Part shown: in pieces, positions 1 to 64,000 of the stretch | How positions within the stretch are numbered: the first letter of the stretch is position 1 | Layout: each line of letters opens with the position of its first letter | Assembly (NCBI RefSeq): GCF_003263515.1 | Contig: NZ_JYDE01000010.1 | Coordinates: forward strand, 1-64,000 | Length of the DNA: 64,000 bases | Direction of reading: 5' to 3' | DNA from: Rahnella inusitata | Lineage (GTDB): Bacteria; Pseudomonadota; Gammaproteobacteria; Enterobacterales; Enterobacteriaceae | Translations under genes and position numbers: made by a program | The notes under the pieces: generated by a model | Seen by the model: only the letters and a program-made list of their open reading frames with translations | The model's database searches: none | Told to the model about the DNA's origin: nothing

Positions 1-47
1 GCAGGGGGAGGAGCAAACCACAATCAACTTTATGCGGCGAGAACATT

Positions 48-1616
48 ATGAGAATCCTCTTCAGGCCACTGCTTTTCCTGCTCTTTTGCCTTCCGTTACT
101 GGCGCAGGCCGGGGCGGCGAATGACTTTGCTGCCGCCAGCCGCAGCCAGCAAGCCACGTTGTTACAACAATGGGCGGCGGATCCACAGCCGGAAAGACTG
201 CCGCTGCTCGAGGCGCTGAAGCAGGAAAACGTCGTCATCGACCAATCCAGGCACGCATTCATACAAAACGGCGACCAGCTCACGCCGCTGGAAGGGGACG
301 CCAAACCGCAGGGCGACACCAAAAAAGTGTGGCTGAACAACCGGCTGCGCATTCTGATTGCCAACGCCCTTTCCGCCCACCGTTTAGTCAGTACCGACAG
401 CGCCGTGCGTTTGCAGGCGGCAAAATCCTTACAGCGCGATGCGCAGGCCGATCAGCTGCCGTTGCTGACCCGTCGTTTTGAGCTGGAAAAAGACAGCACG
501 GTGCATGACGCACTGGCCATCGCGCTGGCGAATTTACAGCTGGCGGACGCGGATCCGCAGGTGCGCCTGCACGCCGTCGAGCTGCTCGGCACCTCCGGCG
601 ATCCGGATACACAAGGCCGCCTGCAAAACCTGACCGATCCGAAAACCGAAGCCGACGCCACCGTGCGTGCCGCCGCTGCTGTCAGCCTGAAAGCGGTGCA
701 ACACCGCCTGCTGACAGGCGATCTGCTCGGGCAGGCGTTTACCGGTTTATCACTGGGCTCGATTCTGCTGCTCGCCGCGCTGGGGCTGGCGATCACCTAC
801 GGCCTGCTGGGCGTGATTAACATGGCGCACGGCGAGATGTTGATGCTCGGCTCGTATTCGACCTACATGGTGCAGTCGCTGTTTCAGCACTACGCGCCGG
901 GGTTGCTGGCGATTTATCCGCTGGTTGCGCTGCCGGTGGCGTTTTTCATCACTGCGGGCATCGGCATGGCGCTGGAGCGCACGGTGATCCGCCATTTGTA
1001 TGGCCGCCCGCTGGAAACGCTGCTGGCGACCTGGGGCATCAGCCTGATCCTTATCCAGGGCGTGCGCGTACTATTTGGCGCGCAAAACCTTGAGGTCGCT
1101 AACCCCGGCTGGCTCTCCGGCGGCATTCAGTTGCTGCCGAATCTGGTGCTGCCGTACAACCGCATCGCGGTGATCATTTTCGTCCTGCTGGTGCTCGCGC
1201 TGACCTGGCTGTTGCTCAATAAAACGCGCCTTGGCATGAACGTGCGCGCCGTGACACAAAACCGCGCGATGGCGGCCTGCTGCGGCGTGCCGACCGGCCG
1301 CGTCGATATGCTGGCGTTCGGTCTTGGTTCCGGCATCGCGGGCTTAGGCGGCGTGGCGCTCTCGCAGCTCGGCAACGTCGGCCCTGAACTCGGTCAGGGT
1401 TACATCATTGATTCCTTCCTTGTCGTGGTGCTCGGCGGCGTCGGGCAACTGGCGGGGACGGTGGTCGCGGCCTTTGGTCTGGGCATTGTGAACAAAATTC
1501 TTGAACCGGAAATCGGCGCAGTACTGGGGAAAATCCTGATCCTCGCGCTGATCATCCTGTTTATCCAGAAACGTCCACAGGGACTCTTCGCCTTCAAAGG
1601 CCGGGTGACTGACTGA
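48..1616 (+). CDS. urtB: Urea ABC transporter permease UrtB
   Basis: Inner-membrane permease of the UrtABCDE urea importer, a branched-chain amino acid type (LivH-like) ABC system. The 522-residue protein starts with a signal-like hydrophobic segment (about residues 1-24). A soluble, alanine-rich helical region of about 200 residues follows, then a LivH-type permease from about residue 225 with many membrane helices and a conserved run containing GLLGVINMAHGEM. The long N-terminal soluble region is typical of UrtB and separates it from plain LivH. The stop codon shares one base with the urtC start (TGATG), so translation is likely coupled. The substrate-binding gene urtA should lie just upstream of the window. 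No urease genes are in view, so urea as substrate rests on family resemblance. Confidence 0.93.
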   Translation: MRILFRPLLFLLFCLPLLAQAGAANDFAAASRSQQATLLQQWAADPQPERLPLLEALKQENVVIDQSRHAFIQNGDQLTPLEGDAKPQGDTKKVWLNNRLRILIANALSAHRLVSTDSAVRLQAAKSLQRDAQADQLPLLTRRFELEKDSTVHDALAIALANLQLADADPQVRLHAVELLGTSGDPDTQGRLQNLTDPKTEADATVRAAAAVSLKAVQHRLLTGDLLGQAFTGLSLGSILLLAALGLAITYGLLGVINMAHGEMLMLGSYSTYMVQSLFQHYAPGLLAIYPLVALPVAFFITAGIGMALERTVIRHLYGRPLETLLATWGISLILIQGVRVLFGAQNLEVANPGWLSGGIQLLPNLVLPYNRIAVIIFVLLVLALTWLLLNKTRLGMNVRAVTQNRAMAACCGVPTGRVDMLAFGLGSGIAGLGGVALSQLGNVGPELGQGYIIDSFLVVVLGGVGQLAGTVVAAFGLGIVNKILEPEIGAVLGKILILALIILFIQKRPQGLFAFKGRVTD

Positions 1617-2689
1617 TGAGCCAACCTTTAACGATAACCGGCGTACAAAAAGCGCCGAAGATTGCGATTTCCGTGGGCGCGGTGGTGTTAATCGCGCTTT
1701 GCGTCATGCCATTTCTGGCGCTGCTGCCGGCGGAGAATCCGCTTTCGATCTCCACGTACACCCTGACGCTGGTCGGTAAGATCCTGTGCTATGCGATCGT
1801 CGCGATCGCACTCGATCTGGTGTGGGGCTACGCCGGTTTGCTGTCACTCGGTCACGGGCTGTTTTTCGCTCTCGGTGGTTACGCGATGGGCATGTATCTG
1901 ATGCGTCAGGCGGCGGGCAGCGGCCTGCCGGATTTTATGTCCTTTCTCTCATGGACCGAGCTGCCGTGGTTCTGGGCAGGCACTCAGCATTTCGCGTGGG
2001 CGCTGTGCCTGATCGTGCTGGTGCCCGGCGCGCTGGCGTTTGTGTTCGGCTACTTTGCCTTTCGCTCGAAAATCAAAGGCGTCTATTTCTCTATCATGAC
2101 ACAGGCGCTGACCTACGCCGGAACGCTGCTGTTTTTCCGCAATGAAACGGGTTTTGGCGGTAATAACGGCTTCACCGGTTTCACCACCCTGCTCGGTTTT
2201 CAGGTCACCGCCACCGGCACTCGCGTCGGATTATTTTTGATGACCGTTTTCGTGCTGGTCGCCAGTCTGGCCCTCGGTTTTGCGCTGGCGCGCAGTAAAT
2301 ATGGACGTGTACTGACCGCCGTACGCGACGCAGAAAACCGGCTGATTTTCTGTGGCTACGATCCGAAAGGTTTCAAGCTGTTCGTCTGGACGGTGTCGGC
2401 CATGCTGTGCGGGCTGGCGGGCGCGCTTTACGTGCCGCAGGTCGGCATCATCAACCCGAGCGAAATGTCGCCAACCAACTCCATCGAAGCCGCCATCTGG
2501 GTGGCGCTCGGCGGGCGCGGCACGCTGATCGGCCCGATTCTCGGCGCTGGCATCGTCAACGGCGCGAAGAGCTGGTTCACCGTCGCCATCCCCGAATACT
2601 GGCAGTTTGTGCTCGGCGGCATGTTCATTGTGGTGACGCTGTTCCTGCCGCACGGCGTGATCGGCCTGTTGCGTAAGAGGAAATCCTGA
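1616..2689 (+). CDS. urtC: Urea ABC transporter permease UrtC
   Basis: Second permease of the urea importer, LivM-like, 357 residues. It is hydrophobic throughout, with a typical LivM segment containing YAGLLSLGHGLFFALGGYA (about residues 71-89) and ending LPHGVIGLLRKRKS. It overlaps urtB by one base and its stop overlaps the urtD start in the same way (TGATG), which marks a tightly coupled operon. UrtB and UrtC together should form the membrane channel energised by UrtD and UrtE. Confidence 0.93.
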   Translation: MSQPLTITGVQKAPKIAISVGAVVLIALCVMPFLALLPAENPLSISTYTLTLVGKILCYAIVAIALDLVWGYAGLLSLGHGLFFALGGYAMGMYLMRQAAGSGLPDFMSFLSWTELPWFWAGTQHFAWALCLIVLVPGALAFVFGYFAFRSKIKGVYFSIMTQALTYAGTLLFFRNETGFGGNNGFTGFTTLLGFQVTATGTRVGLFLMTVFVLVASLALGFALARSKYGRVLTAVRDAENRLIFCGYDPKGFKLFVWTVSAMLCGLAGALYVPQVGIINPSEMSPTNSIEAAIWVALGGRGTLIGPILGAGIVNGAKSWFTVAIPEYWQFVLGGMFIVVTLFLPHGVIGLLRKRKS

Positions 2690-3495
2690 TGAGCCCGATG
2701 ACCATGACCGAAGATCTGTTTACCCAGCCGCATCTGGCGGACAGGCACCGTGAACAGACCGACCCGATTTTGCAGCTGGAAAACATCAACGTCAGTTTTG
2801 ATGGTTTTAAGGCGCTGACTAACCTGTCGCTCAACATCGGCGTCGGCGAACTGCGCTGCGTAATCGGCCCGAACGGCGCAGGTAAAACCACGCTGATGGA
2901 TGTCATTACCGGCAAAACCAAACCGCAAAGCGGCCGGGTGTTTTACGATCAGCGCACCGATCTGACCAACCTCGATCCGGTGCGCATCGCGCAGTCCGGC
3001 ATTGGCCGCAAATTCCAGAAGCCGACGGTCTTCGAAGCGCTGACCGTATTCGAAAATCTGGAGATCGCGCAGAAAACCAATAAATCAGTTTGGGCGTGCC
3101 TGCGCGCCAAAATGAACAGCGAACAGCGCGACCGCATCGATGAAATGCTCGGCACGCTGCGGCTGACCACGGAACGTCATCGTCCGGCGGGTTTGCTGTC
3201 GCACGGCCAGAAACAGTTTCTGGAGATCGGCATGCTGCTGGTGCAGGAACCGCATTTGCTGCTGCTCGACGAACCGGCTGCGGGCATGACCGACGCCGAA
3301 ACCGAATACACCGCCGAGCTATTTAAACAGCTGGCGGGCAAACATTCGCTGATGGTGGTCGAGCACGACATGGGCTTTGTGGAAAGCATCGCCGACCACG
3401 TCACCGTGCTGCATCAGGGGCAGGTGCTGGCGGAAGGCTCGCTGAAACAAGTGCAGGCCAACGAGCAGGTTATCGACGTTTATTTAGGACGCTGA
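2689..3495 (+). CDS. urtD: Urea ABC transporter ATP-binding protein UrtD
   Basis: Cytoplasmic ATPase of the urea importer, LivG-like, 268 residues. The Walker A motif GPNGAGKTT is at residues 60-68. The signature is degenerate (LSHGQKQ rather than LSGGQ), as is common in LivG/UrtD proteins. The Walker B segment LLLLDEPAAGM and the switch histidine in VVEHDMGFV follow. An extra N-terminal stretch of about 27 residues precedes the ABC core. It lies between urtC and urtE in one operon, 10 bp before urtE. Confidence 0.93.
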   Translation: MSPMTMTEDLFTQPHLADRHREQTDPILQLENINVSFDGFKALTNLSLNIGVGELRCVIGPNGAGKTTLMDVITGKTKPQSGRVFYDQRTDLTNLDPVRIAQSGIGRKFQKPTVFEALTVFENLEIAQKTNKSVWACLRAKMNSEQRDRIDEMLGTLRLTTERHRPAGLLSHGQKQFLEIGMLLVQEPHLLLLDEPAAGMTDAETEYTAELFKQLAGKHSLMVVEHDMGFVESIADHVTVLHQGQVLAEGSLKQVQANEQVIDVYLGR

Positions 3496-3505
3496 GGAAA
3501 GAGTT

Positions 3506-4204
3506 ATGTTGCAAGTCAATGAACTGAATCAGTTTTACGGCGGCAGCCACATTCTGCGCGGACTTTCGTTTGAGGCGAAAATCGGCGAAGTCACCTGCCT
3601 GCTCGGGCGCAACGGCGTGGGCAAAACCACGCTGCTCAAATGCCTGATGGGGCTGATCCCGGCGAAATCCGGCACTATCAGCTGGCAGGATCAGGTGATC
3701 AACAGTCGCAAACCGCATCAGCGTGTGCAGGCGGGCATCGCCTATGTCCCGCAGGGTCGCGAAATTTTTCCGCGCCTGACCGTAGAAGAAAACCTGCTGA
3801 TGGGGCTGTCGCGCTTTTCAGGCAGCGATGCGAAACAAGTACCGGACGAAATCTACCATTTGTTCCCGATCCTGCTGGAAATGAAGCATCGCCGCGGCGG
3901 TGATCTGTCCGGCGGCCAGCAGCAACAGCTGGCGATTGGCCGGGCGCTGGCCTGCAAACCCAGCCTGCTGATCCTCGACGAACCCACCGAAGGCATTCAG
4001 CCGTCAGTTATCAAAGAGATCGGCGCGGTTATCAAACAACTGGCCGCCAAAGGCGATATGGCGATCCTGCTGGTCGAGCAATTCTACGACTTCGCTGCCG
4101 ATCTGGCCGACAGCTACCTGGTGATGTCACGCGGGAGCATCGTCAAACGCGGACGCGGGGAAGACATGGAAGCAGAAAATGTGCGGGGGCTGGTGGCGAT
4201 TTAG
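3506..4204 (+). CDS. urtE: Urea ABC transporter ATP-binding protein UrtE
   Basis: Second ATPase of the urea importer, LivF-like, 232 residues. Walker A GRNGVGKTT is at residues 34-42, the canonical signature LSGGQQQQLAIGRAL near residue 133, and Walker B LLILDEPTEGIQP near residue 154. UrtE usually pairs with UrtD as a heterodimer. A GAGGAAAGAG ribosome-binding stretch stands just before the ATG. It is the last gene of the urt operon; the next gene starts 90 bp later. Confidence 0.93.
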   Translation: MLQVNELNQFYGGSHILRGLSFEAKIGEVTCLLGRNGVGKTTLLKCLMGLIPAKSGTISWQDQVINSRKPHQRVQAGIAYVPQGREIFPRLTVEENLLMGLSRFSGSDAKQVPDEIYHLFPILLEMKHRRGGDLSGGQQQQLAIGRALACKPSLLILDEPTEGIQPSVIKEIGAVIKQLAAKGDMAILLVEQFYDFAADLADSYLVMSRGSIVKRGRGEDMEAENVRGLVAI

Positions 4205-4294
4205 CGCCGAACGACGTTTAACAAGACAACCATTAACTTTTCAGACACATTTGGGGCAGTTTTTCTCAAACATGCTGAAAAGGACACGCGCAGT

Positions 4295-4675
4295 ATGAAA
4301 ATCAAAAGTCAGGAAGCGCTGGTGCGTCAGCGCAAACGCTGGATAAAGCTCGCATTACTGCTGGCGGTCATTGCCGGGTGTTATTTGTGGTGGAAGCAGG
4401 GAAAACTGATTTCAGAAACCTGGAGCCCCAACAAGCAATATGTGGTGCGCGAATACCGGACGTTCGAGTTTATTCCGCGCATAGCCATGCCGGGCGATGG
4501 CGGCCACTATTCCGGTTATATGCGTGTGTACAACCGCGACGGTAAAAAGTTCTACGAAGAGTATTCCGACCTGCTCGACTTTATTGAAGGGCCGTTCTGG
4601 GCAAAAGAAGGCGTGTACTGGATGGGCAATGATAATCAGGATATTGTGAGACTACCGACTTCACCGGTGGATTGA
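4295..4675 (+). CDS. Small membrane-anchored protein of unknown function
   Basis: A 126-residue protein I do not recognise by name. A basic N-terminus (KIKSQEALVRQRKRWIK) precedes one hydrophobic helix (about residues 18-33, ALLLAVIAGCYLWW). A soluble domain rich in aromatic and charged residues follows, containing SPNKQYVVREYRTFEFIPRI and YSGYMRVYNRDGKKFYEEY. This looks like a type II inner-membrane protein with a periplasmic domain. It starts 90 bp after urtE, is preceded by AAAAGGACACGC as a ribosome-binding site, and is followed by an intrinsic terminator, so it may be transcribed with urt or on its own. Confidence 0.6.
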   Translation: MKIKSQEALVRQRKRWIKLALLLAVIAGCYLWWKQGKLISETWSPNKQYVVREYRTFEFIPRIAMPGDGGHYSGYMRVYNRDGKKFYEEYSDLLDFIEGPFWAKEGVYWMGNDNQDIVRLPTSPVD

Positions 4676-4690
4676 CGTTTTTAAGAAACA

Positions 4691-4727
4691 AAAAAGCCGC
4701 GACACTGCGCGGCTTTTGTCTTTTTCT
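4691..4727. terminator. Intrinsic terminator, possibly bidirectional
   Basis: AAAAGCCGCG at 4692-4701 pairs with CGCGGCTTTT at 4708-4717 around a 6-nt loop, followed by a T-rich tract (GTCTTTTTC). An A tract on the 5' side gives a U tract on the other strand. It lies between a plus-strand gene ending at 4675 and a minus-strand gene ending at 4748, so it can serve both. Confidence 0.8.
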
Positions 4728-4747
4728 TCAGGCGTAATGGAAAACCA

Positions 4748-4996
4748 TTAGCTCCTGATTTTGCGGTAGATAAACAGAACCACAATCGCACCGATCACCG
4801 CGACAACGAAGCTGCCGAAGTTGAAACCGTCTACGCGGCCAAAGCCGAAGAACGTACTGATGTAACCACCCACTACAGCACCGACAACACCCAGTACTAT
4901 AGTCAGAATAAAACCACCGCCATCTTTGCCCGGCATGATCCACTTAGCCAGAATACCTGCAATAAGACCAAAGATGATCCAGGATAAAATTCCCAT
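4748..4996 (-). CDS. GlsB/YeaQ/YmgE family stress-associated membrane protein
   Basis: An 82-residue, glycine-rich, very hydrophobic protein of the transglycosylase-associated (GlsB/YeaQ/YmgE) family. It opens with MGILSWIIFGLIAGILAKWIM and contains the family's GGGF and GAVVGGY glycine motifs, with three predicted membrane helices. Family members are often induced in stationary phase or osmotic stress, but their biochemical role is not known. The ribosome-binding site GGAGGAGTCG on the minus strand supports this start. Confidence 0.88.
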   Translation of the reverse strand: MGILSWIIFGLIAGILAKWIMPGKDGGGFILTIVLGVVGAVVGGYISTFFGFGRVDGFNFGSFVVAVIGAIVVLFIYRKIRS

Positions 4997-5412
4997 TTTC
5001 GACTCCTCCGAATAAATTTCCGTTACCGTGAATATTGTTCAGCCAAGTCGGCCAAACAAAAGCAGAACCTTTTAGATACTGCCGTCTGGGTGGCAGGTTT
5101 ATTTTCATGCCCCACGCACAACCCGTTTCTGATACTACCCTGCAAGCGTAGCACCGAATCCACAAACCCGCCAAAAATCAGCAGGAAGGAGAAAATAGCA
5201 GCAAAGAGTGATGTTATTTAAGGCTGCGTCAACATTACCGGGGTTTCGTCAGGTACCTGCACAGGGACGTAAAATTGCGTAAAAAGTAGGCCAAATATTT
5301 TGAATGACTTACTCAAATCAATCCGTTTTTCATCTGCCCGTATCAGGCCTATTATGCATCCATCGAAAGGCAACCACCTTTCACTCATACAAACCTGAAT
5401 GGAATACTTATC
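4997..5412. other. Intergenic region, 416 bp, with one candidate promoter
   Basis: Divergent region between the YeaQ-like gene (minus) and the YdgH/BhsA-type gene (plus). No coding potential was recognised. A candidate plus-strand sigma-70 promoter is at 5327-5355: TTTTCA, a 17-bp spacer, then TATTAT. I could not place the minus-strand promoter. Confidence 0.5.
5327..5355 (+). promoter_or_regulatory. Candidate sigma-70 promoter for the BhsA-like gene
   Basis: A -35-like TTTTCA (5327-5332) and a -10-like TATTAT (5350-5355) are 17 bp apart. The spacing is ideal and the start codon lies 57 bp downstream. The call rests on consensus matching only. Confidence 0.45.
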
Positions 5413-5670
5413 ATGAAAAACGTCAAAATTTTTGCTGTAGCTGCCACCCTCTCCCTGATTTCTTTCGGTAGCTTCGCGGCTCAGCAGGTTAATCAGCCTT
5501 CAAATGACATGCAGAAAATCGGTGTTATCTCCGCCGCCAACTCCACCACCCTGAGTGGCCTGGAAGCGAAACTGTCACAGCAGGCGAAAAACGCCGGTGC
5601 GTCTTCTTACCGCATCATCTCCGTGACCGGTAACAACAAACTGCACGCAGACGCTGAAATCTACAAATAA
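5413..5670 (+). CDS. YdgH/BhsA/McbA-like small exported protein (DUF1471)
   Basis: An 85-residue exported protein. It has a signal peptide MKNVKIFAVAATLSLISFGSFA (residues 1-22, cleavage near FAA-QQ), followed by a DUF1471-type domain of about 60 residues. That domain carries the family pattern of a KIGVISA strand, a helix (LSGLEAKLSQQAKNAGA) and SYRIISVTGNNKLHADAEIYK at the end. E. coli BhsA and McbA belong to this family and affect stress resistance and biofilm. Which paralogue this is cannot be told from sequence alone. It is a single-gene unit followed at once by a strong terminator. Confidence 0.85.
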   Translation: MKNVKIFAVAATLSLISFGSFAAQQVNQPSNDMQKIGVISAANSTTLSGLEAKLSQQAKNAGASSYRIISVTGNNKLHADAEIYK

Positions 5671-5698
5671 TCGTCACCCCGATAAAAACTGCTGAAAA

Positions 5699-5732
5699 GC
5701 CTGTGGAAGCTCATCTTCCACAGGCTTTTTTT
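5699..5732 (+). terminator. Intrinsic terminator after the BhsA-like gene
   Basis: A perfect 11-bp stem, GCCTGTGGAAG (5699-5709) with CTTCCACAGGC (5715-5725), has a 5-nt loop and is followed by seven T. It lies 28 bp after the stop codon. Confidence 0.92.
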
Positions 5733-5829
5733 GGTTCCCCCGTCACCACTTTAAGATTTTCTTTATCTGCACATTGCATCTTCCCTGTCAGGTTCACTAT
5801 TCTGGTTTTTTCGCTCATCAGGAAAAGTC

Positions 5830-6465
5830 ATGACCGTCACCGAATCTCTGCTTTCTTACGCGCTGGCTGCTGGCATCTTGACGCTCACGCCCGGCCTCGA
5901 CACCGCGCTGGTTCTGCGTACCGCGGCCAGTCAGGGCAGCAAAAAAGCGCTCTTGTCGGCATTTGGCATCAGCACCGGCTGTCTGGTGTGGGGCGCGATG
6001 GTGGCTCTCGGGCTCGGTGCGGTTCTTGCCGCCTCCGAAATCGCCTTTACGGTACTGAAATGGATTGGGGCAGCGTATCTGTGTTGGCTCGGCCTGCAAA
6101 TGCTGTTGAAACCGCGCAGCGAAATGAATATGGCCGCACCGGAAAGTGGGAAAAAAGCCCTGCGCATCGGCAATTCGCCCTTCGTGCGGGGGTTATTTGG
6201 CAATGTGCTAAACCCGAAAGTCGGCGTGTTTTACGTTTCCTTCCTGCCGCAGTTTGTCGCGACCGGTTATCCGGTCGGCCCCTATATTTTTGGCCTGGCC
6301 GCCATGCATGCTGTTATCGGCACGTTATGGTCTGTCACAATGATTTGTGCCACACGTCCGCTTTCCCGTTGGTTGCGCCGTCCGACGGTCGTCAGAACGC
6401 TGGATCGTTTGACCGGCACTGTTTTTATCGCTTTTGCAGTCCGACTCGCTACATCAAAACGCTAA
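5830..6465 (+). CDS. LysE/RhtB family amino-acid exporter
   Basis: A 211-residue inner-membrane protein of the LysE/RhtB superfamily, which exports amino acids or related small molecules. The family N-terminus is LTPGLDTALVLRTAASQG, in place of the usual TPGPNxxLV. About six hydrophobic segments follow, with NPKVGVFYVSFLPQF in the middle matching the conserved NPK..LFF segment. The start has a good ribosome-binding site (AGGAAAAG). Substrate unknown. It is followed 15 bp later by a GNAT acetyltransferase, probably co-transcribed. Confidence 0.87.
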   Translation: MTVTESLLSYALAAGILTLTPGLDTALVLRTAASQGSKKALLSAFGISTGCLVWGAMVALGLGAVLAASEIAFTVLKWIGAAYLCWLGLQMLLKPRSEMNMAAPESGKKALRIGNSPFVRGLFGNVLNPKVGVFYVSFLPQFVATGYPVGPYIFGLAAMHAVIGTLWSVTMICATRPLSRWLRRPTVVRTLDRLTGTVFIAFAVRLATSKR

Positions 6466-6480
6466 AAAAGGAATCCTGTC

Positions 6481-6924
6481 ATGAAGACCCGTCTCACCCA
6501 TGCGCCCACCCCCGAAGACCTCGAAGAGATCAAAAGCGGTCTGCGCCGTTTCAACAGCAACTTTATACCTAAGCCGACATTCCGTGAGTTAGGGGTGTTT
6601 GTAGAGGATGAACATGGCAAGAAGCAGGCCGGGATTGTGGCTGAAACTGTCGGAAACTGGATGTACATTCAGATGCTGTGGGTTGATGAGTCGCTGCGCG
6701 GGAAAGATGTCGGCACGCAGCTGATTACCGAAGCGGAAGAAGAAGCCAAAGCGCGTGGCTGCCGTTACGCGCTGGTCGATACCTTCAGTTTTCAGGCGCG
6801 CCCGTTCTATGAACGCATGGGATACAACATGCAGATGGCGCTGGAAGATTACATCGCGGACTCCCGCGCGCCGCAAGAGGCGCCTTCCACCCATACGCGC
6901 TTTTTCCTGACCAAATCCTTGTAA
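6481..6924 (+). CDS. GNAT family N-acetyltransferase
   Basis: A 147-residue cytoplasmic acetyltransferase. The acetyl-CoA binding region is MLWVDESLRGKDVGTQLI (around residue 70), matching the GNAT R-x-x-G-x-G/A pattern. The C-terminal motif YALVDTFSFQARPFYERMGY is typical of GNAT motif B. AAAGGA stands 9 bp before the ATG. It sits 15 bp after the LysE-family exporter, so the two may act on the same small molecule, but this is inference. Confidence 0.82.
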   Translation: MKTRLTHAPTPEDLEEIKSGLRRFNSNFIPKPTFRELGVFVEDEHGKKQAGIVAETVGNWMYIQMLWVDESLRGKDVGTQLITEAEEEAKARGCRYALVDTFSFQARPFYERMGYNMQMALEDYIADSRAPQEAPSTHTRFFLTKSL

Positions 6925-6969
6925 TCCGCTTTCGCGCAGTCAGTTTTTCGACTTACTGCGCGCTTCATT

Positions 6970-7710
<741 letters not shown>

Positions 7711-7713
7711 TCA

Positions 7714-9717
7714 CTATTTCAACCGGAACACCTGCACAATGTCGTTGAGGCGGCGTGCCTGATCTTCCAGCGACGCGGAGGCGGCAGAGGCCTGCTGCAC
7801 CAGCGCGGAGTTTTGCTGGGTGACACCGTCCATCTCATGGACCGCCTGCGTGACCTGGCTGATACCACGTGACTGCTCGTCGGACGCCGAAACGATTTCA
7901 CTCATGATGTCGCGCACGTCGGTGATCGCTTTCATGATCTCTTTCATCGTCTCACCGGCATTTTTCACCAGTCCGACACCGTGATCGACGCGCGAGGTCG
8001 ATTCCGCAATCAGGGCGGAAATCTCTTTTACCGCGTCGGCGCTGCGCTGCGCCAGGCTTCGTACTTCCGAAGCGACTACCGCAAATCCGCGCCCCTGCTC
8101 GCCCGCACGGGCAGCTTCCACCGCCGCGTTCAGCGCCAGAATATTGGTCTGAAACGCGATGCCATTGATGACTGACGTGATATCAGAAATTCGGCGCGAA
8201 CTGTCATCAATCTCGCCCATAATGCCGACAACGTCGGACATAATGCTGTTCCCTTTTCCGGCAATCGTGGTGGCATTTTCGGTCAGTTCGGTAGCAATGT
8301 GCGCGTTGTCCGCGTTTTGTTTAACCGTCGCGGTCAGCTGTTCCATGCTGGCGGCAGTTTCTTCCAGCGCGGCGGCCTGCTGCTCGGTTCGCGAAGCCAG
8401 GTCGATATTCCCCGCTGCAATCTGCGACGCACCGCTGCCGACGGCGTGGCTGGTGGAAATAATGTCAGTCACCACGTGCCGCAGCTGCGCCTGCATAGTT
8501 TGCAGCGCGAAGAAGATGCTGGTGCGGTCATTTTTCTGCGTCACGATGGGATGCGTTAAATCGCCGTCGGCCACCGTCAGCGCGATTTTCGCGGCGTCTG
8601 CCGGTTCACCGCCGACCGGGCGCAGCACTTTGCGGGTGAAAATAATGCTCAGTACGGCGAAAACCACCACGATGCTCAACACCATCAGGACCAGCGCGGA
8701 ATAGAGCTGCCGCGTGCTCTCTTTCATCACCGCGTTGACCGGCGCCACAATACCCAGCATCCACGGCGTGCCGGTATTGCCAATCTGAATCGGCACAAAT
8801 TCGGCGAAGGCTTTTTCGCCCAGTATGGGATCCTGCTGCTCACTACTAAAAAATGTGCCGATCTGAATGCTTTTCAGCAACGGCGCATCGTTCTCCAGCT
8901 TTTGCGTCACCTGATCTTTTTTCGGTGAAGAGATGTAATTACCGGACTGTGAAAACAGCATCGCATAACCGGTGCCCTGATACGGCTTAATGCCGTTGAC
9001 CATGCTCTGCAAGGTTTGCAGCGAGAAATCCGCCGTGACCGATCCGAGGAATTTACCCTCGACGATGATCGGCACCGCAATCGACGTCAGCAGCGTATTG
9101 ACGCCGTTGTACGGATAGCTGTAAGGCTCGAGGATCACTTCCTTTTTCAGCTTACGCGGCAACAGGTAATAATCGCCGCTGCCCGGCGTTTCGTAATCAG
9201 TCAGATTGTGCAGCACGATGTTTCCGCTGGTGTCACGGTCAACGTAGCGGACATAGCGGCCGTCCGGATCCTGCCCCGGCTGCGCGGCTAACTCGTCATC
9301 TTTGCCATCGAATGCATCCGGCTCCCACGCCAGTGACATCGAAAGAAAATCCGGGTGATTTTTGAGGGCGTTTTGCAACAACGTATCGGCCAGTTTGCGG
9401 TCGGCATGTCCGGCTTCGCGCAGGCTCAGCATGCTCTGCCCCAGATCGCGGGCGGCATAGAGTGCAGTATCGAGTTTTTGACGGGCAAGATAGCCGTCTG
9501 TGTTAGCAGTCTGCTGGAGATAACGGCGGGCGATTTCACGCTGCTGATTGGCGGACTGCCAGCTCAGCAAACCGACCGTAATGATGTAACCCAGACTGAT
9601 CGTCAGCAGCCCGACAATCAGCATCAGCGTGCGGGTGCGCATCGCCTTCTTTTGCTGTGTTTTGTGTTTCTTTGGCGCAGCCGTGGCCGCAGGTGAGAAC
9701 GCCTGAATCTGACTCAT
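7714..9717 (-). CDS. Methyl-accepting chemotaxis protein with a dCache-type sensor
   Basis: A 667-residue chemoreceptor. It has a TM helix near residues 27-52, a periplasmic region of about 290 residues with dCache features ([34 protein letters not shown]), a second TM helix, a HAMP domain and a cytoplasmic signalling hairpin. The hairpin tip reads [20 protein letters not shown]. The C-terminus ends DIVQVFRLK and lacks the NWETF pentapeptide that tethers CheR/CheB, unlike the second receptor at 30785. I chose ATG at 9717, preceded by GGGGAG. The frame extends to a TTG at 9738 with no better ribosome-binding site. A sigma-28 promoter lies upstream. Ligand unknown; many dCache receptors bind amino acids. 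Confidence 0.9.
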
Positions 9718-9828
9718 AAAACTCCCCGGAACAGTCAACGTGCTGTGAAAAACTCACTGTAGAAAATGGGTTATCTGTCCCTGATACAGGTCCTCTGTGG
9801 ATGAGCAGGAATTCCGTTGTCGTCTGAA

Positions 9829-9855
9829 TTATCGGCAATGACTGGAGATGCTTTA
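9829..9855 (-). promoter_or_regulatory. Flagellar sigma-28 (FliA) promoter for the first chemoreceptor
   Basis: Read on the minus strand: TAAAGCAT, 11 bp, GCCGATAA. The -10 element is a perfect match to the FliA consensus and the -35 element (TAAAGTTT consensus) differs at two positions. It sits 112 bp upstream of the chemoreceptor start, so the gene should be expressed with the flagellar class 3 genes. Confidence 0.87.
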
Positions 9856-9892
9856 GCCAAAACGGTAAAAATCCACCCCGAAAAGATAAACG

Positions 9893-9921
9893 TTCGCATC
9901 CTGCCCACGTCTCCCTATACT
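9893..9921 (+). promoter_or_regulatory. Candidate sigma-70 promoter for the 178-residue exported protein
   Basis: TTCGCA (9893-9898), a 17-bp spacer and TATACT (9916-9921), 42 bp before the ATG at 9963. The -10 element is good and the -35 element weak. Confidence 0.45.
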
Positions 9922-9962
9922 GCTGTTATGTCGGCTGATTCAGACCTGTTCAGGAAACTCCT

Positions 9963-10499
9963 ATGAAGTCATGGCTTTTACCTCTGTTGCTGCTTGTGCC
10001 GCTGTGCTCGCAGGCGGCATCAACGCCGAAAGAAATCAAAACCCGCTTTAGCCAGTTTAAGGTGGGCGACAAGACCATTTGCCTTGATGACGTTGTCTAC
10101 GCCAACAACAATAAAATGAAGGTGATCGAGAACGGCTTTGTGGTATCAAAACGCAAAAATGTGCTGATTTACCAAAGTAATACGCTTTTTTTGCTGGGCA
10201 ATGAGATCACGGTAAACATCAAAGCGATCATTGAAAGCCGCATTGGCAAAACATCATTCAGTAATCAGTTTAAGCAGGCGATGATTCAGGTCGAAGGGCT
10301 CGATGATCCGGCTCGCGCCGATGAGAAAGCTAAAATCATTCAGTCTTTCCAGGAAGTGGTGGCGGATAAAGACAATCAGACGCCTTACAGCTCGGTGGCG
10401 CTGACCGACAACGGCTATATCATCACGCAGGCAGAAAGCCATTCGACCACCATCAGCGAATGCTATGTGACACCGTATAAAAAACCTTCAAAGGAGTGA
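9963..10499 (+). CDS. Exported protein of unknown function
   Basis: A 178-residue protein I do not recognise. It has a clear signal peptide, MKSWLLPLLLLVPLCSQAAS, with cleavage after about residue 19. The mature part is about 160 residues, with two cysteines (in DKTICLDD and TISECYVT) that could form a disulfide. The first half looks beta-rich. No lipobox, no further membrane helix and no known motif were seen. Its 3' end runs into the ribosome-binding site of the next gene, an acetyltransferase, so the two are probably one transcript. Confidence 0.65.
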   Translation: MKSWLLPLLLLVPLCSQAASTPKEIKTRFSQFKVGDKTICLDDVVYANNNKMKVIENGFVVSKRKNVLIYQSNTLFLLGNEITVNIKAIIESRIGKTSFSNQFKQAMIQVEGLDDPARADEKAKIIQSFQEVVADKDNQTPYSSVALTDNGYIITQAESHSTTISECYVTPYKKPSKE

Positions 10500-10504
10500 T
10501 ATTT

Positions 10505-10984
10505 GTGACCGTTTTATCCCCAATGCGCGAGACCTATTTTCCGCAATTTTTAGAGCAACTCGCCGCAGATTACGCCAGCGAAAATGTCCGTTCGGGCCGC
10601 TGGCCGCAGGAAAATGCGCTGACGCGTTCGCAAAGCGAGCTAATGAGATTGCTGCCACAAGGCACCGCGACGCCGGACAATTATTTGTTTGAAATTAAAA
10701 CCGATCCTGACGGGCAGACAGCCGGTTATATCTGGTTTGCCGTCAGCGAACGTCAGGGCGAGCGCAGCGCTTTTATCTATGAAGTTTCCGTATTTAGCGA
10801 ATTTCGCCGTCAGGGCCATGCCCGTGCCGCGTTTTTACAGCTGGAAGGGAAAGTGCGCGAGCTGGGTTTGAAATCCATCGGGCTGAATGTGTTTTATCAC
10901 AACAGCGCTGCCCAGGCGTTGTATACCAGCCTGGGCTATGCACCCACCAATCTGACAATGGTGAAAACGTTAAAAACGAGTTAA
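10505..10984 (+). CDS. GNAT family N-acetyltransferase
   Basis: A 159-residue acetyltransferase. The CoA-binding segment is EVSVFSEFRRQGHARAAFLQLE (the R-R-Q-G-H-A pattern) and the C-terminal part is IGLNVFYHNSAAQALYTSLGY, typical of GNAT motif B. I chose GTG at 10505. The frame reaches an earlier GTG at 10496, but that lies directly on the AAGGAG ribosome-binding site, whereas 10505 has normal spacing. The start is 5 bp after the stop of the exported protein gene. Substrate unknown. Confidence 0.8.
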   Translation: MTVLSPMRETYFPQFLEQLAADYASENVRSGRWPQENALTRSQSELMRLLPQGTATPDNYLFEIKTDPDGQTAGYIWFAVSERQGERSAFIYEVSVFSEFRRQGHARAAFLQLEGKVRELGLKSIGLNVFYHNSAAQALYTSLGYAPTNLTMVKTLKTS

Positions 10985-10993
10985 CCGCACCGT

Positions 10994-11446
10994 TTAACGG
11001 ATATATTTCATAAAGTTGGTCGGCTGCCCTACCCGGTCATACAATTTGCGTGCGGTGTGATTGGTGGTTTGCGTCATCCAGTAAACGTTGGCTTTGTCGT
11101 TCTCGTCAGCGTAAGCGTACACCGCTTCAATCAGCTTCTGTCCGATCCCCAGCTTGCGTGCGCTGTCATCGACGTATAAATCCTGCAAATACACGACCTG
11201 TTGCAGGTGCCAGCCGTGATCGTGATTCAGACAGTTCACCAGCCCGACCAGTTTCCCCTGATACTCCGCCACAAAGCCAAACATGCCCGCGTACTCCGGG
11301 TCCGAGAGACGCCGGAACGTGAAATCAAACTGCGAAGGATCGAGCTTCGACAGATAAAAATCGAGATAACCCCGCCACAGCGTTTCCCAGCCTTCACGGT
11401 CAGCGGGTGTTAACGGGCGGATAACAATGTGATCAGATTGGCTCAT
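10994..11446 (-). CDS. GNAT family N-acetyltransferase
   Basis: A 150-residue acetyltransferase starting MSQSDHIVIRPLTPADREGW. The CoA-binding motif is DLYVDDSARKLGIGQKLIEAVYAYA and the C-terminal helix contains VYWMTQTTNHTARKLYDRVGQPTNFMKYIR. The frame stays open for 31 codons upstream, to 11539, but that would overlap the divergent benE start and adds residues unlike the family. The ATG at 11446 gives the usual N-terminus. Confidence 0.82.
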   Translation of the reverse strand: MSQSDHIVIRPLTPADREGWETLWRGYLDFYLSKLDPSQFDFTFRRLSDPEYAGMFGFVAEYQGKLVGLVNCLNHDHGWHLQQVVYLQDLYVDDSARKLGIGQKLIEAVYAYADENDKANVYWMTQTTNHTARKLYDRVGQPTNFMKYIR

Positions 11447-11529
11447 GGGCTTTCTCTCTGTTAAATATAAGTAATCTCCATCCAGTTTATTGCAACTGCC
11501 GTTCTTTTCGCCAGAAGGATTTTTCAGCC

Positions 11530-12711
11530 ATGTCGTCACGTTTTAACGTCAGAGATCTCACGTTTTCGGCGGTGATCGCCGGATTTGTCGCCGTCTTAGT
11601 CGGATATACCAGCTCGGCGGCGATTATCTTTCAGGCGGCAGAAGCGGCAGGTGCCACTGCGGGACAGATTGGCGGCTGGCTGAGTATGCTCGGCCTCGGC
11701 ATGGGCGTGACCAGCATAGGATTGTCGCTGTATTACCGCACGCCGGTGGTCACCGCCTGGTCAACACCCGGCGCGGCGCTGCTGGTGACCAGCCTGCCCG
11801 GCACCTCGATCAACGAAGCGATTGGCGTCTTCGTGTTTGCCACCGGGCTGATTCTGCTGTGTGGTGTCACCGGATTATTCGCCAGACTGATGCATTACAT
11901 TCCGCAGGCGCTCTCAGCCGCGATGCTCGGCGGAATTCTGCTGCGGTTCGGGCTGAACGCCTTCACGTCACTGCAAAGCAATTTCGCGCTGGCGGGAACG
12001 ATGTGTCTGGTTTATCTGCTGGCGAAACGCGCTATGCCCCGTTACGCCGTGGTGCTCGCGCTGGCCGCAGGGCTTATCGTGGCCGGATTACAGGGCGATA
12101 TCGCGCTGCACGGCCAGACGCTGACCTTTGCCACGCCGGAATTCGTGATGCCGCATTTCACGCTTTCCTCAATTGTCGGTATCGGCATTCCTTTCTTCGT
12201 CGTCACAATGGCGTCGCAAAACGCACCCGGCATCGCCACGCTGAAAGCGCACGGTTACAACCTGCCGGTTTCGCCATTAATTACATGGACCGCACTGACT
12301 GCGCTGATTCTTGCACCGTTCGGCGGTTTTACCGTCTGTATCGCCGCCATTACCGCCGCGATTTGTATGGGCGAGGATATTCATCCCGATCCGAAAAAGC
12401 GTTATATGGCCGCCGTTGCGGCAGGCGTGTTTTATCTGATTGCCGGTGTGTTTGGCGGATCGATTGGCATGATCTTTACCGCGCTACCTGAGGCGCTAAT
12501 CCACACCATCGCCGGTCTGGCGCTGCTCGGTACGATTGCCGGAAGTCTGTATCGCGCACTGGAAAACGAACAGCAGCGCGACGCGGCTATCATTACGTTT
12601 CTGATCACCGCCTCCGGCGTCACACTGCTGGGTGTCGGATCGGCATTCTGGGGGCTGGCCGGCGGTGTGATCACCCATCTGATCCTGAGTATTCCGGCGC
12701 GAAAAAGATGA
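11530..12711 (+). CDS. benE: BenE family benzoate/H+ symporter
   Basis: A 393-residue inner-membrane protein of the benzoate:H+ symporter (BenE) family, with about 12 hydrophobic helices. Recognisable segments are AVIAGFVAVLVGYTSSAAIIFQAA at the N-terminus, SMLGLGMGVTSIGLSLYYRTPVVTAWSTPGAALL, and PFGGFTVCIAAITAAICMGEDIHPDP in the second half. There are no benzoate dioxygenase genes nearby, so the true substrate may be another aromatic or organic acid. Divergent from the acetyltransferase at 11446. Confidence 0.85.
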   Translation: MSSRFNVRDLTFSAVIAGFVAVLVGYTSSAAIIFQAAEAAGATAGQIGGWLSMLGLGMGVTSIGLSLYYRTPVVTAWSTPGAALLVTSLPGTSINEAIGVFVFATGLILLCGVTGLFARLMHYIPQALSAAMLGGILLRFGLNAFTSLQSNFALAGTMCLVYLLAKRAMPRYAVVLALAAGLIVAGLQGDIALHGQTLTFATPEFVMPHFTLSSIVGIGIPFFVVTMASQNAPGIATLKAHGYNLPVSPLITWTALTALILAPFGGFTVCIAAITAAICMGEDIHPDPKKRYMAAVAAGVFYLIAGVFGGSIGMIFTALPEALIHTIAGLALLGTIAGSLYRALENEQQRDAAIITFLITASGVTLLGVGSAFWGLAGGVITHLILSIPARKR

Positions 12712-12752
12712 GTCCGTTCAAGTTATGGGTAACAGGTTTTCGTAACACGGCG

Positions 12753-12774
12753 CAAAGTGATGGCGATCACATTT
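12753..12774. promoter_or_regulatory. CRP (cAMP receptor protein) binding site upstream of idnD
   Basis: AGTGA, 6 bp, TCACA within an A-rich to T-rich context: a one-mismatch match to the TGTGA-N6-TCACA core. It is centred about 81 bp before the idnD ATG, a usual class I/II activator distance if transcription starts some 20-40 bp before the gene. It suggests catabolite control of idnD. Confidence 0.75.
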
Positions 12775-12844
12775 TTCACCGTCCAAACGCTCTTTACTGG
12801 GGATAATCAGGCAACACACGCCCCCTTTAAAGAGCGAGAAATCC

Positions 12845-13876
12845 ATGACTATTGCCACGCAATCCTGCGTCGTGACCGGGAAAAAAGACGTTTCGGTGAT
12901 CGACCAGACCATCGATTACACAGGCCAGGGCACTTTGGTGAAAATTACCCGCGGCGGCATCTGCGGCTCCGATCTGCATTACTACGAACATGGTGCGGTC
13001 GGTGATTTCAAAGTGCGCGAAGCCATGGTGCTCGGCCATGAAGTGGTCGGTGTGGTGGAGAAATCTGACAACCCGCGTTTACAGCCCGGTCAGAAAGTGG
13101 CGCTCAACCCAAGCAAGCCGTGCAAAACCTGCAAATACTGCCTGTCCGGCGACGAAAACCAATGCACGACGATGAAATTTTTCGGCAGCGCGATGTATTT
13201 CCCGCACATCAACGGCGCCTTCACGCAGTACAAAATCGTCGACAGCGAGCAGTGCATTCCTTACGACAATCAGGTCAGTGACCGGCTGATGGTATTCGCC
13301 GAACCGCTGGCCGTTGCTATTCACGCCGTGAATCAGGCCGGCGATATAAGGGGTAAAACGGTGTTTGTGTCCGGTGTCGGGCCGATTGGCTGCCTCATCG
13401 TGCTGGCGGCAAAAGCCAAAGGCGCGGCACAGATCGTGGTCACCGACCCGAGCGAACGTTGCCGCACGCTGGCACTGGCCGTCGGTGCGGGCAAAGCGCT
13501 GGATGCCGCACAGGGCGATTTCTCCGCGTATCAGGCAGACAAAGGCTTTTTCGATGTGTCCTTCGATGCTTCCGGCCACCCTTCTTCTATCCGCCGCTGT
13601 CTGGAAGTCACCCGCGCGCGCGGTACGCTGGTGCAGGTCGGGATGGGGCCGGTGGTCAATGAATTCCCGCTGATGATGCTGATTGCCAGGGAAATTAACT
13701 GGGTCGGCAGCTTCCGCTTCACCGAAGAATTCAATACGGCGGTGGAATGGCTGGCGAATAAAACGGTCGACCCGATGCCGTTGCTTTCCGCCGAATTCCC
13801 ACAGGGCGATCTGCTTGAGGCCATGGAATTCGCACTGGATAAATCCAAAGCCTCAAAAGTTCAGCTGGTTTTCTAA
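12845..13876 (+). CDS. idnD: L-idonate 5-dehydrogenase
   Basis: Zinc-dependent medium-chain dehydrogenase, 343 residues, the same length as E. coli IdnD and close to it along its length as recalled. It oxidises L-idonate to 5-ketogluconate. Catalytic zinc ligands are C40, H65 and E66, the structural zinc cysteines are C93, C96, C99 and C107, and the NAD(P)-binding glycine motif GVGPIG is at 177-182. The other E. coli idn genes (idnO, idnT, idnK, idnR) are not adjacent, so the enzyme is an orphan here. AAAGAGCGAG precedes the ATG. A CRP site lies upstream. Confidence 0.9.
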   Translation: MTIATQSCVVTGKKDVSVIDQTIDYTGQGTLVKITRGGICGSDLHYYEHGAVGDFKVREAMVLGHEVVGVVEKSDNPRLQPGQKVALNPSKPCKTCKYCLSGDENQCTTMKFFGSAMYFPHINGAFTQYKIVDSEQCIPYDNQVSDRLMVFAEPLAVAIHAVNQAGDIRGKTVFVSGVGPIGCLIVLAAKAKGAAQIVVTDPSERCRTLALAVGAGKALDAAQGDFSAYQADKGFFDVSFDASGHPSSIRRCLEVTRARGTLVQVGMGPVVNEFPLMMLIAREINWVGSFRFTEEFNTAVEWLANKTVDPMPLLSAEFPQGDLLEAMEFALDKSKASKVQLVF

Positions 13877-13971
13877 CCTGCAATTTTGCGGTCTGCCACT
13901 CAACTCACAATATCAAAACATCGTTTCATTTTATTATCTCCTTTGATTTTATCATTCAGAGGAGATTGATT

Positions 13972-14568
13972 ATGGCGAAGGAAACCCCGAAAAAGCAGGT
14001 CGCCCTGCTGCTGGCAGACGGATTTGAAGAAGGCGAAGCGGTGATTGTGCTCGATATTCTTGAGCGACTGGAGATTCAGGTCACCACGCTGGCGTGTCAG
14101 AAAAGTCAGATGCTCCGCAGTTATCACGGCATTCAGATGCAGGCTAATGCGTTGCTGAGCGCGCAGGGCGATCGCGTGTTTGACGCGGTGGTGATGCCCG
14201 GCGGTCCCGAAGGTTCCGTGGCGCTGGCGGCCAGCAGAGAGGTGGTCGAATTTGTCCGTCGCCACGACGAGGCCGGTAAACTGATTTGTCCGCTATGTTC
14301 CGCCGCTGCGCGTGTGCTCGGCGGCAACGGGCTGCTGAAAGGGCGTCGCTACGTCTGTTCCGGCGATTTATACAAAGACGTCAAAGACGGCGTTTATGTG
14401 AATCAGTCCTTCGTCGAAGACGGCAATCTGCTGAGCGGAAAGGGATTAGGGCTGGCATTCGATTTTGCTTTCCAGCTGGCGTACCGCCTGACCGGCAATG
14501 CCGAAGCCACCGATTTTCAGGCCGACCACATCGATTATCACCACTGGCGCGCTAACCAAAAAATCTGA
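13972..14568 (+). CDS. DJ-1/PfpI family protein
   Basis: A 198-residue DJ-1/ThiJ/PfpI-fold protein. The family nucleophile is C109 in LICPLCSAAARVL, with the supporting acidic residue at E19/E20 (DGFEEGEA) and the VMPGGPEGS loop. Members include deglycase/glyoxalase-like and chaperone-like proteins; the exact activity here is unknown. I chose ATG at 13972, with AGAGGAG seven bases upstream, over a TTG two codons earlier. It is the first of three consecutive same-strand genes, followed by an isochorismatase-fold hydrolase and a regulator that itself carries a DJ-1-like domain. Confidence 0.85.
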   Translation: MAKETPKKQVALLLADGFEEGEAVIVLDILERLEIQVTTLACQKSQMLRSYHGIQMQANALLSAQGDRVFDAVVMPGGPEGSVALAASREVVEFVRRHDEAGKLICPLCSAAARVLGGNGLLKGRRYVCSGDLYKDVKDGVYVNQSFVEDGNLLSGKGLGLAFDFAFQLAYRLTGNAEATDFQADHIDYHHWRANQKI

Positions 14569-14687
14569 TCGCTTTCAGCGGACGGCGCAGGTCGTCCGCT
14601 GCGGTCAGCATCATGTCCGTTTTTGGCATTCTCCCGCCTCTTTTTCAGGCGCACACTGGTTTCACACTCACCAGATGGAGTCCGGAA

Positions 14688-15242
14688 ATGACAAAAAGCG
14701 CCCTGTTAAATATCGACGTTCAACGCTCGTTTGAGCACAAAGATTTCTGGCAACAGAATGACTTACCCGCTTTCAGTGAGGCGCTAACCCGCCTGATTGA
14801 CGGTTGCCAGACGCGCAATGTGCCGGTCGTGGATGTGTTCCACGTTAACGCGGAAGGCGTGTTCTCACTGGCGTCCGGGCTGGTCACACCGATGACATTC
14901 CTCAGCCATACGCCGCAAAAAACTGTTCACAAAAACGTGCATAACGCGTTGCTGGAGTCCGGGCTGGACGCATGGCTGCGCGAAGAAGGCATCACACATC
15001 TGATCATCGCCGGGATGCGCACTGAACAGTGCTGCGAGACCACGACCCGCGTGGCATCGGACATTGGCTACAATGTGACGTTCGTGACCGAAGCGACGAT
15101 GACGTTTCCGATGACGCACGCCAGCGGCGAAGTGTTCTCCACCGATTCCATCAAACGTCATACCGAGCTGGTGCTCGCCGATCGCTTCGCCACTATCACC
15201 GACGTGGACGGCGCACTGGCGGAACTCGACCGGGCTGTGTGA
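14688..15242 (+). CDS. Isochorismatase-fold cysteine hydrolase
   Basis: A 184-residue cysteine hydrolase of the isochorismatase superfamily. The likely catalytic triad is D10 (LLNIDVQRSF), K82 (VHKNVHNALL) and C115 (GMRTEQCCETTTR), with the second cysteine C116 adjacent. Relatives hydrolyse isochorismate, nicotinamide, N-carbamoyl amines or related amides; the substrate here cannot be assigned. Start ATG at 14688 has GGAG upstream. The open frame extends to 14613 but with no ribosome-binding site. It lies 36 bp before the GlxA/AraC regulator, a common pairing. Confidence 0.83.
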   Translation: MTKSALLNIDVQRSFEHKDFWQQNDLPAFSEALTRLIDGCQTRNVPVVDVFHVNAEGVFSLASGLVTPMTFLSHTPQKTVHKNVHNALLESGLDAWLREEGITHLIIAGMRTEQCCETTTRVASDIGYNVTFVTEATMTFPMTHASGEVFSTDSIKRHTELVLADRFATITDVDGALAELDRAV

Positions 15243-15278
15243 AGATACGTTTTTGTGCGAACGGGTAAATGAAACGAT

Positions 15279-16193
15279 ATGCAGCGAAATGTCTACTTTG
15301 TGACGCTACCGGGTGTGATGTCGTTAGATCTGACCGGTCCGGCGGAAGCGCTGCGGCTGGCCGGGCAATTTCAGTTGCATTACATCGGCCCGCAGCCGGA
15401 AGTGTTGATGTCCACCGGGCTGACGGTGTCCCATTTGCAGCCGCTACCAGAAAGTCTGCCGCAAGGCAGTATTTTGATCATGCCGGGCGTGACCGAATCG
15501 GTGGAAAATTTTTCCTCACCGGTCGCGCAGACTGCCTGTGACTGGATGCGTCAGCAAAAAAATGCCATCGAAAAAGGCCACGTCACGCTGGTGTGCATTT
15601 GTTCTGGCAGCCTGCTGGCCGGGAAAGCCGGGCTGCTGGACGGTTATCAGTGTACGACGCATCACGACGTGATCGACCGTTTACGCCAGCAGGTACCCGC
15701 CGCGCAGGTGAAAGATAACCGGATATTTGTTGAAGACCGCTTCGTGCTGACCAGTGCAGGCATCAGCGCCGGTATTGATCTGGCGTTGCATCTCATCGCC
15801 ACTCATTTAGGGCCACAGGCCGCACTGGATGTCGCCCGCGAAATGGTGGTCTATTTCCGCAGAGGCGGTGATGATCCGCAACTCTCTCCGTGGCTGCGTC
15901 ACCGCAATCATCTGCACCCCGCCGTCCACCGCGCACAAAATCTGATGGCCGCTGAGCCGGAATCCCCGTGGCAGGTGGAAGATGTTGCCGCCAAAGCCCA
16001 CATCAGCAGCCGCCACCTGACGCGCCTGTTCCGTCAGCATCTGGGTATCAGCGTGCGCGATTACCACGAGCAGCTGCGTATCGCCATCGCGCAACAGCGC
16101 ATTCAGCAAGGCGCAGGTATTGAAAAAGCGGCGCTGGCTGCCGGATTCTCATCGGGCAGACAATTCAGACGGGCGCAGGAACGGTGGGAGTAA
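15279..16193 (+). CDS. GlxA family transcriptional regulator (DJ-1-like domain plus AraC HTH)
   Basis: A 304-residue regulator. The N-terminal half (about residues 1-190) is a DJ-1/PfpI-like domain with FVTLPGVMSLDLTGPAEALRLAG and the elbow VCICSGSLLAGKAGLLDG, probably a ligand sensor. The C-terminal 100 residues form an AraC/XylS double helix-turn-helix with DVAAKAHISSRHLTRLFRQHLGISVRDYHEQLR. It follows the isochorismatase-fold gene on the same strand and may control that gene and the DJ-1 gene. Confidence 0.87.
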   Translation: MQRNVYFVTLPGVMSLDLTGPAEALRLAGQFQLHYIGPQPEVLMSTGLTVSHLQPLPESLPQGSILIMPGVTESVENFSSPVAQTACDWMRQQKNAIEKGHVTLVCICSGSLLAGKAGLLDGYQCTTHHDVIDRLRQQVPAAQVKDNRIFVEDRFVLTSAGISAGIDLALHLIATHLGPQAALDVAREMVVYFRRGGDDPQLSPWLRHRNHLHPAVHRAQNLMAAEPESPWQVEDVAAKAHISSRHLTRLFRQHLGISVRDYHEQLRIAIAQQRIQQGAGIEKAALAAGFSSGRQFRRAQERWE

Positions 16194-16199
16194 TCCCCT

Positions 16200-17195
16200 T
16201 CAGCTAACCCATTTTCGCCGGTCCACTTTCCCCAACAGCATCGCCAATCCTAAACCGCCCCCCAGACCGCAGATAAACAGGAAGGCGACGTTCAGCAGTG
16301 GAAATTGCGGGAAATCGAGGTGGCGGCTACGCAGGGCAATGATGATCAGCGCGTGAAATCCGTAGACCGCCAGAGAATGGCGAGAGATCAGACCAAATCC
16401 CGGCAGAATGTGGCCAGATAGTGCATTTTTAAACGTCACGAACAACGCCATCGCCGAGATAAAGACCAGTGGCCCGCTGTAGACGTAAAAGGTATCTGCA
16501 AAATTCTGATTGATCTGCATTTGCCGGTAAGTCCCTGCGGCAATCGTCAGTGTACTGAGAACGAAGATGGCGGCGGCCGTCAGCGTAATGCCACGTTTTC
16601 GGGTATCGAGTTGGCTGATGGCACGCCCCATCAGGGCGTACAGGACGTAATAAAACGTATCGCCACCGATGTAAAGATCCAGGGGTAAAAGGTGGATTTT
16701 CTGCCAGGTCAGCGCCGGCAGCTGCGGGTTTGCCAGCACACCGAGCAGGATCCCGGCAATCAGCAGATATTTCCCGGAGACCGCTTTGACGTGAATCAGC
16801 GGCGAAAACAGGTAAATTACGATGATGGCGTAGAAAAACCAAAGGTGATAAAACACCGGTTTTTCCACGATCAGCCTCAGAGACGGCCAAAAACCGATTT
16901 TTGTCATGGTGAGGATGTAGAGCAGCGAAACGGCGCTGTAGAACAACAGGCAAAACGTGACGCGAAAGAAATGGCGTTTTTGCGCACTTTTTTCACCAAA
17001 GAACAGCGCGCCGGAAATCATGAAGAACAGCGGTACACAGACCCGCGACGCCGAATTGAGCAGGTTTGCCACCATCCACTCCGCCGTATGTACCGCCGCG
17101 AAACTGACCACCAGCGAGGTGCTGGCATGGACCATCACTACCATCATGCAGGCGAGCGCGCGCAGATTATCTATCCAGCTTATTTTTTCGCTCAT
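16200..17195 (-). CDS. wecH: O-acetyltransferase WecH (acyltransferase 3 family)
   Basis: A 331-residue inner-membrane acyltransferase, the same length as E. coli WecH/YiaH and similar throughout as recalled (SWIDNLRALACMMVVMVHA, LLNSASRVCVPLFFMISGALFFGE, KPVFYHLWFFYAIIVIYLFSPLI, GLISRHSLAVYGFHALII). WecH O-acetylates enterobacterial common antigen. About ten membrane helices are predicted, and the catalytic-type histidine is in MVVMVHAS. I chose ATG at 17195; the frame extends only to a TTG at 17204. In E. coli wecH lies by glyQ and yiaF, whereas here it is about 30 kb away from them, between the GlxA regulator and mdfA. Confidence 0.9.
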   Translation of the reverse strand: MSEKISWIDNLRALACMMVVMVHASTSLVVSFAAVHTAEWMVANLLNSASRVCVPLFFMISGALFFGEKSAQKRHFFRVTFCLLFYSAVSLLYILTMTKIGFWPSLRLIVEKPVFYHLWFFYAIIVIYLFSPLIHVKAVSGKYLLIAGILLGVLANPQLPALTWQKIHLLPLDLYIGGDTFYYVLYALMGRAISQLDTRKRGITLTAAAIFVLSTLTIAAGTYRQMQINQNFADTFYVYSGPLVFISAMALFVTFKNALSGHILPGFGLISRHSLAVYGFHALIIIALRSRHLDFPQFPLLNVAFLFICGLGGGLGLAMLLGKVDRRKWVS

Positions 17196-17431
17196 GACCC
17201 GCAAATTCCTTCCCGTTGATGTGCTGTTTGCAGCCTATCCAGCTTTCAGACGGCTAACAAGGCAAAAGTGCCATTCTCAGATTGTGCTGAACGTGGATCC
17301 GAGGATTGCACCGCGCTCAAAAAATGGGCAAAATAGCCGCCATTACTGCCTCGCTTGCGAAACCCGCCCGGACAGTCTCTACTATTTCGCTAATTTTCAA
17401 ACGATTAGCCTCAGTTTGTGAAATAACAAAA

Positions 17432-18670
17432 ATGCATAATTCTCCAAATACTGCGTCCCTTCTGGGGCGACAGGCGCTTCTGTTCCCTCTGTGTCTGGTG
17501 CTTTTCGAGTTCGCGACCTATATCGGTAACGATATGATCCAACCCGGCATGCTGGCCGTCGTGGCCAATTTCAACGCCGGTGAAGAGTGGGTGCCTACCT
17601 CGATGACCGCGTATCTTGCCGGCGGAATGTTCCTGCAATGGCTGCTCGGGCCACTGTCTGACCGCCGCGGACGTCGTCCGGTCATGCTCAGCGGCGTCAT
17701 CTTTTTTATCATCACCTGTCTGGCGATTCTGTTCGTACAGAACATTGAACAATTTATGGTGATGCGTTTTCTGCAAGGCATCAGCCTGTGCTTTATCGGC
17801 GCGGTGGGTTATGCCGCGATACAGGAATCCTTCGAGGAATCGGTGTGCATTAAAATCACCGCAATGATGGCGAACGTGGCGTTGATAGCCCCGCTGCTCG
17901 GCCCGCTGGCCGGTGCTGCGCTGATCCACGTTGCGCCGTGGCAGCTGATGTTCGTGATTTTCGCCGGGCTCGCCGCCATTGCGCTGTGGGGGCTGTGGAA
18001 ATCGATGCCAGAAACCGCGTCACGGCTGGGTGAACCTTTCTCCATGCCAAGCCTGCTGCGTGATTACAAACATGTGCTGAAGAACCGTCAGTTCGTGTGC
18101 GGCGCGCTGGCGATTGGTTTTGCCAGCCTGCCGCTGCTGACGTGGATCGCGCAGTCGCCGGTCATTTTAATCAGCGGCGAAGGGCTTTCGACCTACGATT
18201 ACGGCATGTTGCAGGTGCCGATTTTCGGTGCGTTGATCGTCGGTAACGTCACGCTGGCGCGTCTGACCGGTAAACGCACGGTGGAATATCTGATTAAACT
18301 GGGCGCAGGCCCGATGGTGGTTGGCCTGCTGATCGCGGCGGCGGCAACAATGGTGTCCTCCCACGCCTATCTGTGGATGACCGCCGGTCTGAGCCTGTAC
18401 GCCTTCGGGATAGGCGTGGCGAACGCCGGTTTATACCGTCTGACCCTGTTCTCCAGCGACATGAGCAAAGGCACGGTTTCTGCGGCGATGGGTGTCATCA
18501 GCATGATGATTTTCACGCTGGGTATTGAGCTGGCCAAAGTGGCTTACGTTGAAGGCGGTGCGGGGATGTTCAATATGTTCAACCTGTTAAGCGGCCTTTC
18601 GTGGCTGGCGCTGGTGGTGTTTTTCCTGCGCAGCCGTCAGGTGGTGATGTCGCCGAATGGCGTGATCTGA
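17432..18670 (+). CDS. mdfA: Multidrug efflux MFS transporter MdfA
   Basis: A 412-residue major facilitator efflux pump (E. coli MdfA 410 aa). It has twelve TM helices. The drug- and proton-coupling acidic pair of TM1 is conserved in [17 protein letters not shown], and motif A is [14 protein letters not shown]. The C-terminal half also matches ([33 protein letters not shown]). MdfA exchanges protons for neutral and cationic drugs. ATG at 17432 was chosen because it gives the family N-terminus and length. The open frame continues to 17306 through non-conserved sequence. Confidence 0.93.
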
Positions 18671-18679
18671 TACTGAAAA

Positions 18680-18713
18680 CGCCAACAACGCCGATGCCGG
18701 GGCGTTATTGGCG
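18680..18713 (+). terminator. Stem-loop after mdfA
   Basis: CGCCAACAACGCC (18680-18692) pairs with GGCGTTATTGGCG (18701-18713) with one mismatch over 13 bp. It lies ten bases after the mdfA stop. There is no strong T run, so it may be an RNA 3'-end structure or a Rho-dependent end rather than a clean intrinsic terminator. Confidence 0.5.
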
Positions 18714-18745
18714 CAGGGAGTTTGGACACGGACTGCACGGAAGAA

Positions 18746-18789
18746 CCGGGCTGTACACAGAACACGTGAGGATTCTATGTACAGCCCGG
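18746..18789. repeat. Perfect 11-bp inverted repeat between convergent mdfA and aldB
   Basis: CCGGGCTGTAC (18746-18756) and GTACAGCCCGG (18779-18789) flank a 22-nt loop. It lies between convergent genes, 35 bp past the aldB stop, so it could be a 3'-end structure of aldB mRNA. No T run is evident on either side. Confidence 0.55.
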
Positions 18790-18824
18790 ATTCAACATAC
18801 CAGGCAAAATAGCCCGTTAAAGCA

Positions 18825-20363
18825 TCAGAACAGCCCCATCGGTTTGCTTGAATACGAAACGAGTAAACATTTCGTTTGCTGGTAGTGATCCAACATCATT
18901 TTGTGGGTTTCACGACCAAGACCAGACTGTTTGTAGCCACCGAAGGCAGCGTGCGCCGGATAGGCGTGGTAGCAGTTGGTCCAGACGCGTCCCGCCTGAA
19001 TGTTGCGCCCCATGTGATACGCCACGTTGCCGTCGCGGCTCCACACGCCTGCGCCCAGCCCGTAAGCAGTATCGTTGGCAATTTGCAGCGCTTCATCCAT
19101 ATCTTTAAATGTCGTCACTGCCAGCACCGGCCCGAAGATTTCTTCCTGGAAGACGCGCATGTTGTTTTTACCCAGCAGGATGGTCGGTTGCAGGTAATAA
19201 CCTTCGTTAAGCGATCCTTCCAGTTTTTTCTTCGCGCCGCCGGTCAGCACTTCCGCGCCCTCTTTTTTACCGATTTCGATGTAATCCAGAATGGTTTTCA
19301 TCTGTCCGGCAGAGACCTGCGCGCCCATCTGCGTTTCCATATCCAGCGGATTACCGGTTTTAATGGCTTCGACGCGTTTTATCGCTCGCTCCATAAAGCG
19401 TTCGTAAATGGATTCCTGCACCAGCGCGCGGCTCGGACAGGTACAGACTTCACCCTGATTAAAGGCGAACAGCGCGAAGCCTTCCAGCGCTTTATCGAAG
19501 AATTCGTCTTCTTTATCCATCACGTCAGCGAAGAAAATGTTTGGCGATTTGCCGCCAAGTTCCAGCGTGGCCGGGATCAGATTCTGCGCGGCGTAACCGG
19601 CAATTTGCTGGCCGACTTCGGTCGAGCCGGTGAACGCGACTTTGGCAATGCGTTTGGAGGTCGCCAGATATTCGCCGATTTCACCGCCCGCGCCGTTGAC
19701 CACGTTGATGACGCCCGGCGGCAAGATATCCTGAACCAGCTCCATCAGCAGCAATACGGAAAGCGGCGTCAGTTTGGCCGGTTTGAGCACGATGCAGTTA
19801 CCGGCAGCCAGCGCCGGTGCCATTTTCCAGCATGCCATCAGCAGCGGGAAGTTCCACGGGATGATCTGCGCCACGACGCCCAATGGTTCATGGAAATGAT
19901 AGGCGACCGTTTCGCTGTCTATTTCGCTGATCCCCCCTTCCTGTGCGCGGATGCAGGACGCGAAATAGCGGAAATGGTCGATGGCCAGCGGAACGTCCGC
20001 ACCGCTGGTTTCGCGGATGGGTTTTCCGTTATCCCAGGTTTCGGCGTTGGCCAGCAGTTCGATGTTTTGTTCCATGCGATCGGCGACTTTAAGCAGTAAG
20101 TTCGCCCGCTGCTGCACCGGCATTTTGCCCCATTCCCCTTTGGCTTTATGCGCGGCATCCAGCGCCAGCTCGATATCGTCGGTGCTGGAACTCGCCACTT
20201 TGCACAACACTTCGCCGGTCACCGGCGTCAGGTTGTCGTAATATTCGTTTTTCACCGGCGCTACCCATTCCCCGCCGATGAAGTTTTCGTATTGTTTTTT
20301 GAGTTTGAGAGGGAAACCGTATTCTTCCGGTTTGACGGCATGAGGATTTTTATCATAAGCCAT
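18825..20363 (-). CDS. aldB: Aldehyde dehydrogenase AldB
   Basis: Cytoplasmic NAD(P)-dependent aldehyde dehydrogenase, 512 residues, the same length as E. coli AldB and nearly collinear with it as recalled. The catalytic cysteine is C307 in [10 protein letters not shown], the general base E269 is in LELGGKSP, and the cofactor-binding FTGSTEVGQ is at about 244-252. AldB oxidises acetaldehyde and similar short aldehydes, mostly in stationary phase in E. coli. The ribosome-binding site AAGGAG is part of, or next to, an upstream inverted repeat. In E. coli the next genes are yiaY, selB, selA and yibF; here yibF follows upstream at once. Confidence 0.94.
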
Positions 20364-20374
20364 GATGGGACTCC

Positions 20375-20410
20375 TTTATGCAGCAGGTTTTTAGCAATGC
20401 GCTGCATAAA
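20375..20410. repeat. Inverted repeat in the aldB leader touching the ribosome-binding site
   Basis: TTTATGCAGC (20375-20384) and GCTGCATAAA (20401-20410) are perfect 10-bp arms around a 16-nt loop. On the minus strand the 3' arm runs straight into the aldB AAAGGAG ribosome-binding site, so folding could partly mask it. The adjoining bases GACGCTTATCCGG (20425-20437) resemble half of an enterobacterial REP element. Confidence 0.55.
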
Positions 20411-20465
20411 GCGTAGGCCGTAGACGCTTATCCGGTGGGATGTAAAGAGAACTCTTCGAGCGGCC

Positions 20466-21107
20466 TCACACCTTTTTCACTGCAAAGCTGGCGTTACCGC
20501 CTGCGGGCGGTGTGGTGCGCGCAAAACTCTCGCGCTGGAACAGGCGTTCGACCAGTTTAATCAGCTCCGGTCGCTCGACACACCAGCCTGGCGCGATACG
20601 GCGAAAGTTGATGTAACCCAGCGAGCAGGCGACGGCGATATCGGCCACGTTGAGGCTTTCAGAATTGAGTAACGTACGTTTCCCGGCGAGTTTTTCCAGC
20701 GCGTCCAGCCCGCGCAGCAGCTTTTCCCGCTGGCGCAAAACCCAGGCTTCGTTACGTTTATCCGGATCGCGTCGGCCTTCCAGCACCAGCGCTACGGCTG
20801 CGTCAGTGACGCCATCGGCCAGCGCTTCGATTTGCTTTACCCGCAGGGCTTCCAGCGGCTGCCACGGCAACAACGTCGGGGCGACGTTCATCAGCTCGAT
20901 GAATTGAACAATGATAGGGGAATCGTAAAACACTTCGCCGTCGTCGGTGACCAGCGCGGGGACTTTGCCGAGCGGATTGAACTGGGTGATTTTGCAGCCC
21001 GGCTCGTGTGGTACGTCATTGATAAAATCGAACGGGATGCCCTTTTCCAGCAACATCACGGAAATTTTTCGCACATACGGGCTGGTATAGCTGCCGATCA
21101 ACTTCAT
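20466..21107 (-). CDS. yibF: Glutathione S-transferase YibF
   Basis: A 213-residue glutathione transferase (E. coli YibF about 202 aa). The thioredoxin-like N-domain starts [19 protein letters not shown] and contains [13 protein letters not shown] and the glutathione-contacting [12 protein letters not shown]. The helical C-domain ends with [37 protein letters not shown], which is characteristic of YibF. I chose ATG at 21107 with GGAGG just upstream. An upstream GTG at 21119 is in frame but lies before that ribosome-binding site. It stands between aldB and the fdo genes. Confidence 0.9.
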
Positions 21108-21196
21108 CAAACCCTCCACGTTTCACCGGAATCTCTATTAAACCTAGCAGCCGCACGCCTTTCTTTCCATCATGCGGCGGCCGCCAGATTCAGAGA

Positions 21197-22126
21197 TTAC
21201 TGCGCGGGAAACAGAAACGGATTGATGCCGCTGCCGGTGAACCCTTTTTCTTCCATACGATCATCGAGTAACAGCGTGGCGAGATCGTCCGCGACCGCCT
21301 CGGCCTGCGGATCTTTTTCCTGATAGATAACTTTCAGATAAGCGCCGCAGTCGTCACAGGCTTCGGCTTTCACCGCTGCCTGCTGGTCATCCACCGTTCC
21401 GTCCGTCACCGACCAATAGTGCAGATTTCCCATTTCGTCGCAGTTGGTGCATTTGGCGCGCACGACGTGCCATTCACTTTCGCACAGATTGCAGTGCAGA
21501 TAGCGCAGGCCGCTGAGGGTGCCCATCGCTATCATCCCGGACACCGGCACGCTGCCGCAGACCGGACAGAACTGACGGTTTTCGCCGTAATCTGCGCGCC
21601 CTGCGCCACGCAGTTGCGTCGCCATTTGCGCCCAGTACAGCGACAGCGCGGCCCAGATAAACGGCGCCTGATCGGCAGGAACCTGTTTGAAATCCTGATT
21701 CAGCAGGTGCGTGGCCATCATTTCGCGTTGCAGGCCGGGCGCATGTTCGAGGCGTTCAAGCACGGCGTGTACCGGGCCGGAGGACTGTGGCTTGAGTACC
21801 GCGATCAGCGCGTCCAGCAACCGGAGCCAGTGCGGCGTACGGGGAAACAAACGGCAATCGAGCGGCGGTTTTCCAGCGGCTTTTTGCAATTCGTCGCTGA
21901 GATCGATATTGAGTGGAAACTCCGCCAGCACGCGTTGCTGCGCTTCGCATAACGACGCCGCAAAATTCAGATATCCATCCAGCGGGCTGTCTTCTGCCAG
22001 TTTGCGCAGGCGATCGGCGCGGCGCTGATACAGTGTTTTGAGGTTGGCGAACAGCACCGGCGGGATGTTCCCCGCCGTTTTTTTGCCGTCAGCCAGTTCG
22101 TCCTGAGGGACAATCTGGATGCTCAT
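21197..22126 (-). CDS. fdhE: Formate dehydrogenase accessory protein FdhE
   Basis: A 309-residue cytoplasmic protein needed for assembly of respiratory formate dehydrogenases. The C-terminal half holds rubredoxin-like CxxC pairs: [33 protein letters not shown] and CDDCGAYLK. It overlaps fdoI by 4 bp (ATGA), so it is the last gene of a fdoG-fdoH-fdoI-fdhE operon. Confidence 0.94.
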
Positions 22127-22776
22127 CCGGCTTTCCTCTCGTCTTCGTCTTTTTGCTTCTGTTTCGCCAGTTCTTCGCGATACCAGCGTGGATGGTGGTA
22201 CTTCGCCCAGGACGCCGGCACTTTACCGCCGGTCATCGCATCGATAGAACCTTTCGCCCAGGTCGCGGCGTACACGTGCATGATGATGACCAGAATCAGC
22301 CCGATACCGGCCAGCGAGTGCACCAGCAGGGCGAGACGGATCAACGGGATAGGGAAGAAATCGGCAAACCATGGCCGCCAGATAATGACGCCGCTGGCCA
22401 TCAGCAGAACCAGGCAACTGATCGCTGCCCAGAACACACATTTCTGGCCAAAGTTGTAGCGGCCAGTGTCGCCGACTTCATGGTTGGTCAGCACTTTGTC
22501 GATATTTTTCGCCCAGACCAGATCGTCTTTTTCCGGCAGGTTGTGCTTCCAGTAGCGAAAGAACATCCCGAGGAACGAAACGAACATCACCACGCCGAAG
22601 AACGGATGGAGAATGCGCGCCAGCTGCGGCGTGCCGTAAATGTTCATCAGCCAGTTAAACGACGGAAAAAAGAACCCCAGACCGCTGAGCGCCAGGGATA
22701 CAAAACAGAAAGCCACGATCCAGTGATTGAGGCGTTCCATCAGGCTGTAGCGTTGGATCATTTTCTCTTTTTTCAT
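22123..22776 (-). CDS. fdoI: Formate dehydrogenase-O, cytochrome b556 subunit FdoI
   Basis: A 217-residue membrane subunit that carries heme b and passes electrons from FdoH to quinone. Four TM helices are predicted. Histidines suited to heme ligation are in [21 protein letters not shown] and [12 protein letters not shown], and the segment [15 protein letters not shown] is highly conserved in the family. It overlaps fdoH by 4 bp (ATGA) and has a GAGGAGAAG ribosome-binding site. The C-terminus is lysine- and glutamate-rich. Confidence 0.94.
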
Positions 22777-23666
22777 GGTTTCTTCTCCTCGTCATCGTGC
22801 TCTTCTTCCTCTTTCACATAGTTCGGTCCTACGCCGAGGAAGTGGAAGGCGGCAGCCGCAAAGGTCACCGCAAATCCGACGGCTGCGAGAGGTTTCCAGA
22901 CACCTTTCCATAATGTTACTGCCGCACTGATCGCCGGGTCTTTCGGCAGGCCGTGATACAGCTCCGGTTTATCGGCGTGATGCAGTACGTACATGACGTG
23001 CGTGCCACCGACGCCCGGCGGATCGTACAAGCCTGCGTGTTCAAAACCGCGCCCTTGCAACTCGCTGACGCGCTCTGCGGCGAGGAATTTCATCTCCTCT
23101 TTGGTGCCAAAATGAATCGCACCGGTCGGACAGGTTTTCACGCAGGCCGGTTCCTGACCTACGCTGACGCGGTCGACGCACAGCGTGCATTTGTAGGCAC
23201 GGTTATCCTGTTTGTTGATACGCGGAACGTTGAACGGGCAACCGGCGATGCAGTAACCGCAGCCGATGCAGTGTTCAGACTGAAAATCGACGATGCCGTT
23301 AGCGTATTGCAGGATCGCGCCTTCCGCCGGGCAGGCTTTCAGACAGCCAGGATCGGCGCAGTGCATACAGCCGTCTTTGCGGATCAGCCACTCCAGCTTG
23401 CCGTTCTCCTCAACTTCAGAGAAACGCATCACGGTCCAGGATTTCGCAGTGAGATCCATCGGGTTGTCGTACACGCCGGTATTGATGCCGACCTCGTCGC
23501 GCAGGTCATTCCATTCGGAACAGGCGACCTGACAGCCTTTACAGCCGATGCAGGTGGTGACGTCGATAAGCTTCGCCACTTCCTGCTGATGATCGCGGGC
23601 ACGCGGCGCTGGCGTGAACCCGTTAGTTGCGGACTTACGAAGTATGTCCTGAGATTGCATTGCCAT
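22773..23666 (-). CDS. fdoH: Formate dehydrogenase-O, iron-sulfur subunit FdoH
   Basis: A 297-residue electron-transfer subunit with four [4Fe-4S] clusters. The cysteine motifs are [41 protein letters not shown], and [21 protein letters not shown]. One C-terminal TM helix (near residues 255-275, [19 protein letters not shown]) anchors it to the periplasmic face of the membrane. It starts 12 bp after fdoG with GGAGGCG as ribosome-binding site. Confidence 0.95.
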
Positions 23667-23678
23667 AATTCGCCTCCG

Positions 23679-26600
23679 TTAGACCTTTTCCACGTTAACC
23701 AGGAACGCCTTAAATTCCGGCGTTTGCGAGTTAGCGTCACCGACCGACGGCGTCAGCGTATTGGCCAAATAGCCTTTGCGCGTTGCGCCTTCAAAGCCCC
23801 AGTGACAAGGAATGCCAATGGTTTCGACATGTTTTCCGTCGATGGTCAGCGGACGAATACGTTTGGTCACCACGGCTTTCGCCACGATGAAACCTCGCTT
23901 GGACGACACTTTCACGTCGTCACCCTGCGCGATACCTTTTGAAGCAGCCAGACCTTCGCCAATCTCAATAAACTGCTCAGGCTGCGCGATGGCGTTCAGC
24001 AGCGCGTGCTTGGTCCAGTGGCGGAACAATTCGGTGATCGAATACGTGGTGGCGACGTAAGGGAAATCTTTTGCCGTGCCCATATTCGGCACATCGCTGG
24101 CGAAAATACGCGCGACCGGGTTGGAGATAACATTCGGATGCAGCGGATTGGTGCCAATCGGCGATTCGATCGGTTCGTAATGCTCAGGGAACGGACCGTC
24201 GGCCATTTTGTCCGTAGAGAACAAGCGTCCGACGCCTTCCTGCTGCATGATGAACGGCCCGACACCGGTTCCCGGCGCAGCGTTGCTGTAATCCGGGACG
24301 TCAAAACCGGTCCACTTCGCGCCATCCCAGCGGATGATTTCGCGTTTGGGATCCCACGGCTGCCCCTGCGGGTCAACGGATGCGCGGTTATACAGAATGC
24401 GGCGGTTCAGCGGCCATGCCCACGCCCAGCCGGACGTACAGCCCAGACCGGAGGGATCGGCGTTATCGCGGCGTGCCATCTGATTACCGGCTTCGGTCCA
24501 GCTGCCGGCATAAATCCAGCAGAAACTGGCGGTGGTCCCGTCGTTTTTCAGATGGGCAAAGGTCGAGAGTTGCTGACCTTTTTTCGCCAGCAGATTGCCC
24601 TGATCGTCATGAATATCAGCCAGTGCTTTGCCGTTAGCTTCACGGGCAATTTCTTCCGGCAGCGGGTCTAGCGGATCCTGATAATCCCACGCCATATTCA
24701 TCACCGGCAGCGGGTTCGCGCCGCCTTCTTTCTGATACAGCTCGCGCAGTTTCATGAACAGGCGGGCGATGATTTTGCCGTCATGCAGCGCCTCACCCGG
24801 CGGCTCAGAGGCCTGGAAGTGCCATTGCAGCCAGCGGCCTGAGTTCACAATCGAGCCGTTTTCTTCTGCAAAACAGGATGACGGCAGACGGAACACTTCG
24901 GTCTGAATATCGGCGGTGCTGACGTCGTTCATCGCGCCGTGGTTTTGCCAGAAGTTCGAGGACTCGGTCACCAGCGGGTCGATCACCACCATGTATTTCA
25001 GTTTTGAGAGCGCACGCGAGGATTTATTTTTGTCCGGGAACGCCGCCAGCGGGTTGAAGCCCTGCACGATATAACCGTTCAGTTTGCCTTGGGTCATCAG
25101 CTCGGCCTGTTGCAGCACGTCGTAGCTTTTATCCCATTTTGGCAGCCAGTCAAAGCCCCAGTCGTTCTGCGCCGTGGCGTTGTCGCCCCAGAAGCTTTTC
25201 ATCATGCTGACGAAGAAATTCGGGGTGTTTTTCCAGAAGTTGACCTGATTTTCGACCAGCGGCCCCGGCGTGATTTGTTTCAGGTAATCCGTCAGGTTGG
25301 TCTGTTTTTCCGATGGCAGCGGCATATAGCCAGGCAGGTTCAGCGAGAGCAAACCGAGATCGGTATATCCCTGAATATTCGAGTGGCCACGCAGCGCATT
25401 GACGCCACCGCCCGGCATCCCGATATTGCCAAGCAGCAACTGGATCATCGCCGCACAGCGGATGATTTGCGCACCGCCGGTGTGGTGCGTCCAGCCCAGC
25501 GCATACAGGATGGTCGAGGTTTTATCGCGCGCACAGGTTTCCGCCAGGATCGAGCTTATCAGCAGAAAATCTTCTTTCGAGGTGCCGCACAGGCGCTCTA
25601 CCAGCTCCGGCGTGTAACGGGAGACGTGCTCTTTCAGCAAATGCCAGACGCAGCGCGGATCCTGCAAGGTTTTGTCCTGCTTCGCGAAGCCGTTTTCATC
25701 CAGCTGATAGTGCCAGCTGTCTTTATTGTAAGCTTTCTTCCCGGCGTCAAAGCCGCTGAACAGCCCGTCGTTAAACGCATAATCTTCCCGCACCAGCAGG
25801 CTGGCATTGGTGTATTCCCTGACGTACTCGGTCTGGATTTTATTATGCGTAATCAGGTAGTTGATCATGCCGAGCAGGAAAGCGGTGTCAGAACCGGCGC
25901 GGATGGGCGCGTAAATATCGGCTACGGCGGCACTGCGGTTAAAGCGCGGATCGACGACGATGACTTTGGCGTTATTTTTCGTTTTGGCTTCAATCACCCA
26001 TTTGAATCCGACCGGGTGCGCTTCAGCAGCATTTCCGCCCATGATCAAAATCACGTTGGCGTTTTTGATATCCACCCAGTTATTGGTCATCGCACCGCGA
26101 CCAAAGCTTGGCGCTAAAGCGGCGACGGTCGGGCCGTGACACAGACGCGCCTGGCAGTCGATAGCAACCATCCCGAGTGCGCGGGTGAATTTCTGATCCA
26201 GCAGGCCGGTTTCGTTACTGGCCGCAGAAGAGCACAGCATCCCGGTGGTCAGCCAGCGATTGACCGTCACGTTGTTGTCGTTTTTCTCGACAAAGTTGGC
26301 GTCGCGGTCATCTTTCATCAGGCGGGCGATACGGGAAATCGCCTCGTCCCAGCTCATGCGCTGCCATTTATCAGAGCCCGGCGCGCGATATTCCGGGTAT
26401 TTCAGACGCCCTTCGCTGTGAATGTAATCCAGCACGCCAGCGCCTTTCGGGCACAACGAGCCGCGACTGACCGGATGATCGGCGTCACCCTCGACGTGGA
26501 AAATGTTCTCAGTGACATTTTTTGCGCCGTCGCCCTGGCTGTAAATCAGCATTCCGCAACCGACCGAACAATAGGTGCAGTTATTACGGGTTTCGCGCGA

Positions 26601-26726
26601 ACGCAGCAGTTTGTACTGACGCGTTTCGGCCAGCGCCAGTGTCGGGGTAAACCCTAATAAAGCCGCTGTGGTGCCGGCCATACCGCCTGCACATATTTTG
26701 AATAATTGTCTTCTGCTGACTTGCAT
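23679..26726 (-). CDS. fdoG: Formate dehydrogenase-O, major subunit FdoG (cysteine form)
   Basis: Molybdenum (bis-MGD) catalytic subunit oxidising formate to CO2, 1015 residues (E. coli 1016). A twin-arginine signal (SRRQLFK) begins the protein, so the complex faces the periplasm. The [4Fe-4S] site is CTYCSVGCGM...CPKG. Residue 196, in ARLCHGPTV, is cysteine encoded by TGT at 26139-26141, at the position where E. coli FdoG has selenocysteine encoded by TGA. The following histidine is conserved. ATG at 26726 was chosen because AAGGAG precedes it and it gives the TAT signal at the N-terminus. The open frame continues ten codons upstream. Divergent from fdhD. Confidence 0.95.
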   Translation of the reverse strand: MQVSRRQLFKICAGGMAGTTAALLGFTPTLALAETRQYKLLRSRETRNNCTYCSVGCGMLIYSQGDGAKNVTENIFHVEGDADHPVSRGSLCPKGAGVLDYIHSEGRLKYPEYRAPGSDKWQRMSWDEAISRIARLMKDDRDANFVEKNDNNVTVNRWLTTGMLCSSAASNETGLLDQKFTRALGMVAIDCQARLCHGPTVAALAPSFGRGAMTNNWVDIKNANVILIMGGNAAEAHPVGFKWVIEAKTKNNAKVIVVDPRFNRSAAVADIYAPIRAGSDTAFLLGMINYLITHNKIQTEYVREYTNASLLVREDYAFNDGLFSGFDAGKKAYNKDSWHYQLDENGFAKQDKTLQDPRCVWHLLKEHVSRYTPELVERLCGTSKEDFLLISSILAETCARDKTSTILYALGWTHHTGGAQIIRCAAMIQLLLGNIGMPGGGVNALRGHSNIQGYTDLGLLSLNLPGYMPLPSEKQTNLTDYLKQITPGPLVENQVNFWKNTPNFFVSMMKSFWGDNATAQNDWGFDWLPKWDKSYDVLQQAELMTQGKLNGYIVQGFNPLAAFPDKNKSSRALSKLKYMVVIDPLVTESSNFWQNHGAMNDVSTADIQTEVFRLPSSCFAEENGSIVNSGRWLQWHFQASEPPGEALHDGKIIARLFMKLRELYQKEGGANPLPVMNMAWDYQDPLDPLPEEIAREANGKALADIHDDQGNLLAKKGQQLSTFAHLKNDGTTASFCWIYAGSWTEAGNQMARRDNADPSGLGCTSGWAWAWPLNRRILYNRASVDPQGQPWDPKREIIRWDGAKWTGFDVPDYSNAAPGTGVGPFIMQQEGVGRLFSTDKMADGPFPEHYEPIESPIGTNPLHPNVISNPVARIFASDVPNMGTAKDFPYVATTYSITELFRHWTKHALLNAIAQPEQFIEIGEGLAASKGIAQGDDVKVSSKRGFIVAKAVVTKRIRPLTIDGKHVETIGIPCHWGFEGATRKGYLANTLTPSVGDANSQTPEFKAFLVNVEKV

Positions 26727-26870
26727 GAAAGACTCCTTCCCATCATTTGTTAACACATTGCTTTTAAATTGCCGCTTTCCGTTGCAGAGGCAGAAGCGGT
26801 AAAATTAAGACCTAAAGTCCTGACAGTTTGTACGGCTTATGTAGCCGGAATGTTTATAAGGTTATTGCCA

Positions 26871-27713
26871 ATGGATGTCCATCAAGTAAACGAACTGGGC
26901 AAAAAAGATGATAAAAAAGTGACTCAGATCATCGGAGCGCGCCAAAAACCGGTGATGCAGCGCACACATCTTGGTGAGCCTGAAGACGACTGGATTGCTG
27001 AAGAAGTGCCCGTTGCGCTGGTCTATAACGGGATTTCGCACGTGGTGATGATGGCCTCGCCGAAAGATCTGGAAGCCTTCGCGCTGGGCTTTTCGCTGTC
27101 AGAAGGGATTATCGAATCCATCAGTGATATTCAGGGAATGGACGTGACGCCCAACTGTAACGGTATCGAAGTGAATATTGAGCTTTCGAGCCGCCGCTTC
27201 GCCGGGCTAAAAGAGCGTCGCCGCGCGATGGCCGGACGCACCGGTTGCGGGGTCTGCGGCATCGAGCAGCTCGGTGACCTCTTCCGCCCGCTCGCCCCAC
27301 TGACGTTCACCCAGACGTTCGATCTGCGGCATCTGGACACCGCGTTGAATCAGCTGAAATCCGTACAAACCATCGGACAACTGACCGGCTGCACCCACGC
27401 CGCAGCGTGGATCTCCCTGGAAGGGGAATTACTCGGCGGCTGTGAAGACGTCGGACGCCACGTCGCACTCGATAAAATGCTGGGAAATCGCGCCCGCCAG
27501 CCCGGCTGGAATTCCGGCGCCGCGCTGGTCTCCAGCCGCGCAAGTTATGAGATGGTGCAGAAAGCCGCGATGTGCGGCATCGAGATCCTGTTCGCCGTTT
27601 CTGCAGCCACGACGCTCGCCGTCGACGTCGCCGAAAAGTGCAACCTGACGCTGGTCGGTTTCAGTAAACCCGGCCGCGCCACGGTGTATACGCATCCGCA
27701 GCGGCTGAGGTAA
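26871..27713 (+). CDS. fdhD: Formate dehydrogenase accessory sulfurtransferase FdhD
   Basis: A 280-residue sulfurtransferase (E. coli 277 aa) that passes sulfur from IscS to the molybdenum cofactor of formate dehydrogenases. The essential cysteine pair is in [15 protein letters not shown]. Conserved segments [16 protein letters not shown] and [16 protein letters not shown] are present. I chose ATG at 26871 by length; a start at 26850 or one as far up as 26769 is in frame, and the ribosome-binding sites are weak (AAGG). Divergent from fdoG, with which it works. Confidence 0.9.
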
Positions 27714-27766
27714 ACTCAGAACAGAATTTGAACAGTTTTCTCTGAAAATAATTATAAGGAAATCAA

Positions 27767-29083
27767 ATGCGGCAGCCGTACCGTCTGGAAAGCATAACTC
27801 TCAAGGATGTGGGCGTATTCGAGAATACGCGCTTTGATTTCCCACCGATAAAAAGCGAGAAAGCCGACGCGGAAAAGGCGGAAATTCATATCTTCACCGG
27901 CCCGAACGGCTGCGGGAAAAGTACACTTCTGTATGCGCTGGCCGCGGTGTTTGATGAGCGGATGGATCATTTTCCGCAACTAAAAACTCGCTTTAAGAAT
28001 AACCGTAGTTTTATGCGGTTTACTTTTCAAAATACAGAAGGCCGCTTTAATTCATTTGCAACTATGTCTCAATATGAAAAGAATCGGCCTGTTATGGCAA
28101 GTGCATCGGTGCCCGGCTCGCTTACTGACTATCAAAATAAAAATAAGTCTTATAGGTTTCGTGATTTTGATTTTGCTGCTTTTGCTTATTCTGGACAGTC
28201 TAATTCTTCTGAAACATTCGACGTCTCTGTTATTGAAGAAATCGCAGATTCTCCTTTCGATAAAGCCCTCTCTTTTAACTCGACGGTTCGCCCCAAAACG
28301 ATTGCTCAGTGGATTGCCCTAAATCGCTCAAATGCGGCTTTAGCCCTGCAAGATGGCGCTCTTGAAGAAATCAAAAGATATGATCTTGCGCTTGAGCGTA
28401 TATCTGCCTTTATCAAATCTGTCTGCGATCTGGATGTTTCATTCCGTTTAGAGCGCAATCCACGTTCGGTATCGCTGATCATTGATGGTGAAATTGTCCC
28501 CTTCAACGTTTTACCCGACGGCCTGAAATCCATTATTGGCTGGATATCTGATCTCGCGCTGCGTCTTGAAGCCATTCAGTGGAAAGAAAGCCGCGATATC
28601 TTCTCGCAACCGATCATCTTATTCCTCGATGAAGTCGATATTCATCTGCACCCTAAATGGCAGCGCCGCATTCTTCCGGCGATTCAAAAATTATTGCCCA
28701 ATGCGCAGGTGTTTGTTTCCACGCATTCGCCGTTTGTTGTTGGCTCAGTCGAAGATGCCTGGGTTTACCGGTTGCCGGATCCACAGCGTCTGGTGTGTCG
28801 GGATCCGCATATTGCTGAGGTCATCGAGGCGACTGAATCAGCGGGCGGAAAGAGCTATCAGGTGATTCTGGAAGAAGTTTTCGAAGTGAAAGAACAGTTT
28901 GATATCGAAACTGAAAAACAGCTGGAACATTTTTATCAATTGCGGAATGCCTATCTAAAGGATCCTCAGGACATCCGCGCACTGAAAGTCTGTGCGGAAA
29001 AACTGAGTGAAATAAGTGAAGAAGTCGACGCCATCATTTTGATGGAAATGCGCCAAATTGCACGGCTGACCAAAGCAAAATAA
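27767..29083 (+). CDS. ptuA: PtuA-like AAA/ABC-type ATPase, Septu-type defence
   Basis: A 438-residue ATPase of the SMC/Rad50-like AAA_15/AAA_21 type. Walker A is GPNGCGKS at residues 45-52 and Walker B is ILFLDEVDIHLHP with D288-E289. The D-loop/H-loop region is VFVSTHSPFVVGS, and FNVLPDGLKSIIGWISDLALR is the signature-like helix. An HNH nuclease gene follows 11 bp later, the arrangement of the Septu phage-defence system (PtuA ATPase plus PtuB nuclease). No reverse transcriptase or retron RNA gene is adjacent, so this would be a stand-alone form. The stretch 27960-28560 is visibly A+T-richer than its neighbours, which suggests transfer. An OLD-like or other ATPase is the alternative. Confidence 0.8.
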   Translation: MRQPYRLESITLKDVGVFENTRFDFPPIKSEKADAEKAEIHIFTGPNGCGKSTLLYALAAVFDERMDHFPQLKTRFKNNRSFMRFTFQNTEGRFNSFATMSQYEKNRPVMASASVPGSLTDYQNKNKSYRFRDFDFAAFAYSGQSNSSETFDVSVIEEIADSPFDKALSFNSTVRPKTIAQWIALNRSNAALALQDGALEEIKRYDLALERISAFIKSVCDLDVSFRLERNPRSVSLIIDGEIVPFNVLPDGLKSIIGWISDLALRLEAIQWKESRDIFSQPIILFLDEVDIHLHPKWQRRILPAIQKLLPNAQVFVSTHSPFVVGSVEDAWVYRLPDPQRLVCRDPHIAEVIEATESAGGKSYQVILEEVFEVKEQFDIETEKQLEHFYQLRNAYLKDPQDIRALKVCAEKLSEISEEVDAIILMEMRQIARLTKAK

Positions 29084-29094
29084 GGATTTTTTGC

Positions 29095-29676
29095 ATGTAC
29101 ACATTTATTAGGGATGCCTCCCCGGCATGTCTCGCTTTGCGCTGGGAAGAGTGGACAGATCGCTACTGCTCCGGTGACAAGGGTTTTAAGTGGTATTCAC
29201 CCAAATGCTACGAAAACGTCCGTCAAAAATTATTCGAATCCAGCCTTCAGCATTGTGCATTCTGTGACGGACTAACGTGTGCTGAAAGCCGCCAGACTAT
29301 CGAACACTTCAAACCAAAAGAACGCCACGCCTTTCCTGAACTGGCATTTCACTGGGCGAATCTTTATCCCTGCTGCGACCGCTGTCAGAGCCAGAAAGGC
29401 AGCCGGTACGATCCCGCACTGCTTAACCCTGACGATCTTGAATATCATTTTGATGATTATTTCGTGGCGAATTATCTGACGGGTGAAATAGAAGTTTCCC
29501 CACTCGCCAGTGCGGAAAACTGTCACAGAGCACATGTTACTCTTGAGTTGTACGGACTAAATCTGGGTATCAGAACCGCACGCCGTAAGCGTGAAGCGCA
29601 ACTGTTCCAGCACAGAAATCCGGAAAGAGAACCCTTAGATGACTTCAGCTATCGCTATTTCCTCAAGAACTGTTGA
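29095..29676 (+). CDS. ptuB: PtuB-like HNH endonuclease, Septu-type defence
   Basis: A 193-residue HNH nuclease. Zinc cysteine pairs are C54/C57 (HCAFCDG) and C94/C97 (CCDRC). The catalytic-type residues are H71 in TIEHFKPK and N89 in WANLYPCC. This is the compact HNH type (TIGR02646-like) found with AAA ATPases in Septu and some retron systems. AAGGA precedes the ATG. In Septu the nuclease is thought to be held by the ATPase and to act during phage infection; that role is inferred here from the gene pair. Confidence 0.8.
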   Translation: MYTFIRDASPACLALRWEEWTDRYCSGDKGFKWYSPKCYENVRQKLFESSLQHCAFCDGLTCAESRQTIEHFKPKERHAFPELAFHWANLYPCCDRCQSQKGSRYDPALLNPDDLEYHFDDYFVANYLTGEIEVSPLASAENCHRAHVTLELYGLNLGIRTARRKREAQLFQHRNPEREPLDDFSYRYFLKNC

Positions 29677-29740
29677 GGTAAACCCTCTAAGCACCCCGTG
29701 CCTTTAGACAATTTCGGATTCGCTGCTGTTATCTGGTTCT

Positions 29741-29762
29741 AAGCCCCGTATAACAGGGGCTT
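29741..29762. repeat. Stem-loop between ptuB and sodA
   Basis: AAGCCCC (29741-29747) and GGGGCTT (29756-29762) pair around an 8-nt loop. There is no T run, so its value as a terminator of the ptuAB transcript is uncertain. Confidence 0.45.
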
Positions 29763-29791
29763 ACAAGTACCCGCACAAAGTGCGGAGCATA

Positions 29792-29810
29792 GATAATCAT
29801 TTTCAATATC
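29792..29810. promoter_or_regulatory. Fur box upstream of sodA
   Basis: GATAATCATTTTCAATATC matches 15 of 19 positions of the Fur consensus GATAATGATAATCATTATC. It overlaps the candidate sodA -35 element, so iron-loaded Fur should repress sodA, as is known in E. coli. Confidence 0.75.
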
Positions 29811-29827
29811 ATTTAATTAACTATAAT
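29800..29827 (+). promoter_or_regulatory. sodA sigma-70 promoter
   Basis: TTTTCA (29800-29805), a 16-bp spacer, and a perfect TATAAT (29822-29827), 63 bp before the sodA ATG. The -35 lies inside the Fur box. Confidence 0.6.
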
Positions 29828-29890
29828 GATCCGACTGATTACGCGGTGCTCACAATGACGGTGCCGCCCTACACTATGGAGACGATGAAC

Positions 29891-30511
29891 ATGAGTTATT
29901 CACTGCCATCACTGCCTTACGCATACGACGCACTCGAACCGCATTTCGACAAAGAAACGATGGAAATCCATCACTCTAAACATCACCAGGCGTACGTGAA
30001 CAACGCTAACGCTGCACTGGAAAGCCTGCCAGAACTGGCGAAACTTTCTGTTGAAGAGCTGATCGCTAACCTGGACAAAGTCCCTGCGGATAAGAAAGTC
30101 GCACTGCGTAACAACGCAGGTGGCCACGCTAACCACAGCCTGTTCTGGAAAGGCCTGAAAACCGGCACCACCTTACAGGGTGAACTGAAATCCGCTATCG
30201 AACGCGATTTCGGCAGCGTTGAGGCGTTCAAAGAAACTTTCGAAAAAGCAGCAACCACTCGTTTCGGCTCAGGCTGGGCGTGGCTGGTTCTGAAAGATGG
30301 CAAACTGGCTGTCGTTTCAACTGCTAACCAGGACAGCCCGCTGATGGGCGAAGCCGTTTCTGGCGCTTCCGGTTACCCGCTGTTGGGTCTGGATGTGTGG
30401 GAACACGCTTACTACCTGAAATATCAGAACAAACGCCCTGACTACATCAAAGCATTCTGGGATGTAGTGAACTGGGACGAAGCAGCAAAACGTCTGGCTG
30501 AAGCGAAATAA
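29891..30511 (+). CDS. sodA: Superoxide dismutase, manganese type
   Basis: Cytoplasmic Mn superoxide dismutase, 206 residues as in E. coli SodA. It starts [20 protein letters not shown]. Metal ligands are the histidines in [15 protein letters not shown] and NHSLFW and the Asp/His of [19 protein letters not shown]. The open frame extends 37 codons upstream through the promoter, but ATG at 29891 with GGAGA upstream gives the conserved N-terminus. Fur box and promoter upstream and a clean terminator downstream make it monocistronic. Confidence 0.96.
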
Positions 30512-30553
30512 TTTCGCACTGCCGCCCGTAACGGGCACGATGTTTTCGCCAAT

Positions 30554-30578
30554 GGCGGGTCTGTGACCCGCCTTTTTT
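30554..30578 (+). terminator. Intrinsic terminator of sodA
   Basis: GGCGGGTC (30554-30561) pairs with GACCCGCC (30565-30572) around a TGT loop, followed by six T, 42 bp after the sodA stop. Confidence 0.93.
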
Positions 30579-30695
30579 ATGCGTGTAATATGCTGAAAAC
30601 GTTACCCTGATCACCATAATCAAGTGAATCATTTTTTTGTACCCCGCTTTTTTCTGACTTTGCTCTCATTTATCAAAAATACACCGCAGCCCCTA

Positions 30696-30722
30696 TAAAG
30701 TTTATTTTTACTCCACCGATAG
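30696..30722 (+). promoter_or_regulatory. Flagellar sigma-28 (FliA) promoter for the second chemoreceptor
   Basis: TAAAGTTT (perfect -35 element), 11 bp, ACCGATAG (consensus GCCGATAA, two mismatches at its ends), 62 bp before the chemoreceptor ATG. Confidence 0.88.
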
Positions 30723-30784
30723 ATTGTTCACAAAGGCGTCACAAAACCGCTAATTTTCGCAGGGATGTACTACGGAGAACGATT

Positions 30785-32728
30785 ATGGGTAACGGCACGG
30801 GTCTTTCGCAGTGGATGAATAATCTCAAGGTCGGCACCAAATTGGGCCTCGGATTTGGGTTGGTTTTATTGATCGCCGCCGTGATCACCGTGGCGGGCAT
30901 GGTCAAACTGAATGACATCAGCCAGCGCGCTGAGAAAGTCGATTTCAGTAATCAGATGAATGCGTTACTTAATGATGCCCGTCTGAGCCGCACGCTCTAT
31001 CAGCTTAAGTACGACCCTACCTATCTCCAGCAGAATCAGGAAAAGATCAACGCCCTGTCGCAGCTGGTCGCTCAGTCAAAAGGCAAGCTGGAATGGGATG
31101 CCACCAGCCTGGCCAATCTCGATCAGGTGCCGGTGAAAATCCAGGAATATCAGCAGGCGCAGGACGCGTTTAAAAAGGCCGTCGATAAAAAAGACGCCGT
31201 GCGCGCCAGCTGGAATCTTTCTGAAACAGAAGCCGTGGTGAAACGCTTACAAGATCAGCTGCGCGTGGAAGATGCCGATCCGTCCATCCGCCTTTCTCTG
31301 GCCGAAGTGATTCAGAAACTGATCAGCGTGCGTTACGACGTACGCGGGCTGTTACTCAATATGGATAAAGAATCCGAAACCACATTGCTGAAGGCCATTG
31401 ACGATACCCAGGCCAATGCCAAAAAACTGAACGCGCTGTTGCTGCCGAATCAGCAGGCTACGCTGGCACCGCTGATGAGCGCACTGGCAGATTATAAAAG
31501 CCACGTCGTGGCCTATATGCCTGCCTATGAAGAAGAGCAGAGAAACTCGCAGCTGCTGTCGGTCAAAGCCAGTGAGATGAATACGCTGGTAGGCAAAATC
31601 TTCAAAAATGAGCTGGCAAATACGCATCTCGATATCAGCCGCGCGCAGTTAATGATGATGGTGATAACGCTGACAGTGCTGCTGGCCGGGATTTTGATCG
31701 CATGGCGGATCACCCGTCAGATTACTCAGCCGCTGCGCGCCACCTTGCAGACCGCCGAGCTGATTGCCAAAGGCGATCTGACCGCTGCACATCCGACGAC
31801 GCGTCGCGATGAGCTGGGAATGCTGATGAATGCGGTTGCGGCGATGAGCCAGAACCTCAGCACCATGATTTACGAGATCCGCTCGGGGGTAACGCAGGTC
31901 TCCCACGCGGCTGCGGAAATCGCCGCCGGAAACACCGATTTGTCATCGCGCACCGAACAGCAGGCCGCCGCAGTGGAAGAAACGGCAGCCAGCATGGAAG
32001 AACTGAGCGCGACGGTGAAACAGAACGCCGATAACGCGCATCACGCCAGCAAACTCGCCAGTGAAGCCTCAGGTACTGCCACGCTCGGCGGTAAGCAAGT
32101 CAGCGACGTTGTCGACACCATGCAGCAAATTTCCGGCAGTTCGAAGCGTATTGCTGAAATTACCTCTGTCATCAACGGCATCGCCTTCCAGACCAACATT
32201 CTGGCGCTGAATGCCGCCGTTGAAGCGGCACGCGCCGGTGAACAGGGGCGTGGCTTCTCGGTGGTGGCCTCTGAAGTCCGCACGCTGGCACAGCGCAGCG
32301 CGCAGGCTGCGAAAGAAATCGAAGGGCTGATTGCCGAATCGGTAGAGCGCGTAAATACCGGCGCGAAACTGGTGGAAAACACCGGTCGCACCATGCAGGA
32401 CATCGTCAAATCGGTCTCGCACGTGCGCGATATTATGGGTGAAATTGCTTCTGCGTCTGACGAGCAAAGCCGCGGCATCAGTCAGATTTCGCAGGCGATT
32501 GTCGAGATGGACAGCACCACCCAGCAGAACGCCGCGCTGGTGGAGCAGTCTTCTGCCGCCGCAGACTCTCTGGAAGATCAGGCCGCCACGCTGACACAGG
32601 CGGTATCGGTATTCCGTCTGGCGGACAACCGCAACATGCAGCACGCACCGGCGACCAATACGCTGCGTCGCCCGACGCTGCCACCCGCACAGGGCAAAGG
32701 CAGCCAGGAAAACTGGGAAACTTTCTGA
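30785..32728 (+). CDS. Methyl-accepting chemotaxis protein with a large helical sensor domain
   Basis: A 647-residue chemoreceptor. TM1 lies near residues 18-40 and TM2 near 292-312. Between them is an all-helical periplasmic domain of about 250 residues, whose size and make-up suggest the helical bimodular (HBM, McpS-like) sensor, which binds organic acids in Pseudomonas. A HAMP domain and a signalling hairpin follow, with tip [25 protein letters not shown]. The protein ends ENWETF, the pentapeptide that docks CheR/CheB, so it should be a high-abundance, self-adapting receptor. Driven by a sigma-28 promoter. Confidence 0.92.
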   Translation: MGNGTGLSQWMNNLKVGTKLGLGFGLVLLIAAVITVAGMVKLNDISQRAEKVDFSNQMNALLNDARLSRTLYQLKYDPTYLQQNQEKINALSQLVAQSKGKLEWDATSLANLDQVPVKIQEYQQAQDAFKKAVDKKDAVRASWNLSETEAVVKRLQDQLRVEDADPSIRLSLAEVIQKLISVRYDVRGLLLNMDKESETTLLKAIDDTQANAKKLNALLLPNQQATLAPLMSALADYKSHVVAYMPAYEEEQRNSQLLSVKASEMNTLVGKIFKNELANTHLDISRAQLMMMVITLTVLLAGILIAWRITRQITQPLRATLQTAELIAKGDLTAAHPTTRRDELGMLMNAVAAMSQNLSTMIYEIRSGVTQVSHAAAEIAAGNTDLSSRTEQQAAAVEETAASMEELSATVKQNADNAHHASKLASEASGTATLGGKQVSDVVDTMQQISGSSKRIAEITSVINGIAFQTNILALNAAVEAARAGEQGRGFSVVASEVRTLAQRSAQAAKEIEGLIAESVERVNTGAKLVENTGRTMQDIVKSVSHVRDIMGEIASASDEQSRGISQISQAIVEMDSTTQQNAALVEQSSAAADSLEDQAATLTQAVSVFRLADNRNMQHAPATNTLRRPTLPPAQGKGSQENWETF

Positions 32729-32737
32729 TCCTCTTTT

Positions 32738-32780
32738 CACCCTGCGCTTCTCCCACACAGCGCGCAGGGTGATTCTTCCT
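32738..32780 (+). terminator. Stem-loop terminator after the second chemoreceptor
   Basis: CACCCTGCGC (32738-32747) pairs with GCGCAGGGTG (32762-32771) around a 14-nt loop, followed by the moderately T-rich ATTCTTCCT. Confidence 0.65.
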
Positions 32781-32840
32781 ACTCATGACATCTGATGCGG
32801 GTTATGCTGAGTTCAACGACTGATTCCGAGCGGAGATCTT

Positions 32841-33521
32841 ATGCATTATCCCGACGTCTATATTGGTGCTGTTGAGAATTACCCTGATTATTCGCCAAGC
32901 GCGATTGCCAAACGTCAGGTCAATGGCGGCATGCCATTAACGCCTCTGGGGCTGGAAGGCGATCAGCAAGCCGAAAAGTCTTACCACGGCGGGACAGACC
33001 GCGCACTTTGCCATTTTCCACGTGAGCACTACGCCTGGCTGCGTCAGCAATTCCCTGAAGAAGAAGAGCGCTTTCATCCGCCCGCCTTTGGCGAAAACTT
33101 GTCCACGCTGGGCATGACCGAAGAAAATGTCTTTATCGGCGATATCTTCCGCTGGGGCGAGGCGCTGATTCAGGTCACGCAGCCACGTGCGCCCTGCTAT
33201 AAGCTGAACCATTTTCTCGACTGCAAAAATCTGGCGCCGTTACTGCAAAGCAGCGGGCGCTGCGGCTGGTTGTATCGCGTGGTGAGCACCGGTAATGTCA
33301 GCGGCGATCGTTCTCTGGAACTGCTGACGCGCAACAGCGACGTTTCGGTGGCCGGGGCAATTTCTATCGCATTCAACATGCCGTTCGATGAAGAACAGTA
33401 TCGCCGTCTGATGTCAGCTGCGGGGATTTCTGCCAGCTGGAGCAAGACAATGCAAATGCGTCTGGTGAACCGCAAGATTGAGGATTTTGGACGGAGATTA
33501 TTTGGGACCGAAGGGAAATAA
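32841..33521 (+). CDS. yiiM: MOSC domain protein YiiM
   Basis: A 226-residue soluble MOSC-domain protein (molybdenum cofactor sulfurase C-terminal domain). The conserved active-site part is PRAPCYKLNHFL, with the cysteine expected to contact the cofactor, preceded by KSYHGGTDRALCHFPREHY and FGENLSTLGM. E. coli YiiM reduces N-hydroxylated bases such as 6-N-hydroxylaminopurine. In E. coli it lies near sodA as well, which supports the assignment. Confidence 0.92.
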   Translation: MHYPDVYIGAVENYPDYSPSAIAKRQVNGGMPLTPLGLEGDQQAEKSYHGGTDRALCHFPREHYAWLRQQFPEEEERFHPPAFGENLSTLGMTEENVFIGDIFRWGEALIQVTQPRAPCYKLNHFLDCKNLAPLLQSSGRCGWLYRVVSTGNVSGDRSLELLTRNSDVSVAGAISIAFNMPFDEEQYRRLMSAAGISASWSKTMQMRLVNRKIEDFGRRLFGTEGK

Positions 33522-33616
33522 ACTTGCTCCTCCTTCTGCGAAAAGGGGAGCAAGTGAGGGGTATTGTAAAAGACAGAGATGCCCTTAATACCCCAACCCA
33601 CCCCTTCGCAGGGGTG
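33522..33616. repeat. Two stem-loops between convergent yiiM and yibL
   Basis: ACTTGCTCC (33522-33530) pairs with GGAGCAAGT (33547-33555), starting directly at the yiiM stop. CACCCC (33599-33604) pairs with GGGGTG (33611-33616) around TTCGCA. The second has the same core (CCCCTTCGCAG) as a hairpin after glyS at 47280. They probably form 3' ends of the two convergent transcripts. Confidence 0.6.
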
Positions 33617-33626
33617 AGAATTAAAA

Positions 33627-33989
33627 TCAGAACGCTTTCTTAGCGAAACCGGTGACCACTTTCAGGCCCATTTCGCGGCCCAGCGCTGTCATCGGGTGAA
33701 CCACGACGATACCGCGTACGGTTTTCTTCAGCGTGCCCATATCAGCCTGTTCTTTCTTGGTGATTTCACGGCTGAACGGCAGCTGCTCCAGCTTCTGCGC
33801 TTCGGTGCTGAGTTTTTTAACCCGCACATCTTTCAGACGCGCAATTTCAGCGGCCAGCTTTTCTTTCTCTTCTTCGTGCTTGGCGATCAGGTCAGAATTA
33901 CCCTGCTGGATAACCGTAGGGTCTTTGTGATTCAGGGCATCAAGCATGTCGCTGAGGCGTTTAATCTCGGCTTTTTCGATTTCTTTCAT
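33627..33989 (-). CDS. yibL: YibL family ribosome-associated protein
   Basis: A 120-residue protein, the length of E. coli YibL. The N-terminal half is a charged coiled coil ([43 protein letters not shown]). The C-terminal half carries [37 protein letters not shown], nearly invariant in the family. YibL co-purifies with ribosomes in E. coli; its role is unclear. ATG at 33989 matches the E. coli start. The open frame extends six codons upstream. Confidence 0.9.
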
Positions 33990-34078
33990 GGTGTCAGATC
34001 CGTTCATGCCGCAGCGGGCAAAACTGTAAATTGGGAATAATAACCGTCAGTGTATCAGGAAGTGGGCAATTCTTCAGC

Positions 34079-35557
34079 TCACTCCTGCGTTTCTGCCAGC
34101 CCCGGAGGTAAACCGCACATCTCACAGGCGCGCTGACCGATGCGGATCATGGCCGAAATATACCGCGTGTCGAAGACATAACAGCAGGATAACCGCAGGC
34201 CGTTGGTGTAGCGGCCGCTCGGCGAATAAAGCTGACCGGGCGTCATGCAGATTTTATCCTCTAATAGTTGGCGGAATAGCGTCACGCAATCGACGCCCGC
34301 CGGGAAATCCACCCAAATCACGAAGCCGCCCGCCGGTTGTGTGGCACGGGTTCCTTGCGGGAAATGCCGCGCGATCAGCGCACGCGCCTGTTCGACCTGG
34401 GAGGCATACCGGCGGCGAAGCGCACGCAGATGATGGTCATAGCCGCCTGACTCCAGAAATACCGTCAGCGTTTGCGAGAGCAGCGCAGATTCGGCCATCG
34501 ATGAGACCGCTTTCAGCTTGTGCAGCTTCGCGGCAAAGCGCCCACCTTCCATCCAGCCGATACGAAAATCTGGCGCCAGCGTTTTGGTAAAACTGGTGCA
34601 AAACAGGATCCAGCCATCTCTGTCGAACGCTTTCACCGCCGGGGACAGCGTCGCGCCGAACTGAATTTCCGCATACAGGCCATCTTCAATCAGCGGCACC
34701 TGATGATCGTTCATCATCCGCGCCAGCCGTTTTTTCGCGGCTAACGGCATGGTGAAGCCCAGCGGATTTTGCGCCGTCGGCATGGCGATCACCGCATTCA
34801 GACGTTTTTCGCTGAGCAGCATTTCCAGCACGTCCAGCGAAAGGCCGGTTTGCGGATCGGTCGGGATTTCCACCGCTTTCAGCCCCAGACTGGCGAGCAG
34901 CGGCAGCAGATAGAAATAGGTCGGCGTCTCCAGCCCCACACTGTCGCCGGGCTGCGTGGTCACGCGCAGCGCCAGTTGTAACGCTTCCATACAACCGTGC
35001 GTAATGGTGATGTCAGTCGGCTCTAAAATCATCCCAAGCGTCAGCGCCCGGCGGGCGATCTGCTGTCGCAGCGGCGGATGCCCCGGTGGCAGGGCGTATT
35101 GGCCAATCAGATTGGGCTGGCGGCGCAGCAGAGACGACATAATACGCCCCAGTTTCCCGCTCGGATAAAAGTCATTGGACTGCGGGCAGGCCAGCGACAA
35201 ATTGGTGTAGGTCGGGTCGATTTGCGCGGCGAACACTTTGTCGATGAGATCCAGCACTTCATCCGCCGGTTCAGCCGCCTGCGTGTGTTGCTGCTCCTGC
35301 GGCTGATGCTGTTCAAGCGCAGGCAGAGCTGCTCGCACGTAAAAGCCGGATTGCGGCCGCGCCTCGATAAATCCGCGATCTTCCAGCCGCCGGTACGCCG
35401 CCACCACGGTATTAATACTGACTGACCAGGTCTGCGCGCTGCGTCGCACTGAGGGCAAACGACTGCCCGGCGCGAGCGTGCCACGGCGGATGGCTTCGGC
35501 CAGTTGTTCCGCCAGCTGGTTGTAACGAGTATCAGTCAGATCCGCGGTATCAGTCAT
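34079..35557 (-). CDS. MocR/PdxR-type GntR regulator with aminotransferase domain (YdcR-like)
   Basis: A 492-residue regulator. A GntR winged helix (about residues 10-80, with LAEAIRRGTLAPGSRLPSVRRSAQTWSVSINTVVAAYRRLEDRGFIEARPQSGFYV) is joined by a Q-rich linker (residues 83-100) to a fold-type I aminotransferase domain that binds pyridoxal phosphate. The PLP-lysine is likely in CTSFTKTLAPDFRIGW. Such regulators often sense an amino acid-like compound. It is divergent from a LysE-family exporter, its likely target, with direct repeats between them. Confidence 0.88.
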   Translation of the reverse strand: MTDTADLTDTRYNQLAEQLAEAIRRGTLAPGSRLPSVRRSAQTWSVSINTVVAAYRRLEDRGFIEARPQSGFYVRAALPALEQHQPQEQQHTQAAEPADEVLDLIDKVFAAQIDPTYTNLSLACPQSNDFYPSGKLGRIMSSLLRRQPNLIGQYALPPGHPPLRQQIARRALTLGMILEPTDITITHGCMEALQLALRVTTQPGDSVGLETPTYFYLLPLLASLGLKAVEIPTDPQTGLSLDVLEMLLSEKRLNAVIAMPTAQNPLGFTMPLAAKKRLARMMNDHQVPLIEDGLYAEIQFGATLSPAVKAFDRDGWILFCTSFTKTLAPDFRIGWMEGGRFAAKLHKLKAVSSMAESALLSQTLTVFLESGGYDHHLRALRRRYASQVEQARALIARHFPQGTRATQPAGGFVIWVDFPAGVDCVTLFRQLLEDKICMTPGQLYSPSGRYTNGLRLSCCYVFDTRYISAMIRIGQRACEMCGLPPGLAETQE

Positions 35558-35582
35558 GGTGTCAGTTCCGTGAAAAAGGGAT

Positions 35583-35647
35583 GGGTACAGTGTGCGTCAT
35601 CTCAATCTGTAACCCTGACAATAGCGTATTTCTGGTTCTGTTACCCT
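35583..35647. promoter_or_regulatory. Candidate MocR operator: two direct repeats and one inverted half-site
   Basis: TCTGTAACCCT (35606-35616) and TCTGTTACCCT (35637-35647) are direct repeats with one mismatch, 31 bp apart (about three helical turns). GGGTACAG at 35583-35590 resembles the same half-site inverted. They lie between the divergent MocR regulator and LysE exporter genes. MocR-type regulators are known to bind spaced direct repeats. Confidence 0.6.
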
Positions 35648-35700
35648 CCCATACAACACTTTATTCTGGTTATCTGGAATACAGGGGAGCAGGAAAGAAA

Positions 35701-36309
35701 ATGATAGATACCGCTTTTGTCAGTTACGTCACCGTGATGTCGATTACGCCGGGCCCGAACAATCTGCTGCTGGCGGCTTCGGGCGTGAATTTCGGGCTGC
35801 GGCGCAGCGTGCCGATGATGCTCGGGATAACACTCGGCTGCGTCGTGCAATGTGCGCTGATGACCTCAATGCTGGCGATTTTACTGAGCTGGATGAACGC
35901 CGTACGCCTGCCGATGGCGGTCGTCGGCTGTGCCTATTTGTTCTGGCTGTCGTGGAAAATCTACCGTTCCGGCACGCCGAAAGAAGGTGAGAAACAGCAA
36001 CCGATGAACATGGTCGGCGGCGCGCTGTTTCAGGCGATCAACCCGAAAGCCTGGCTGATGGCCACCAACGTGGCGATCCTGTTTACGCCGCCGGACGGCA
36101 ATATGCTGCATCACACGCTGCTGATTTGCGTCGGCTTCGCGCTGATCAACCTGCCGTGCATTCTGGTGTGGGTGGTGATGGGTGACAGGTTACGTCAGGC
36201 GTTACGCGTTGAGTGGAAGCTGAAACTGTTCAATACAATCATGGGCGGCATGATGGCGCTCACCGCGCTGTGGCTGCTGGTCGGGGAAGTGCGTCATGCG
36301 ATGATGTAA
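35701..36309 (+). CDS. LysE/RhtB family amino-acid exporter
   Basis: A 202-residue LysE-superfamily exporter with the family N-terminus VMSITPGPNNLLLAASGVNFGLRRS and the central QAINPKAWLMA. About six TM helices are predicted. It is divergent from the MocR-type regulator, a pairing that usually means the regulator senses the exported amino acid or its analogue. The frame extends 40 codons upstream through the operator region; ATG at 35701 gives the usual N-terminus. Confidence 0.9.
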   Translation: MIDTAFVSYVTVMSITPGPNNLLLAASGVNFGLRRSVPMMLGITLGCVVQCALMTSMLAILLSWMNAVRLPMAVVGCAYLFWLSWKIYRSGTPKEGEKQQPMNMVGGALFQAINPKAWLMATNVAILFTPPDGNMLHHTLLICVGFALINLPCILVWVVMGDRLRQALRVEWKLKLFNTIMGGMMALTALWLLVGEVRHAMM

Positions 36310-36314
36310 GCAGG

Positions 36315-36863
36315 TTATTTCTGCACGGGAGATAAACGTGACGGCTGCTGATTGCTGATGTGGGCGATAAGGCCGGTCACGGAAAGCACCATGGTAGAGC
36401 GGACGATTTGCTGATAACGCTGGCGTTGCATGGCAATCAGCGATTCGTCGGCTTCGCCGGGTTTCAGGAACGTCGGCGCTGGCGGTAACTCCGTCACGCA
36501 GTGCAATTCCCCGAACGGCCCCAGAATTTCATCGTCGGTAAAACGGTACTCTTCGCCGTCGTAGTTCAGCTCTTCACGCAGCGCCATCAATAATTCTGCA
36601 TCTTCATATTCATGACGGCTGATGACACCCAGCGCATAAATCAGTTTAAGACGCACGGACAGATCGCCCAGCGGACCGGTGCCGGTCAGCAACGGTTCGA
36701 CCGCGTATTTCACCGCGTAATCGTCTTTGCGAAAAACCTGCACCACCAGAATATCCAGCGCTTCGGCCAGTAATTCGACGGACGTCATCAAAAAGCTGCG
36801 CACGGTTTTACCCGCATTGAGCTTCTCGAGGACACGGTTTTCAAATGCCTGAGCTTTTTCCAT
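36315..36863 (-). CDS. mtlR: Mannitol operon repressor MtlR
   Basis: A 182-residue regulator (E. coli MtlR 195 aa) that represses the mannitol operon. It is almost collinear with the E. coli protein as recalled: AFENRVLEKLNAGKTVRSFLMTSVELLAEAL, VFRKDDYAVKYAVEPLL, GPLGDLSVRLKLIYALGVI, DDEILGPFGELHCV. MtlR has no classical DNA-binding motif. The start is uncertain: ATG at 36863 is used, but the frame is open to a TTG at 36986. It is the third gene of mtlA-mtlD-mtlR, 136 bp after mtlD with a hairpin between. Confidence 0.88.
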   Translation of the reverse strand: MEKAQAFENRVLEKLNAGKTVRSFLMTSVELLAEALDILVVQVFRKDDYAVKYAVEPLLTGTGPLGDLSVRLKLIYALGVISRHEYEDAELLMALREELNYDGEEYRFTDDEILGPFGELHCVTELPPAPTFLKPGEADESLIAMQRQRYQQIVRSTMVLSVTGLIAHISNQQPSRLSPVQK

Positions 36864-36928
36864 TGGGCTTTCTTGCAATAAAGAACCGATGCTTTTAACG
36901 CCCTTGGCGTCATCCCTGAAACACACAT

Positions 36929-36953
36929 GTCGGGCAGTCACTGCCTGCCCGAC
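36929..36953. repeat. Intercistronic stem-loop between mtlD and mtlR
   Basis: GTCGGGCAG (36929-36937) and CTGCCCGAC (36945-36953) form a perfect 9-bp stem with a 7-nt loop. It lies 47 bp after the mtlD stop on the minus strand. No T run follows, so it may protect the upstream mRNA or attenuate read-through into mtlR rather than terminate. Confidence 0.65.
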
Positions 36954-36999
36954 AGGGCTTTCTTTGCCTGGTGTTGGCGAAATCAAAACGAACGCAGTA

Positions 37000-38148
37000 T
37001 TAATGCATGGATTCGTAGATTTTTACGGCTTCAGCGACGACTTCGCCTTCTTCCGGCAGACCTGAAATCTGCGCGAGGGCGGCTTTCGGGCCGACTTTCT
37101 CCAGCAGCTCTGCCAGCTCTTTAGCCTGTGGATCCTGCTCACTGCGATAACGCATCGCGGCAGCAATACCGATAACCAGATTATTGTGCGGCAGGCGATA
37201 TTCCTGCGTACCCAACAACGGTTTGATCAGACGGTCGCCAGCGCTCAGTTTGCGCAGCGGCTGACGGCCAACGCGTTCCACGTCGTCATGCAGATACGGG
37301 TTTTCAAAGCGGGACAGAATTTTTTCGATGTATGCGCCGTGTTTTTGCGAATCGAAACCGTAACGACGGATCAGCACTTCGCCACTTTCGACCATCGCGC
37401 CGCGAACGATCAGACGCACTTTCTCGTCGAGAATAGCATCTCGGATCGTCGCGTGACCGGCCTGCTGGCCAAGGTACGCGGTGATAGCATGACCGGTGTT
37501 CAGGGTGAAGAGTTTACGCTCGACGAACGCCATCAGGTTGTCGGTCAGTTCCATCCCGGCGATTTCCGGCAAGGTACCTTTGAACTGAGTTTGATCGACA
37601 ATCCACTCGCTGAAGGTTTCCACCGTCACTTCCAGCGGATCGGTGGTACCGGCTGCGGCTGGCGGAACAATGCGGTCTACGGCGGAATCGACAAAACCGA
37701 TATGCGCTTCAACCCACACTTTCTCTTCTTCCGGCAGCGCGTTGAATACGTGCTGTTTGAACTGGCTGGTGCCGCGCACCATATTTTCACAGGCGATGAT
37801 ATTCAGCGGATTTTCGTTGCCCTGCTGGTGACGCAGAACCAGACCTTTCGCGACGTTTGGCGCAATTTTTTCCAGTACGGTCGGGCCCACGGCGGTGGTG
37901 ACTAAATCGACTTCGGCGATCAGGTTAATCGCGTCCTGACCTGCGCTGTTCACTGCGCTGACGTTGCTGACCGGCTCAACGGTCGCCTGTTCACCCACAA
38001 CATGCACGTCATAGCCTTTACGGCTGTTCAGCGCGTCCAGTAATACAGGGCTGACATCCGCAAAGGTCAGTTCAATCCCTGCATCAGCCAGTAATTTACC
38101 GATAAAACCGCGGCCAATGTTACCTGCGCCAAAATGTAATGCTTTCAT
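37000..38148 (-). CDS. mtlD: Mannitol-1-phosphate 5-dehydrogenase
   Basis: A 382-residue NAD-dependent enzyme, the length of E. coli MtlD, converting mannitol 1-phosphate to fructose 6-phosphate. The Rossmann start is [20 protein letters not shown], and family marks include VDRIVPP and [22 protein letters not shown], which holds the catalytic-type lysine. It is the second gene of the mannitol operon, separated from mtlA by about 120 bp with two hairpins. Confidence 0.96.
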
Positions 38149-38190
38149 AATATTTCCTTCAAATCGGGGGCCATCATTAGGTAAAGCTGG

Positions 38191-38237
38191 GGAGCCGCCC
38201 GGCTCCGAATCAACAAGCGGGTCTCGTAAGACCCGCT
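38191..38237. repeat. Two tandem stem-loops between mtlA and mtlD
   Basis: GGAGCC (38191-38196) with GGCTCC (38201-38206), and AGCGGGTCT (38216-38224) with AGACCCGCT (38229-38237), each around a 4-nt loop. They sit in the mtlA-mtlD intercistronic region and may set the relative expression or stability of the two parts of the mRNA. Confidence 0.65.
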
Positions 38238-38269
38238 GAGTGACGCTCTATTTTTTTGATGCTTAAGTC

Positions 38270-40192
38270 TTAACCGCGAAGAATACTCAGGACTTCTTCG
38301 ACGCTGGTGGTGTTGGCCAGTCGGTCAATCACACCATCTTCATCAAGCGCCGTGGTCAGTTTAGTGATCACGTTGATGTGCTCATTATTACGTGCGGCGA
38401 TACCGATAACCAGACGCGCTGAGTCATCTTCGTCGTCACCCCAGCGGATACCCGCCGGATACTGGCAGAACACAATACCGGTTTTCAGTACGCGGTCTTT
38501 CGCTTCGATAGTGCCGTGTGGCACCGCGATGGATTCACCCAGATACGTGGAGGTCAGCTGCTCACGGGCCAGCATCGCTTCGACATATTCTGCCTGAACA
38601 TAACCGCCTTTCACCAGTTGCTCACCGGCAAAGCGGATCGCGTCTTCTTTACTGGTCGCCTGCAGGCCGAGGAAGATGTTGCTTTCGCTCATACGGAACA
38701 GGTTTTCGTTATCAGTATCCGCCACGATGCTGTCGCCGAGCGTGGTGGTCACTTTCTCTTTGTACTGGCTGGCTTTGTTCACTTCAACCAGACGTGAAGT
38801 CAGGTCAGTGTACAGGCCGCTGTCGAGGAAGTTGGTCAGCGAGATGTGCTGCGCATGTGGCACCTGACGCATGGCGCGTTCAGTCAGGTCACGGTGGGTA
38901 ATCACCAAATCCACGTCGTCAGGCAAGTTGTTGATTGCGCTGTTGGTGACGCTGATATTGGTCAGCCCCGCATCCTGCACTTTCTTACGCAGAACACCGG
39001 CACCCATTGCGCTGGAACCCATACCGGCGTCACAGGCTACGATAATTTTACGTACGGTGGACAGATCGCCCGCCACGCCCGTTGCAGAAGGTTTGCCGCC
39101 TTTAGATTCGGCTTTCATGTCCTGCATGCGACGCGTTGCTTCGTCCAGATCGTCGCCTTCTTTCGCTTTAGTGGTTTTCAGCAACAGCGCAGAGACCACG
39201 AAGGATACCGCAAATGCTGCCACGATAGCCGCGATGTTAGCGAAGTAAGCACCTTTTGGCGTCATCGCCAGCACTGCCAGGATGGAGCCTGGTGAAGCCG
39301 GAGACACCAGACCACCGTTCAGCAGAGTCAGGGTGAACACGCCTGTCATACCACCGAGGATAACGGCCAGCAGCAGACGTGGGTTCATCAGAACGTATGG
39401 GAAATAAATTTCGTGGATACCACCCAGGAAGTGGATGATTGCCGCGCCGCCGGCAGATTGTTTGGCACTGCCACGACCGAAGAACATGTACGCCATCAGG
39501 ACGCCCATACCCGGACCTGGGTTCGCTTCGATCAGGAAGAAGATAGACTTACCGGTTTCAGTCGCCTGCTGGATGCCCAGTGGAGAGAAGATACCGTGGT
39601 TAATGGCGTTGTTCAGGAACAGGATTTTCGCCGGTTCAACAAAGATTGAGGCCAGCGGCAACAGGTTATGAATAACCATGATGTGCACGCCTGCAGCCAG
39701 CACTTTAGACAGCGCTTCTACCAGCGGACCGATTGCCAGGAAGGCGAGGATCGCCAGCAGCATACCGATAATACCGGCTGAGAAGTTGTTAACCAGCATC
39801 TCAAAGCCGCTTTTGATTTTACCGTCAACCCAACGGTCAAAGCGCTTGATACACCAGCCACCCAGCGGGCCACCAATCATCGCACCGAGGAACATCGGCA
39901 TGTCCGCACCGACGATCACACCCATTACGGTGATGGCACCGACCACACCACCGCGATCACCACCGACCAGACGACCACCGGTGAAACCGATGAGCAGTGG
40001 CAGGAGATAAGTGATCATCGGGCCAACGAGTTTCGCTAATGTTTCATTAGGAACCCAGCCGGTTGGAATGAACAGAGCAGTAATGATACCCCAGGCGATA
40101 AACGCGCCGATGTTGGGCATTACCATGTTACTCAGGAAGCGACCAAAGTTTTGAACTTTGATCTTAACGTCTGGTGAAAACATAAAACGCAC
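38270..40192 (-). CDS. mtlA: Mannitol PTS permease, EIICBA
   Basis: A 640-residue membrane protein that imports and phosphorylates mannitol. The N-terminal EIIC membrane domain (about 1-345) starts with FGRFLSNMVMPNIGAFIAWGIITALF. The EIIB domain carries the phospho-cysteine C387 (VACDAGMGSS), and the EIIA domain carries the phospho-histidine H559 (IAVPHGTIEA). The size fits E. coli MtlA (637 aa). First gene of mtlA-mtlD-mtlR, with a long upstream region holding several CRP sites. Confidence 0.96.
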   Translation of the reverse strand: MRFMFSPDVKIKVQNFGRFLSNMVMPNIGAFIAWGIITALFIPTGWVPNETLAKLVGPMITYLLPLLIGFTGGRLVGGDRGGVVGAITVMGVIVGADMPMFLGAMIGGPLGGWCIKRFDRWVDGKIKSGFEMLVNNFSAGIIGMLLAILAFLAIGPLVEALSKVLAAGVHIMVIHNLLPLASIFVEPAKILFLNNAINHGIFSPLGIQQATETGKSIFFLIEANPGPGMGVLMAYMFFGRGSAKQSAGGAAIIHFLGGIHEIYFPYVLMNPRLLLAVILGGMTGVFTLTLLNGGLVSPASPGSILAVLAMTPKGAYFANIAAIVAAFAVSFVVSALLLKTTKAKEGDDLDEATRRMQDMKAESKGGKPSATGVAGDLSTVRKIIVACDAGMGSSAMGAGVLRKKVQDAGLTNISVTNSAINNLPDDVDLVITHRDLTERAMRQVPHAQHISLTNFLDSGLYTDLTSRLVEVNKASQYKEKVTTTLGDSIVADTDNENLFRMSESNIFLGLQATSKEDAIRFAGEQLVKGGYVQAEYVEAMLAREQLTSTYLGESIAVPHGTIEAKDRVLKTGIVFCQYPAGIRWGDDEDDSARLVIGIAARNNEHINVITKLTTALDEDGVIDRLANTTSVEEVLSILRG

Positions 40193-40398
40193 CCCTATTG
40201 ATACGCGCTGACAATAGAGCGCGTGATATCAGTTAATTATCGGTGACGGTTAATTCGGTTTTATATGCCACTGCTTTAAAAATCCGTCCGTCGAATTGCT
40301 GTCTGCGAGGCGGACTCTACCACGTGATTATAGGCACCGCGTACCCACCCGGCATCCCGTGATGCGGATCACACCTATGAGCCCACTACCCCCTGCAT

Positions 40399-40420
40399 TA
40401 GAGTGATCGCGATCACAAAA
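40399..40420. promoter_or_regulatory. CRP binding site upstream of mtlA
   Basis: AGTGATCGCGATCACAAA: an AGTGA-N6-TCACA site with one mismatch to the core, the second nearest to mtlA of the four sites. Confidence 0.78.
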
Positions 40421-40515
40421 ACACCCTGTAACCCGGCTACAGTGGCGAAAATGCAGCCATCACGGCGCTAAAAACGTGACTTAAGTCACCTTTTGTTAAC
40501 GAGTCTTTATCATAA

Positions 40516-40537
40516 AAATGTGATATTTATCACAAAG
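40516..40537. promoter_or_regulatory. CRP binding site (perfect core) upstream of mtlA
   Basis: TGTGA, 6 bp (TATTTA), TCACA, flanked by AAA and AAG. It is the farthest upstream of the four sites and the only one with both half-sites perfect. Confidence 0.8.
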
Positions 40538-40651
40538 TATTTTTCGCCGGACTTGTGTATTTAGCTTAAAAAGCATTCAGACGTGTCAGATCTGCACAGG
40601 AATGAGTTTACGGGGGAGATGTTGAAAGAAAATTACAGGGGACAGGAAACA

Positions 40652-40682
40652 CAAACGGCGAGCAGTCAGACAGCCCGCCGTT
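40652..40682. terminator. Stem-loop downstream of the DsbA-like gene
   Basis: AAACGGCG (40652-40659) pairs with CGCCGTTT (40675-40682) around a 15-nt loop. On the minus strand it lies after the dsbA-like stop at 40719 and is followed by GTGTTTCC. On the plus strand it is followed by ATTTAGAACACT repeated twice in tandem (40684-40707). Confidence 0.6.
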
Positions 40683-40718
40683 TTATTTAGAACACTATTT
40701 AGAACACTCTTTGAAGAA

Positions 40719-41513
40719 TTACTTCCCGCCTTGCGCCTTAACGATGGCGGCCTGCAAATCGTCGGCGGACACTGCGCCCGGCAGTACGGTGGTATTTTCA
40801 GCGGTAGCGCCGCTGGTTGGCATCACGACAAAGCCCGGAGTGCCGCTAAAACCGAGGGTACGTGCCAGTTCGTCGTTGGCGGCGATGGCTTCGTGCGTGG
40901 CTTTACGCTGCGCTTCGGTCGGCTGCGTAGCTTTGGCGGCTTTCACGGCACCGGCGATATCCGCTTCGGTCAGTTTTCCTTCGTCATGCCCGGTGCGGTA
41001 GATGCTGTTGTGATAATCGAAATACGCCTGTGCGCCCTTCTCTTTCCACACCGCCATACCGGTTTCAGCGGCGGTAATTGATGGTTTCCAGCGATCGCCG
41101 AAGATTGGCCACTCTTTGAAGACGAAACGCACATTTGGATTAGCTTTCACCGTTTTCTCGACCACGGGCGCCATGCGGCTGCAGTACAGGCACTGATAAT
41201 CGAAGAATTCGACAAACGCGACTTTGGCGTCTTTCGGGCCATAGCTTGGGGTAGCCGGATCGCTGGTGAGTTTGTCAGCGTTGGCCAGCACCGCACTCAG
41301 GGTTTGTTGCTGTTGCTGATCGGCCTGCTGCGCCTGCAATTTCTGGCTGACCTGCACAAGAATTTCCGGGTGCTGAAGCAGGTAATCTGCTGCGATTTTA
41401 CCAATAGCCGCCTGCTGGGCCGGCGTGAAATCAGCAGTGGCACTGTCGGCAGCCATCACTAAGGTGGGCGCCATCACCAGCGAAGCCAGCAAAGTCATCG
41501 TCAGACGTTTCAT
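40719..41513 (-). CDS. DsbA/ScsC-like periplasmic thiol oxidoreductase
   Basis: A 264-residue exported thioredoxin-fold protein. The signal peptide is residues 1-21. A helical, glutamine-rich N-terminal region (about 29-80; LLQHPEILVQVSQKLQAQQADQQQQQ) resembles the oligomerisation stalk of ScsC/Com1-type proteins. The DsbA-like domain has active site CLYC at 108-111 and the cis-proline loop FSGTPGFVV. Probably a disulfide isomerase or oxidase, but no redox partner (DsbB, DsbD or ScsB) is adjacent. ATG at 41513 was chosen over a TTG one codon upstream; AAGGAT precedes it. Confidence 0.85.
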   Translation of the reverse strand: MKRLTMTLLASLVMAPTLVMAADSATADFTPAQQAAIGKIAADYLLQHPEILVQVSQKLQAQQADQQQQQTLSAVLANADKLTSDPATPSYGPKDAKVAFVEFFDYQCLYCSRMAPVVEKTVKANPNVRFVFKEWPIFGDRWKPSITAAETGMAVWKEKGAQAYFDYHNSIYRTGHDEGKLTEADIAGAVKAAKATQPTEAQRKATHEAIAANDELARTLGFSGTPGFVVMPTSGATAENTTVLPGAVSADDLQAAIVKAQGGK

Positions 41514-41607
41514 CAAAAATCCTTAATTAACAGAAAACAGAAACAGATAAAGTTGCTGAAAAAGTAGAGTAGTTTTGTGTCTTTTGCAGGCAAAAAATTG
41601 TGATTTT

Positions 41608-42321
41608 CTATAAATCAGATTTTTGATAGCCATTGTCCGTGGCCATTTTCAACCGGATATCCGCCAGCTGGCTATGCTCCAGCACCCGCATGACGTTAGG
41701 CCCGTCGGTCATGGCATAGAAATCCTCCGCTTGTTGCGGGCTCAGGCCACCGCGGATTTTTCGCTCAACCAGGCGCCTGTGAAGTATGTCCGGGTCCGCC
41801 TCAATAAAAATGCTCACATCACATAGGGCAGAGAGCGACGCCCAGCCCGGTTCATTGAGCAGCAACCAGTTACCCTCAACGATCAGCACCGGCGCGGTGA
41901 CGCTGATGGCCTCTTCGACGGGCTCATGCAACGTACGGCTGTACTCCGGCCAGCGGCTGCCGGGCTTGCGTAATGCTAGTAACGCATCGCGTAATTTGGC
42001 CAGATCAAACGTTTCCGGCGTGCCTTTACGCTGGCGCAAACCGTGGGCATCCAGCCAGTCGTTGCGGTGATGAAAACCGTCCATGGGTAAGGTTTGAAGC
42101 GGGACTAATTCTGGCATTTCGCAGGAGAGCTTTTGCCAGAAGGCGGACAACGTGGATTTTCCTGTGCCCGGAGGTGCCACCAGAAAGACAATCAGAGGCC
42201 GGTTTTGCTGGCGTTGAAGGGCAGAGAAATGCTGTAAAAGAGGCAGATGGAGTTGGTCGATATCTTTATGAGGGAAGCAAGCCTGCGTAGTAAGTCCGTT
42301 AATCGTCAGCGTTACGTTCAT
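41608..42321 (-). CDS. yggC: P-loop kinase-like protein YggC
   Basis: A 237-residue nucleotide-binding protein, the length of E. coli YggC, related to phosphoribulokinase/uridine kinase and pantothenate kinase. Walker A is APPGTGKST (about residues 49-57). Other marks are LPMDGFHHRNDWLD, PEYSRTLHEPVEEAI, VLIVEGNWLLLNEPGW, and RRLVERKIRGGLSPQQAEDFYAMTDGPNV. It probably phosphorylates a sugar or nucleoside; substrate unknown. It overlaps yggD by 23 bp and is the last gene of the cmt operon. Confidence 0.88.
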   Translation of the reverse strand: MNVTLTINGLTTQACFPHKDIDQLHLPLLQHFSALQRQQNRPLIVFLVAPPGTGKSTLSAFWQKLSCEMPELVPLQTLPMDGFHHRNDWLDAHGLRQRKGTPETFDLAKLRDALLALRKPGSRWPEYSRTLHEPVEEAISVTAPVLIVEGNWLLLNEPGWASLSALCDVSIFIEADPDILHRRLVERKIRGGLSPQQAEDFYAMTDGPNVMRVLEHSQLADIRLKMATDNGYQKSDL

Positions 42322-42826
42322 GGGTGAGTTCCTTGAGTAAATCCGTCACCGCCAGCGACAGCGCCGTCCTCACCAAATTGCCATAACGTGCATTATTGAA
42401 TATCTCAAAACCGGCAAATTTCATTTTCTCAATGGACTGAAACATCAACAAATTACCCGTCACACAACGTAGATTCTGGATGAATTCATAAACGGTCTCT
42501 TCATGAAATTCCACAATCTCTGAACTCGTTTTCAGGTGCTCGTCCAGCTGAGAAAAAAGCAAAATATCTGCATAAACCGATTTTTTGATTTTCCCCAAGG
42601 CATAAATGAGCCTCAGGGAAACATCATTATTGTCCAGCGGGCCAGATTTAGCGAGTAAAGGTTTCACAGCAAATTCACGGATATCCTCGTCATTATTAAT
42701 AAAAAGCTGAGGGAGGAACTGTTTAATACCGCTGAGTAAAATGACATTGGCGGCATCCAGAAAATCATTGAGATTCGTCTGGCTGGAGAGCGTCTCCAGC
42801 ACCTGATCTTCAGTGAGTACAGTCAT
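42299..42826 (-). CDS. yggD: MtlR-family regulator YggD
   Basis: A 175-residue paralogue of MtlR (shared pattern: FAVKPLLAKSGPLDNNDVSLRLIYALGKI) that presumably represses the cmt genes. It matches E. coli YggD (about 169 aa) from its start, MTVLTEDQVLETL. ATG at 42826 was chosen; the frame begins at a TTG at 42841, and GGGAAGG lies directly before the ATG. It overlaps yggC. Confidence 0.87.
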   Translation of the reverse strand: MTVLTEDQVLETLSSQTNLNDFLDAANVILLSGIKQFLPQLFINNDEDIREFAVKPLLAKSGPLDNNDVSLRLIYALGKIKKSVYADILLFSQLDEHLKTSSEIVEFHEETVYEFIQNLRCVTGNLLMFQSIEKMKFAGFEIFNNARYGNLVRTALSLAVTDLLKELTHERNADD

Positions 42827-42867
42827 CCTTCCCTTAGCCAATTCAGTAATGAGATGAATCGATCATA

Positions 42868-44136
42868 TTACAGCCCGGTGGAAACACCAAAGTGGCTGAG
42901 TAAAGCCTGCTCCGCCTGCGCATTCCACACGCCGTGCGTTGGCGCCACCAGTTCGGCCAAACGTGCAAACAGCGGGTCACTTTTACCCCGTTCGGCAAAG
43001 TCATCGATGGCCGTCAACGGCATGGAAATTCCGTTATAGATAAGCTTTTTACCGCCGGGAATATCAGGCAGATTGAGCACGGTTTCCGGCACGGCATCCA
43101 GCCCGCCGATGTGAGTGATCATATAGGAAGGCTGAATACGCCCCGCTGCCGTCAGTGCCAGCGCCTCCTCCATATCACCGGTCGACCCGCCTGAGGTGCC
43201 AACAATGTGCGTCGAGGAGTAGTGAACATGATAGAAATTAAAGGGAACGCTGAAATTTTTATCGGTCGGCCCGGCAAAGAAGTTCAGACAACCGTCTTCT
43301 GCCAGCAGGGCATCGCCCAGCTCGATCACTTGTGCGACGGCAGCGTAAACAAACACGTCATCGAATCCGTGGCCGCCGGTCAGTTCCCGCAGATGAGAAG
43401 CGGGATCTGACAACGTTTTGCTGTTGATGTAGACCAGCTCAACGCCTTTTTCCGCCGCCATGGCCACTGGCAATAACTGCTCGGCCCGCGCCAGACGCTG
43501 TTCATCAATATCGACCACCACCACGCGCGCAGGCTTCACATCGCCGTTAATCGCATAATCAATCGCACCAATGCCCATCGGTCCGGCACAGGCCAGCAGC
43601 GCCAGATTGCCCCCGGCTTTGATGCCCATCTGATGTTCATACACATACTGAGTGGTGTGATAACTGGCGTGGTACGCGCCAATAATGCAGCACATCGGTT
43701 CCGCCAGCGACGCCGCCGCGAAATAGCGGCCCTCGTAAGGCAACACGCAGCCCAGATCGATAGCCTGTTTCGGGATGATCATATAGGTGGCATTACCGCC
43801 GAAGGTTTCATAGCTATAACCGGCGGAATAACCGCTCGGCAGCCCCATCGCCGGTTGCAGCACGAAGCGTTTCCCCGCCTCAAAACGGCCATTGAGATTT
43901 TTCCCCACCTCAACGATCACCCCGGCGCATTCATGCCCGGTGACGGCAGGATGCTCATCGATATCTTCCGGTACCCGTTTGTGTTCACTGCCGAGCAGAG
44001 CGGCTTTGTAGGTCGAGAGACAAACGCTGTCTGACACCACATTCACCAGCAGTTCGTCATCGCCGATTTCCGGCAGTTCGAATTCCCGGATCCTGACGTC
44101 TTTCTTGCCATAAATGGCCGCAACTTTGGTTTTCAT
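42868..44136 (-). CDS. yggP: Zinc-binding alcohol dehydrogenase-like protein YggP
   Basis: A 422-residue medium-chain dehydrogenase/reductase of the YggP type. Zinc and substrate marks are VSDSVCLSTYKAALLGSEHKR and GHECAGVIVEVGKN. The dinucleotide-binding region contains LALLACAGPMGIGAIDYAI followed by VVVVDIDEQRLARAEQL. It overlaps cmtA by 4 bp (ATGA), so its substrate should be the phosphorylated product of the CmtAB transporter, probably a polyol phosphate. Confidence 0.88.
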   Translation of the reverse strand: MKTKVAAIYGKKDVRIREFELPEIGDDELLVNVVSDSVCLSTYKAALLGSEHKRVPEDIDEHPAVTGHECAGVIVEVGKNLNGRFEAGKRFVLQPAMGLPSGYSAGYSYETFGGNATYMIIPKQAIDLGCVLPYEGRYFAAASLAEPMCCIIGAYHASYHTTQYVYEHQMGIKAGGNLALLACAGPMGIGAIDYAINGDVKPARVVVVDIDEQRLARAEQLLPVAMAAEKGVELVYINSKTLSDPASHLRELTGGHGFDDVFVYAAVAQVIELGDALLAEDGCLNFFAGPTDKNFSVPFNFYHVHYSSTHIVGTSGGSTGDMEEALALTAAGRIQPSYMITHIGGLDAVPETVLNLPDIPGGKKLIYNGISMPLTAIDDFAERGKSDPLFARLAELVAPTHGVWNAQAEQALLSHFGVSTGL

Positions 44137-45536
44137 GCGAGGGCTCCTTGCTGAGGCTGTGAGGTGATATCGATAAGCAGCGCGTCGAGCGCCGGGTCGC
44201 CAAGATAGTTTTTAATCAGGATCAACGGTTTCTCCGTGACCCGCTGCGCGCGCCCTTCGAGGCTGGCATGGGTGACAATAATGTCGGCATCGGCAGGGAT
44301 GTTTTCGATGGAGTAGTGTTTCACCTCAATCGCGTAACCCGCCTTCTCCAGCTTCTTGCGAAACGTCGTCGCACCCATGGCGCTGGAACCCATTCCGGCA
44401 TCACACACAAAGGCGATCAGATTGATACGGGCAGCCAACGGTGATGTACCAGACTTGCCTTCGGCCTTACGTTTTTTGTTCGCCGTCTGGGAATCTGCGA
44501 AGTTATCTTCCGCCGGTGAAGTATCAAGTTTCAAAATCACGGTAGCGACGACAAAAGAGACCACGGTGCCCGCCAGCACACCGGCGCAGGTGCCGATAAA
44601 ACCACCGCGCGGCGTCAGGGCCAGATAGGCAAAGATTGAGCCAGGGCTTGGGCCAGCCACCAGCCCGGCGCCAAAGAGTTCGAAGACATAGATGCCGGTC
44701 ATACCGCCTGCAATCATCGCGATGATCATCAACGGTTTCATCAGGACGTAAGGAAAATAGAGCTCGTGGATACCGCCAAGAAAATGAATGATCATCGCGC
44801 CGGGCGCAGATTTTTTGCTCAGCCCTTTCCCAAACAGCGAGAAGGCCAGCAGCATACCGAGGCCGGGGCCAGGGTTGGAGGCCACCATGAAATAGATAGA
44901 TTTTCCGGCCTGCGCGGTGTCCTGCATACCCAGCGGGTAGTAGACCCCCTGATCGATGGCATTATTCAGAAACAGCACTTTCGCGGGTTCATTAATGACT
45001 GACAGTAACGGCAAATAGCCGGTCGCGACCAGTGCTTCAATGCCCTCTTTCACTACGTTATTGGCCGCCATCACCGCCGGGCCAATCACCTCATAGGCCA
45101 GCAGGCATAACAGCATGCCGAGAATACCCAGCGAAAAGTTATTGATGACCATTTCAAAACCAGCAGGGATGCGTTTCTCCAGCGCTTCATCTACTTTTTT
45201 GATCACATAACCGCCGAGCGGCCCCATCACCATTGCACCGATAAACATGGGAATATCGGCGCCAACAATCACACCCATCGTGCCAATGCCCCCCATGACC
45301 GCCCCGCGTTTACCACCGATCAGGTGTCCGCCGGTGGAACCAATCATTAACGGCAACAGATAGGTGATCATCGGGCCAACCAGTTGGCCGAAGTGAAGAT
45401 TAGGCGTCCAGCCCGTCGGAATAAATAACGCCGTAATAAAACCCCAGGCAATAAAAGCCCCAATATTCGGAATGACCATTGCCGTCAGAAAGCCGCCAAA
45501 AGCCTGCACTCTGGCGCGCATTGATTTGTTAGCCAT
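44133..45536 (-). CDS. cmtA: Mannitol-type PTS permease, EIICB (CmtA)
   Basis: A 467-residue PTS membrane protein, homologous to the EIIC and EIIB parts of MtlA but with no EIIA domain. It begins VQAFGGFLTAMVIPNIGAFIAWGFITALF; the EIIB phospho-cysteine is C378 (FVCDAGMGSSAMG). The EIIA partner is encoded by cmtB upstream. E. coli calls this the cryptic mannitol PTS. Ribosome-binding site AGGAA; overlap with yggP downstream. Confidence 0.92.
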   Translation of the reverse strand: MANKSMRARVQAFGGFLTAMVIPNIGAFIAWGFITALFIPTGWTPNLHFGQLVGPMITYLLPLMIGSTGGHLIGGKRGAVMGGIGTMGVIVGADIPMFIGAMVMGPLGGYVIKKVDEALEKRIPAGFEMVINNFSLGILGMLLCLLAYEVIGPAVMAANNVVKEGIEALVATGYLPLLSVINEPAKVLFLNNAIDQGVYYPLGMQDTAQAGKSIYFMVASNPGPGLGMLLAFSLFGKGLSKKSAPGAMIIHFLGGIHELYFPYVLMKPLMIIAMIAGGMTGIYVFELFGAGLVAGPSPGSIFAYLALTPRGGFIGTCAGVLAGTVVSFVVATVILKLDTSPAEDNFADSQTANKKRKAEGKSGTSPLAARINLIAFVCDAGMGSSAMGATTFRKKLEKAGYAIEVKHYSIENIPADADIIVTHASLEGRAQRVTEKPLILIKNYLGDPALDALLIDITSQPQQGALA

Positions 45537-45567
45537 ATTTAATTCCTGTTTAAGAGGGAGGGTGAAA

Positions 45568-46014
45568 TTAATAACGCCGGATGATGTTGATTAATGCCTC
45601 AATATTTTCTGCATGAAGTAATTCATTAACCACATCATCTTCACACAACATTTCACTGAGTGCCTGAATGGCGGCAATATGAGAATCCGCATCGGCGGCA
45701 GCCAGGCCGATCAGCAGATTTACCGGCGGGCTATCGGCATCAAAGCTCACGCCTTCGCGCAGCAGCGTCAGGCTGAGCGCCGTCTTCAGCGCCCCGCACT
45801 CTGGCCGTGCGTGGGGCATGGCGATATGCGGAGCCAGTAAATAATAGGGGCCGATGTCCAGCGTGGTTTGTTTGATGGAGGCAATATAATTTTCCGTTAC
45901 CCAATTATTCTCCAACAGATTTTCCATCGATAAATCTATCGCGTGCTGCCAACTCTTTGCGCCGGAATAAATACTGATCGCATCCTGATGAAAGAAACTT
46001 ATTAACTCTGACAT
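45568..46014 (-). CDS. cmtB: Mannitol-type PTS EIIA component CmtB
   Basis: A 148-residue cytoplasmic EIIA protein (E. coli CmtB 147 aa). The phospho-histidine is H68 in LAPHIAMPHARPECGALKTALSLTLL, and LIGLAAADADSHIAAIQALSEMLCEDD is conserved. ATG at 46014 with AAGGGGTG upstream matches the E. coli start; the open frame extends 15 codons further. It is the first gene of cmtB-cmtA-yggP-yggD-yggC. Confidence 0.92.
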   Translation of the reverse strand: MSELISFFHQDAISIYSGAKSWQHAIDLSMENLLENNWVTENYIASIKQTTLDIGPYYLLAPHIAMPHARPECGALKTALSLTLLREGVSFDADSPPVNLLIGLAAADADSHIAAIQALSEMLCEDDVVNELLHAENIEALINIIRRY

Positions 46015-46320
46015 ATTACACCCCTTATTCCCGCAATATTCCTCCGGATAAAACCCCACAGAATAATAACGGGCGTTGAATAATCAGGAGCATATTCTCA
46101 CGTTACTTTTTAAGCAAACGGGTGGCATCTTGTGATCTCTGTCTAATAAAACAGAATCAGGGGGATAAAAGTGAATGGCGTTCACATTATTTTCTTATAT
46201 TTTTAAATAAAAATAATAAGTCAATGGGTATTTTGTTAACCGAATCACAAATGATGATTTTTATTAAAATGCTGTAATTGTGAACTTCGTCAAATTAGCA
46301 CTCTTGTTTTAATTTTTTTA
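46015..46320. promoter_or_regulatory. A+T-rich upstream region of the cmt operon
   Basis: Low-GC stretch of about 300 bp with no gene. It holds a possible CRP site at 46276-46297 (TGTGA, 6 bp, TCAAA) and a 15-bp palindrome GTGAATGGCGTTCAC at 46171-46185. That palindrome has odd symmetry and so does not fit CRP. It may be the operator of the cmt repressor, but this is a guess. The strong A+T bias also suits H-NS-type silencing. Confidence 0.45.
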
Positions 46321-46324
46321 CATT

Positions 46325-46353
46325 AAAAAAGCCACGTTATTTAACGTGGCTTT
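46325..46353 (-). terminator. Intrinsic terminator of yiaF
   Basis: GCCACGTT (46331-46338) pairs with AACGTGGC (46343-46350), with A and T tracts on both sides. On the minus strand it follows the yiaF stop by about 37 bp and ends in six T. Confidence 0.85.
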
Positions 46354-46389
46354 AGAGGTCCGTTCGCCGTATTCCTGCCGGAATAAACC

Positions 46390-47112
46390 TTAGTTGCTGA
46401 AATCGCCCTGCGCGACTTTCTGCGCCTGAAGCAATGTCTGCTGTTTGCCCACCAGATTCGACATCATGGTGTTGTACTGCGTCGCCTGTTGCTGCGTCGG
46501 GAACTGCACGCCGCCGTTGGCGAAAGCGACCTGAGTGCCCTGCTGTTGCAGATAGTCACCGACGGAGACGATATCCTGCGTGAAGCTTTGCAGCGCAGGT
46601 ACCAGCGGTGTCAGTGCATTCGCAGGCTGAGTCACCACGGTGCTATATACCTGGCTGTAAACGGCTTTCAGATCGTCCGGCTGCTTAAGCGCAGCCATCG
46701 CGGTATCCGCTTTGGTTTTGGAATCACGCAGCTGTGCATTCAGCAGGCTCAGCGTACTGGCCGCCTGTTGCAACGCACCGCGTTGCGTTATGTAATCCTG
46801 AGGCGTGCGCACCTGACCGATAGCGTTGACGACTGGCACGAAGCTGCCGTCTACCGCGCCTTTCATCTGACGGGAGAATGACAAAATAATGCCGTAGTCA
46901 TTCGCGTAATTACCAAAACGTTGTTTTTGATCTTCACTCAGCGATGGCAGGTTTTGCCCGCTGCGCATCACGGTATTTTGCAAATAATCGATAAAGGCTT
47001 TGCGTTGCTCCGGTTCTTTATCGCCGCATGCAGTGAGCTGAAACACTACCAGCAGTGCGATAAACGGCGCCAGCCAGCGAGAAAATGCACCGCTTCTGAT
47101 CCCTACAGCCAT
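46390..47112 (-). CDS. yiaF: DUF3053 lipoprotein YiaF
   Basis: A 240-residue lipoprotein (E. coli YiaF about 236 aa). Its N-terminal hydrophobic segment ends with a lipobox, QLTACGDK (cysteine at residue 29). The body is helical and matches the family (RKAFIDYLQNTVMRSGQNLPSLSEDQKQRFG, FTQDIVSVGDYLQQQGTQVAFANGGVQFPTQQQA). Function unknown. It lies downstream of glyS on the same strand; in E. coli it is near glyQ and wecH. Confidence 0.88.
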   Translation of the reverse strand: MAVGIRSGAFSRWLAPFIALLVVFQLTACGDKEPEQRKAFIDYLQNTVMRSGQNLPSLSEDQKQRFGNYANDYGIILSFSRQMKGAVDGSFVPVVNAIGQVRTPQDYITQRGALQQAASTLSLLNAQLRDSKTKADTAMAALKQPDDLKAVYSQVYSTVVTQPANALTPLVPALQSFTQDIVSVGDYLQQQGTQVAFANGGVQFPTQQQATQYNTMMSNLVGKQQTLLQAQKVAQGDFSN

Positions 47113-47279
47113 GAGTCCTGACTCCTGATTTCAATGTTCTTTTACCGGCAAGTTCCCTGCCGAGTTTATGCATTCCATGCGGGGTATAGGATAGAACATA
47201 AGGTGGGTATGCGATACCTGCGGCCCCGACGCTTTTTCATAAAGCGCTTAAATTCGAATACGGGCCGGTTTTGCTTTGC

Positions 47280-47301
47280 CCCTCCCCTTCGCAGAGGAGG
47301 G
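47280..47301. repeat. Stem-loop downstream of glyS
   Basis: CCCTCC (47280-47285) pairs with GGAGGG (47296-47301) across a CCTTCGCAGA loop. It lies 25 bp past the glyS stop on the minus strand and shares its CCCCTTCGCAG core with the hairpin at 33599-33616, so it may be a small dispersed repeat or 3'-end motif. No T run. Confidence 0.5.
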
Positions 47302-47326
47302 AGCGGATCGAGCCAGATTCGGGAAC

Positions 47327-49396
47327 TTATTGCAGCAGCGAAATATCCGCTACCTGCAGGAACAACTCCCGCAGCTTAGATAACAACGTCAGACGGTTAA
47401 TGCGCACCGCTTCATTCTCATCCATCACCATCACGGTATCGAAGAACTTATCGACGGTTTCGCGCAGCGCAGCCAGTTCGACCAGCGCTTCTTTGTACTG
47501 ACCGGCAGCAAACAGCGGCTCGAGTTTATCGCGCAGCACCACCAGATGCGTCGCCAGTTTCAGCTCAGCAGGCTCTTTGAGCACGGAAGCGTGAACGTGA
47601 TCGAGCAGAACGTCGGTGGATTTCGCCAGAATGTTGGAAACGCGTTTGTTGGCCGCAGCCAGCGTTGCCGCTTCATCCAGCGTACGGAAGTAGCTCACCG
47701 CTTTCACACGGGCATCGAAATCAGCCGGTTTGGTCGGACGACGCGCCAGCACAGCCTGAATGGTATCGACCGCGTGACCTTCTTCCTGATACCACGCGCG
47801 GAAACGACCGAGCATGAAATCAACCACTTCATCGACAACCTTGGCGTTGGTCAGCTTGTCGCCGTACAGGCGCACCGCTTCTTCGGTCAGGGTTTGCAGA
47901 TCAAGCGTCAGGTTTTTCTCAACGATGATACGCAACACGCCCAGCGCTGCACGACGCAGTGCGAACGGGTCTTTATCCCCTTTCGGGTGCTGCCCGATGC
48001 CGAAGATACCGGCAAGAGTGTCCATCTTATCCGCGATCGCCAGCGCACAGGCCACCGGGGAAGCCGGTAAGGCGTCGCCCGCAAAGCGTGGCTGATACTG
48101 CTCGTTCAGCGCAACGGCGACTTCTTCCGCTTCGCCGTCATGACGCGCATAGTGCATGCCCATCACGCCCTGCGTGTCGGTGAATTCGAAGACCATGTTG
48201 GTCATCAGGTCACATTTAGACAGCAGACCGGCGCGTTTAGCGTTCTCCACGTCGGCACCGATTTTATCGGCGATCCAGCCGGAGAGCGCTTCGATGCGAT
48301 CGGTTTTGTCACGCAGGGTACCGAGCTGTTTCTGGAACATCACGGTAGCCAGACGCGGCAGGTTATCTTCCAGACGTTTTTTGCGGTCGGTCTTGAAGAA
48401 GAATTCAGCATCGGCCAGACGCGGACGCACCACTTTCTCGTTACCGGAAATGATTTGCTGCGGGTCTTTCGATTCAATGTTGGCCACGAAGATGAAGTTC
48501 GGCAGAAGTTTGCCCGCGGCGTCGTACACCGGGAAATACTTCTGATCGCCTTTCATGGTGTAAACCAGCGCTTCAGCCGGAACCGCCAGGAATTTCTCTT
48601 CGAATTTCGCGGTCAGAACAACCGGCCATTCCACCAGAGACGCCACTTCTTCCAGCAGGCTTTCGCTCAGATCGGCAATACCACCTATCTCTTTCGCTGC
48701 TTTCTCGGCATCACGCTTGATGATGGCTTTACGTTGTTCGTAATCAGCGATCACTTTGCCGCGCTCGAGCAAAATCTGCGGATACTGATCGGCGTTGTCG
48801 ATGGTGAATTCAGGCTCACCCATGAAACGGTGACCGCGAACAGTGCGCGCAGAATCGATACCGAGGATTTTCGCCGGGATCAGCTCATCGCCCAGCAGCA
48901 AAGTGACGGTGTGAACCGGACGCACAAACTGCACGTCTGAATCGCCCCAACGCATCAGTTTTGGAATCGGCAGTTTGGACAGCGACGTGGCGATCATCGC
49001 AGGCAGCAGCTGTTGTGCGCTTTCGCCTTTGACATGCGCACGGTAAACCAGCCATTCGCCTTTATCCGTGACCAGACGATCGGCCTGATCCACGGTGATA
49101 CCGCAACCGCGTGCCCAGCCTTCGGCGGCTTTGCTTGGTTTGCCTTCGCCATCAAATGCCTGAGAAACCGCAGGGCCGCGTTTTTCTACTTCGCGATCGG
49201 CCTGAGATTCATGCAGGGCAGAGACTTTCAGCGCCAGACGGCGCGGTGCTGCAAACCATTTGACGTCGCCGTGTGGCAGATTCGCCGCATCCAGCTCCGC
49301 AGTCAGGTTAGCGGCAAAAGATTCAGCAAGGCTGCGCAGAGCCTTCGGTGGCAGTTCTTCCGTGCCGATTTCCACCAGAAATGTTTTTTCAGTCAT
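47327..49396 (-). CDS. glyS: Glycine-tRNA ligase, beta subunit
   Basis: A 689-residue subunit, the length of E. coli GlyS, of the alpha2-beta2 glycyl-tRNA synthetase. It opens [30 protein letters not shown]. The HD-like and tRNA-binding regions are conserved ([69 protein letters not shown]). ATG at 49396 is preferred over the GTG one codon upstream. It follows glyQ with a 9-bp gap in one operon. Confidence 0.97.
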
Positions 49397-49405
49397 CACT
49401 GTTTC

Positions 49406-50320
49406 TCACTTCTCGTTCTTTTTGCACATCGGGAAGCCCAGCACTTCGCGGGAAGCGTAATACGCTTCAGCTACCGCTTTAGTCAGGGTACGGATGCGCA
49501 GAATGTAGCGCTGACGTTCAGTCACAGAAATCGCTTTACGCGCATCCAGCAGGTTGAAGCAATGAGCTGCTTTCAAAATGCGTTCGTACGCAGGCAATGC
49601 CAGCGGCTTTTCGAGTGCCAGCAGGGTTTGCGCTTCTTTCTCATGCTGTTCGAAGCAGGAGAAAAGGAAATCGACATCGGCGTATTCGAAGTTATAGGTG
49701 GATTGCTCCACTTCGTTCTGATGGAACACGTCGCCGTAAGTCGTTTTCCCCAGCGGACCGTTGCTCCAGACCAGATCGTAAACGCTGTCCACGCCCTGGA
49801 TGTACATCGCCAGACGCTCAAGACCATAGGTGATTTCACCGGTCACAGGTTTACATTCCAGGCCGCCAACCTGCTGGAAGTAAGTGAACTGCGTCACTTC
49901 CATGCCGTTCAGCCACACTTCCCAACCAAGACCCCAGGCGCCGAGCGTCGGGTTTTCCCAGTTATCTTCAACGAAGCGGATATCGTGGATCAGCGGATCA
50001 AGGCCCAGCTCTTTCAGGGAGCCGAGGTACAGCTCCTGAATGTTTTCCGGGGAAGGTTTGATCATCACCTGGAACTGATAATAGTGTTGCAGGCGGTTCG
50101 GGTTCTCACCGTAGCGACCGTCAGTCGGGCGGCGTGATGGCTGAACATAGGCTGCCGCAAAAGGCTCAGGGCCGAGCGCGCGCAGGCTGGTCATCGGATG
50201 CGAAGTACCCGCGCCAACTTCCATATCCAGCGGTTGAACAATGGTGCAGCCCTGCTGCGCCCAATAATCTTGCAGTGTCAGGATCAGGCCCTGAAATGTC
50301 TTAGTATCAAACTTTTGCAT
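49406..50320 (-). CDS. glyQ: Glycine-tRNA ligase, alpha subunit
   Basis: A 304-residue catalytic subunit (E. coli GlyQ 303 aa) that activates glycine. Class II synthetase motifs are visible in [30 protein letters not shown] and [24 protein letters not shown]. It is essential and co-transcribed with glyS. The upstream region carries a repetitive palindromic element. Confidence 0.97.
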
Positions 50321-50348
50321 GTTGGATTCGCACGCGAGAAAGTGGGTT

Positions 50349-50474
50349 TATACACAAAATAATTCGACTGGCAGGCAGGCGACAAGCTCGTGAATCCCCT
50401 GGAGCTTAGATAACTAAGTGACGGGGGTGAGCGAGCGCAGTCAACGCATCTGCAACTCGAAGTATGACGGGTAT
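50349..50474. repeat. Intergenic palindromic repeat element upstream of glyQ
   Basis: An imperfect hairpin of about 50 bp is centred on CTTAG-ATAA-CTAAG (50405-50418), with outer pairs CCCC/GGGG and GCTCG/CGAGC (50386-50436). It lies within a longer unit from TACACAAAATAATTCGAC to CGAAGTATGACGGGTAT. I recall this sequence type as a dispersed intergenic repeat in Yersinia and Serratia-like genomes, ending ATACCCGTCATACTTC when read on the other strand. Only one copy was seen in the window. Confidence 0.6.
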
Positions 50475-50597
50475 TAAAGAGTCGGACAGTATACCCGCTG
50501 AACGGAAGATAATCAGCCAGAATCAGGCAACGGCTGCGCAGCGGAGAGAAAGTGTTTAATTTCGGGTGGGATTAGGGGGCTGTCACCCCCTCAGGGT

Positions 50598-52568
50598 TTA
50601 AAACCGTGCACTGATCCCCGCGTTATAGGACGTTTGCTCGCCGGAATCCAGACCGGTGGTTTGGGAGACGGCGGCGAAGGCAGAGAGACTGTGAGTTAAC
50701 TGGACGTTTAAGCCTGCTGTCATGTCGACCCAGTCTTTGTCCTGTTCGCCGGTGGTGCGGCTGAAGTGCGTACGGGTCGATTTTATCGCGCCCGTGGCGG
50801 TGTAGGTGTTATCGCTGAACTGACGGTCGTAGGTCACCTGCGCGTACGGATTCACGATGCCGAGTTCGGCGTTCAGACGCCAGCCCAGCGCGCCGATTTG
50901 CGAGTGGGACGTCTGGTCGCCAAAACGCATCGAGGTGCTGTTGTTGCCTTTCTCGCTGTAACCGTCAATGCTGCTGTAATCCCAGCTGTACTGCGCCACC
51001 GGGCCGGTTTTCAGCACCGGTAAAACCGGGAAATCCCAGCCAGCCGTGAGCCGTCCGCCAATCTGTTTACCGTCGGTATCGCCACGCTCAGTGCGGGTGG
51101 TTGGCCCCAATTTGATACTGCGGTTGATATCGTCGTAGTTTAGCGAACCATAATGAACATCGCCGTTTATCCAGCCATTTTCGGCGATTTTAACACCGCT
51201 GAAGGCCGTCGCCATCCAGCCTCGCGTGCGGTAGCTGTAATGGTCGGTCGGATCCTGTTTATCGTCTGAACCGGAAATCATCAGCCCCATCATCCAGCGA
51301 TCGGTCATCTGATAATCCATCCCGATATTCAGCGAGTTAGATGTCAGATCACCCTCACCCAGCGACGGATTGATTTTGCTGTCCGCACTCTGTCCGGCAT
51401 AACCCCCGAACATGCCGAAAGTACCGGCGTCATTATCCTGCGAACGCAACTGCTGGTAGCGGCTGTCGAGCAGCCCCTGCGTATTGCGCGCCAGCGCCAG
51501 CGAGCCCTGATTCAGCGCGGTGACTTCCAGCGGACCGTTAATCACCGACTGCATGTACTCGGCGATCAGCGCGTGCGCCTGCGGGGTCGGGTGGAAATGG
51601 TCGGCAAACAGGAACGCTTTGCTGCTGTCGAAGCCCGGCAGGTTCGACGTACACTCAGAGGCCGAGGTACCGACCGGGCAGGCGGTGCCGGCGGTATTGG
51701 TGAAGCCGTACAGGTTCGGATCGGCAATCACTTCGTTGAACAGCCCGTTGATATCCACACGCGCAATATTGCCGCCGGTTTTCGCCAGCGCGATATCTTC
51801 GGTGGTGTTGTAGGTATCAGTAAGATCGCCTGCCACACTTTTCAACGCGTCATAGGCGGCGATCAGCCCTTTTGATAACAAATCCTGCACCAGTTCGGAA
51901 TCCAGACCGGCGGTGGTTGAAGCCTTCAGCGCATTGTGAATCGCTTCAGTACGCGCATCGTTGTCCGGAGTGTTTTGTGCATTCAGATATTGGTAGGCCG
52001 CTTCCAGCGCCTGCTGCTGCACCGGCAGCAATCCGACCTGGATAATGCCTTCCATCAGCACCGGCGTGAGGCCGATATTCGGCACGGTCGGCACCACCAC
52101 GGTTCCCGCTCCGGCTTTCAGCAAATCGTTCACCTGCGACGCGGCCTGGGTGGCACTGTTGGTGGCAATTTCTACGGCAGAAATCGGGTTCAGGCTCAGC
52201 GCGGCGGCGGCCAGATCGTTGCCGCCAATCCAGTGAATGTACAGCCCGTCAGGATCGGCTTTGCCCCCGGTCGAGTTCAGATAGCTTTTGACCTGATCCT
52301 GCGTGGTGTACTCAGAATCGAGGCCCGGCACCGCAACACCGCCGCCTTCGGCATAGTTCAGGCCTCCCTGGGAAGAAGGCGTCAGCGTAGTGCCGATATT
52401 TTTCGCCAGAATTTCGTCGTACAGCTGATGCGAGCTGCTGTCGAAGGTCCAGCGGCCAATATTGCCAGTGTCACTCAGGCTGTCGCCGAAGACATAAAGC
52501 TGACTGTAAGCCTGCGCCGGAGCCTGAAAACCTAAGCACATCGCCACGGCGAATGCCCCCTGTGTCAT
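50598..52568 (-). CDS. GDSL autotransporter esterase (EstA/ApeE-like)
   Basis: A 656-residue outer-membrane esterase. The N-terminal GDSL lipase domain has block I FGDSLSDTGNIGR, an IGGND block, and block V DHFHPTPQAHAL. The C-terminal autotransporter beta-barrel (about 380-656) ends NAGISARF, with aromatic F last. As given, it starts MTQGAFAVAM without a positively charged n-region. The codons before this ATG read K-N-A-V-L-R in frame, and a natural ATG at 52595-52597 lies one base out of frame across a run of seven A (52582-52588 on the plus strand). The true signal peptide may therefore be disrupted. Confidence 0.85.
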   Translation of the reverse strand: MTQGAFAVAMCLGFQAPAQAYSQLYVFGDSLSDTGNIGRWTFDSSSHQLYDEILAKNIGTTLTPSSQGGLNYAEGGGVAVPGLDSEYTTQDQVKSYLNSTGGKADPDGLYIHWIGGNDLAAAALSLNPISAVEIATNSATQAASQVNDLLKAGAGTVVVPTVPNIGLTPVLMEGIIQVGLLPVQQQALEAAYQYLNAQNTPDNDARTEAIHNALKASTTAGLDSELVQDLLSKGLIAAYDALKSVAGDLTDTYNTTEDIALAKTGGNIARVDINGLFNEVIADPNLYGFTNTAGTACPVGTSASECTSNLPGFDSSKAFLFADHFHPTPQAHALIAEYMQSVINGPLEVTALNQGSLALARNTQGLLDSRYQQLRSQDNDAGTFGMFGGYAGQSADSKINPSLGEGDLTSNSLNIGMDYQMTDRWMMGLMISGSDDKQDPTDHYSYRTRGWMATAFSGVKIAENGWINGDVHYGSLNYDDINRSIKLGPTTRTERGDTDGKQIGGRLTAGWDFPVLPVLKTGPVAQYSWDYSSIDGYSEKGNNSTSMRFGDQTSHSQIGALGWRLNAELGIVNPYAQVTYDRQFSDNTYTATGAIKSTRTHFSRTTGEQDKDWVDMTAGLNVQLTHSLSAFAAVSQTTGLDSGEQTSYNAGISARF

Positions 52569-52581
52569 CCGTAAAACGGCG

Positions 52582-52597
52582 TTTTTTTGCCTGTCAT
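52582..52597 (-). other. Candidate out-of-frame start of the esterase with a 7-A run
   Basis: On the minus strand, ATG at 52597 followed by ACAGGC and seven A leads to a stop after ten codons. With eight A it would read M-T-G-K-K-N-A-V-L-R and run directly into the esterase frame, giving a normal signal peptide. This could be a frameshift, phase variation by slipped pairing, or a sequencing error. Confidence 0.6.
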
Positions 52598-52787
52598 CGT
52601 CGTGATATCCCGAAAATATTTGCGGTTCGCATCCCTGAATACGCAGGGATTACGTAATGAATGGCTTTAAATATTGTTCAGATCCGACCAGCGTCAAGTT
52701 GGGTGCACAGAAATTGCGACGTTGCAGAGTTATCCGGGAAGCCACACACTGGCCCCATGTTTTCAGGCTTCTTAAAAGGATGACAGA

Positions 52788-53360
52788 ATGGCGACCACCC
52801 GATGTAGCTGGGTTTCGAAAGAACCGATTTATCTCGATTATCACGATAAAGAATGGGGCGTTCCGGTCAAAGATGGCCGCGAATTGTTTGAAATGCTGTG
52901 TCTGGAAGGCCAGCAGGCAGGGCTGTCGTGGATCACTATCCTCAGAAAGCGCGAAAATTACCGCAATAACTTCCACAATTTCGATCCGGTGCGCATCGCC
53001 AAAATGACCGACGACGACGTAGAACGTCTGGTGCTCGACGCCGGGATTGTGCGTCATCGCGGAAAAATCAAAGCGATCATCCTGAATGCACAAATTTATC
53101 TGGCCATGCAGGCCAATGGTGAAGATTTTTCAGAGTTCATCTGGAGCTTTGTTGACCATCAACCGGTCATCAATAATCCGCTCGGCCCGGAAGGCGTACC
53201 GGCCAAGACCGTCGTTTCCGATGCGATGTCTAAAGCACTGAAAAAGAAAGGCTTCAAATTTACCGGTTCGACGATTTGCTATGCGTTTATGCAGGCCGCC
53301 GGGCTGGTGAACGATCATCAGTCTTACTGTTTCTGCCATCCGAAAAATCAACCAGTATGA
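52788..53360 (+). CDS. tag: DNA-3-methyladenine glycosylase I
   Basis: A 190-residue base-excision repair enzyme that removes 3-methyladenine from DNA. The family start is MATTRCSWVSKEPIYLDYHDKEWGVPVKDGRELFEMLCLEGQQAGLSWITIL. The zinc-binding residues are near both termini (C6, and H/C in DHQSYCFCHP). It overlaps yiaC by 4 bp (ATGA). tag-yiaC-yiaD is the E. coli order except that bisC is missing here. Confidence 0.96.
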   Translation: MATTRCSWVSKEPIYLDYHDKEWGVPVKDGRELFEMLCLEGQQAGLSWITILRKRENYRNNFHNFDPVRIAKMTDDDVERLVLDAGIVRHRGKIKAIILNAQIYLAMQANGEDFSEFIWSFVDHQPVINNPLGPEGVPAKTVVSDAMSKALKKKGFKFTGSTICYAFMQAAGLVNDHQSYCFCHPKNQPV

Positions 53361-53800
53361 TCCGTCTCTCCGCCCCTGCCGATGTCGAAGCCATTATGCG
53401 GCTATGGCTGCGCAGCACGCTGGCGGCGCATCCGTTTATTGATGAAACCTATTGGTTTGAAAGCGCACCCATGGTGCGCGAAACCTTTTTACCGCAGGCG
53501 GTGACCTGGGTTTCCACCGCTGAAGACGGCGGAATTAATGGCTTCATCAGCGTGCTCAATCATCAGTTCATCGGCGCGCTGTTTGTTGATGAAAAGGTTT
53601 ATGGAACAGGCATCGCGCAGCAACTGATGCAGGAGGTGAAAAACCATTACCCGCTGTTGCTGCTCGAGGTTTATCAGGAAAATCACCGCGCCCTGGCTTT
53701 TTATCGCAAAGAAGAGTTCTTAGTGGTAAACGATACGGTTCACCCCGGAACCGATCTTCCTACCTGGGTTTTGCGCTGGCATCAGCCCCTTTCTAAATAA
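53357..53800 (+). CDS. yiaC: GNAT N-acetyltransferase YiaC
   Basis: A 147-residue acetyltransferase (E. coli YiaC 146 aa), reported in E. coli to acetylate protein lysines. It begins MIRLSAPADVEAIMRLWLRSTLAAHPFI. The CoA-binding motif is GALFVDEKVYGTGIAQQLMQEV and motif B is LLLEVYQENHRALAFYRKEEFLVV. The ATG overlaps the tag stop, so it is translationally coupled; the longer open frame upstream lies inside tag. Confidence 0.92.
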   Translation: MIRLSAPADVEAIMRLWLRSTLAAHPFIDETYWFESAPMVRETFLPQAVTWVSTAEDGGINGFISVLNHQFIGALFVDEKVYGTGIAQQLMQEVKNHYPLLLLEVYQENHRALAFYRKEEFLVVNDTVHPGTDLPTWVLRWHQPLSK

Positions 53801-54033
53801 GCTTCTGAGATCCGTAAAAAGACAAAAACGGATAACCGGAATTCTCCTACTGCTAAACTCCACGAAATTACGCATAAATGGCGCCAGATCGCCGCAGGGC
53901 TGATATCTGCTCGTTGCAATTGTTTATGTTTTGTCACCTTTTTCTGTGCAACTTACCGGAAAGCGTGCAGTCATAATGGAGCAGTCAGGTTCTGAAAAAA
54001 GAACATAAAGAAAACATCCAGAAAGGAAATAAG

Positions 54034-54696
54034 ATGAACAAAAGACTTCTTGTGGTTGCTGGCGTGCTTTGCGTCACGATGGGCCTGTCAGCCTGTACCA
54101 CCAACCCGTACACCGGCGAATCAGAAGCAGGTAAATCCGGCATTGGCGCGGGTCTGGGCGCCGCCTTAGGTGCGGGCGTTGGGATGCTTTCTTCATCCAA
54201 ACACGATCGCGGCAAAGGCGCACTGATTGGTGCCGCTGCAGGCGCTGCGCTGGGTGGCGGTGCGGGTTATTACATGGATGTGCAGGAAGCTAAGCTGCGC
54301 GACAAAATGAAAGGCACGGGTGTCAGCGTTACCCGTCAGGGCGATAACATCGTGCTGAACATGCCGAATAACGTCACCTTCGACACCAACAGCAGCACGC
54401 TGAAACCGGCGGGCGCAAACACGCTGACCGGCGTGGCGATGGTACTGAAAGAGTATCCTAAAACTGCCGTGAACGTCGTCGGTTACACCGACAGCACCGG
54501 TACCCGTGCGCTCAACATGAAGCTGTCACAGCAACGTGCTGACGGTGTCGGCAGCGCGCTGATCACTCAGGGCGTCGACGGCAGCCGCGTACGCACCACC
54601 GGCGCAGGCCCGGATAATCCGATCGCCAGCAACAGCACCGAAGCGGGTAAAGCGCAGAACCGCCGCGTTGAGATTACCCTCAGCCCGTTGCAGTAA
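54034..54696 (+). CDS. yiaD: OmpA-family lipoprotein YiaD
   Basis: A 220-residue lipoprotein. The signal ends in lipobox GLSACTTNP (cysteine at residue 22). A glycine/alanine-rich segment (about 33-80; GAGLGAALGAGVG, GAAAGAALGGGAGYYMDVQEAKLRDKM) suggests a hairpin that inserts in or crosses the membrane. The OmpA-like peptidoglycan-binding domain follows (about 105-220), with NVTFDTNSSTLKPAG, NVVGYTDSTGTRALNMKLSQQRAD and NRRVEITLSPL. E. coli YiaD is a multicopy suppressor of BamB defects. Ribosome-binding site AAAGGAA. Confidence 0.93.
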   Translation: MNKRLLVVAGVLCVTMGLSACTTNPYTGESEAGKSGIGAGLGAALGAGVGMLSSSKHDRGKGALIGAAAGAALGGGAGYYMDVQEAKLRDKMKGTGVSVTRQGDNIVLNMPNNVTFDTNSSTLKPAGANTLTGVAMVLKEYPKTAVNVVGYTDSTGTRALNMKLSQQRADGVGSALITQGVDGSRVRTTGAGPDNPIASNSTEAGKAQNRRVEITLSPLQ

Positions 54697-54720
54697 AACC
54701 GCTGAAATACAAAATATGAA

Positions 54721-54742
54721 CGGAGCCGCGAGGCTCCGTTTT
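54721..54742 (+). terminator. Intrinsic terminator of yiaD
   Basis: CGGAGCC (54721-54727) pairs with GGCTCCG (54732-54738) around GCGA, followed by four T. Confidence 0.87.
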
Positions 54743-54797
54743 GCGTTTATGTTATCCTCCGGCAACCGCTTCTCTCACCTGCGCAACGGATGCCAGT

Positions 54798-55808
54798 ATG
54801 TCTCTGAAAGCTATCGCCAAAGATCTCGGTCTCTCTGTGACCACCGTCAGCCGTGCGCTGAACGGTTATGATGACGTTTCAGCGGACACCAAAGCGCGGG
54901 TGCAGGCGGCAGCGGATGTACGCGGTTACCGGCCCAATACCCTCGCCCGCCGTCTGAAGATGGGTAAGATCGACGCTGTTGGCCTTATTTTCCCCTTCAC
55001 TTCCCATCCGTTAAGCAATTCTGCGTTTGTCGAAATGGTCGGCTGTATCACCCGCGAACTGGCAAAACATGAGATCGATCTGCTGCTGGTGCCGGATGAG
55101 CTGGGAACCTTTTCGTGGCGACGGCTCATCGAAAGCAAACGCGTAGACGCCATGCTGGTGGCACACACGCTGAATGACGATCCGCGCCTGCTGGATTTGC
55201 AGCAACGCAATTTTCCCTTTCTGGCGCTAGGCCGCAGCACCTGCCTGACTCAGGATTATGCGTGGTTCGATTTCGATAACCGTGCTGGTATGCAAATGGC
55301 GGTCGATCATCTCGCGGGGCTTGGCCATCAGCGCATTGCGTTCCTCGGCGAAAACAATCAGCAATCTTTTATCAGCCAGCGTCGTCAGGGATATCTCGAC
55401 GGGCTGATGGCCAATAAACTGCCACTAAATCCGCAATACGTGAATAAAGTCAGCCCGAGCCGCCGCGCTGGTTATCAGGCGACACAGGCGTTGCTGGCAT
55501 TGCCGCAGCCACCCACCGCCATTGTCTGCGACTGCAATATGCACGGCGAAGGCGCGGCGCTGGCGTTGTACGAAGCCGGATTGTTGCTCAGTGGCGCGGT
55601 CTCGCTGATTATCTACGATGGTTTACCCTCTGACAGCCTGCCCGACGTGGCCGTCACCGCTATTCGTCAGGGCACCCGCGAAGCGGTCGGACTGCAAATC
55701 GCCGAGATGACGATGGCGTTGATCCGCAACGAACCGATGAGCCAGTTGCAGGTTCTCTGGCAGCCGGAATTGCAGGCGGGCGTTACCGCACATCCACCGA
55801 AGTTATAA
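54798..55808 (+). CDS. rafR: LacI-family raffinose operon repressor RafR
   Basis: A 336-residue LacI-family repressor. The helix-turn-helix at the N-terminus is MSLKAIAKDLGLSVTTVSRALNGYDDVSADTKARV, with hinge RPNTLARRLKMGKIDAVGLIF, and the sugar-binding domain follows. It resembles plasmid-borne E. coli RafR as recalled (AWFDFDNRAGMQMA, SPSRRAGYQATQALLALPQPPTAIVCD, SLIIYDGLPSDSLPDVAV). The frame extends to 54741 but ATG at 54798 gives the correct HTH start. It precedes rafA, with a perfect palindromic operator between. Confidence 0.85.
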   Translation: MSLKAIAKDLGLSVTTVSRALNGYDDVSADTKARVQAAADVRGYRPNTLARRLKMGKIDAVGLIFPFTSHPLSNSAFVEMVGCITRELAKHEIDLLLVPDELGTFSWRRLIESKRVDAMLVAHTLNDDPRLLDLQQRNFPFLALGRSTCLTQDYAWFDFDNRAGMQMAVDHLAGLGHQRIAFLGENNQQSFISQRRQGYLDGLMANKLPLNPQYVNKVSPSRRAGYQATQALLALPQPPTAIVCDCNMHGEGAALALYEAGLLLSGAVSLIIYDGLPSDSLPDVAVTAIRQGTREAVGLQIAEMTMALIRNEPMSQLQVLWQPELQAGVTAHPPKL

Positions 55809-55865
55809 ATTCCCCTCAGACTATTTTTCCACCCTATATCACAAATTTGCATCTTCGCATTTCCC

Positions 55866-55883
55866 ATCCGAAACGTTTCGGAT
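55866..55883. promoter_or_regulatory. LacI-type operator upstream of rafA
   Basis: ATCCGAAACGTTTCGGAT is a perfect 18-bp palindrome with the central CG typical of LacI-family operators, 63 bp before the rafA ATG. It is most likely the RafR operator. Confidence 0.82.
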
Positions 55884-55945
55884 CAATAGTTACTCCACCA
55901 GATAGCGTTTTATCGCTGCAAATTACCTTGTGGAGTCGTGACACT

Positions 55946-58069
55946 ATGGAAAACCAGATCGTCCATTTAACCAGCGAACACACCAGCCTGATCGTGCGCT
56001 GTACGCCGTTCGCTGAAATCCTGTACTGGGGAAAGCGTCTGAGCCAGTTTTCAGCCGATGACGTAATTTCCCTTGCCCGCGCGGTACCCAATGGCCGCCT
56101 GGACGTGGAAGCTCCGCTAAATTTCAGCGCTGACACCGGACGCGGGTCTTTCGGTACACCGGGTGTTGAAGGCCATCGTGACGGTCTGGACTGGTCGCCG
56201 GTGTTCGACACCGTAGATGTCCGCCATCAGGGAAACCAGCTGACGATCACTACCGAGGATGCGATCGCCGGCCTGCAATTTCGCAGCGAACTGCGCCTCG
56301 ATGACAGCGGTGTGTTGCAAACCCGCAATGCCCTGACCAATCTCAAATCCGGCACTTATCAGCTCACGCGCCTTGCCGTGACGCTGCCGCTGCCAGAACG
56401 CGCCGCCGAAGTGATGGCGTTTCATGGCCGCTGGATCAAAGAGTTCCAGCCGCACCGCACGCAGCTCGATCACGGCGGCATCATTCAGGAAAACCGTCGC
56501 GGCAAAACCTCCTCCGAATATTTCCCGGCGATGATGATCGGTCATCAGGGCTTTAGCGAAGAACAGGGCGAAGTCTGGGGGATCCACCTGGGCTGGAGCG
56601 GTAACCACCGTCTGCGTGCTGACATCAAAATCGACGGTCGCCGTCTGGTGCAGGCCGAAGCGCTGTATCTTCCGGGTGAGCAGCGCCTCGAACAGGGCGA
56701 AACGCTGGAGACACCGTGGCTGTACGCCAGCTATTCCGCCCAAGGGCTGAACCGCATGAGCCAGCAGTTCCACCGCTTCGTGCGCGAAGAAATTTTGCAT
56801 TTCCCGACACAGAAACCGCGTCCTGTGCATCTCAACACATGGGAAGGGATTTATTTCGATCACGATCCCGACTACATCATGCAGATGGCGACGGAATCGG
56901 CTGCTTTAGGCGTTGAACGCTTCATTATCGACGACGGCTGGTTCCGTGGCCGCGACCACGACCGCGCGGCGCTTGGCGACTGGTATCTCGATGAGAAGAA
57001 ATACCCGAAAGGGCTGAAACCGGTGATCGACCACGTCAAAAATCTCGGCATGGAATTTGGTATCTGGGTCGAACCGGAAATGATTAATCCGGATTCGGAT
57101 TTGTATCGCGCCCACCCGGACTGGCTGCTGGCGCTGCAGGGTTATCAGCAACCCAGCGGCCGTCATCAGTTCGTGCTCGATCTGAACAATCCGCAGGTCT
57201 TTGATTATCTGGTGGAACGCATGAGCTGGCTGCTCAGCGAGCACGACGTTGATTATGTTAAATGGGACATGAACCGCGAAATCGTCCAGCCAGGACATGA
57301 AGGCCGGGCGGCGCTGACGGCGCAAACGCAGCAGTTTTACCGCCTGCTCGACGTGCTGGGCGAACGCTTCCCGCAGATTGAATTCGAATCCTGCGCCTCC
57401 GGCGGCGGCCGCATCGATTATGAAGTACTGAAACGCAGCCACCGCTTCTGGACGTCGGACAACAATGACGCACTGGAGCGGCAGAAAATTCAGCGCGGAA
57501 TGAGCTATTTCTTCCCGCCGGAAGTGATGGGTTCGCACATCGGCAATAAGCTGTGCCATGCCACCTCACGCCAGCACAGTATTGAATTTCGCGGCCTCAC
57601 GGCGCTGTTCGGACACATGGGCATTGAGCTCGATCCGGTGAAAGAAGGCGAGGAGGAGCGCGCCGGCTTCGCGAAATACACCCGTCTGCACCAGCAGTTG
57701 CGGCCATTGCTGCACAGCGGCGACGTCTATCGGGTCGATAGCAGCGATGACGCGATGCTGATCAACGGCGTGGTCAGCCAGAGCGGCGATCGCGCGGTAT
57801 TTCTGGTGAGTCAGCTGGCGATGCCAACCTGGTCATTACCGGGAACGCTGCGGGTGCCGGGGCTGCAAGCCGATGCACGTTATCGCGTGACGGTGCTGGA
57901 CGAACCGGCGCTGCTGGCCGGTGGCGGCAGCGGCCACACCATGCGGGTACAACCGGCGTGGCTGCACGACGCGCCGGTGCTGAGCGGAGAATGGCTGGCG
58001 AACGCCGGGCTGACGCTGCCGGTACTGGATCCGGAAAGTGCCCTGCTGCTCGGTTTTGAACGGGTGTAA
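55946..58069 (+). CDS. rafA: Alpha-galactosidase, GH36 family (RafA)
   Basis: A 707-residue cytoplasmic alpha-galactosidase (E. coli plasmid RafA 708 aa) that hydrolyses raffinose and melibiose-type sugars. In the GH36 family the nucleophile is D441 in KWDMNREI and the acid/base is D505 in WTSDNNDALER. SCASGGGRIDYEVL and EPEMINPDSDLYRAHPDW are also conserved. ATG at 55946 has GGAG ten bases upstream; the open frame extends to 55847 through the operator. Controlled by RafR. Confidence 0.93.
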   Translation: MENQIVHLTSEHTSLIVRCTPFAEILYWGKRLSQFSADDVISLARAVPNGRLDVEAPLNFSADTGRGSFGTPGVEGHRDGLDWSPVFDTVDVRHQGNQLTITTEDAIAGLQFRSELRLDDSGVLQTRNALTNLKSGTYQLTRLAVTLPLPERAAEVMAFHGRWIKEFQPHRTQLDHGGIIQENRRGKTSSEYFPAMMIGHQGFSEEQGEVWGIHLGWSGNHRLRADIKIDGRRLVQAEALYLPGEQRLEQGETLETPWLYASYSAQGLNRMSQQFHRFVREEILHFPTQKPRPVHLNTWEGIYFDHDPDYIMQMATESAALGVERFIIDDGWFRGRDHDRAALGDWYLDEKKYPKGLKPVIDHVKNLGMEFGIWVEPEMINPDSDLYRAHPDWLLALQGYQQPSGRHQFVLDLNNPQVFDYLVERMSWLLSEHDVDYVKWDMNREIVQPGHEGRAALTAQTQQFYRLLDVLGERFPQIEFESCASGGGRIDYEVLKRSHRFWTSDNNDALERQKIQRGMSYFFPPEVMGSHIGNKLCHATSRQHSIEFRGLTALFGHMGIELDPVKEGEEERAGFAKYTRLHQQLRPLLHSGDVYRVDSSDDAMLINGVVSQSGDRAVFLVSQLAMPTWSLPGTLRVPGLQADARYRVTVLDEPALLAGGGSGHTMRVQPAWLHDAPVLSGEWLANAGLTLPVLDPESALLLGFERV

Positions 58070-58151
58070 TCCGGAAAGTTGAAGAACACATAAACATAAA
58101 AAACGCCGGCGCTTCGGTGCCGGTTTTGATGGTTTCGGCAAGGAAATCACT

Positions 58152-59438
58152 ATGAACCCTACACAAACTGGCGATCGTTGCTTCTATAAAAAAAATGCGA
58201 ACTTCTGGATATTTGGCAGCTATTTCTTCCTCTATTTCTTCATTATGGCGACCTGTTATCCGTTTTTACCCATCTGGCTGTCTGACGTTATCGGCCTGAG
58301 CAAAACGGAAACCGGCATCGTGTTCTCCAGCATGTCGCTGTTCGCTATCCTGTTTCAGCCGTTCTTCGGCATTATTTCTGACAAACTTGGCCTGAAGAAA
58401 CACCTGTTGTGGATCATCGCCGTACTGCTGTTCCTCTTCGCGCCATTCTTTATTTACGTGTTCGCACCGCTGCTGAAAATCAATATTGTGCTCGGCGCCA
58501 TTCTCGGCGGCGCGTACATCGGCTTCGTCTTCGCGGGCGGTTCCGGCGCGACCGAGGCGTATATCGAAAGGGTCAGCCGCAACAGCGCCTTCGAATACGG
58601 CAAGGCGCGAATGTTCGGCTGTTTCGGCTGGGGGATTTGCGCGTCAACGGCGGGGATACTGTTTAACATTAACCCGGACATCGTGTTCTGGATGGGATCC
58701 GGCGCAGCGGTCATTCTGATGGTTTTGCTGCTGATTTCCCGTCCGCAGGAAAATAAAAATGCGCAGGTACTGGATAAACTTGGCGCCAATCAGTCACAAT
58801 TCTCGCTGAAAACCGCGGCTTTATTGCTGAAAGAACGCAAACTGTGGATGCTGATTTTGTACGTGGTGGGCGTCGCCTGCGTTTACGATGTTTTCGATCA
58901 GCAGTTCGCCACCTTCTTCAAAACGTTTTTCTCCTCACCGCAGCATGGCACCGAAATGTTCGGCTATGTCACCACCGCCGGTGAGCTATGTAACGCGCTG
59001 ATTATGTTCTGTTCGCCATGGATAATTAACCGTATTGGCGCGAAAAATACGCTGCTGCTGGCCGGTACCATCATGTCGATTCGTATCGTCGGCTCTTCGT
59101 TTGCGACCACGGCGGCAGAAGTCATCCTGCTGAAAATGCTTCACGCGCTGGAAGTGCCGTTCCTGCTGGTCGGGGTGTTCAAATACATCACACAGATTTT
59201 TGATGTCCGGTTCTCGGCGACCATTTATCTGATCGGCTTTAACTTCGCCAAACAGCTGGCGGCGATTTTCCTTTCCGCCTTTGCAGGCAGTTTGTACGAC
59301 CGCATCGGGTTCAGCGATACCTACCTGATCCTTGGAGGAATTGCCTTCAGTGTGACCATTATTTCAGCCTTCACGCTGAGCAGCCGTCCGCAGAAACAGA
59401 CGGTTGCGGCGGCAAGACCGGTGGAAGGATTGCACTGA
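58152..59438 (+). CDS. rafB: Oligosaccharide:H+ symporter, LacY/RafB family
   Basis: A 428-residue transporter of the OHS family of the major facilitator superfamily. It is close to LacY/RafB as recalled, and the residues central to LacY transport are kept: the glutamate in EAYIERVSR (LacY E126), R in [12 protein letters not shown] (R144), E in [13 protein letters not shown] (E269), R in SIRIVGSSF (R302), and H and E in [14 protein letters not shown] (H322/E325). It should import raffinose or melibiose with protons. It follows rafA by 82 bp. The sucrose hydrolase gene rafD of the plasmid operon is not present. Confidence 0.92.
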
Positions 59439-59505
59439 GTAACGTTTACAGCCTTTCGACACTCTGTGCTAGTCTCCGTGAAATAAGCATGAGGGGAGAA
59501 AGGTT

Positions 59506-60540
59506 GTGAGCAAAAAACAGGAGCCGGGCGCAGCGGGTCGCGCCACGATACGTGACGTTGCCAGTGCAGCAAAAACCGGCAAAACCAGCGTTTCACGTTA
59601 TCTCAACGGTGAAAAACACCTGCTGTCCGATGATCTCAAGGAGCGCATCGGACGGGCAATCTCCCTGCTGGATTACCAGCCCAGCCAGATGGCGCGCAGC
59701 CTGAAAAGCGGTCAGACGCGTCTGGTGGGGCTGATCCTCGCCGATATTACCAATCCCTATTCTGTCGAAGTGATGCGTGGTGTCGAAGCCGCGTGCCGTC
59801 AGGAAGGGCTGACGCTGCTGGTGTGTAACACCAACAACGAGCTGGATCAGGAAAAACATTACCTCCAGTTGCTCAGCAGCTATCGCGTGGACGGCATTGT
59901 GGTGAACGCCGTCGGAATGCGCGAAGCGGCGATTTCCACGCTGCAACAGGCGAATCTGCCGATGGTGCTGATCGACCGCAAAGTGGCGGATTTCGCCTGC
60001 GACGTCATCGCGCTGAATAACGTGGAAGCCACACAGATGATGACCGATCATCTTCTGCAAAATGGTTTTGAAGCACTGCTTTTCGTCACCGAACCGGCCA
60101 CGGTTAACACCCGACTGGATCGCCTGCGCACCTTTTTGCAGCGCATGCAGCAATCCCCGCAGTGCATCGCCGAACAGGGCGAAATCGAGCTGAGCAACTC
60201 GCAAGGGCTGGAAACGCTGCTGCGCGATTTTGTCGCACGCCATCCCGATAAGCATAAAGCGGTGATGTGCGTGAACGGTGCGCTGACGCTTCAGGTCGCG
60301 CGCGCCATGCGTCGTCTGGATATGACCTGGGGGCCGGATATCGGTTTGTCAGGCTTCGACGAACTGGTGTGGGCCGATCTCGCGGGCGTTGGGATAACGA
60401 CCTTTAAACAGCCGACCTACGACATGGGCGTTGCGGCAATTGGCCAATTGGTGATGCGCATTCAGGGCAATACTGAGCCCGTTAAAGACATCGAATTCTC
60501 CGGCGAACTGATTGCGCGCGCATCGACCGCCGCCCGCTGA
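59506..60540 (+). CDS. LacI-family regulator, PtxS-like (2-ketogluconate)
   Basis: A 344-residue LacI-family regulator starting at GTG with GGGGAGAAAGG upstream. The HTH is ATIRDVASAAKTGKTSVSRYLNGEKHLLSDDLKERI and the sensor domain starts LVGLILADITNPYSVEVMRGVEAACRQEG. It stands just before kguE- and kguT-like genes and ghrB. The operator downstream (TGGAACCGGTTCCA) is close to the Pseudomonas PtxS site (TGAAACCGGTTTCA), which supports a PtxS-like role sensing 2-ketogluconate. It is 67 bp after rafB and could be mistaken for part of that cluster. Confidence 0.82.
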   Translation: MSKKQEPGAAGRATIRDVASAAKTGKTSVSRYLNGEKHLLSDDLKERIGRAISLLDYQPSQMARSLKSGQTRLVGLILADITNPYSVEVMRGVEAACRQEGLTLLVCNTNNELDQEKHYLQLLSSYRVDGIVVNAVGMREAAISTLQQANLPMVLIDRKVADFACDVIALNNVEATQMMTDHLLQNGFEALLFVTEPATVNTRLDRLRTFLQRMQQSPQCIAEQGEIELSNSQGLETLLRDFVARHPDKHKAVMCVNGALTLQVARAMRRLDMTWGPDIGLSGFDELVWADLAGVGITTFKQPTYDMGVAAIGQLVMRIQGNTEPVKDIEFSGELIARASTAAR

Positions 60541-60612
60541 TTTCCTTTTTCTTCCCCTTTTATCTCCCGTTCTTCGTGAGCGGGATCATGTTTCTGGCTT
60601 TCAGGTCTTTTG

Positions 60613-60630
60613 ATTGGAACCGGTTCCAAT
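60613..60630. promoter_or_regulatory. PtxS-like palindromic operator
   Basis: ATTGGAACCGGTTCCAAT is a perfect 18-bp palindrome, 124 bp before the kguE-like start. Its core differs from the recalled PtxS consensus TGAAACCGGTTTCA only by symmetrical A-to-G and T-to-C changes. Confidence 0.8.
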
Positions 60631-60716
60631 TAGGTTGTATAAAGCGAAACAAATTATTAACAAGAACCCGTTTAGCCATTTGTTCCACTAAGATTAGGTC
60701 TTCTAAACGGTCGCTG

Positions 60717-60733
60717 GCACCGCAATTCGGTGC
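60717..60733 (+). repeat. Small stem-loop in the kguE leader
   Basis: GCACCG (60717-60722) pairs with CGGTGC (60728-60733) around CAATT, ending 21 bp before the start codon and just before the AGGATAG ribosome-binding site. Possible influence on translation; weak evidence. Confidence 0.35.
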
Positions 60734-60754
60734 GAATTAACAGGATAGAGAGTC

Positions 60755-61504
60755 ATGCAAAGAGAGATCGTCATCGTTACCGCCGCGTACGGTAACAGTG
60801 TAGTGAAAGCCCTCGGCGGGCAGGCAGAACTGCTTTCGATTATCGCCGGTGCAAAAGCTGACGGGGTGGAGATCCGCCGTGAATTATTCTCCGACACAGA
60901 GCTGGATGCACTGCCGCAGCTGGCGGAAAAAATTCAACAACACGGGCTGTTTGCCGTCTATTCGGTGCCCTTCGCGCTGTTCATTTCGGGCGGTAAGCTG
61001 AATCCGGATGCAGGACAGTATTTTGAAGAAGCACAGATTTTAGGTGCCCGAACGATCAAGTTTTCACTGGGCGAGTTTGAGCCTGGTGCCGATCTGACGC
61101 CGCTGAAAGTGCTGCTGGCCTCGCAGCCGGTGAAGCTGGTGGTCGAGAATGACCAGTCGAGCGAATGCGGCATTCTTTCGCGCATCAACGCCTTTATGTT
61201 TGCGGCGGAATCACTGCGCCTGCCGCTGACGATGACTTTCGATATGGCGAACTGGCTGTGGGTCGGACAAGATCCGGCCACCGCAGCGGAACGTCTGGCG
61301 CGTCACGTCGGGTACGTTCATGTGAAAGCGGCGGAGAAACGCGCCGGAAAATGGCACGCCGTAGCGCTCGATGACAGCGACGGCAGCTGGAAAGCGTTGC
61401 TCAAAGCGCTGCCGCAGGATGTACCGCGCGGTATTGAATTTCCGCTCGAGGGTGAAAACCTGACCGCCGTGACGAAGTATTACGTCGACTTATTACGTCT
61501 GTAA
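60755..61504 (+). CDS. Sugar isomerase/epimerase-type TIM-barrel protein, KguE-like
   Basis: A 249-residue xylose-isomerase-like TIM-barrel protein. Metal and substrate residues are likely in LVVENDQSSECG (Glu), TFDMANWLWVGQDP (Asp), GYVHVKAAEKRAGKW (His) and GIEFPLEGEN (Glu). Its place with a PtxS-like regulator, a KguT-like transporter and a 2-ketoaldonate reductase makes it a KguE equivalent. The reaction of KguE itself is not established. Ribosome-binding site AGGATAGAGAG. Confidence 0.8.
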   Translation: MQREIVIVTAAYGNSVVKALGGQAELLSIIAGAKADGVEIRRELFSDTELDALPQLAEKIQQHGLFAVYSVPFALFISGGKLNPDAGQYFEEAQILGARTIKFSLGEFEPGADLTPLKVLLASQPVKLVVENDQSSECGILSRINAFMFAAESLRLPLTMTFDMANWLWVGQDPATAAERLARHVGYVHVKAAEKRAGKWHAVALDDSDGSWKALLKALPQDVPRGIEFPLEGENLTAVTKYYVDLLRL

Positions 61505-61558
61505 GTCATGGCAAAAAGAGGTTGTACGTCATTCTGACGAATAATCAGGAGAACCGTT

Positions 61559-62851
61559 ATGAAGCCGTCCAGGATCGCGCCGCGTCGCTGGTGGTACATC
61601 ATGCCGATCGTATTTATCACATACAGTCTGGCCTATGTTGACCGCTCGAATTTTAGCTTCGCCTCGGCCGCCGGAATTAATGATGATCTCGGTATCACCA
61701 AAGGAATGTCGTCCCTTCTGGGCGCGCTGTTTTTCCTGGGTTATTTCTTTTTCCAAATCCCCGGCACCATTTACGCCGAGCGCCGCAGCGTTAAGAAACT
61801 GATTTTTTGGTGCTTACTGCTGTGGGGCGGATTTGCGTCACTCACCGGTGTGGTGAACAATATTCCGATGCTGGCGGCGATCCGCTTCGCGCTCGGCGTA
61901 GTGGAAGCCGCGGTGATGCCCGCAATGCTGGTGTACATCAGCAACTGGTTTACAAAATCTGAACGCTCCCGCGCTAATACCTTTCTGATACTCGGAAACC
62001 CGGTCACCGTGCTGTGGATGTCGGTGCTTTCCGGCTATCTGATCGAATCCTTTGGCTGGCGTGAGATGTTCATCTTTGAAGGGATTCCGGCAGTCATCTG
62101 GGCGATCATCTGGTGGTTTACCGTGAAAGATAAGCCGGAACAGGTTGGCTGGATGAGCGAGCAGGAGAAGAAAGCCCTGAGCGACCAGCTGGCAAAAGAG
62201 CAGAAAGACATTCAGGCGGTCGGTGGCTATCGCGAAGCTTTCCGCTCACGCAGCGTCGTCTTGCTTTGCCTGCAATATTTCTTCTGGAGTATTGGTGTGT
62301 ACGGCTTCGTGTTGTGGCTGCCGTCGATTCTGCACGATGGCAAAGAGATGGGTATGGTCGAAGCGGGCTGGCTGTCCTCCGCGCCATATCTGGCCGCCAC
62401 CATCGCTATGATTGTGGTGTCGTGGGCCTCCGACAAGATGCAAAACCGTAAGCTGTTCGTCTGGCCGCTTTTGTTAATAGGCGCGCTGGCGTTCTTCGGT
62501 TCCTGGGCCGCCGGCAGCCACCACTTTTGGTTGTCTTACGGCTTACTGGTGGTTGCCGCTGCCGCAATGTATGCGCCTTACGGGCCGTTCTTCGCCATCA
62601 TTCCTGAAATGCTACCCAGGAATGTCGCCGGTGGCGCGATGGCCTTGATCAACAGCCTCGGCGCGCTGGGCTCGTTCTTTGGTTCTTGGTTTGTCGGGTA
62701 TTTGAACGGCAATACCGGCAGCCCTTCCGCCTCCTTTATTTTTATGGCCGTGTCGCTCGTGCTCTCCGCAGGGTTAACTCTGCTGGTGAAACCGCGACAG
62801 GCCGCCACAAAATCCGAAGATGTTTCCTTAACTCAGGGGAGTAATAATTGA
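61559..62851 (+). CDS. MFS transporter, KguT-like (2-ketogluconate)
   Basis: A 430-residue anion:cation symporter-type MFS transporter. It opens [34 protein letters not shown], with the ACS-family mark DRSNF, and has about 12 TM helices. It ends in a soluble tail. It overlaps ghrB by 4 bp (ATGA) and follows the kguE-like gene by 54 bp, so it should import 2-ketogluconate or a related sugar acid. Glucarate or phthalate-type substrates are the alternatives. Confidence 0.83.
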
Positions 62852-63828
62852 TGAAGCCGTCTATTGTTCTGTACAAAAAACTGCCAGCCGATTTGCATCA
62901 ACGTCTCGAGCAGCATTTCGCTATCACTGAATTTGATGGCATCACTGACGAAAACCGTCCTGCGGTGTTTGATGCGCTGCAAAACGCCGAAGGGCTGCTG
63001 GGATCTGGCGGAAAGATTGATAAAGAGCTGTTTGACCATGCACCGCGCCTGCGTGCGGTTTCCACCATTTCCGTCGGTTACGATAATTTCGACGTGGCCG
63101 AACTGACTCGTCGTGAAATCCCGATGATGCACACCCCGACCGCGCTGACCGATACCGTGGCTGATACCGTGATGGCGCTGGTGCTTTCCACTGCGCGTCG
63201 CGTGGTGAATGTCGCCGAGCGCGTAAAAGCCGGTGAATGGACCGATAACGTCGGCCCGGACTGGTTCGGCACCGACGTGCATCACAAAACCATGGGCATC
63301 GTCGGTATGGGCCGCATTGGTCTGGCACTGGCGCAGCGCGCGCATTTCGGCTTCGACATGCCGATTCTGTATAACGCCCGCAGCCAGCATAAAGAAGCCG
63401 AAGAGAAGTTTGGCGCCCGTAAATGCGAGCTGGATGAACTGCTCAAAAAATCTGATTTCGTGTGTATTTTGCTGCCGATGACCGAACAAACGTTCCACCT
63501 GATCGGTAAAGACGAACTGGCAAAAATGAAATCCAGTGCGATCCTGATCAGCGCCGGTCGTGGCCCGGTAATCGATGAACCGGCCCTGATCGAGGCTCTG
63601 AAAGCCGGTACAATTTATGGCGCAGGCATGGATGTTTTCGAGACTGAACCGCTGCCGAAAAACTCCCCGCTGCTGAGCCTGCCAAACGTGGTTGCGCTGC
63701 CGCACATCGGTTCCGCTACGCATGAAACTCGTTACGACATGGCCGCCTGTGCCGTCGATAACCTGATCGCCGCCCTGAAAGGTGACGTGAAAGAGTTCTG
63801 CGTGAACCCGGAAGTCCTGAAGAAGTAA
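62848..63828 (+). CDS. ghrB: Glyoxylate/hydroxypyruvate/2-ketogluconate reductase GhrB
   Basis: A 326-residue D-isomer-specific 2-hydroxyacid dehydrogenase (E. coli GhrB/TkrA 324 aa). The NAD(P)-binding site is [19 protein letters not shown]. Catalytic residues are R in SAGRGPV, E in FETEPLP and H in [12 protein letters not shown]. GhrB reduces glyoxylate, hydroxypyruvate and 2-ketogluconate (to gluconate), which fits the gene context. It overlaps the transporter gene. In E. coli ghrB also lies near yiaD. Confidence 0.93.
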
Positions 63829-63852
63829 GTCACAAAGAACACCCTGCCCTCT

Positions 63853-63883
63853 CCTTCCCTGCCCGTATTTACGGCGGGGAAGG
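63853..63883. terminator. Stem-loop after ghrB
   Basis: CCTTCCC (63853-63859) pairs with GGGAAGG (63877-63883), with further inner pairing CCGT/ACGG. It lies 24 bp after the ghrB stop. It is followed by ACATTTC, so the T run is weak. The remaining bases to the window end show no recognisable gene. Confidence 0.6.
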
Positions 63884-64000
63884 ACATTTCAAAACCCGGT
63901 GGTCCGATTGCACTGCTTTGCCGCAGGCGTTATTGTGGGCATCACATTTCGATAACATACAAAGCTTTCTATGACGTTTTCTGCTTTCGGTGACAAATTT

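Follow-up and report, generated by a model that had tools for sequence, protein, structure and literature searches.

Formate dehydrogenases with cysteine in enterobacteria

Formate dehydrogenases with cysteine (Cys) at the place of selenocysteine (Sec) are already published from enterobacteria without sel genes. The excerpts of PMC3349551 report Cys formate dehydrogenases together with the absence of sel genes in Dickeya and Pectobacterium, and those of PMC7384014 report that a natural Cys form of FdhF drives most H2 production in Pectobacterium. In the excerpted text of both papers, the operons of these genera are held not to be orthologues of the E. coli loci, with no mention of an exchange of the alpha subunit. 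Conversion from Sec to Cys is known in FdhA, for example in Mannheimia, which retains a SECIS remnant (PMC1794560); such changes are still called rare, and the documented cases are mainly FdhA and SelD (PMC13188914). Methanococcus maripaludis has pairs of Sec and Cys isozymes, with regulation by selenium a feature of Methanococcus (PMC1273633). The view that Cys forms are slower derives, in the excerpts of the papers that cite it (PMC3636253, PMC3349551, PMC7384014), from single-residue Sec-to-Cys variants of Fdh-H from E. coli; an enzyme from a Cys lineage of long standing need not share their slowness.

We analyzed a stretch of 64,000 nucleotides from Rahnella inusitata, called the window below, that contains an fdoG gene. 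Like E. coli Fdh-O and Fdh-N (FdoG, FdnG; 1kqf), the enzyme shows a full-length match, the same subunits, cofactor and active-site residues, and the gene order fdhD, fdoGHI, fdhE; unlike them, it has Cys196, no SECIS, an alpha subunit that appears to come from another lineage, and a genome without detected sel genes. Dickeya and Pectobacterium resemble it as enterobacteria without sel genes whose Cys formate dehydrogenases include respiratory alpha subunits of the same Cys clade. Unlike the window, which keeps the native fdo locus, their operons, beside which fdhD and fdhE were not found, carry an FdnI-like gamma subunit (44-47% identical to E. coli FdoI). Mannheimia FdhA (PMC1794560) shares the Cys end state in a lineage with Sec relatives, but its SECIS remnant accompanies an inferred within-gene conversion, whereas the window has no remnant and seems to record a whole-gene exchange. 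The presence of both isoforms in one genome, as in Methanococcus maripaludis, is seen in Photorhabdus, Proteus, Citrobacter, Klebsiella and Kosakonia.

We consider it highly probable that a Cys-type allele replaced fdoG and no other gene of the native operon and that selA-selB were lost, leaving a working, selenium-independent alpha subunit. What may be new here is the alpha-only exchange and its recurrence in several lineages; we found no description of such an exchange in the open-access literature, most subscription papers being outside the search, and literature support for its novelty is weak.

The catalytic codon and the selenium machinery

The fdoG gene (23679..26726, minus strand) encodes the Cys-type alpha subunit of a formate dehydrogenase of the Fdn/Fdo family. 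Its translation has 1015 amino acids, a single terminal stop and no in-frame TGA, as an earlier note on this DNA had claimed, and it matches TIGR01553 (formate dehydrogenase-N alpha) over residues 2-1014 with 1538.8 bits (curated cut-off 814.2 bits). Codon 196 (26139..26141, minus strand) is TGT and encodes Cys in the context ARLCHGPTV; the coordinates given in the earlier note are all correct. It had also equated the residue with Sec196 of E. coli, and realignment leaves it in that place: in an alignment to PDB entry 1kqf (residues 1-1014), ungapped at the active site, Cys196 stands opposite the Sec (X) of E. coli FdnG without any shift. The [4Fe-4S] ligands Cys50, Cys53, Cys57 and Cys92 are all kept at their E. 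coli numbers. So are the active-site residues Lys94, His197 and Arg446, of which we take Lys94 and Arg446 to be active-site residues by their roles in Fdh-N and Fdh-H. The dN/dS of fdoG against five Rahnella genomes is about 0.03, and the gene is under strong purifying selection.

TGT or TGC occupies the same codon in seven Rahnella genomes, Ewingella, "Hafnia psychrotolerans" and Edaphovirga; among named genomes, Rahnella species come closest, with 97% FdoG identity. There is next to no chance that a sequencing error has turned TGA into TGT here or that codon 196 is misaligned. Both were rejected on the codons of the relatives and the ungapped alignment to 1kqf, together with the sel genes below cut-off and the absent SECIS described below, and we regard the TGT as real. 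A second cysteine, Cys191, lies five residues ahead of the catalytic one (DCQARLC). Residue 191 is Cys in many Cys-type FdoG proteins and Asn in Sec types, and it is not universally Cys among the former, being Thr, Ser or Asn in Pantoea, Pseudomonas and others.

To find the sel genes of the window's genome (60 contigs, rated 100% complete), we performed family searches against curated cut-offs. Not found above cut-off were selA (best 48.8 bits against 267.9), selB (119.7 against 242), selD (52.1 against 125) and tRNA-Sec, selC (41.5 against 47); Rfam and tRNA scans of the window gave no matches. L002, an FdhF-like enzyme from another part of this genome, likewise carries Cys at its Sec position, VDCCARVCHGPSV. 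Within fdoG, the stretch equivalent to the SECIS (26097..26141, minus strand) differs at 13 of 45 bases from the otherwise invariant Sec-type sequence, and neither a SECIS remnant nor a SECIS-like fold was found there. The 45 bases from TGA onward are identical in 13 of the 14 Sec-type genes tested, in a comparison that set aside the Cys rows L185 and L100 as out of register. This identity includes synonymous sites (e.g., L132, L134, L181, L188), and the f9 gene L036 has a single mismatch. None of the marks of a selenoprotein FdhA (in-frame UGA, SECIS, selA/B/C/D) was thus seen for the window's fdoG. Because the sel genes fall below their cut-offs, L002 also carries Cys and the SECIS stretch has diverged, FdoG must, judging from sequence, be independent of selenium if it is active; the independence predicted in the earlier note is supported by gene content.

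Among 296 genomes of the order, selB was present in all 44 with a TGA-containing fdoG, and in 0 of 5 Cys-only genomes of the window's family and 1 of 22 of family f27. In 26 further genomes, reached via named loci, the 11 with a TGA copy were exactly the 11 with selB. The one exception in the f27 sample, G211, combines a Cys FdoG with a selB-like gene (286.7 bits). G196 and G243, which lie outside the window's family, each carry one Cys and one TGA fdoG-like copy.

FdoG and its operon partners

The beta, gamma and maturation genes lie in one operon with fdoG and follow it in line on the minus strand: fdoH (22773..23666; TIGR01582, 469.9 bits), a beta subunit of native-locus type by tree and identities; fdoI (22123..22776; PRK10639, 370.9 bits, cut-off 341), a gamma (cytochrome b) subunit of the native FdoI type; and fdhE (21197..22126; PRK03564, 463.1 bits), a maturation protein. 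Divergent from fdoG on the plus strand is fdhD (26769..27713; TIGR00129, 293.6 bits), encoding the molybdenum cofactor sulfurtransferase.

We compared the FdoG sequences and mapped Cys and Sec on gene trees, which represent a sample of taxa (58 rows for FdoG). The 80 best relatives of FdoG among one-per-species genomes were all Cys forms, from organisms including Photorhabdus, Citrobacter youngae, Klebsiella grimontii, Kosakonia, Pectobacterium, Pantoea, Pseudomonas and Azotobacter. In the FdoG tree, one change separates the Sec from the Cys forms; the trees of the partners need 6 (FdoH), 8 (FdoI), 6 (FdhE) and 5 (FdhD), which is why we favor an exchange over a codon change. FdoG appears to belong to an old Cys-type lineage common to Photorhabdus, Citrobacter, Pectobacterium, Pantoea and Pseudomonas, while FdoH, FdoI, FdhE and FdhD, unlike FdoG, seem to follow the native locus. 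A single clade of all Cys operons was rejected for both FdoH and FdoI. Of the "cysteine in place of selenocysteine" in the earlier note, the Cys at the catalytic position therefore stands, but the implied Sec-to-Cys change within fdoG does not.

Pairwise identities reflect the same conflict. Edaphovirga (Cys) and its syntenic Sec relative G275 are 79% identical in FdhD, 73% in FdoG, 90% in both FdoH and FdoI, and 78% in FdhE; the corresponding values for the Sec genomes G238 and G275 are 78, 93, 89, 88 and 82%, and those for Pantoea-like G248 (Cys) and G218 (Sec), called the same genus, are 81, 67, 87, 87 and 86%. Only FdoG is out of line. As the Rahnella-group FdoH, FdoI and FdhE sit on long branches, Edaphovirga rather than the window provides the cleanest case.

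Could a simple codon conversion account for these patterns? TGA would have become TGT or TGC, the SECIS would have been lost, drift would have followed, and the grouping of Cys forms would be convergence from the use of sulfur. Sec-to-Cys conversion is documented in FdhA, with SECIS remnants in some cases (PMC1794560), and a few positions do track the Sec/Cys state (e.g., V195L, S203A). The Sec/Cys split was nevertheless unchanged when the N-terminus and the active-site region were removed (alignment columns 1-60 and 160-300, under a mixture model), and again when the 64 columns that separate Sec from Cys forms were left out; convergence driven by the active site was rejected on these results. 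Rahnella and a Citrobacter Cys paralogue have FdoG proteins that are 79% identical but FdoI proteins that are only 49% identical, no SECIS remnant was found in the window's fdoG, and this gene is not nested among Sec genes of the same locus as a point-converted gene would be. Constraining the Rahnella group with the G238 and G275 Sec forms cost 474 log units, and constraining it with any Sec form cost 136 (KH and SH p < 0.001 for both); the signal was spread along fdoG except for the first ~40-50 residues, which held almost none. For one constraint, the AU test returned a p value of 0.55 despite the 474-unit difference; this is contradicted by a KH, SH and RELL recheck, and we take it as a numerical failure. 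With the signal of the whole-gene tree and the conflict with the partner trees against it, simple codon conversion is strongly disfavored and, in our estimate, very improbable.

The exchange of fdoG also appears to have a limit in the DNA. When the window or Edaphovirga is compared with the G275 Sec locus, DNA identity rises from ~70% to 90% at about base 3000 of fdoG and stays high into fdoH. This step falls in the last ~35-50 bases of the gene, placing the approximate 3' limit of the exchanged stretch at 23679..23726 (minus strand). The Sec-Sec pair G238/G275, compared likewise, showed no step. The 5' limit is probably near the start of fdoG, though it is less clear than the 3' limit.

Paired operons, gene order and a proposed history

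Genomes of Photorhabdus, Proteus, Providencia, Citrobacter, Kluyvera, Klebsiella, Kosakonia, Lelliottia and Entomohabitans combine a Cys-type operon with one or two of the Sec type. Between the Cys and Sec operons of one Proteus genome, FdoH is 95%, FdoI 89% and FdoG 68% identical; in one Photorhabdus genome, the values are 91, 84 and 71%. The Cys operons L185, L193 and L194, set against the Sec operons L184, L181 and L188 (Citrobacter, Photorhabdus, Proteus), are close in beta and gamma but not in alpha. Either an alpha exchange or a conversion of the partners would leave near-identical beta genes with divergent alpha genes as its trace, and near-identical beta genes may offer the homology for an exchange.

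These pairs bear on a second alternative, in which a whole Cys operon was acquired at the window's locus and a resident Sec operon later converted fdoH, fdoI and fdhE to their native look. Because beta and gamma are close in Proteus and Photorhabdus while alpha is not, partners may indeed be homogenized between operons. Against such a replacement, the window's operon sits in the conserved fdo order with fdhD, fdhE, yibF and aldB, no second operon exists today in Cys-only genomes such as Rahnella, and more steps would be needed for this locus. We regard partner replacement as unlikely here; its end product is the same as that of an alpha exchange.

Gene order also carries a trace of the lost machinery. 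In Sec-decoding relatives (L133, L134, L135, L139, L140), fdhD is followed by fdoG-fdoH-fdoI-fdhE-(yibF)-selA-selB, and the same Sec-type order is found in Photorhabdus (L181) and Proteus (L188). In L134, the order runs on into aldB, and a 217-aa lipoprotein-like gene occupies the place that yibF has in L135. E. coli has yibF-selA-selB-yiaY-aldB as a separate block. The window has the order of the Sec relatives minus selA-selB: fdhE is followed by a gene for a yibF-like glutathione transferase (20466..21119, minus strand; PRK10357, 319.1 bits), whose counterpart neighbors selA in E. coli and G218; by a gap of 102 bases (20364..20465) corresponding to the selA-selB site of Sec-decoding relatives; and by aldB, an aldehyde dehydrogenase gene (18825..20363, minus strand) that adjoins selB in G275 and is near selB in E. 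coli. The window's order matches that of Sec relatives without selA-selB, which is most simply read as descent from a locus with Sec machinery beside fdoG.

Under the preferred reading, an exchange of fdoG alone, the ancestral Sec-type gene would have been replaced, from close to the start up to the final ~35-50 bases, by the fdoG of an older Cys-type operon lineage. Native fdoH, fdoI, fdhE and fdhD would have been retained, and the selA-selB pair that stood between yibF and aldB would have been lost. An ancestor common to Rahnella, Ewingella and Edaphovirga may have held both operon types, with the alpha exchange at the fdo locus preceding the loss of selAB, tRNA-Sec and selD. The donor could be such a paralogous operon of the same genome or, just as well, another species from which the alpha gene was taken up. 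The product would be a periplasm-facing, membrane-bound Fdo-type enzyme with a Cys-type alpha subunit, predicted to oxidize formate at a bis-MGD site whose molybdenum (or tungsten) is ligated by Cys196 instead of Sec196 and, by analogy with its family, to pass electrons via FdoH and FdoI to quinone.

Pantoea and Erwinia, judged by where they fall in the FdoG tree, seem to represent a separate event. With moderate confidence, we extend the reading to the order: Enterobacterales may drop selenium from respiratory formate dehydrogenase mainly by alpha-only swaps to a long-lived Cys allele rather than by mutating a codon, with independent swaps in several families (Rahnella/Edaphovirga, Pantoea/Erwinia, a group with Serratia and Brenneria, and Sec-decoding species whose Cys operons have Fdn or Fdo partners), with electron-transfer and membrane subunits inherited or homogenized within each genome. 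The usual picture of a Sec-to-Cys change is a codon altered in a functional gene, which in formate dehydrogenase should bring a large immediate loss of activity. In the window, a catalytic subunit of an established Cys type, compatible with the resident partners, seems to have been taken on in a single step; such a swap avoids passage through a poor enzyme and may explain repeated Sec loss in Enterobacterales. In Sec-decoding Citrobacter, Photorhabdus and Proteus, the Cys-type operon is possibly a selenium-backup enzyme, and the operon pairs of the tractable genera Proteus, Citrobacter, Klebsiella and Kosakonia are candidates for this role. Matched Cys and Sec alpha subunits also become available for kinetic comparison on shared partners.

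Between fdhD and sodA, the window's plus strand encodes a PtuA ATPase (27767-29083) and a PtuB HNH nuclease (29095-29676), a Septu-like anti-phage defense pair (PADLOC, 611 and 232 bits). A diverged PtuA/PtuB pair (65-73% and 44% identity) occupies the same place in two of seven other Rahnella loci (L053, L060), and sodA directly follows fdhD in the rest. Given this distribution, the interval looks like a defense hotspot.
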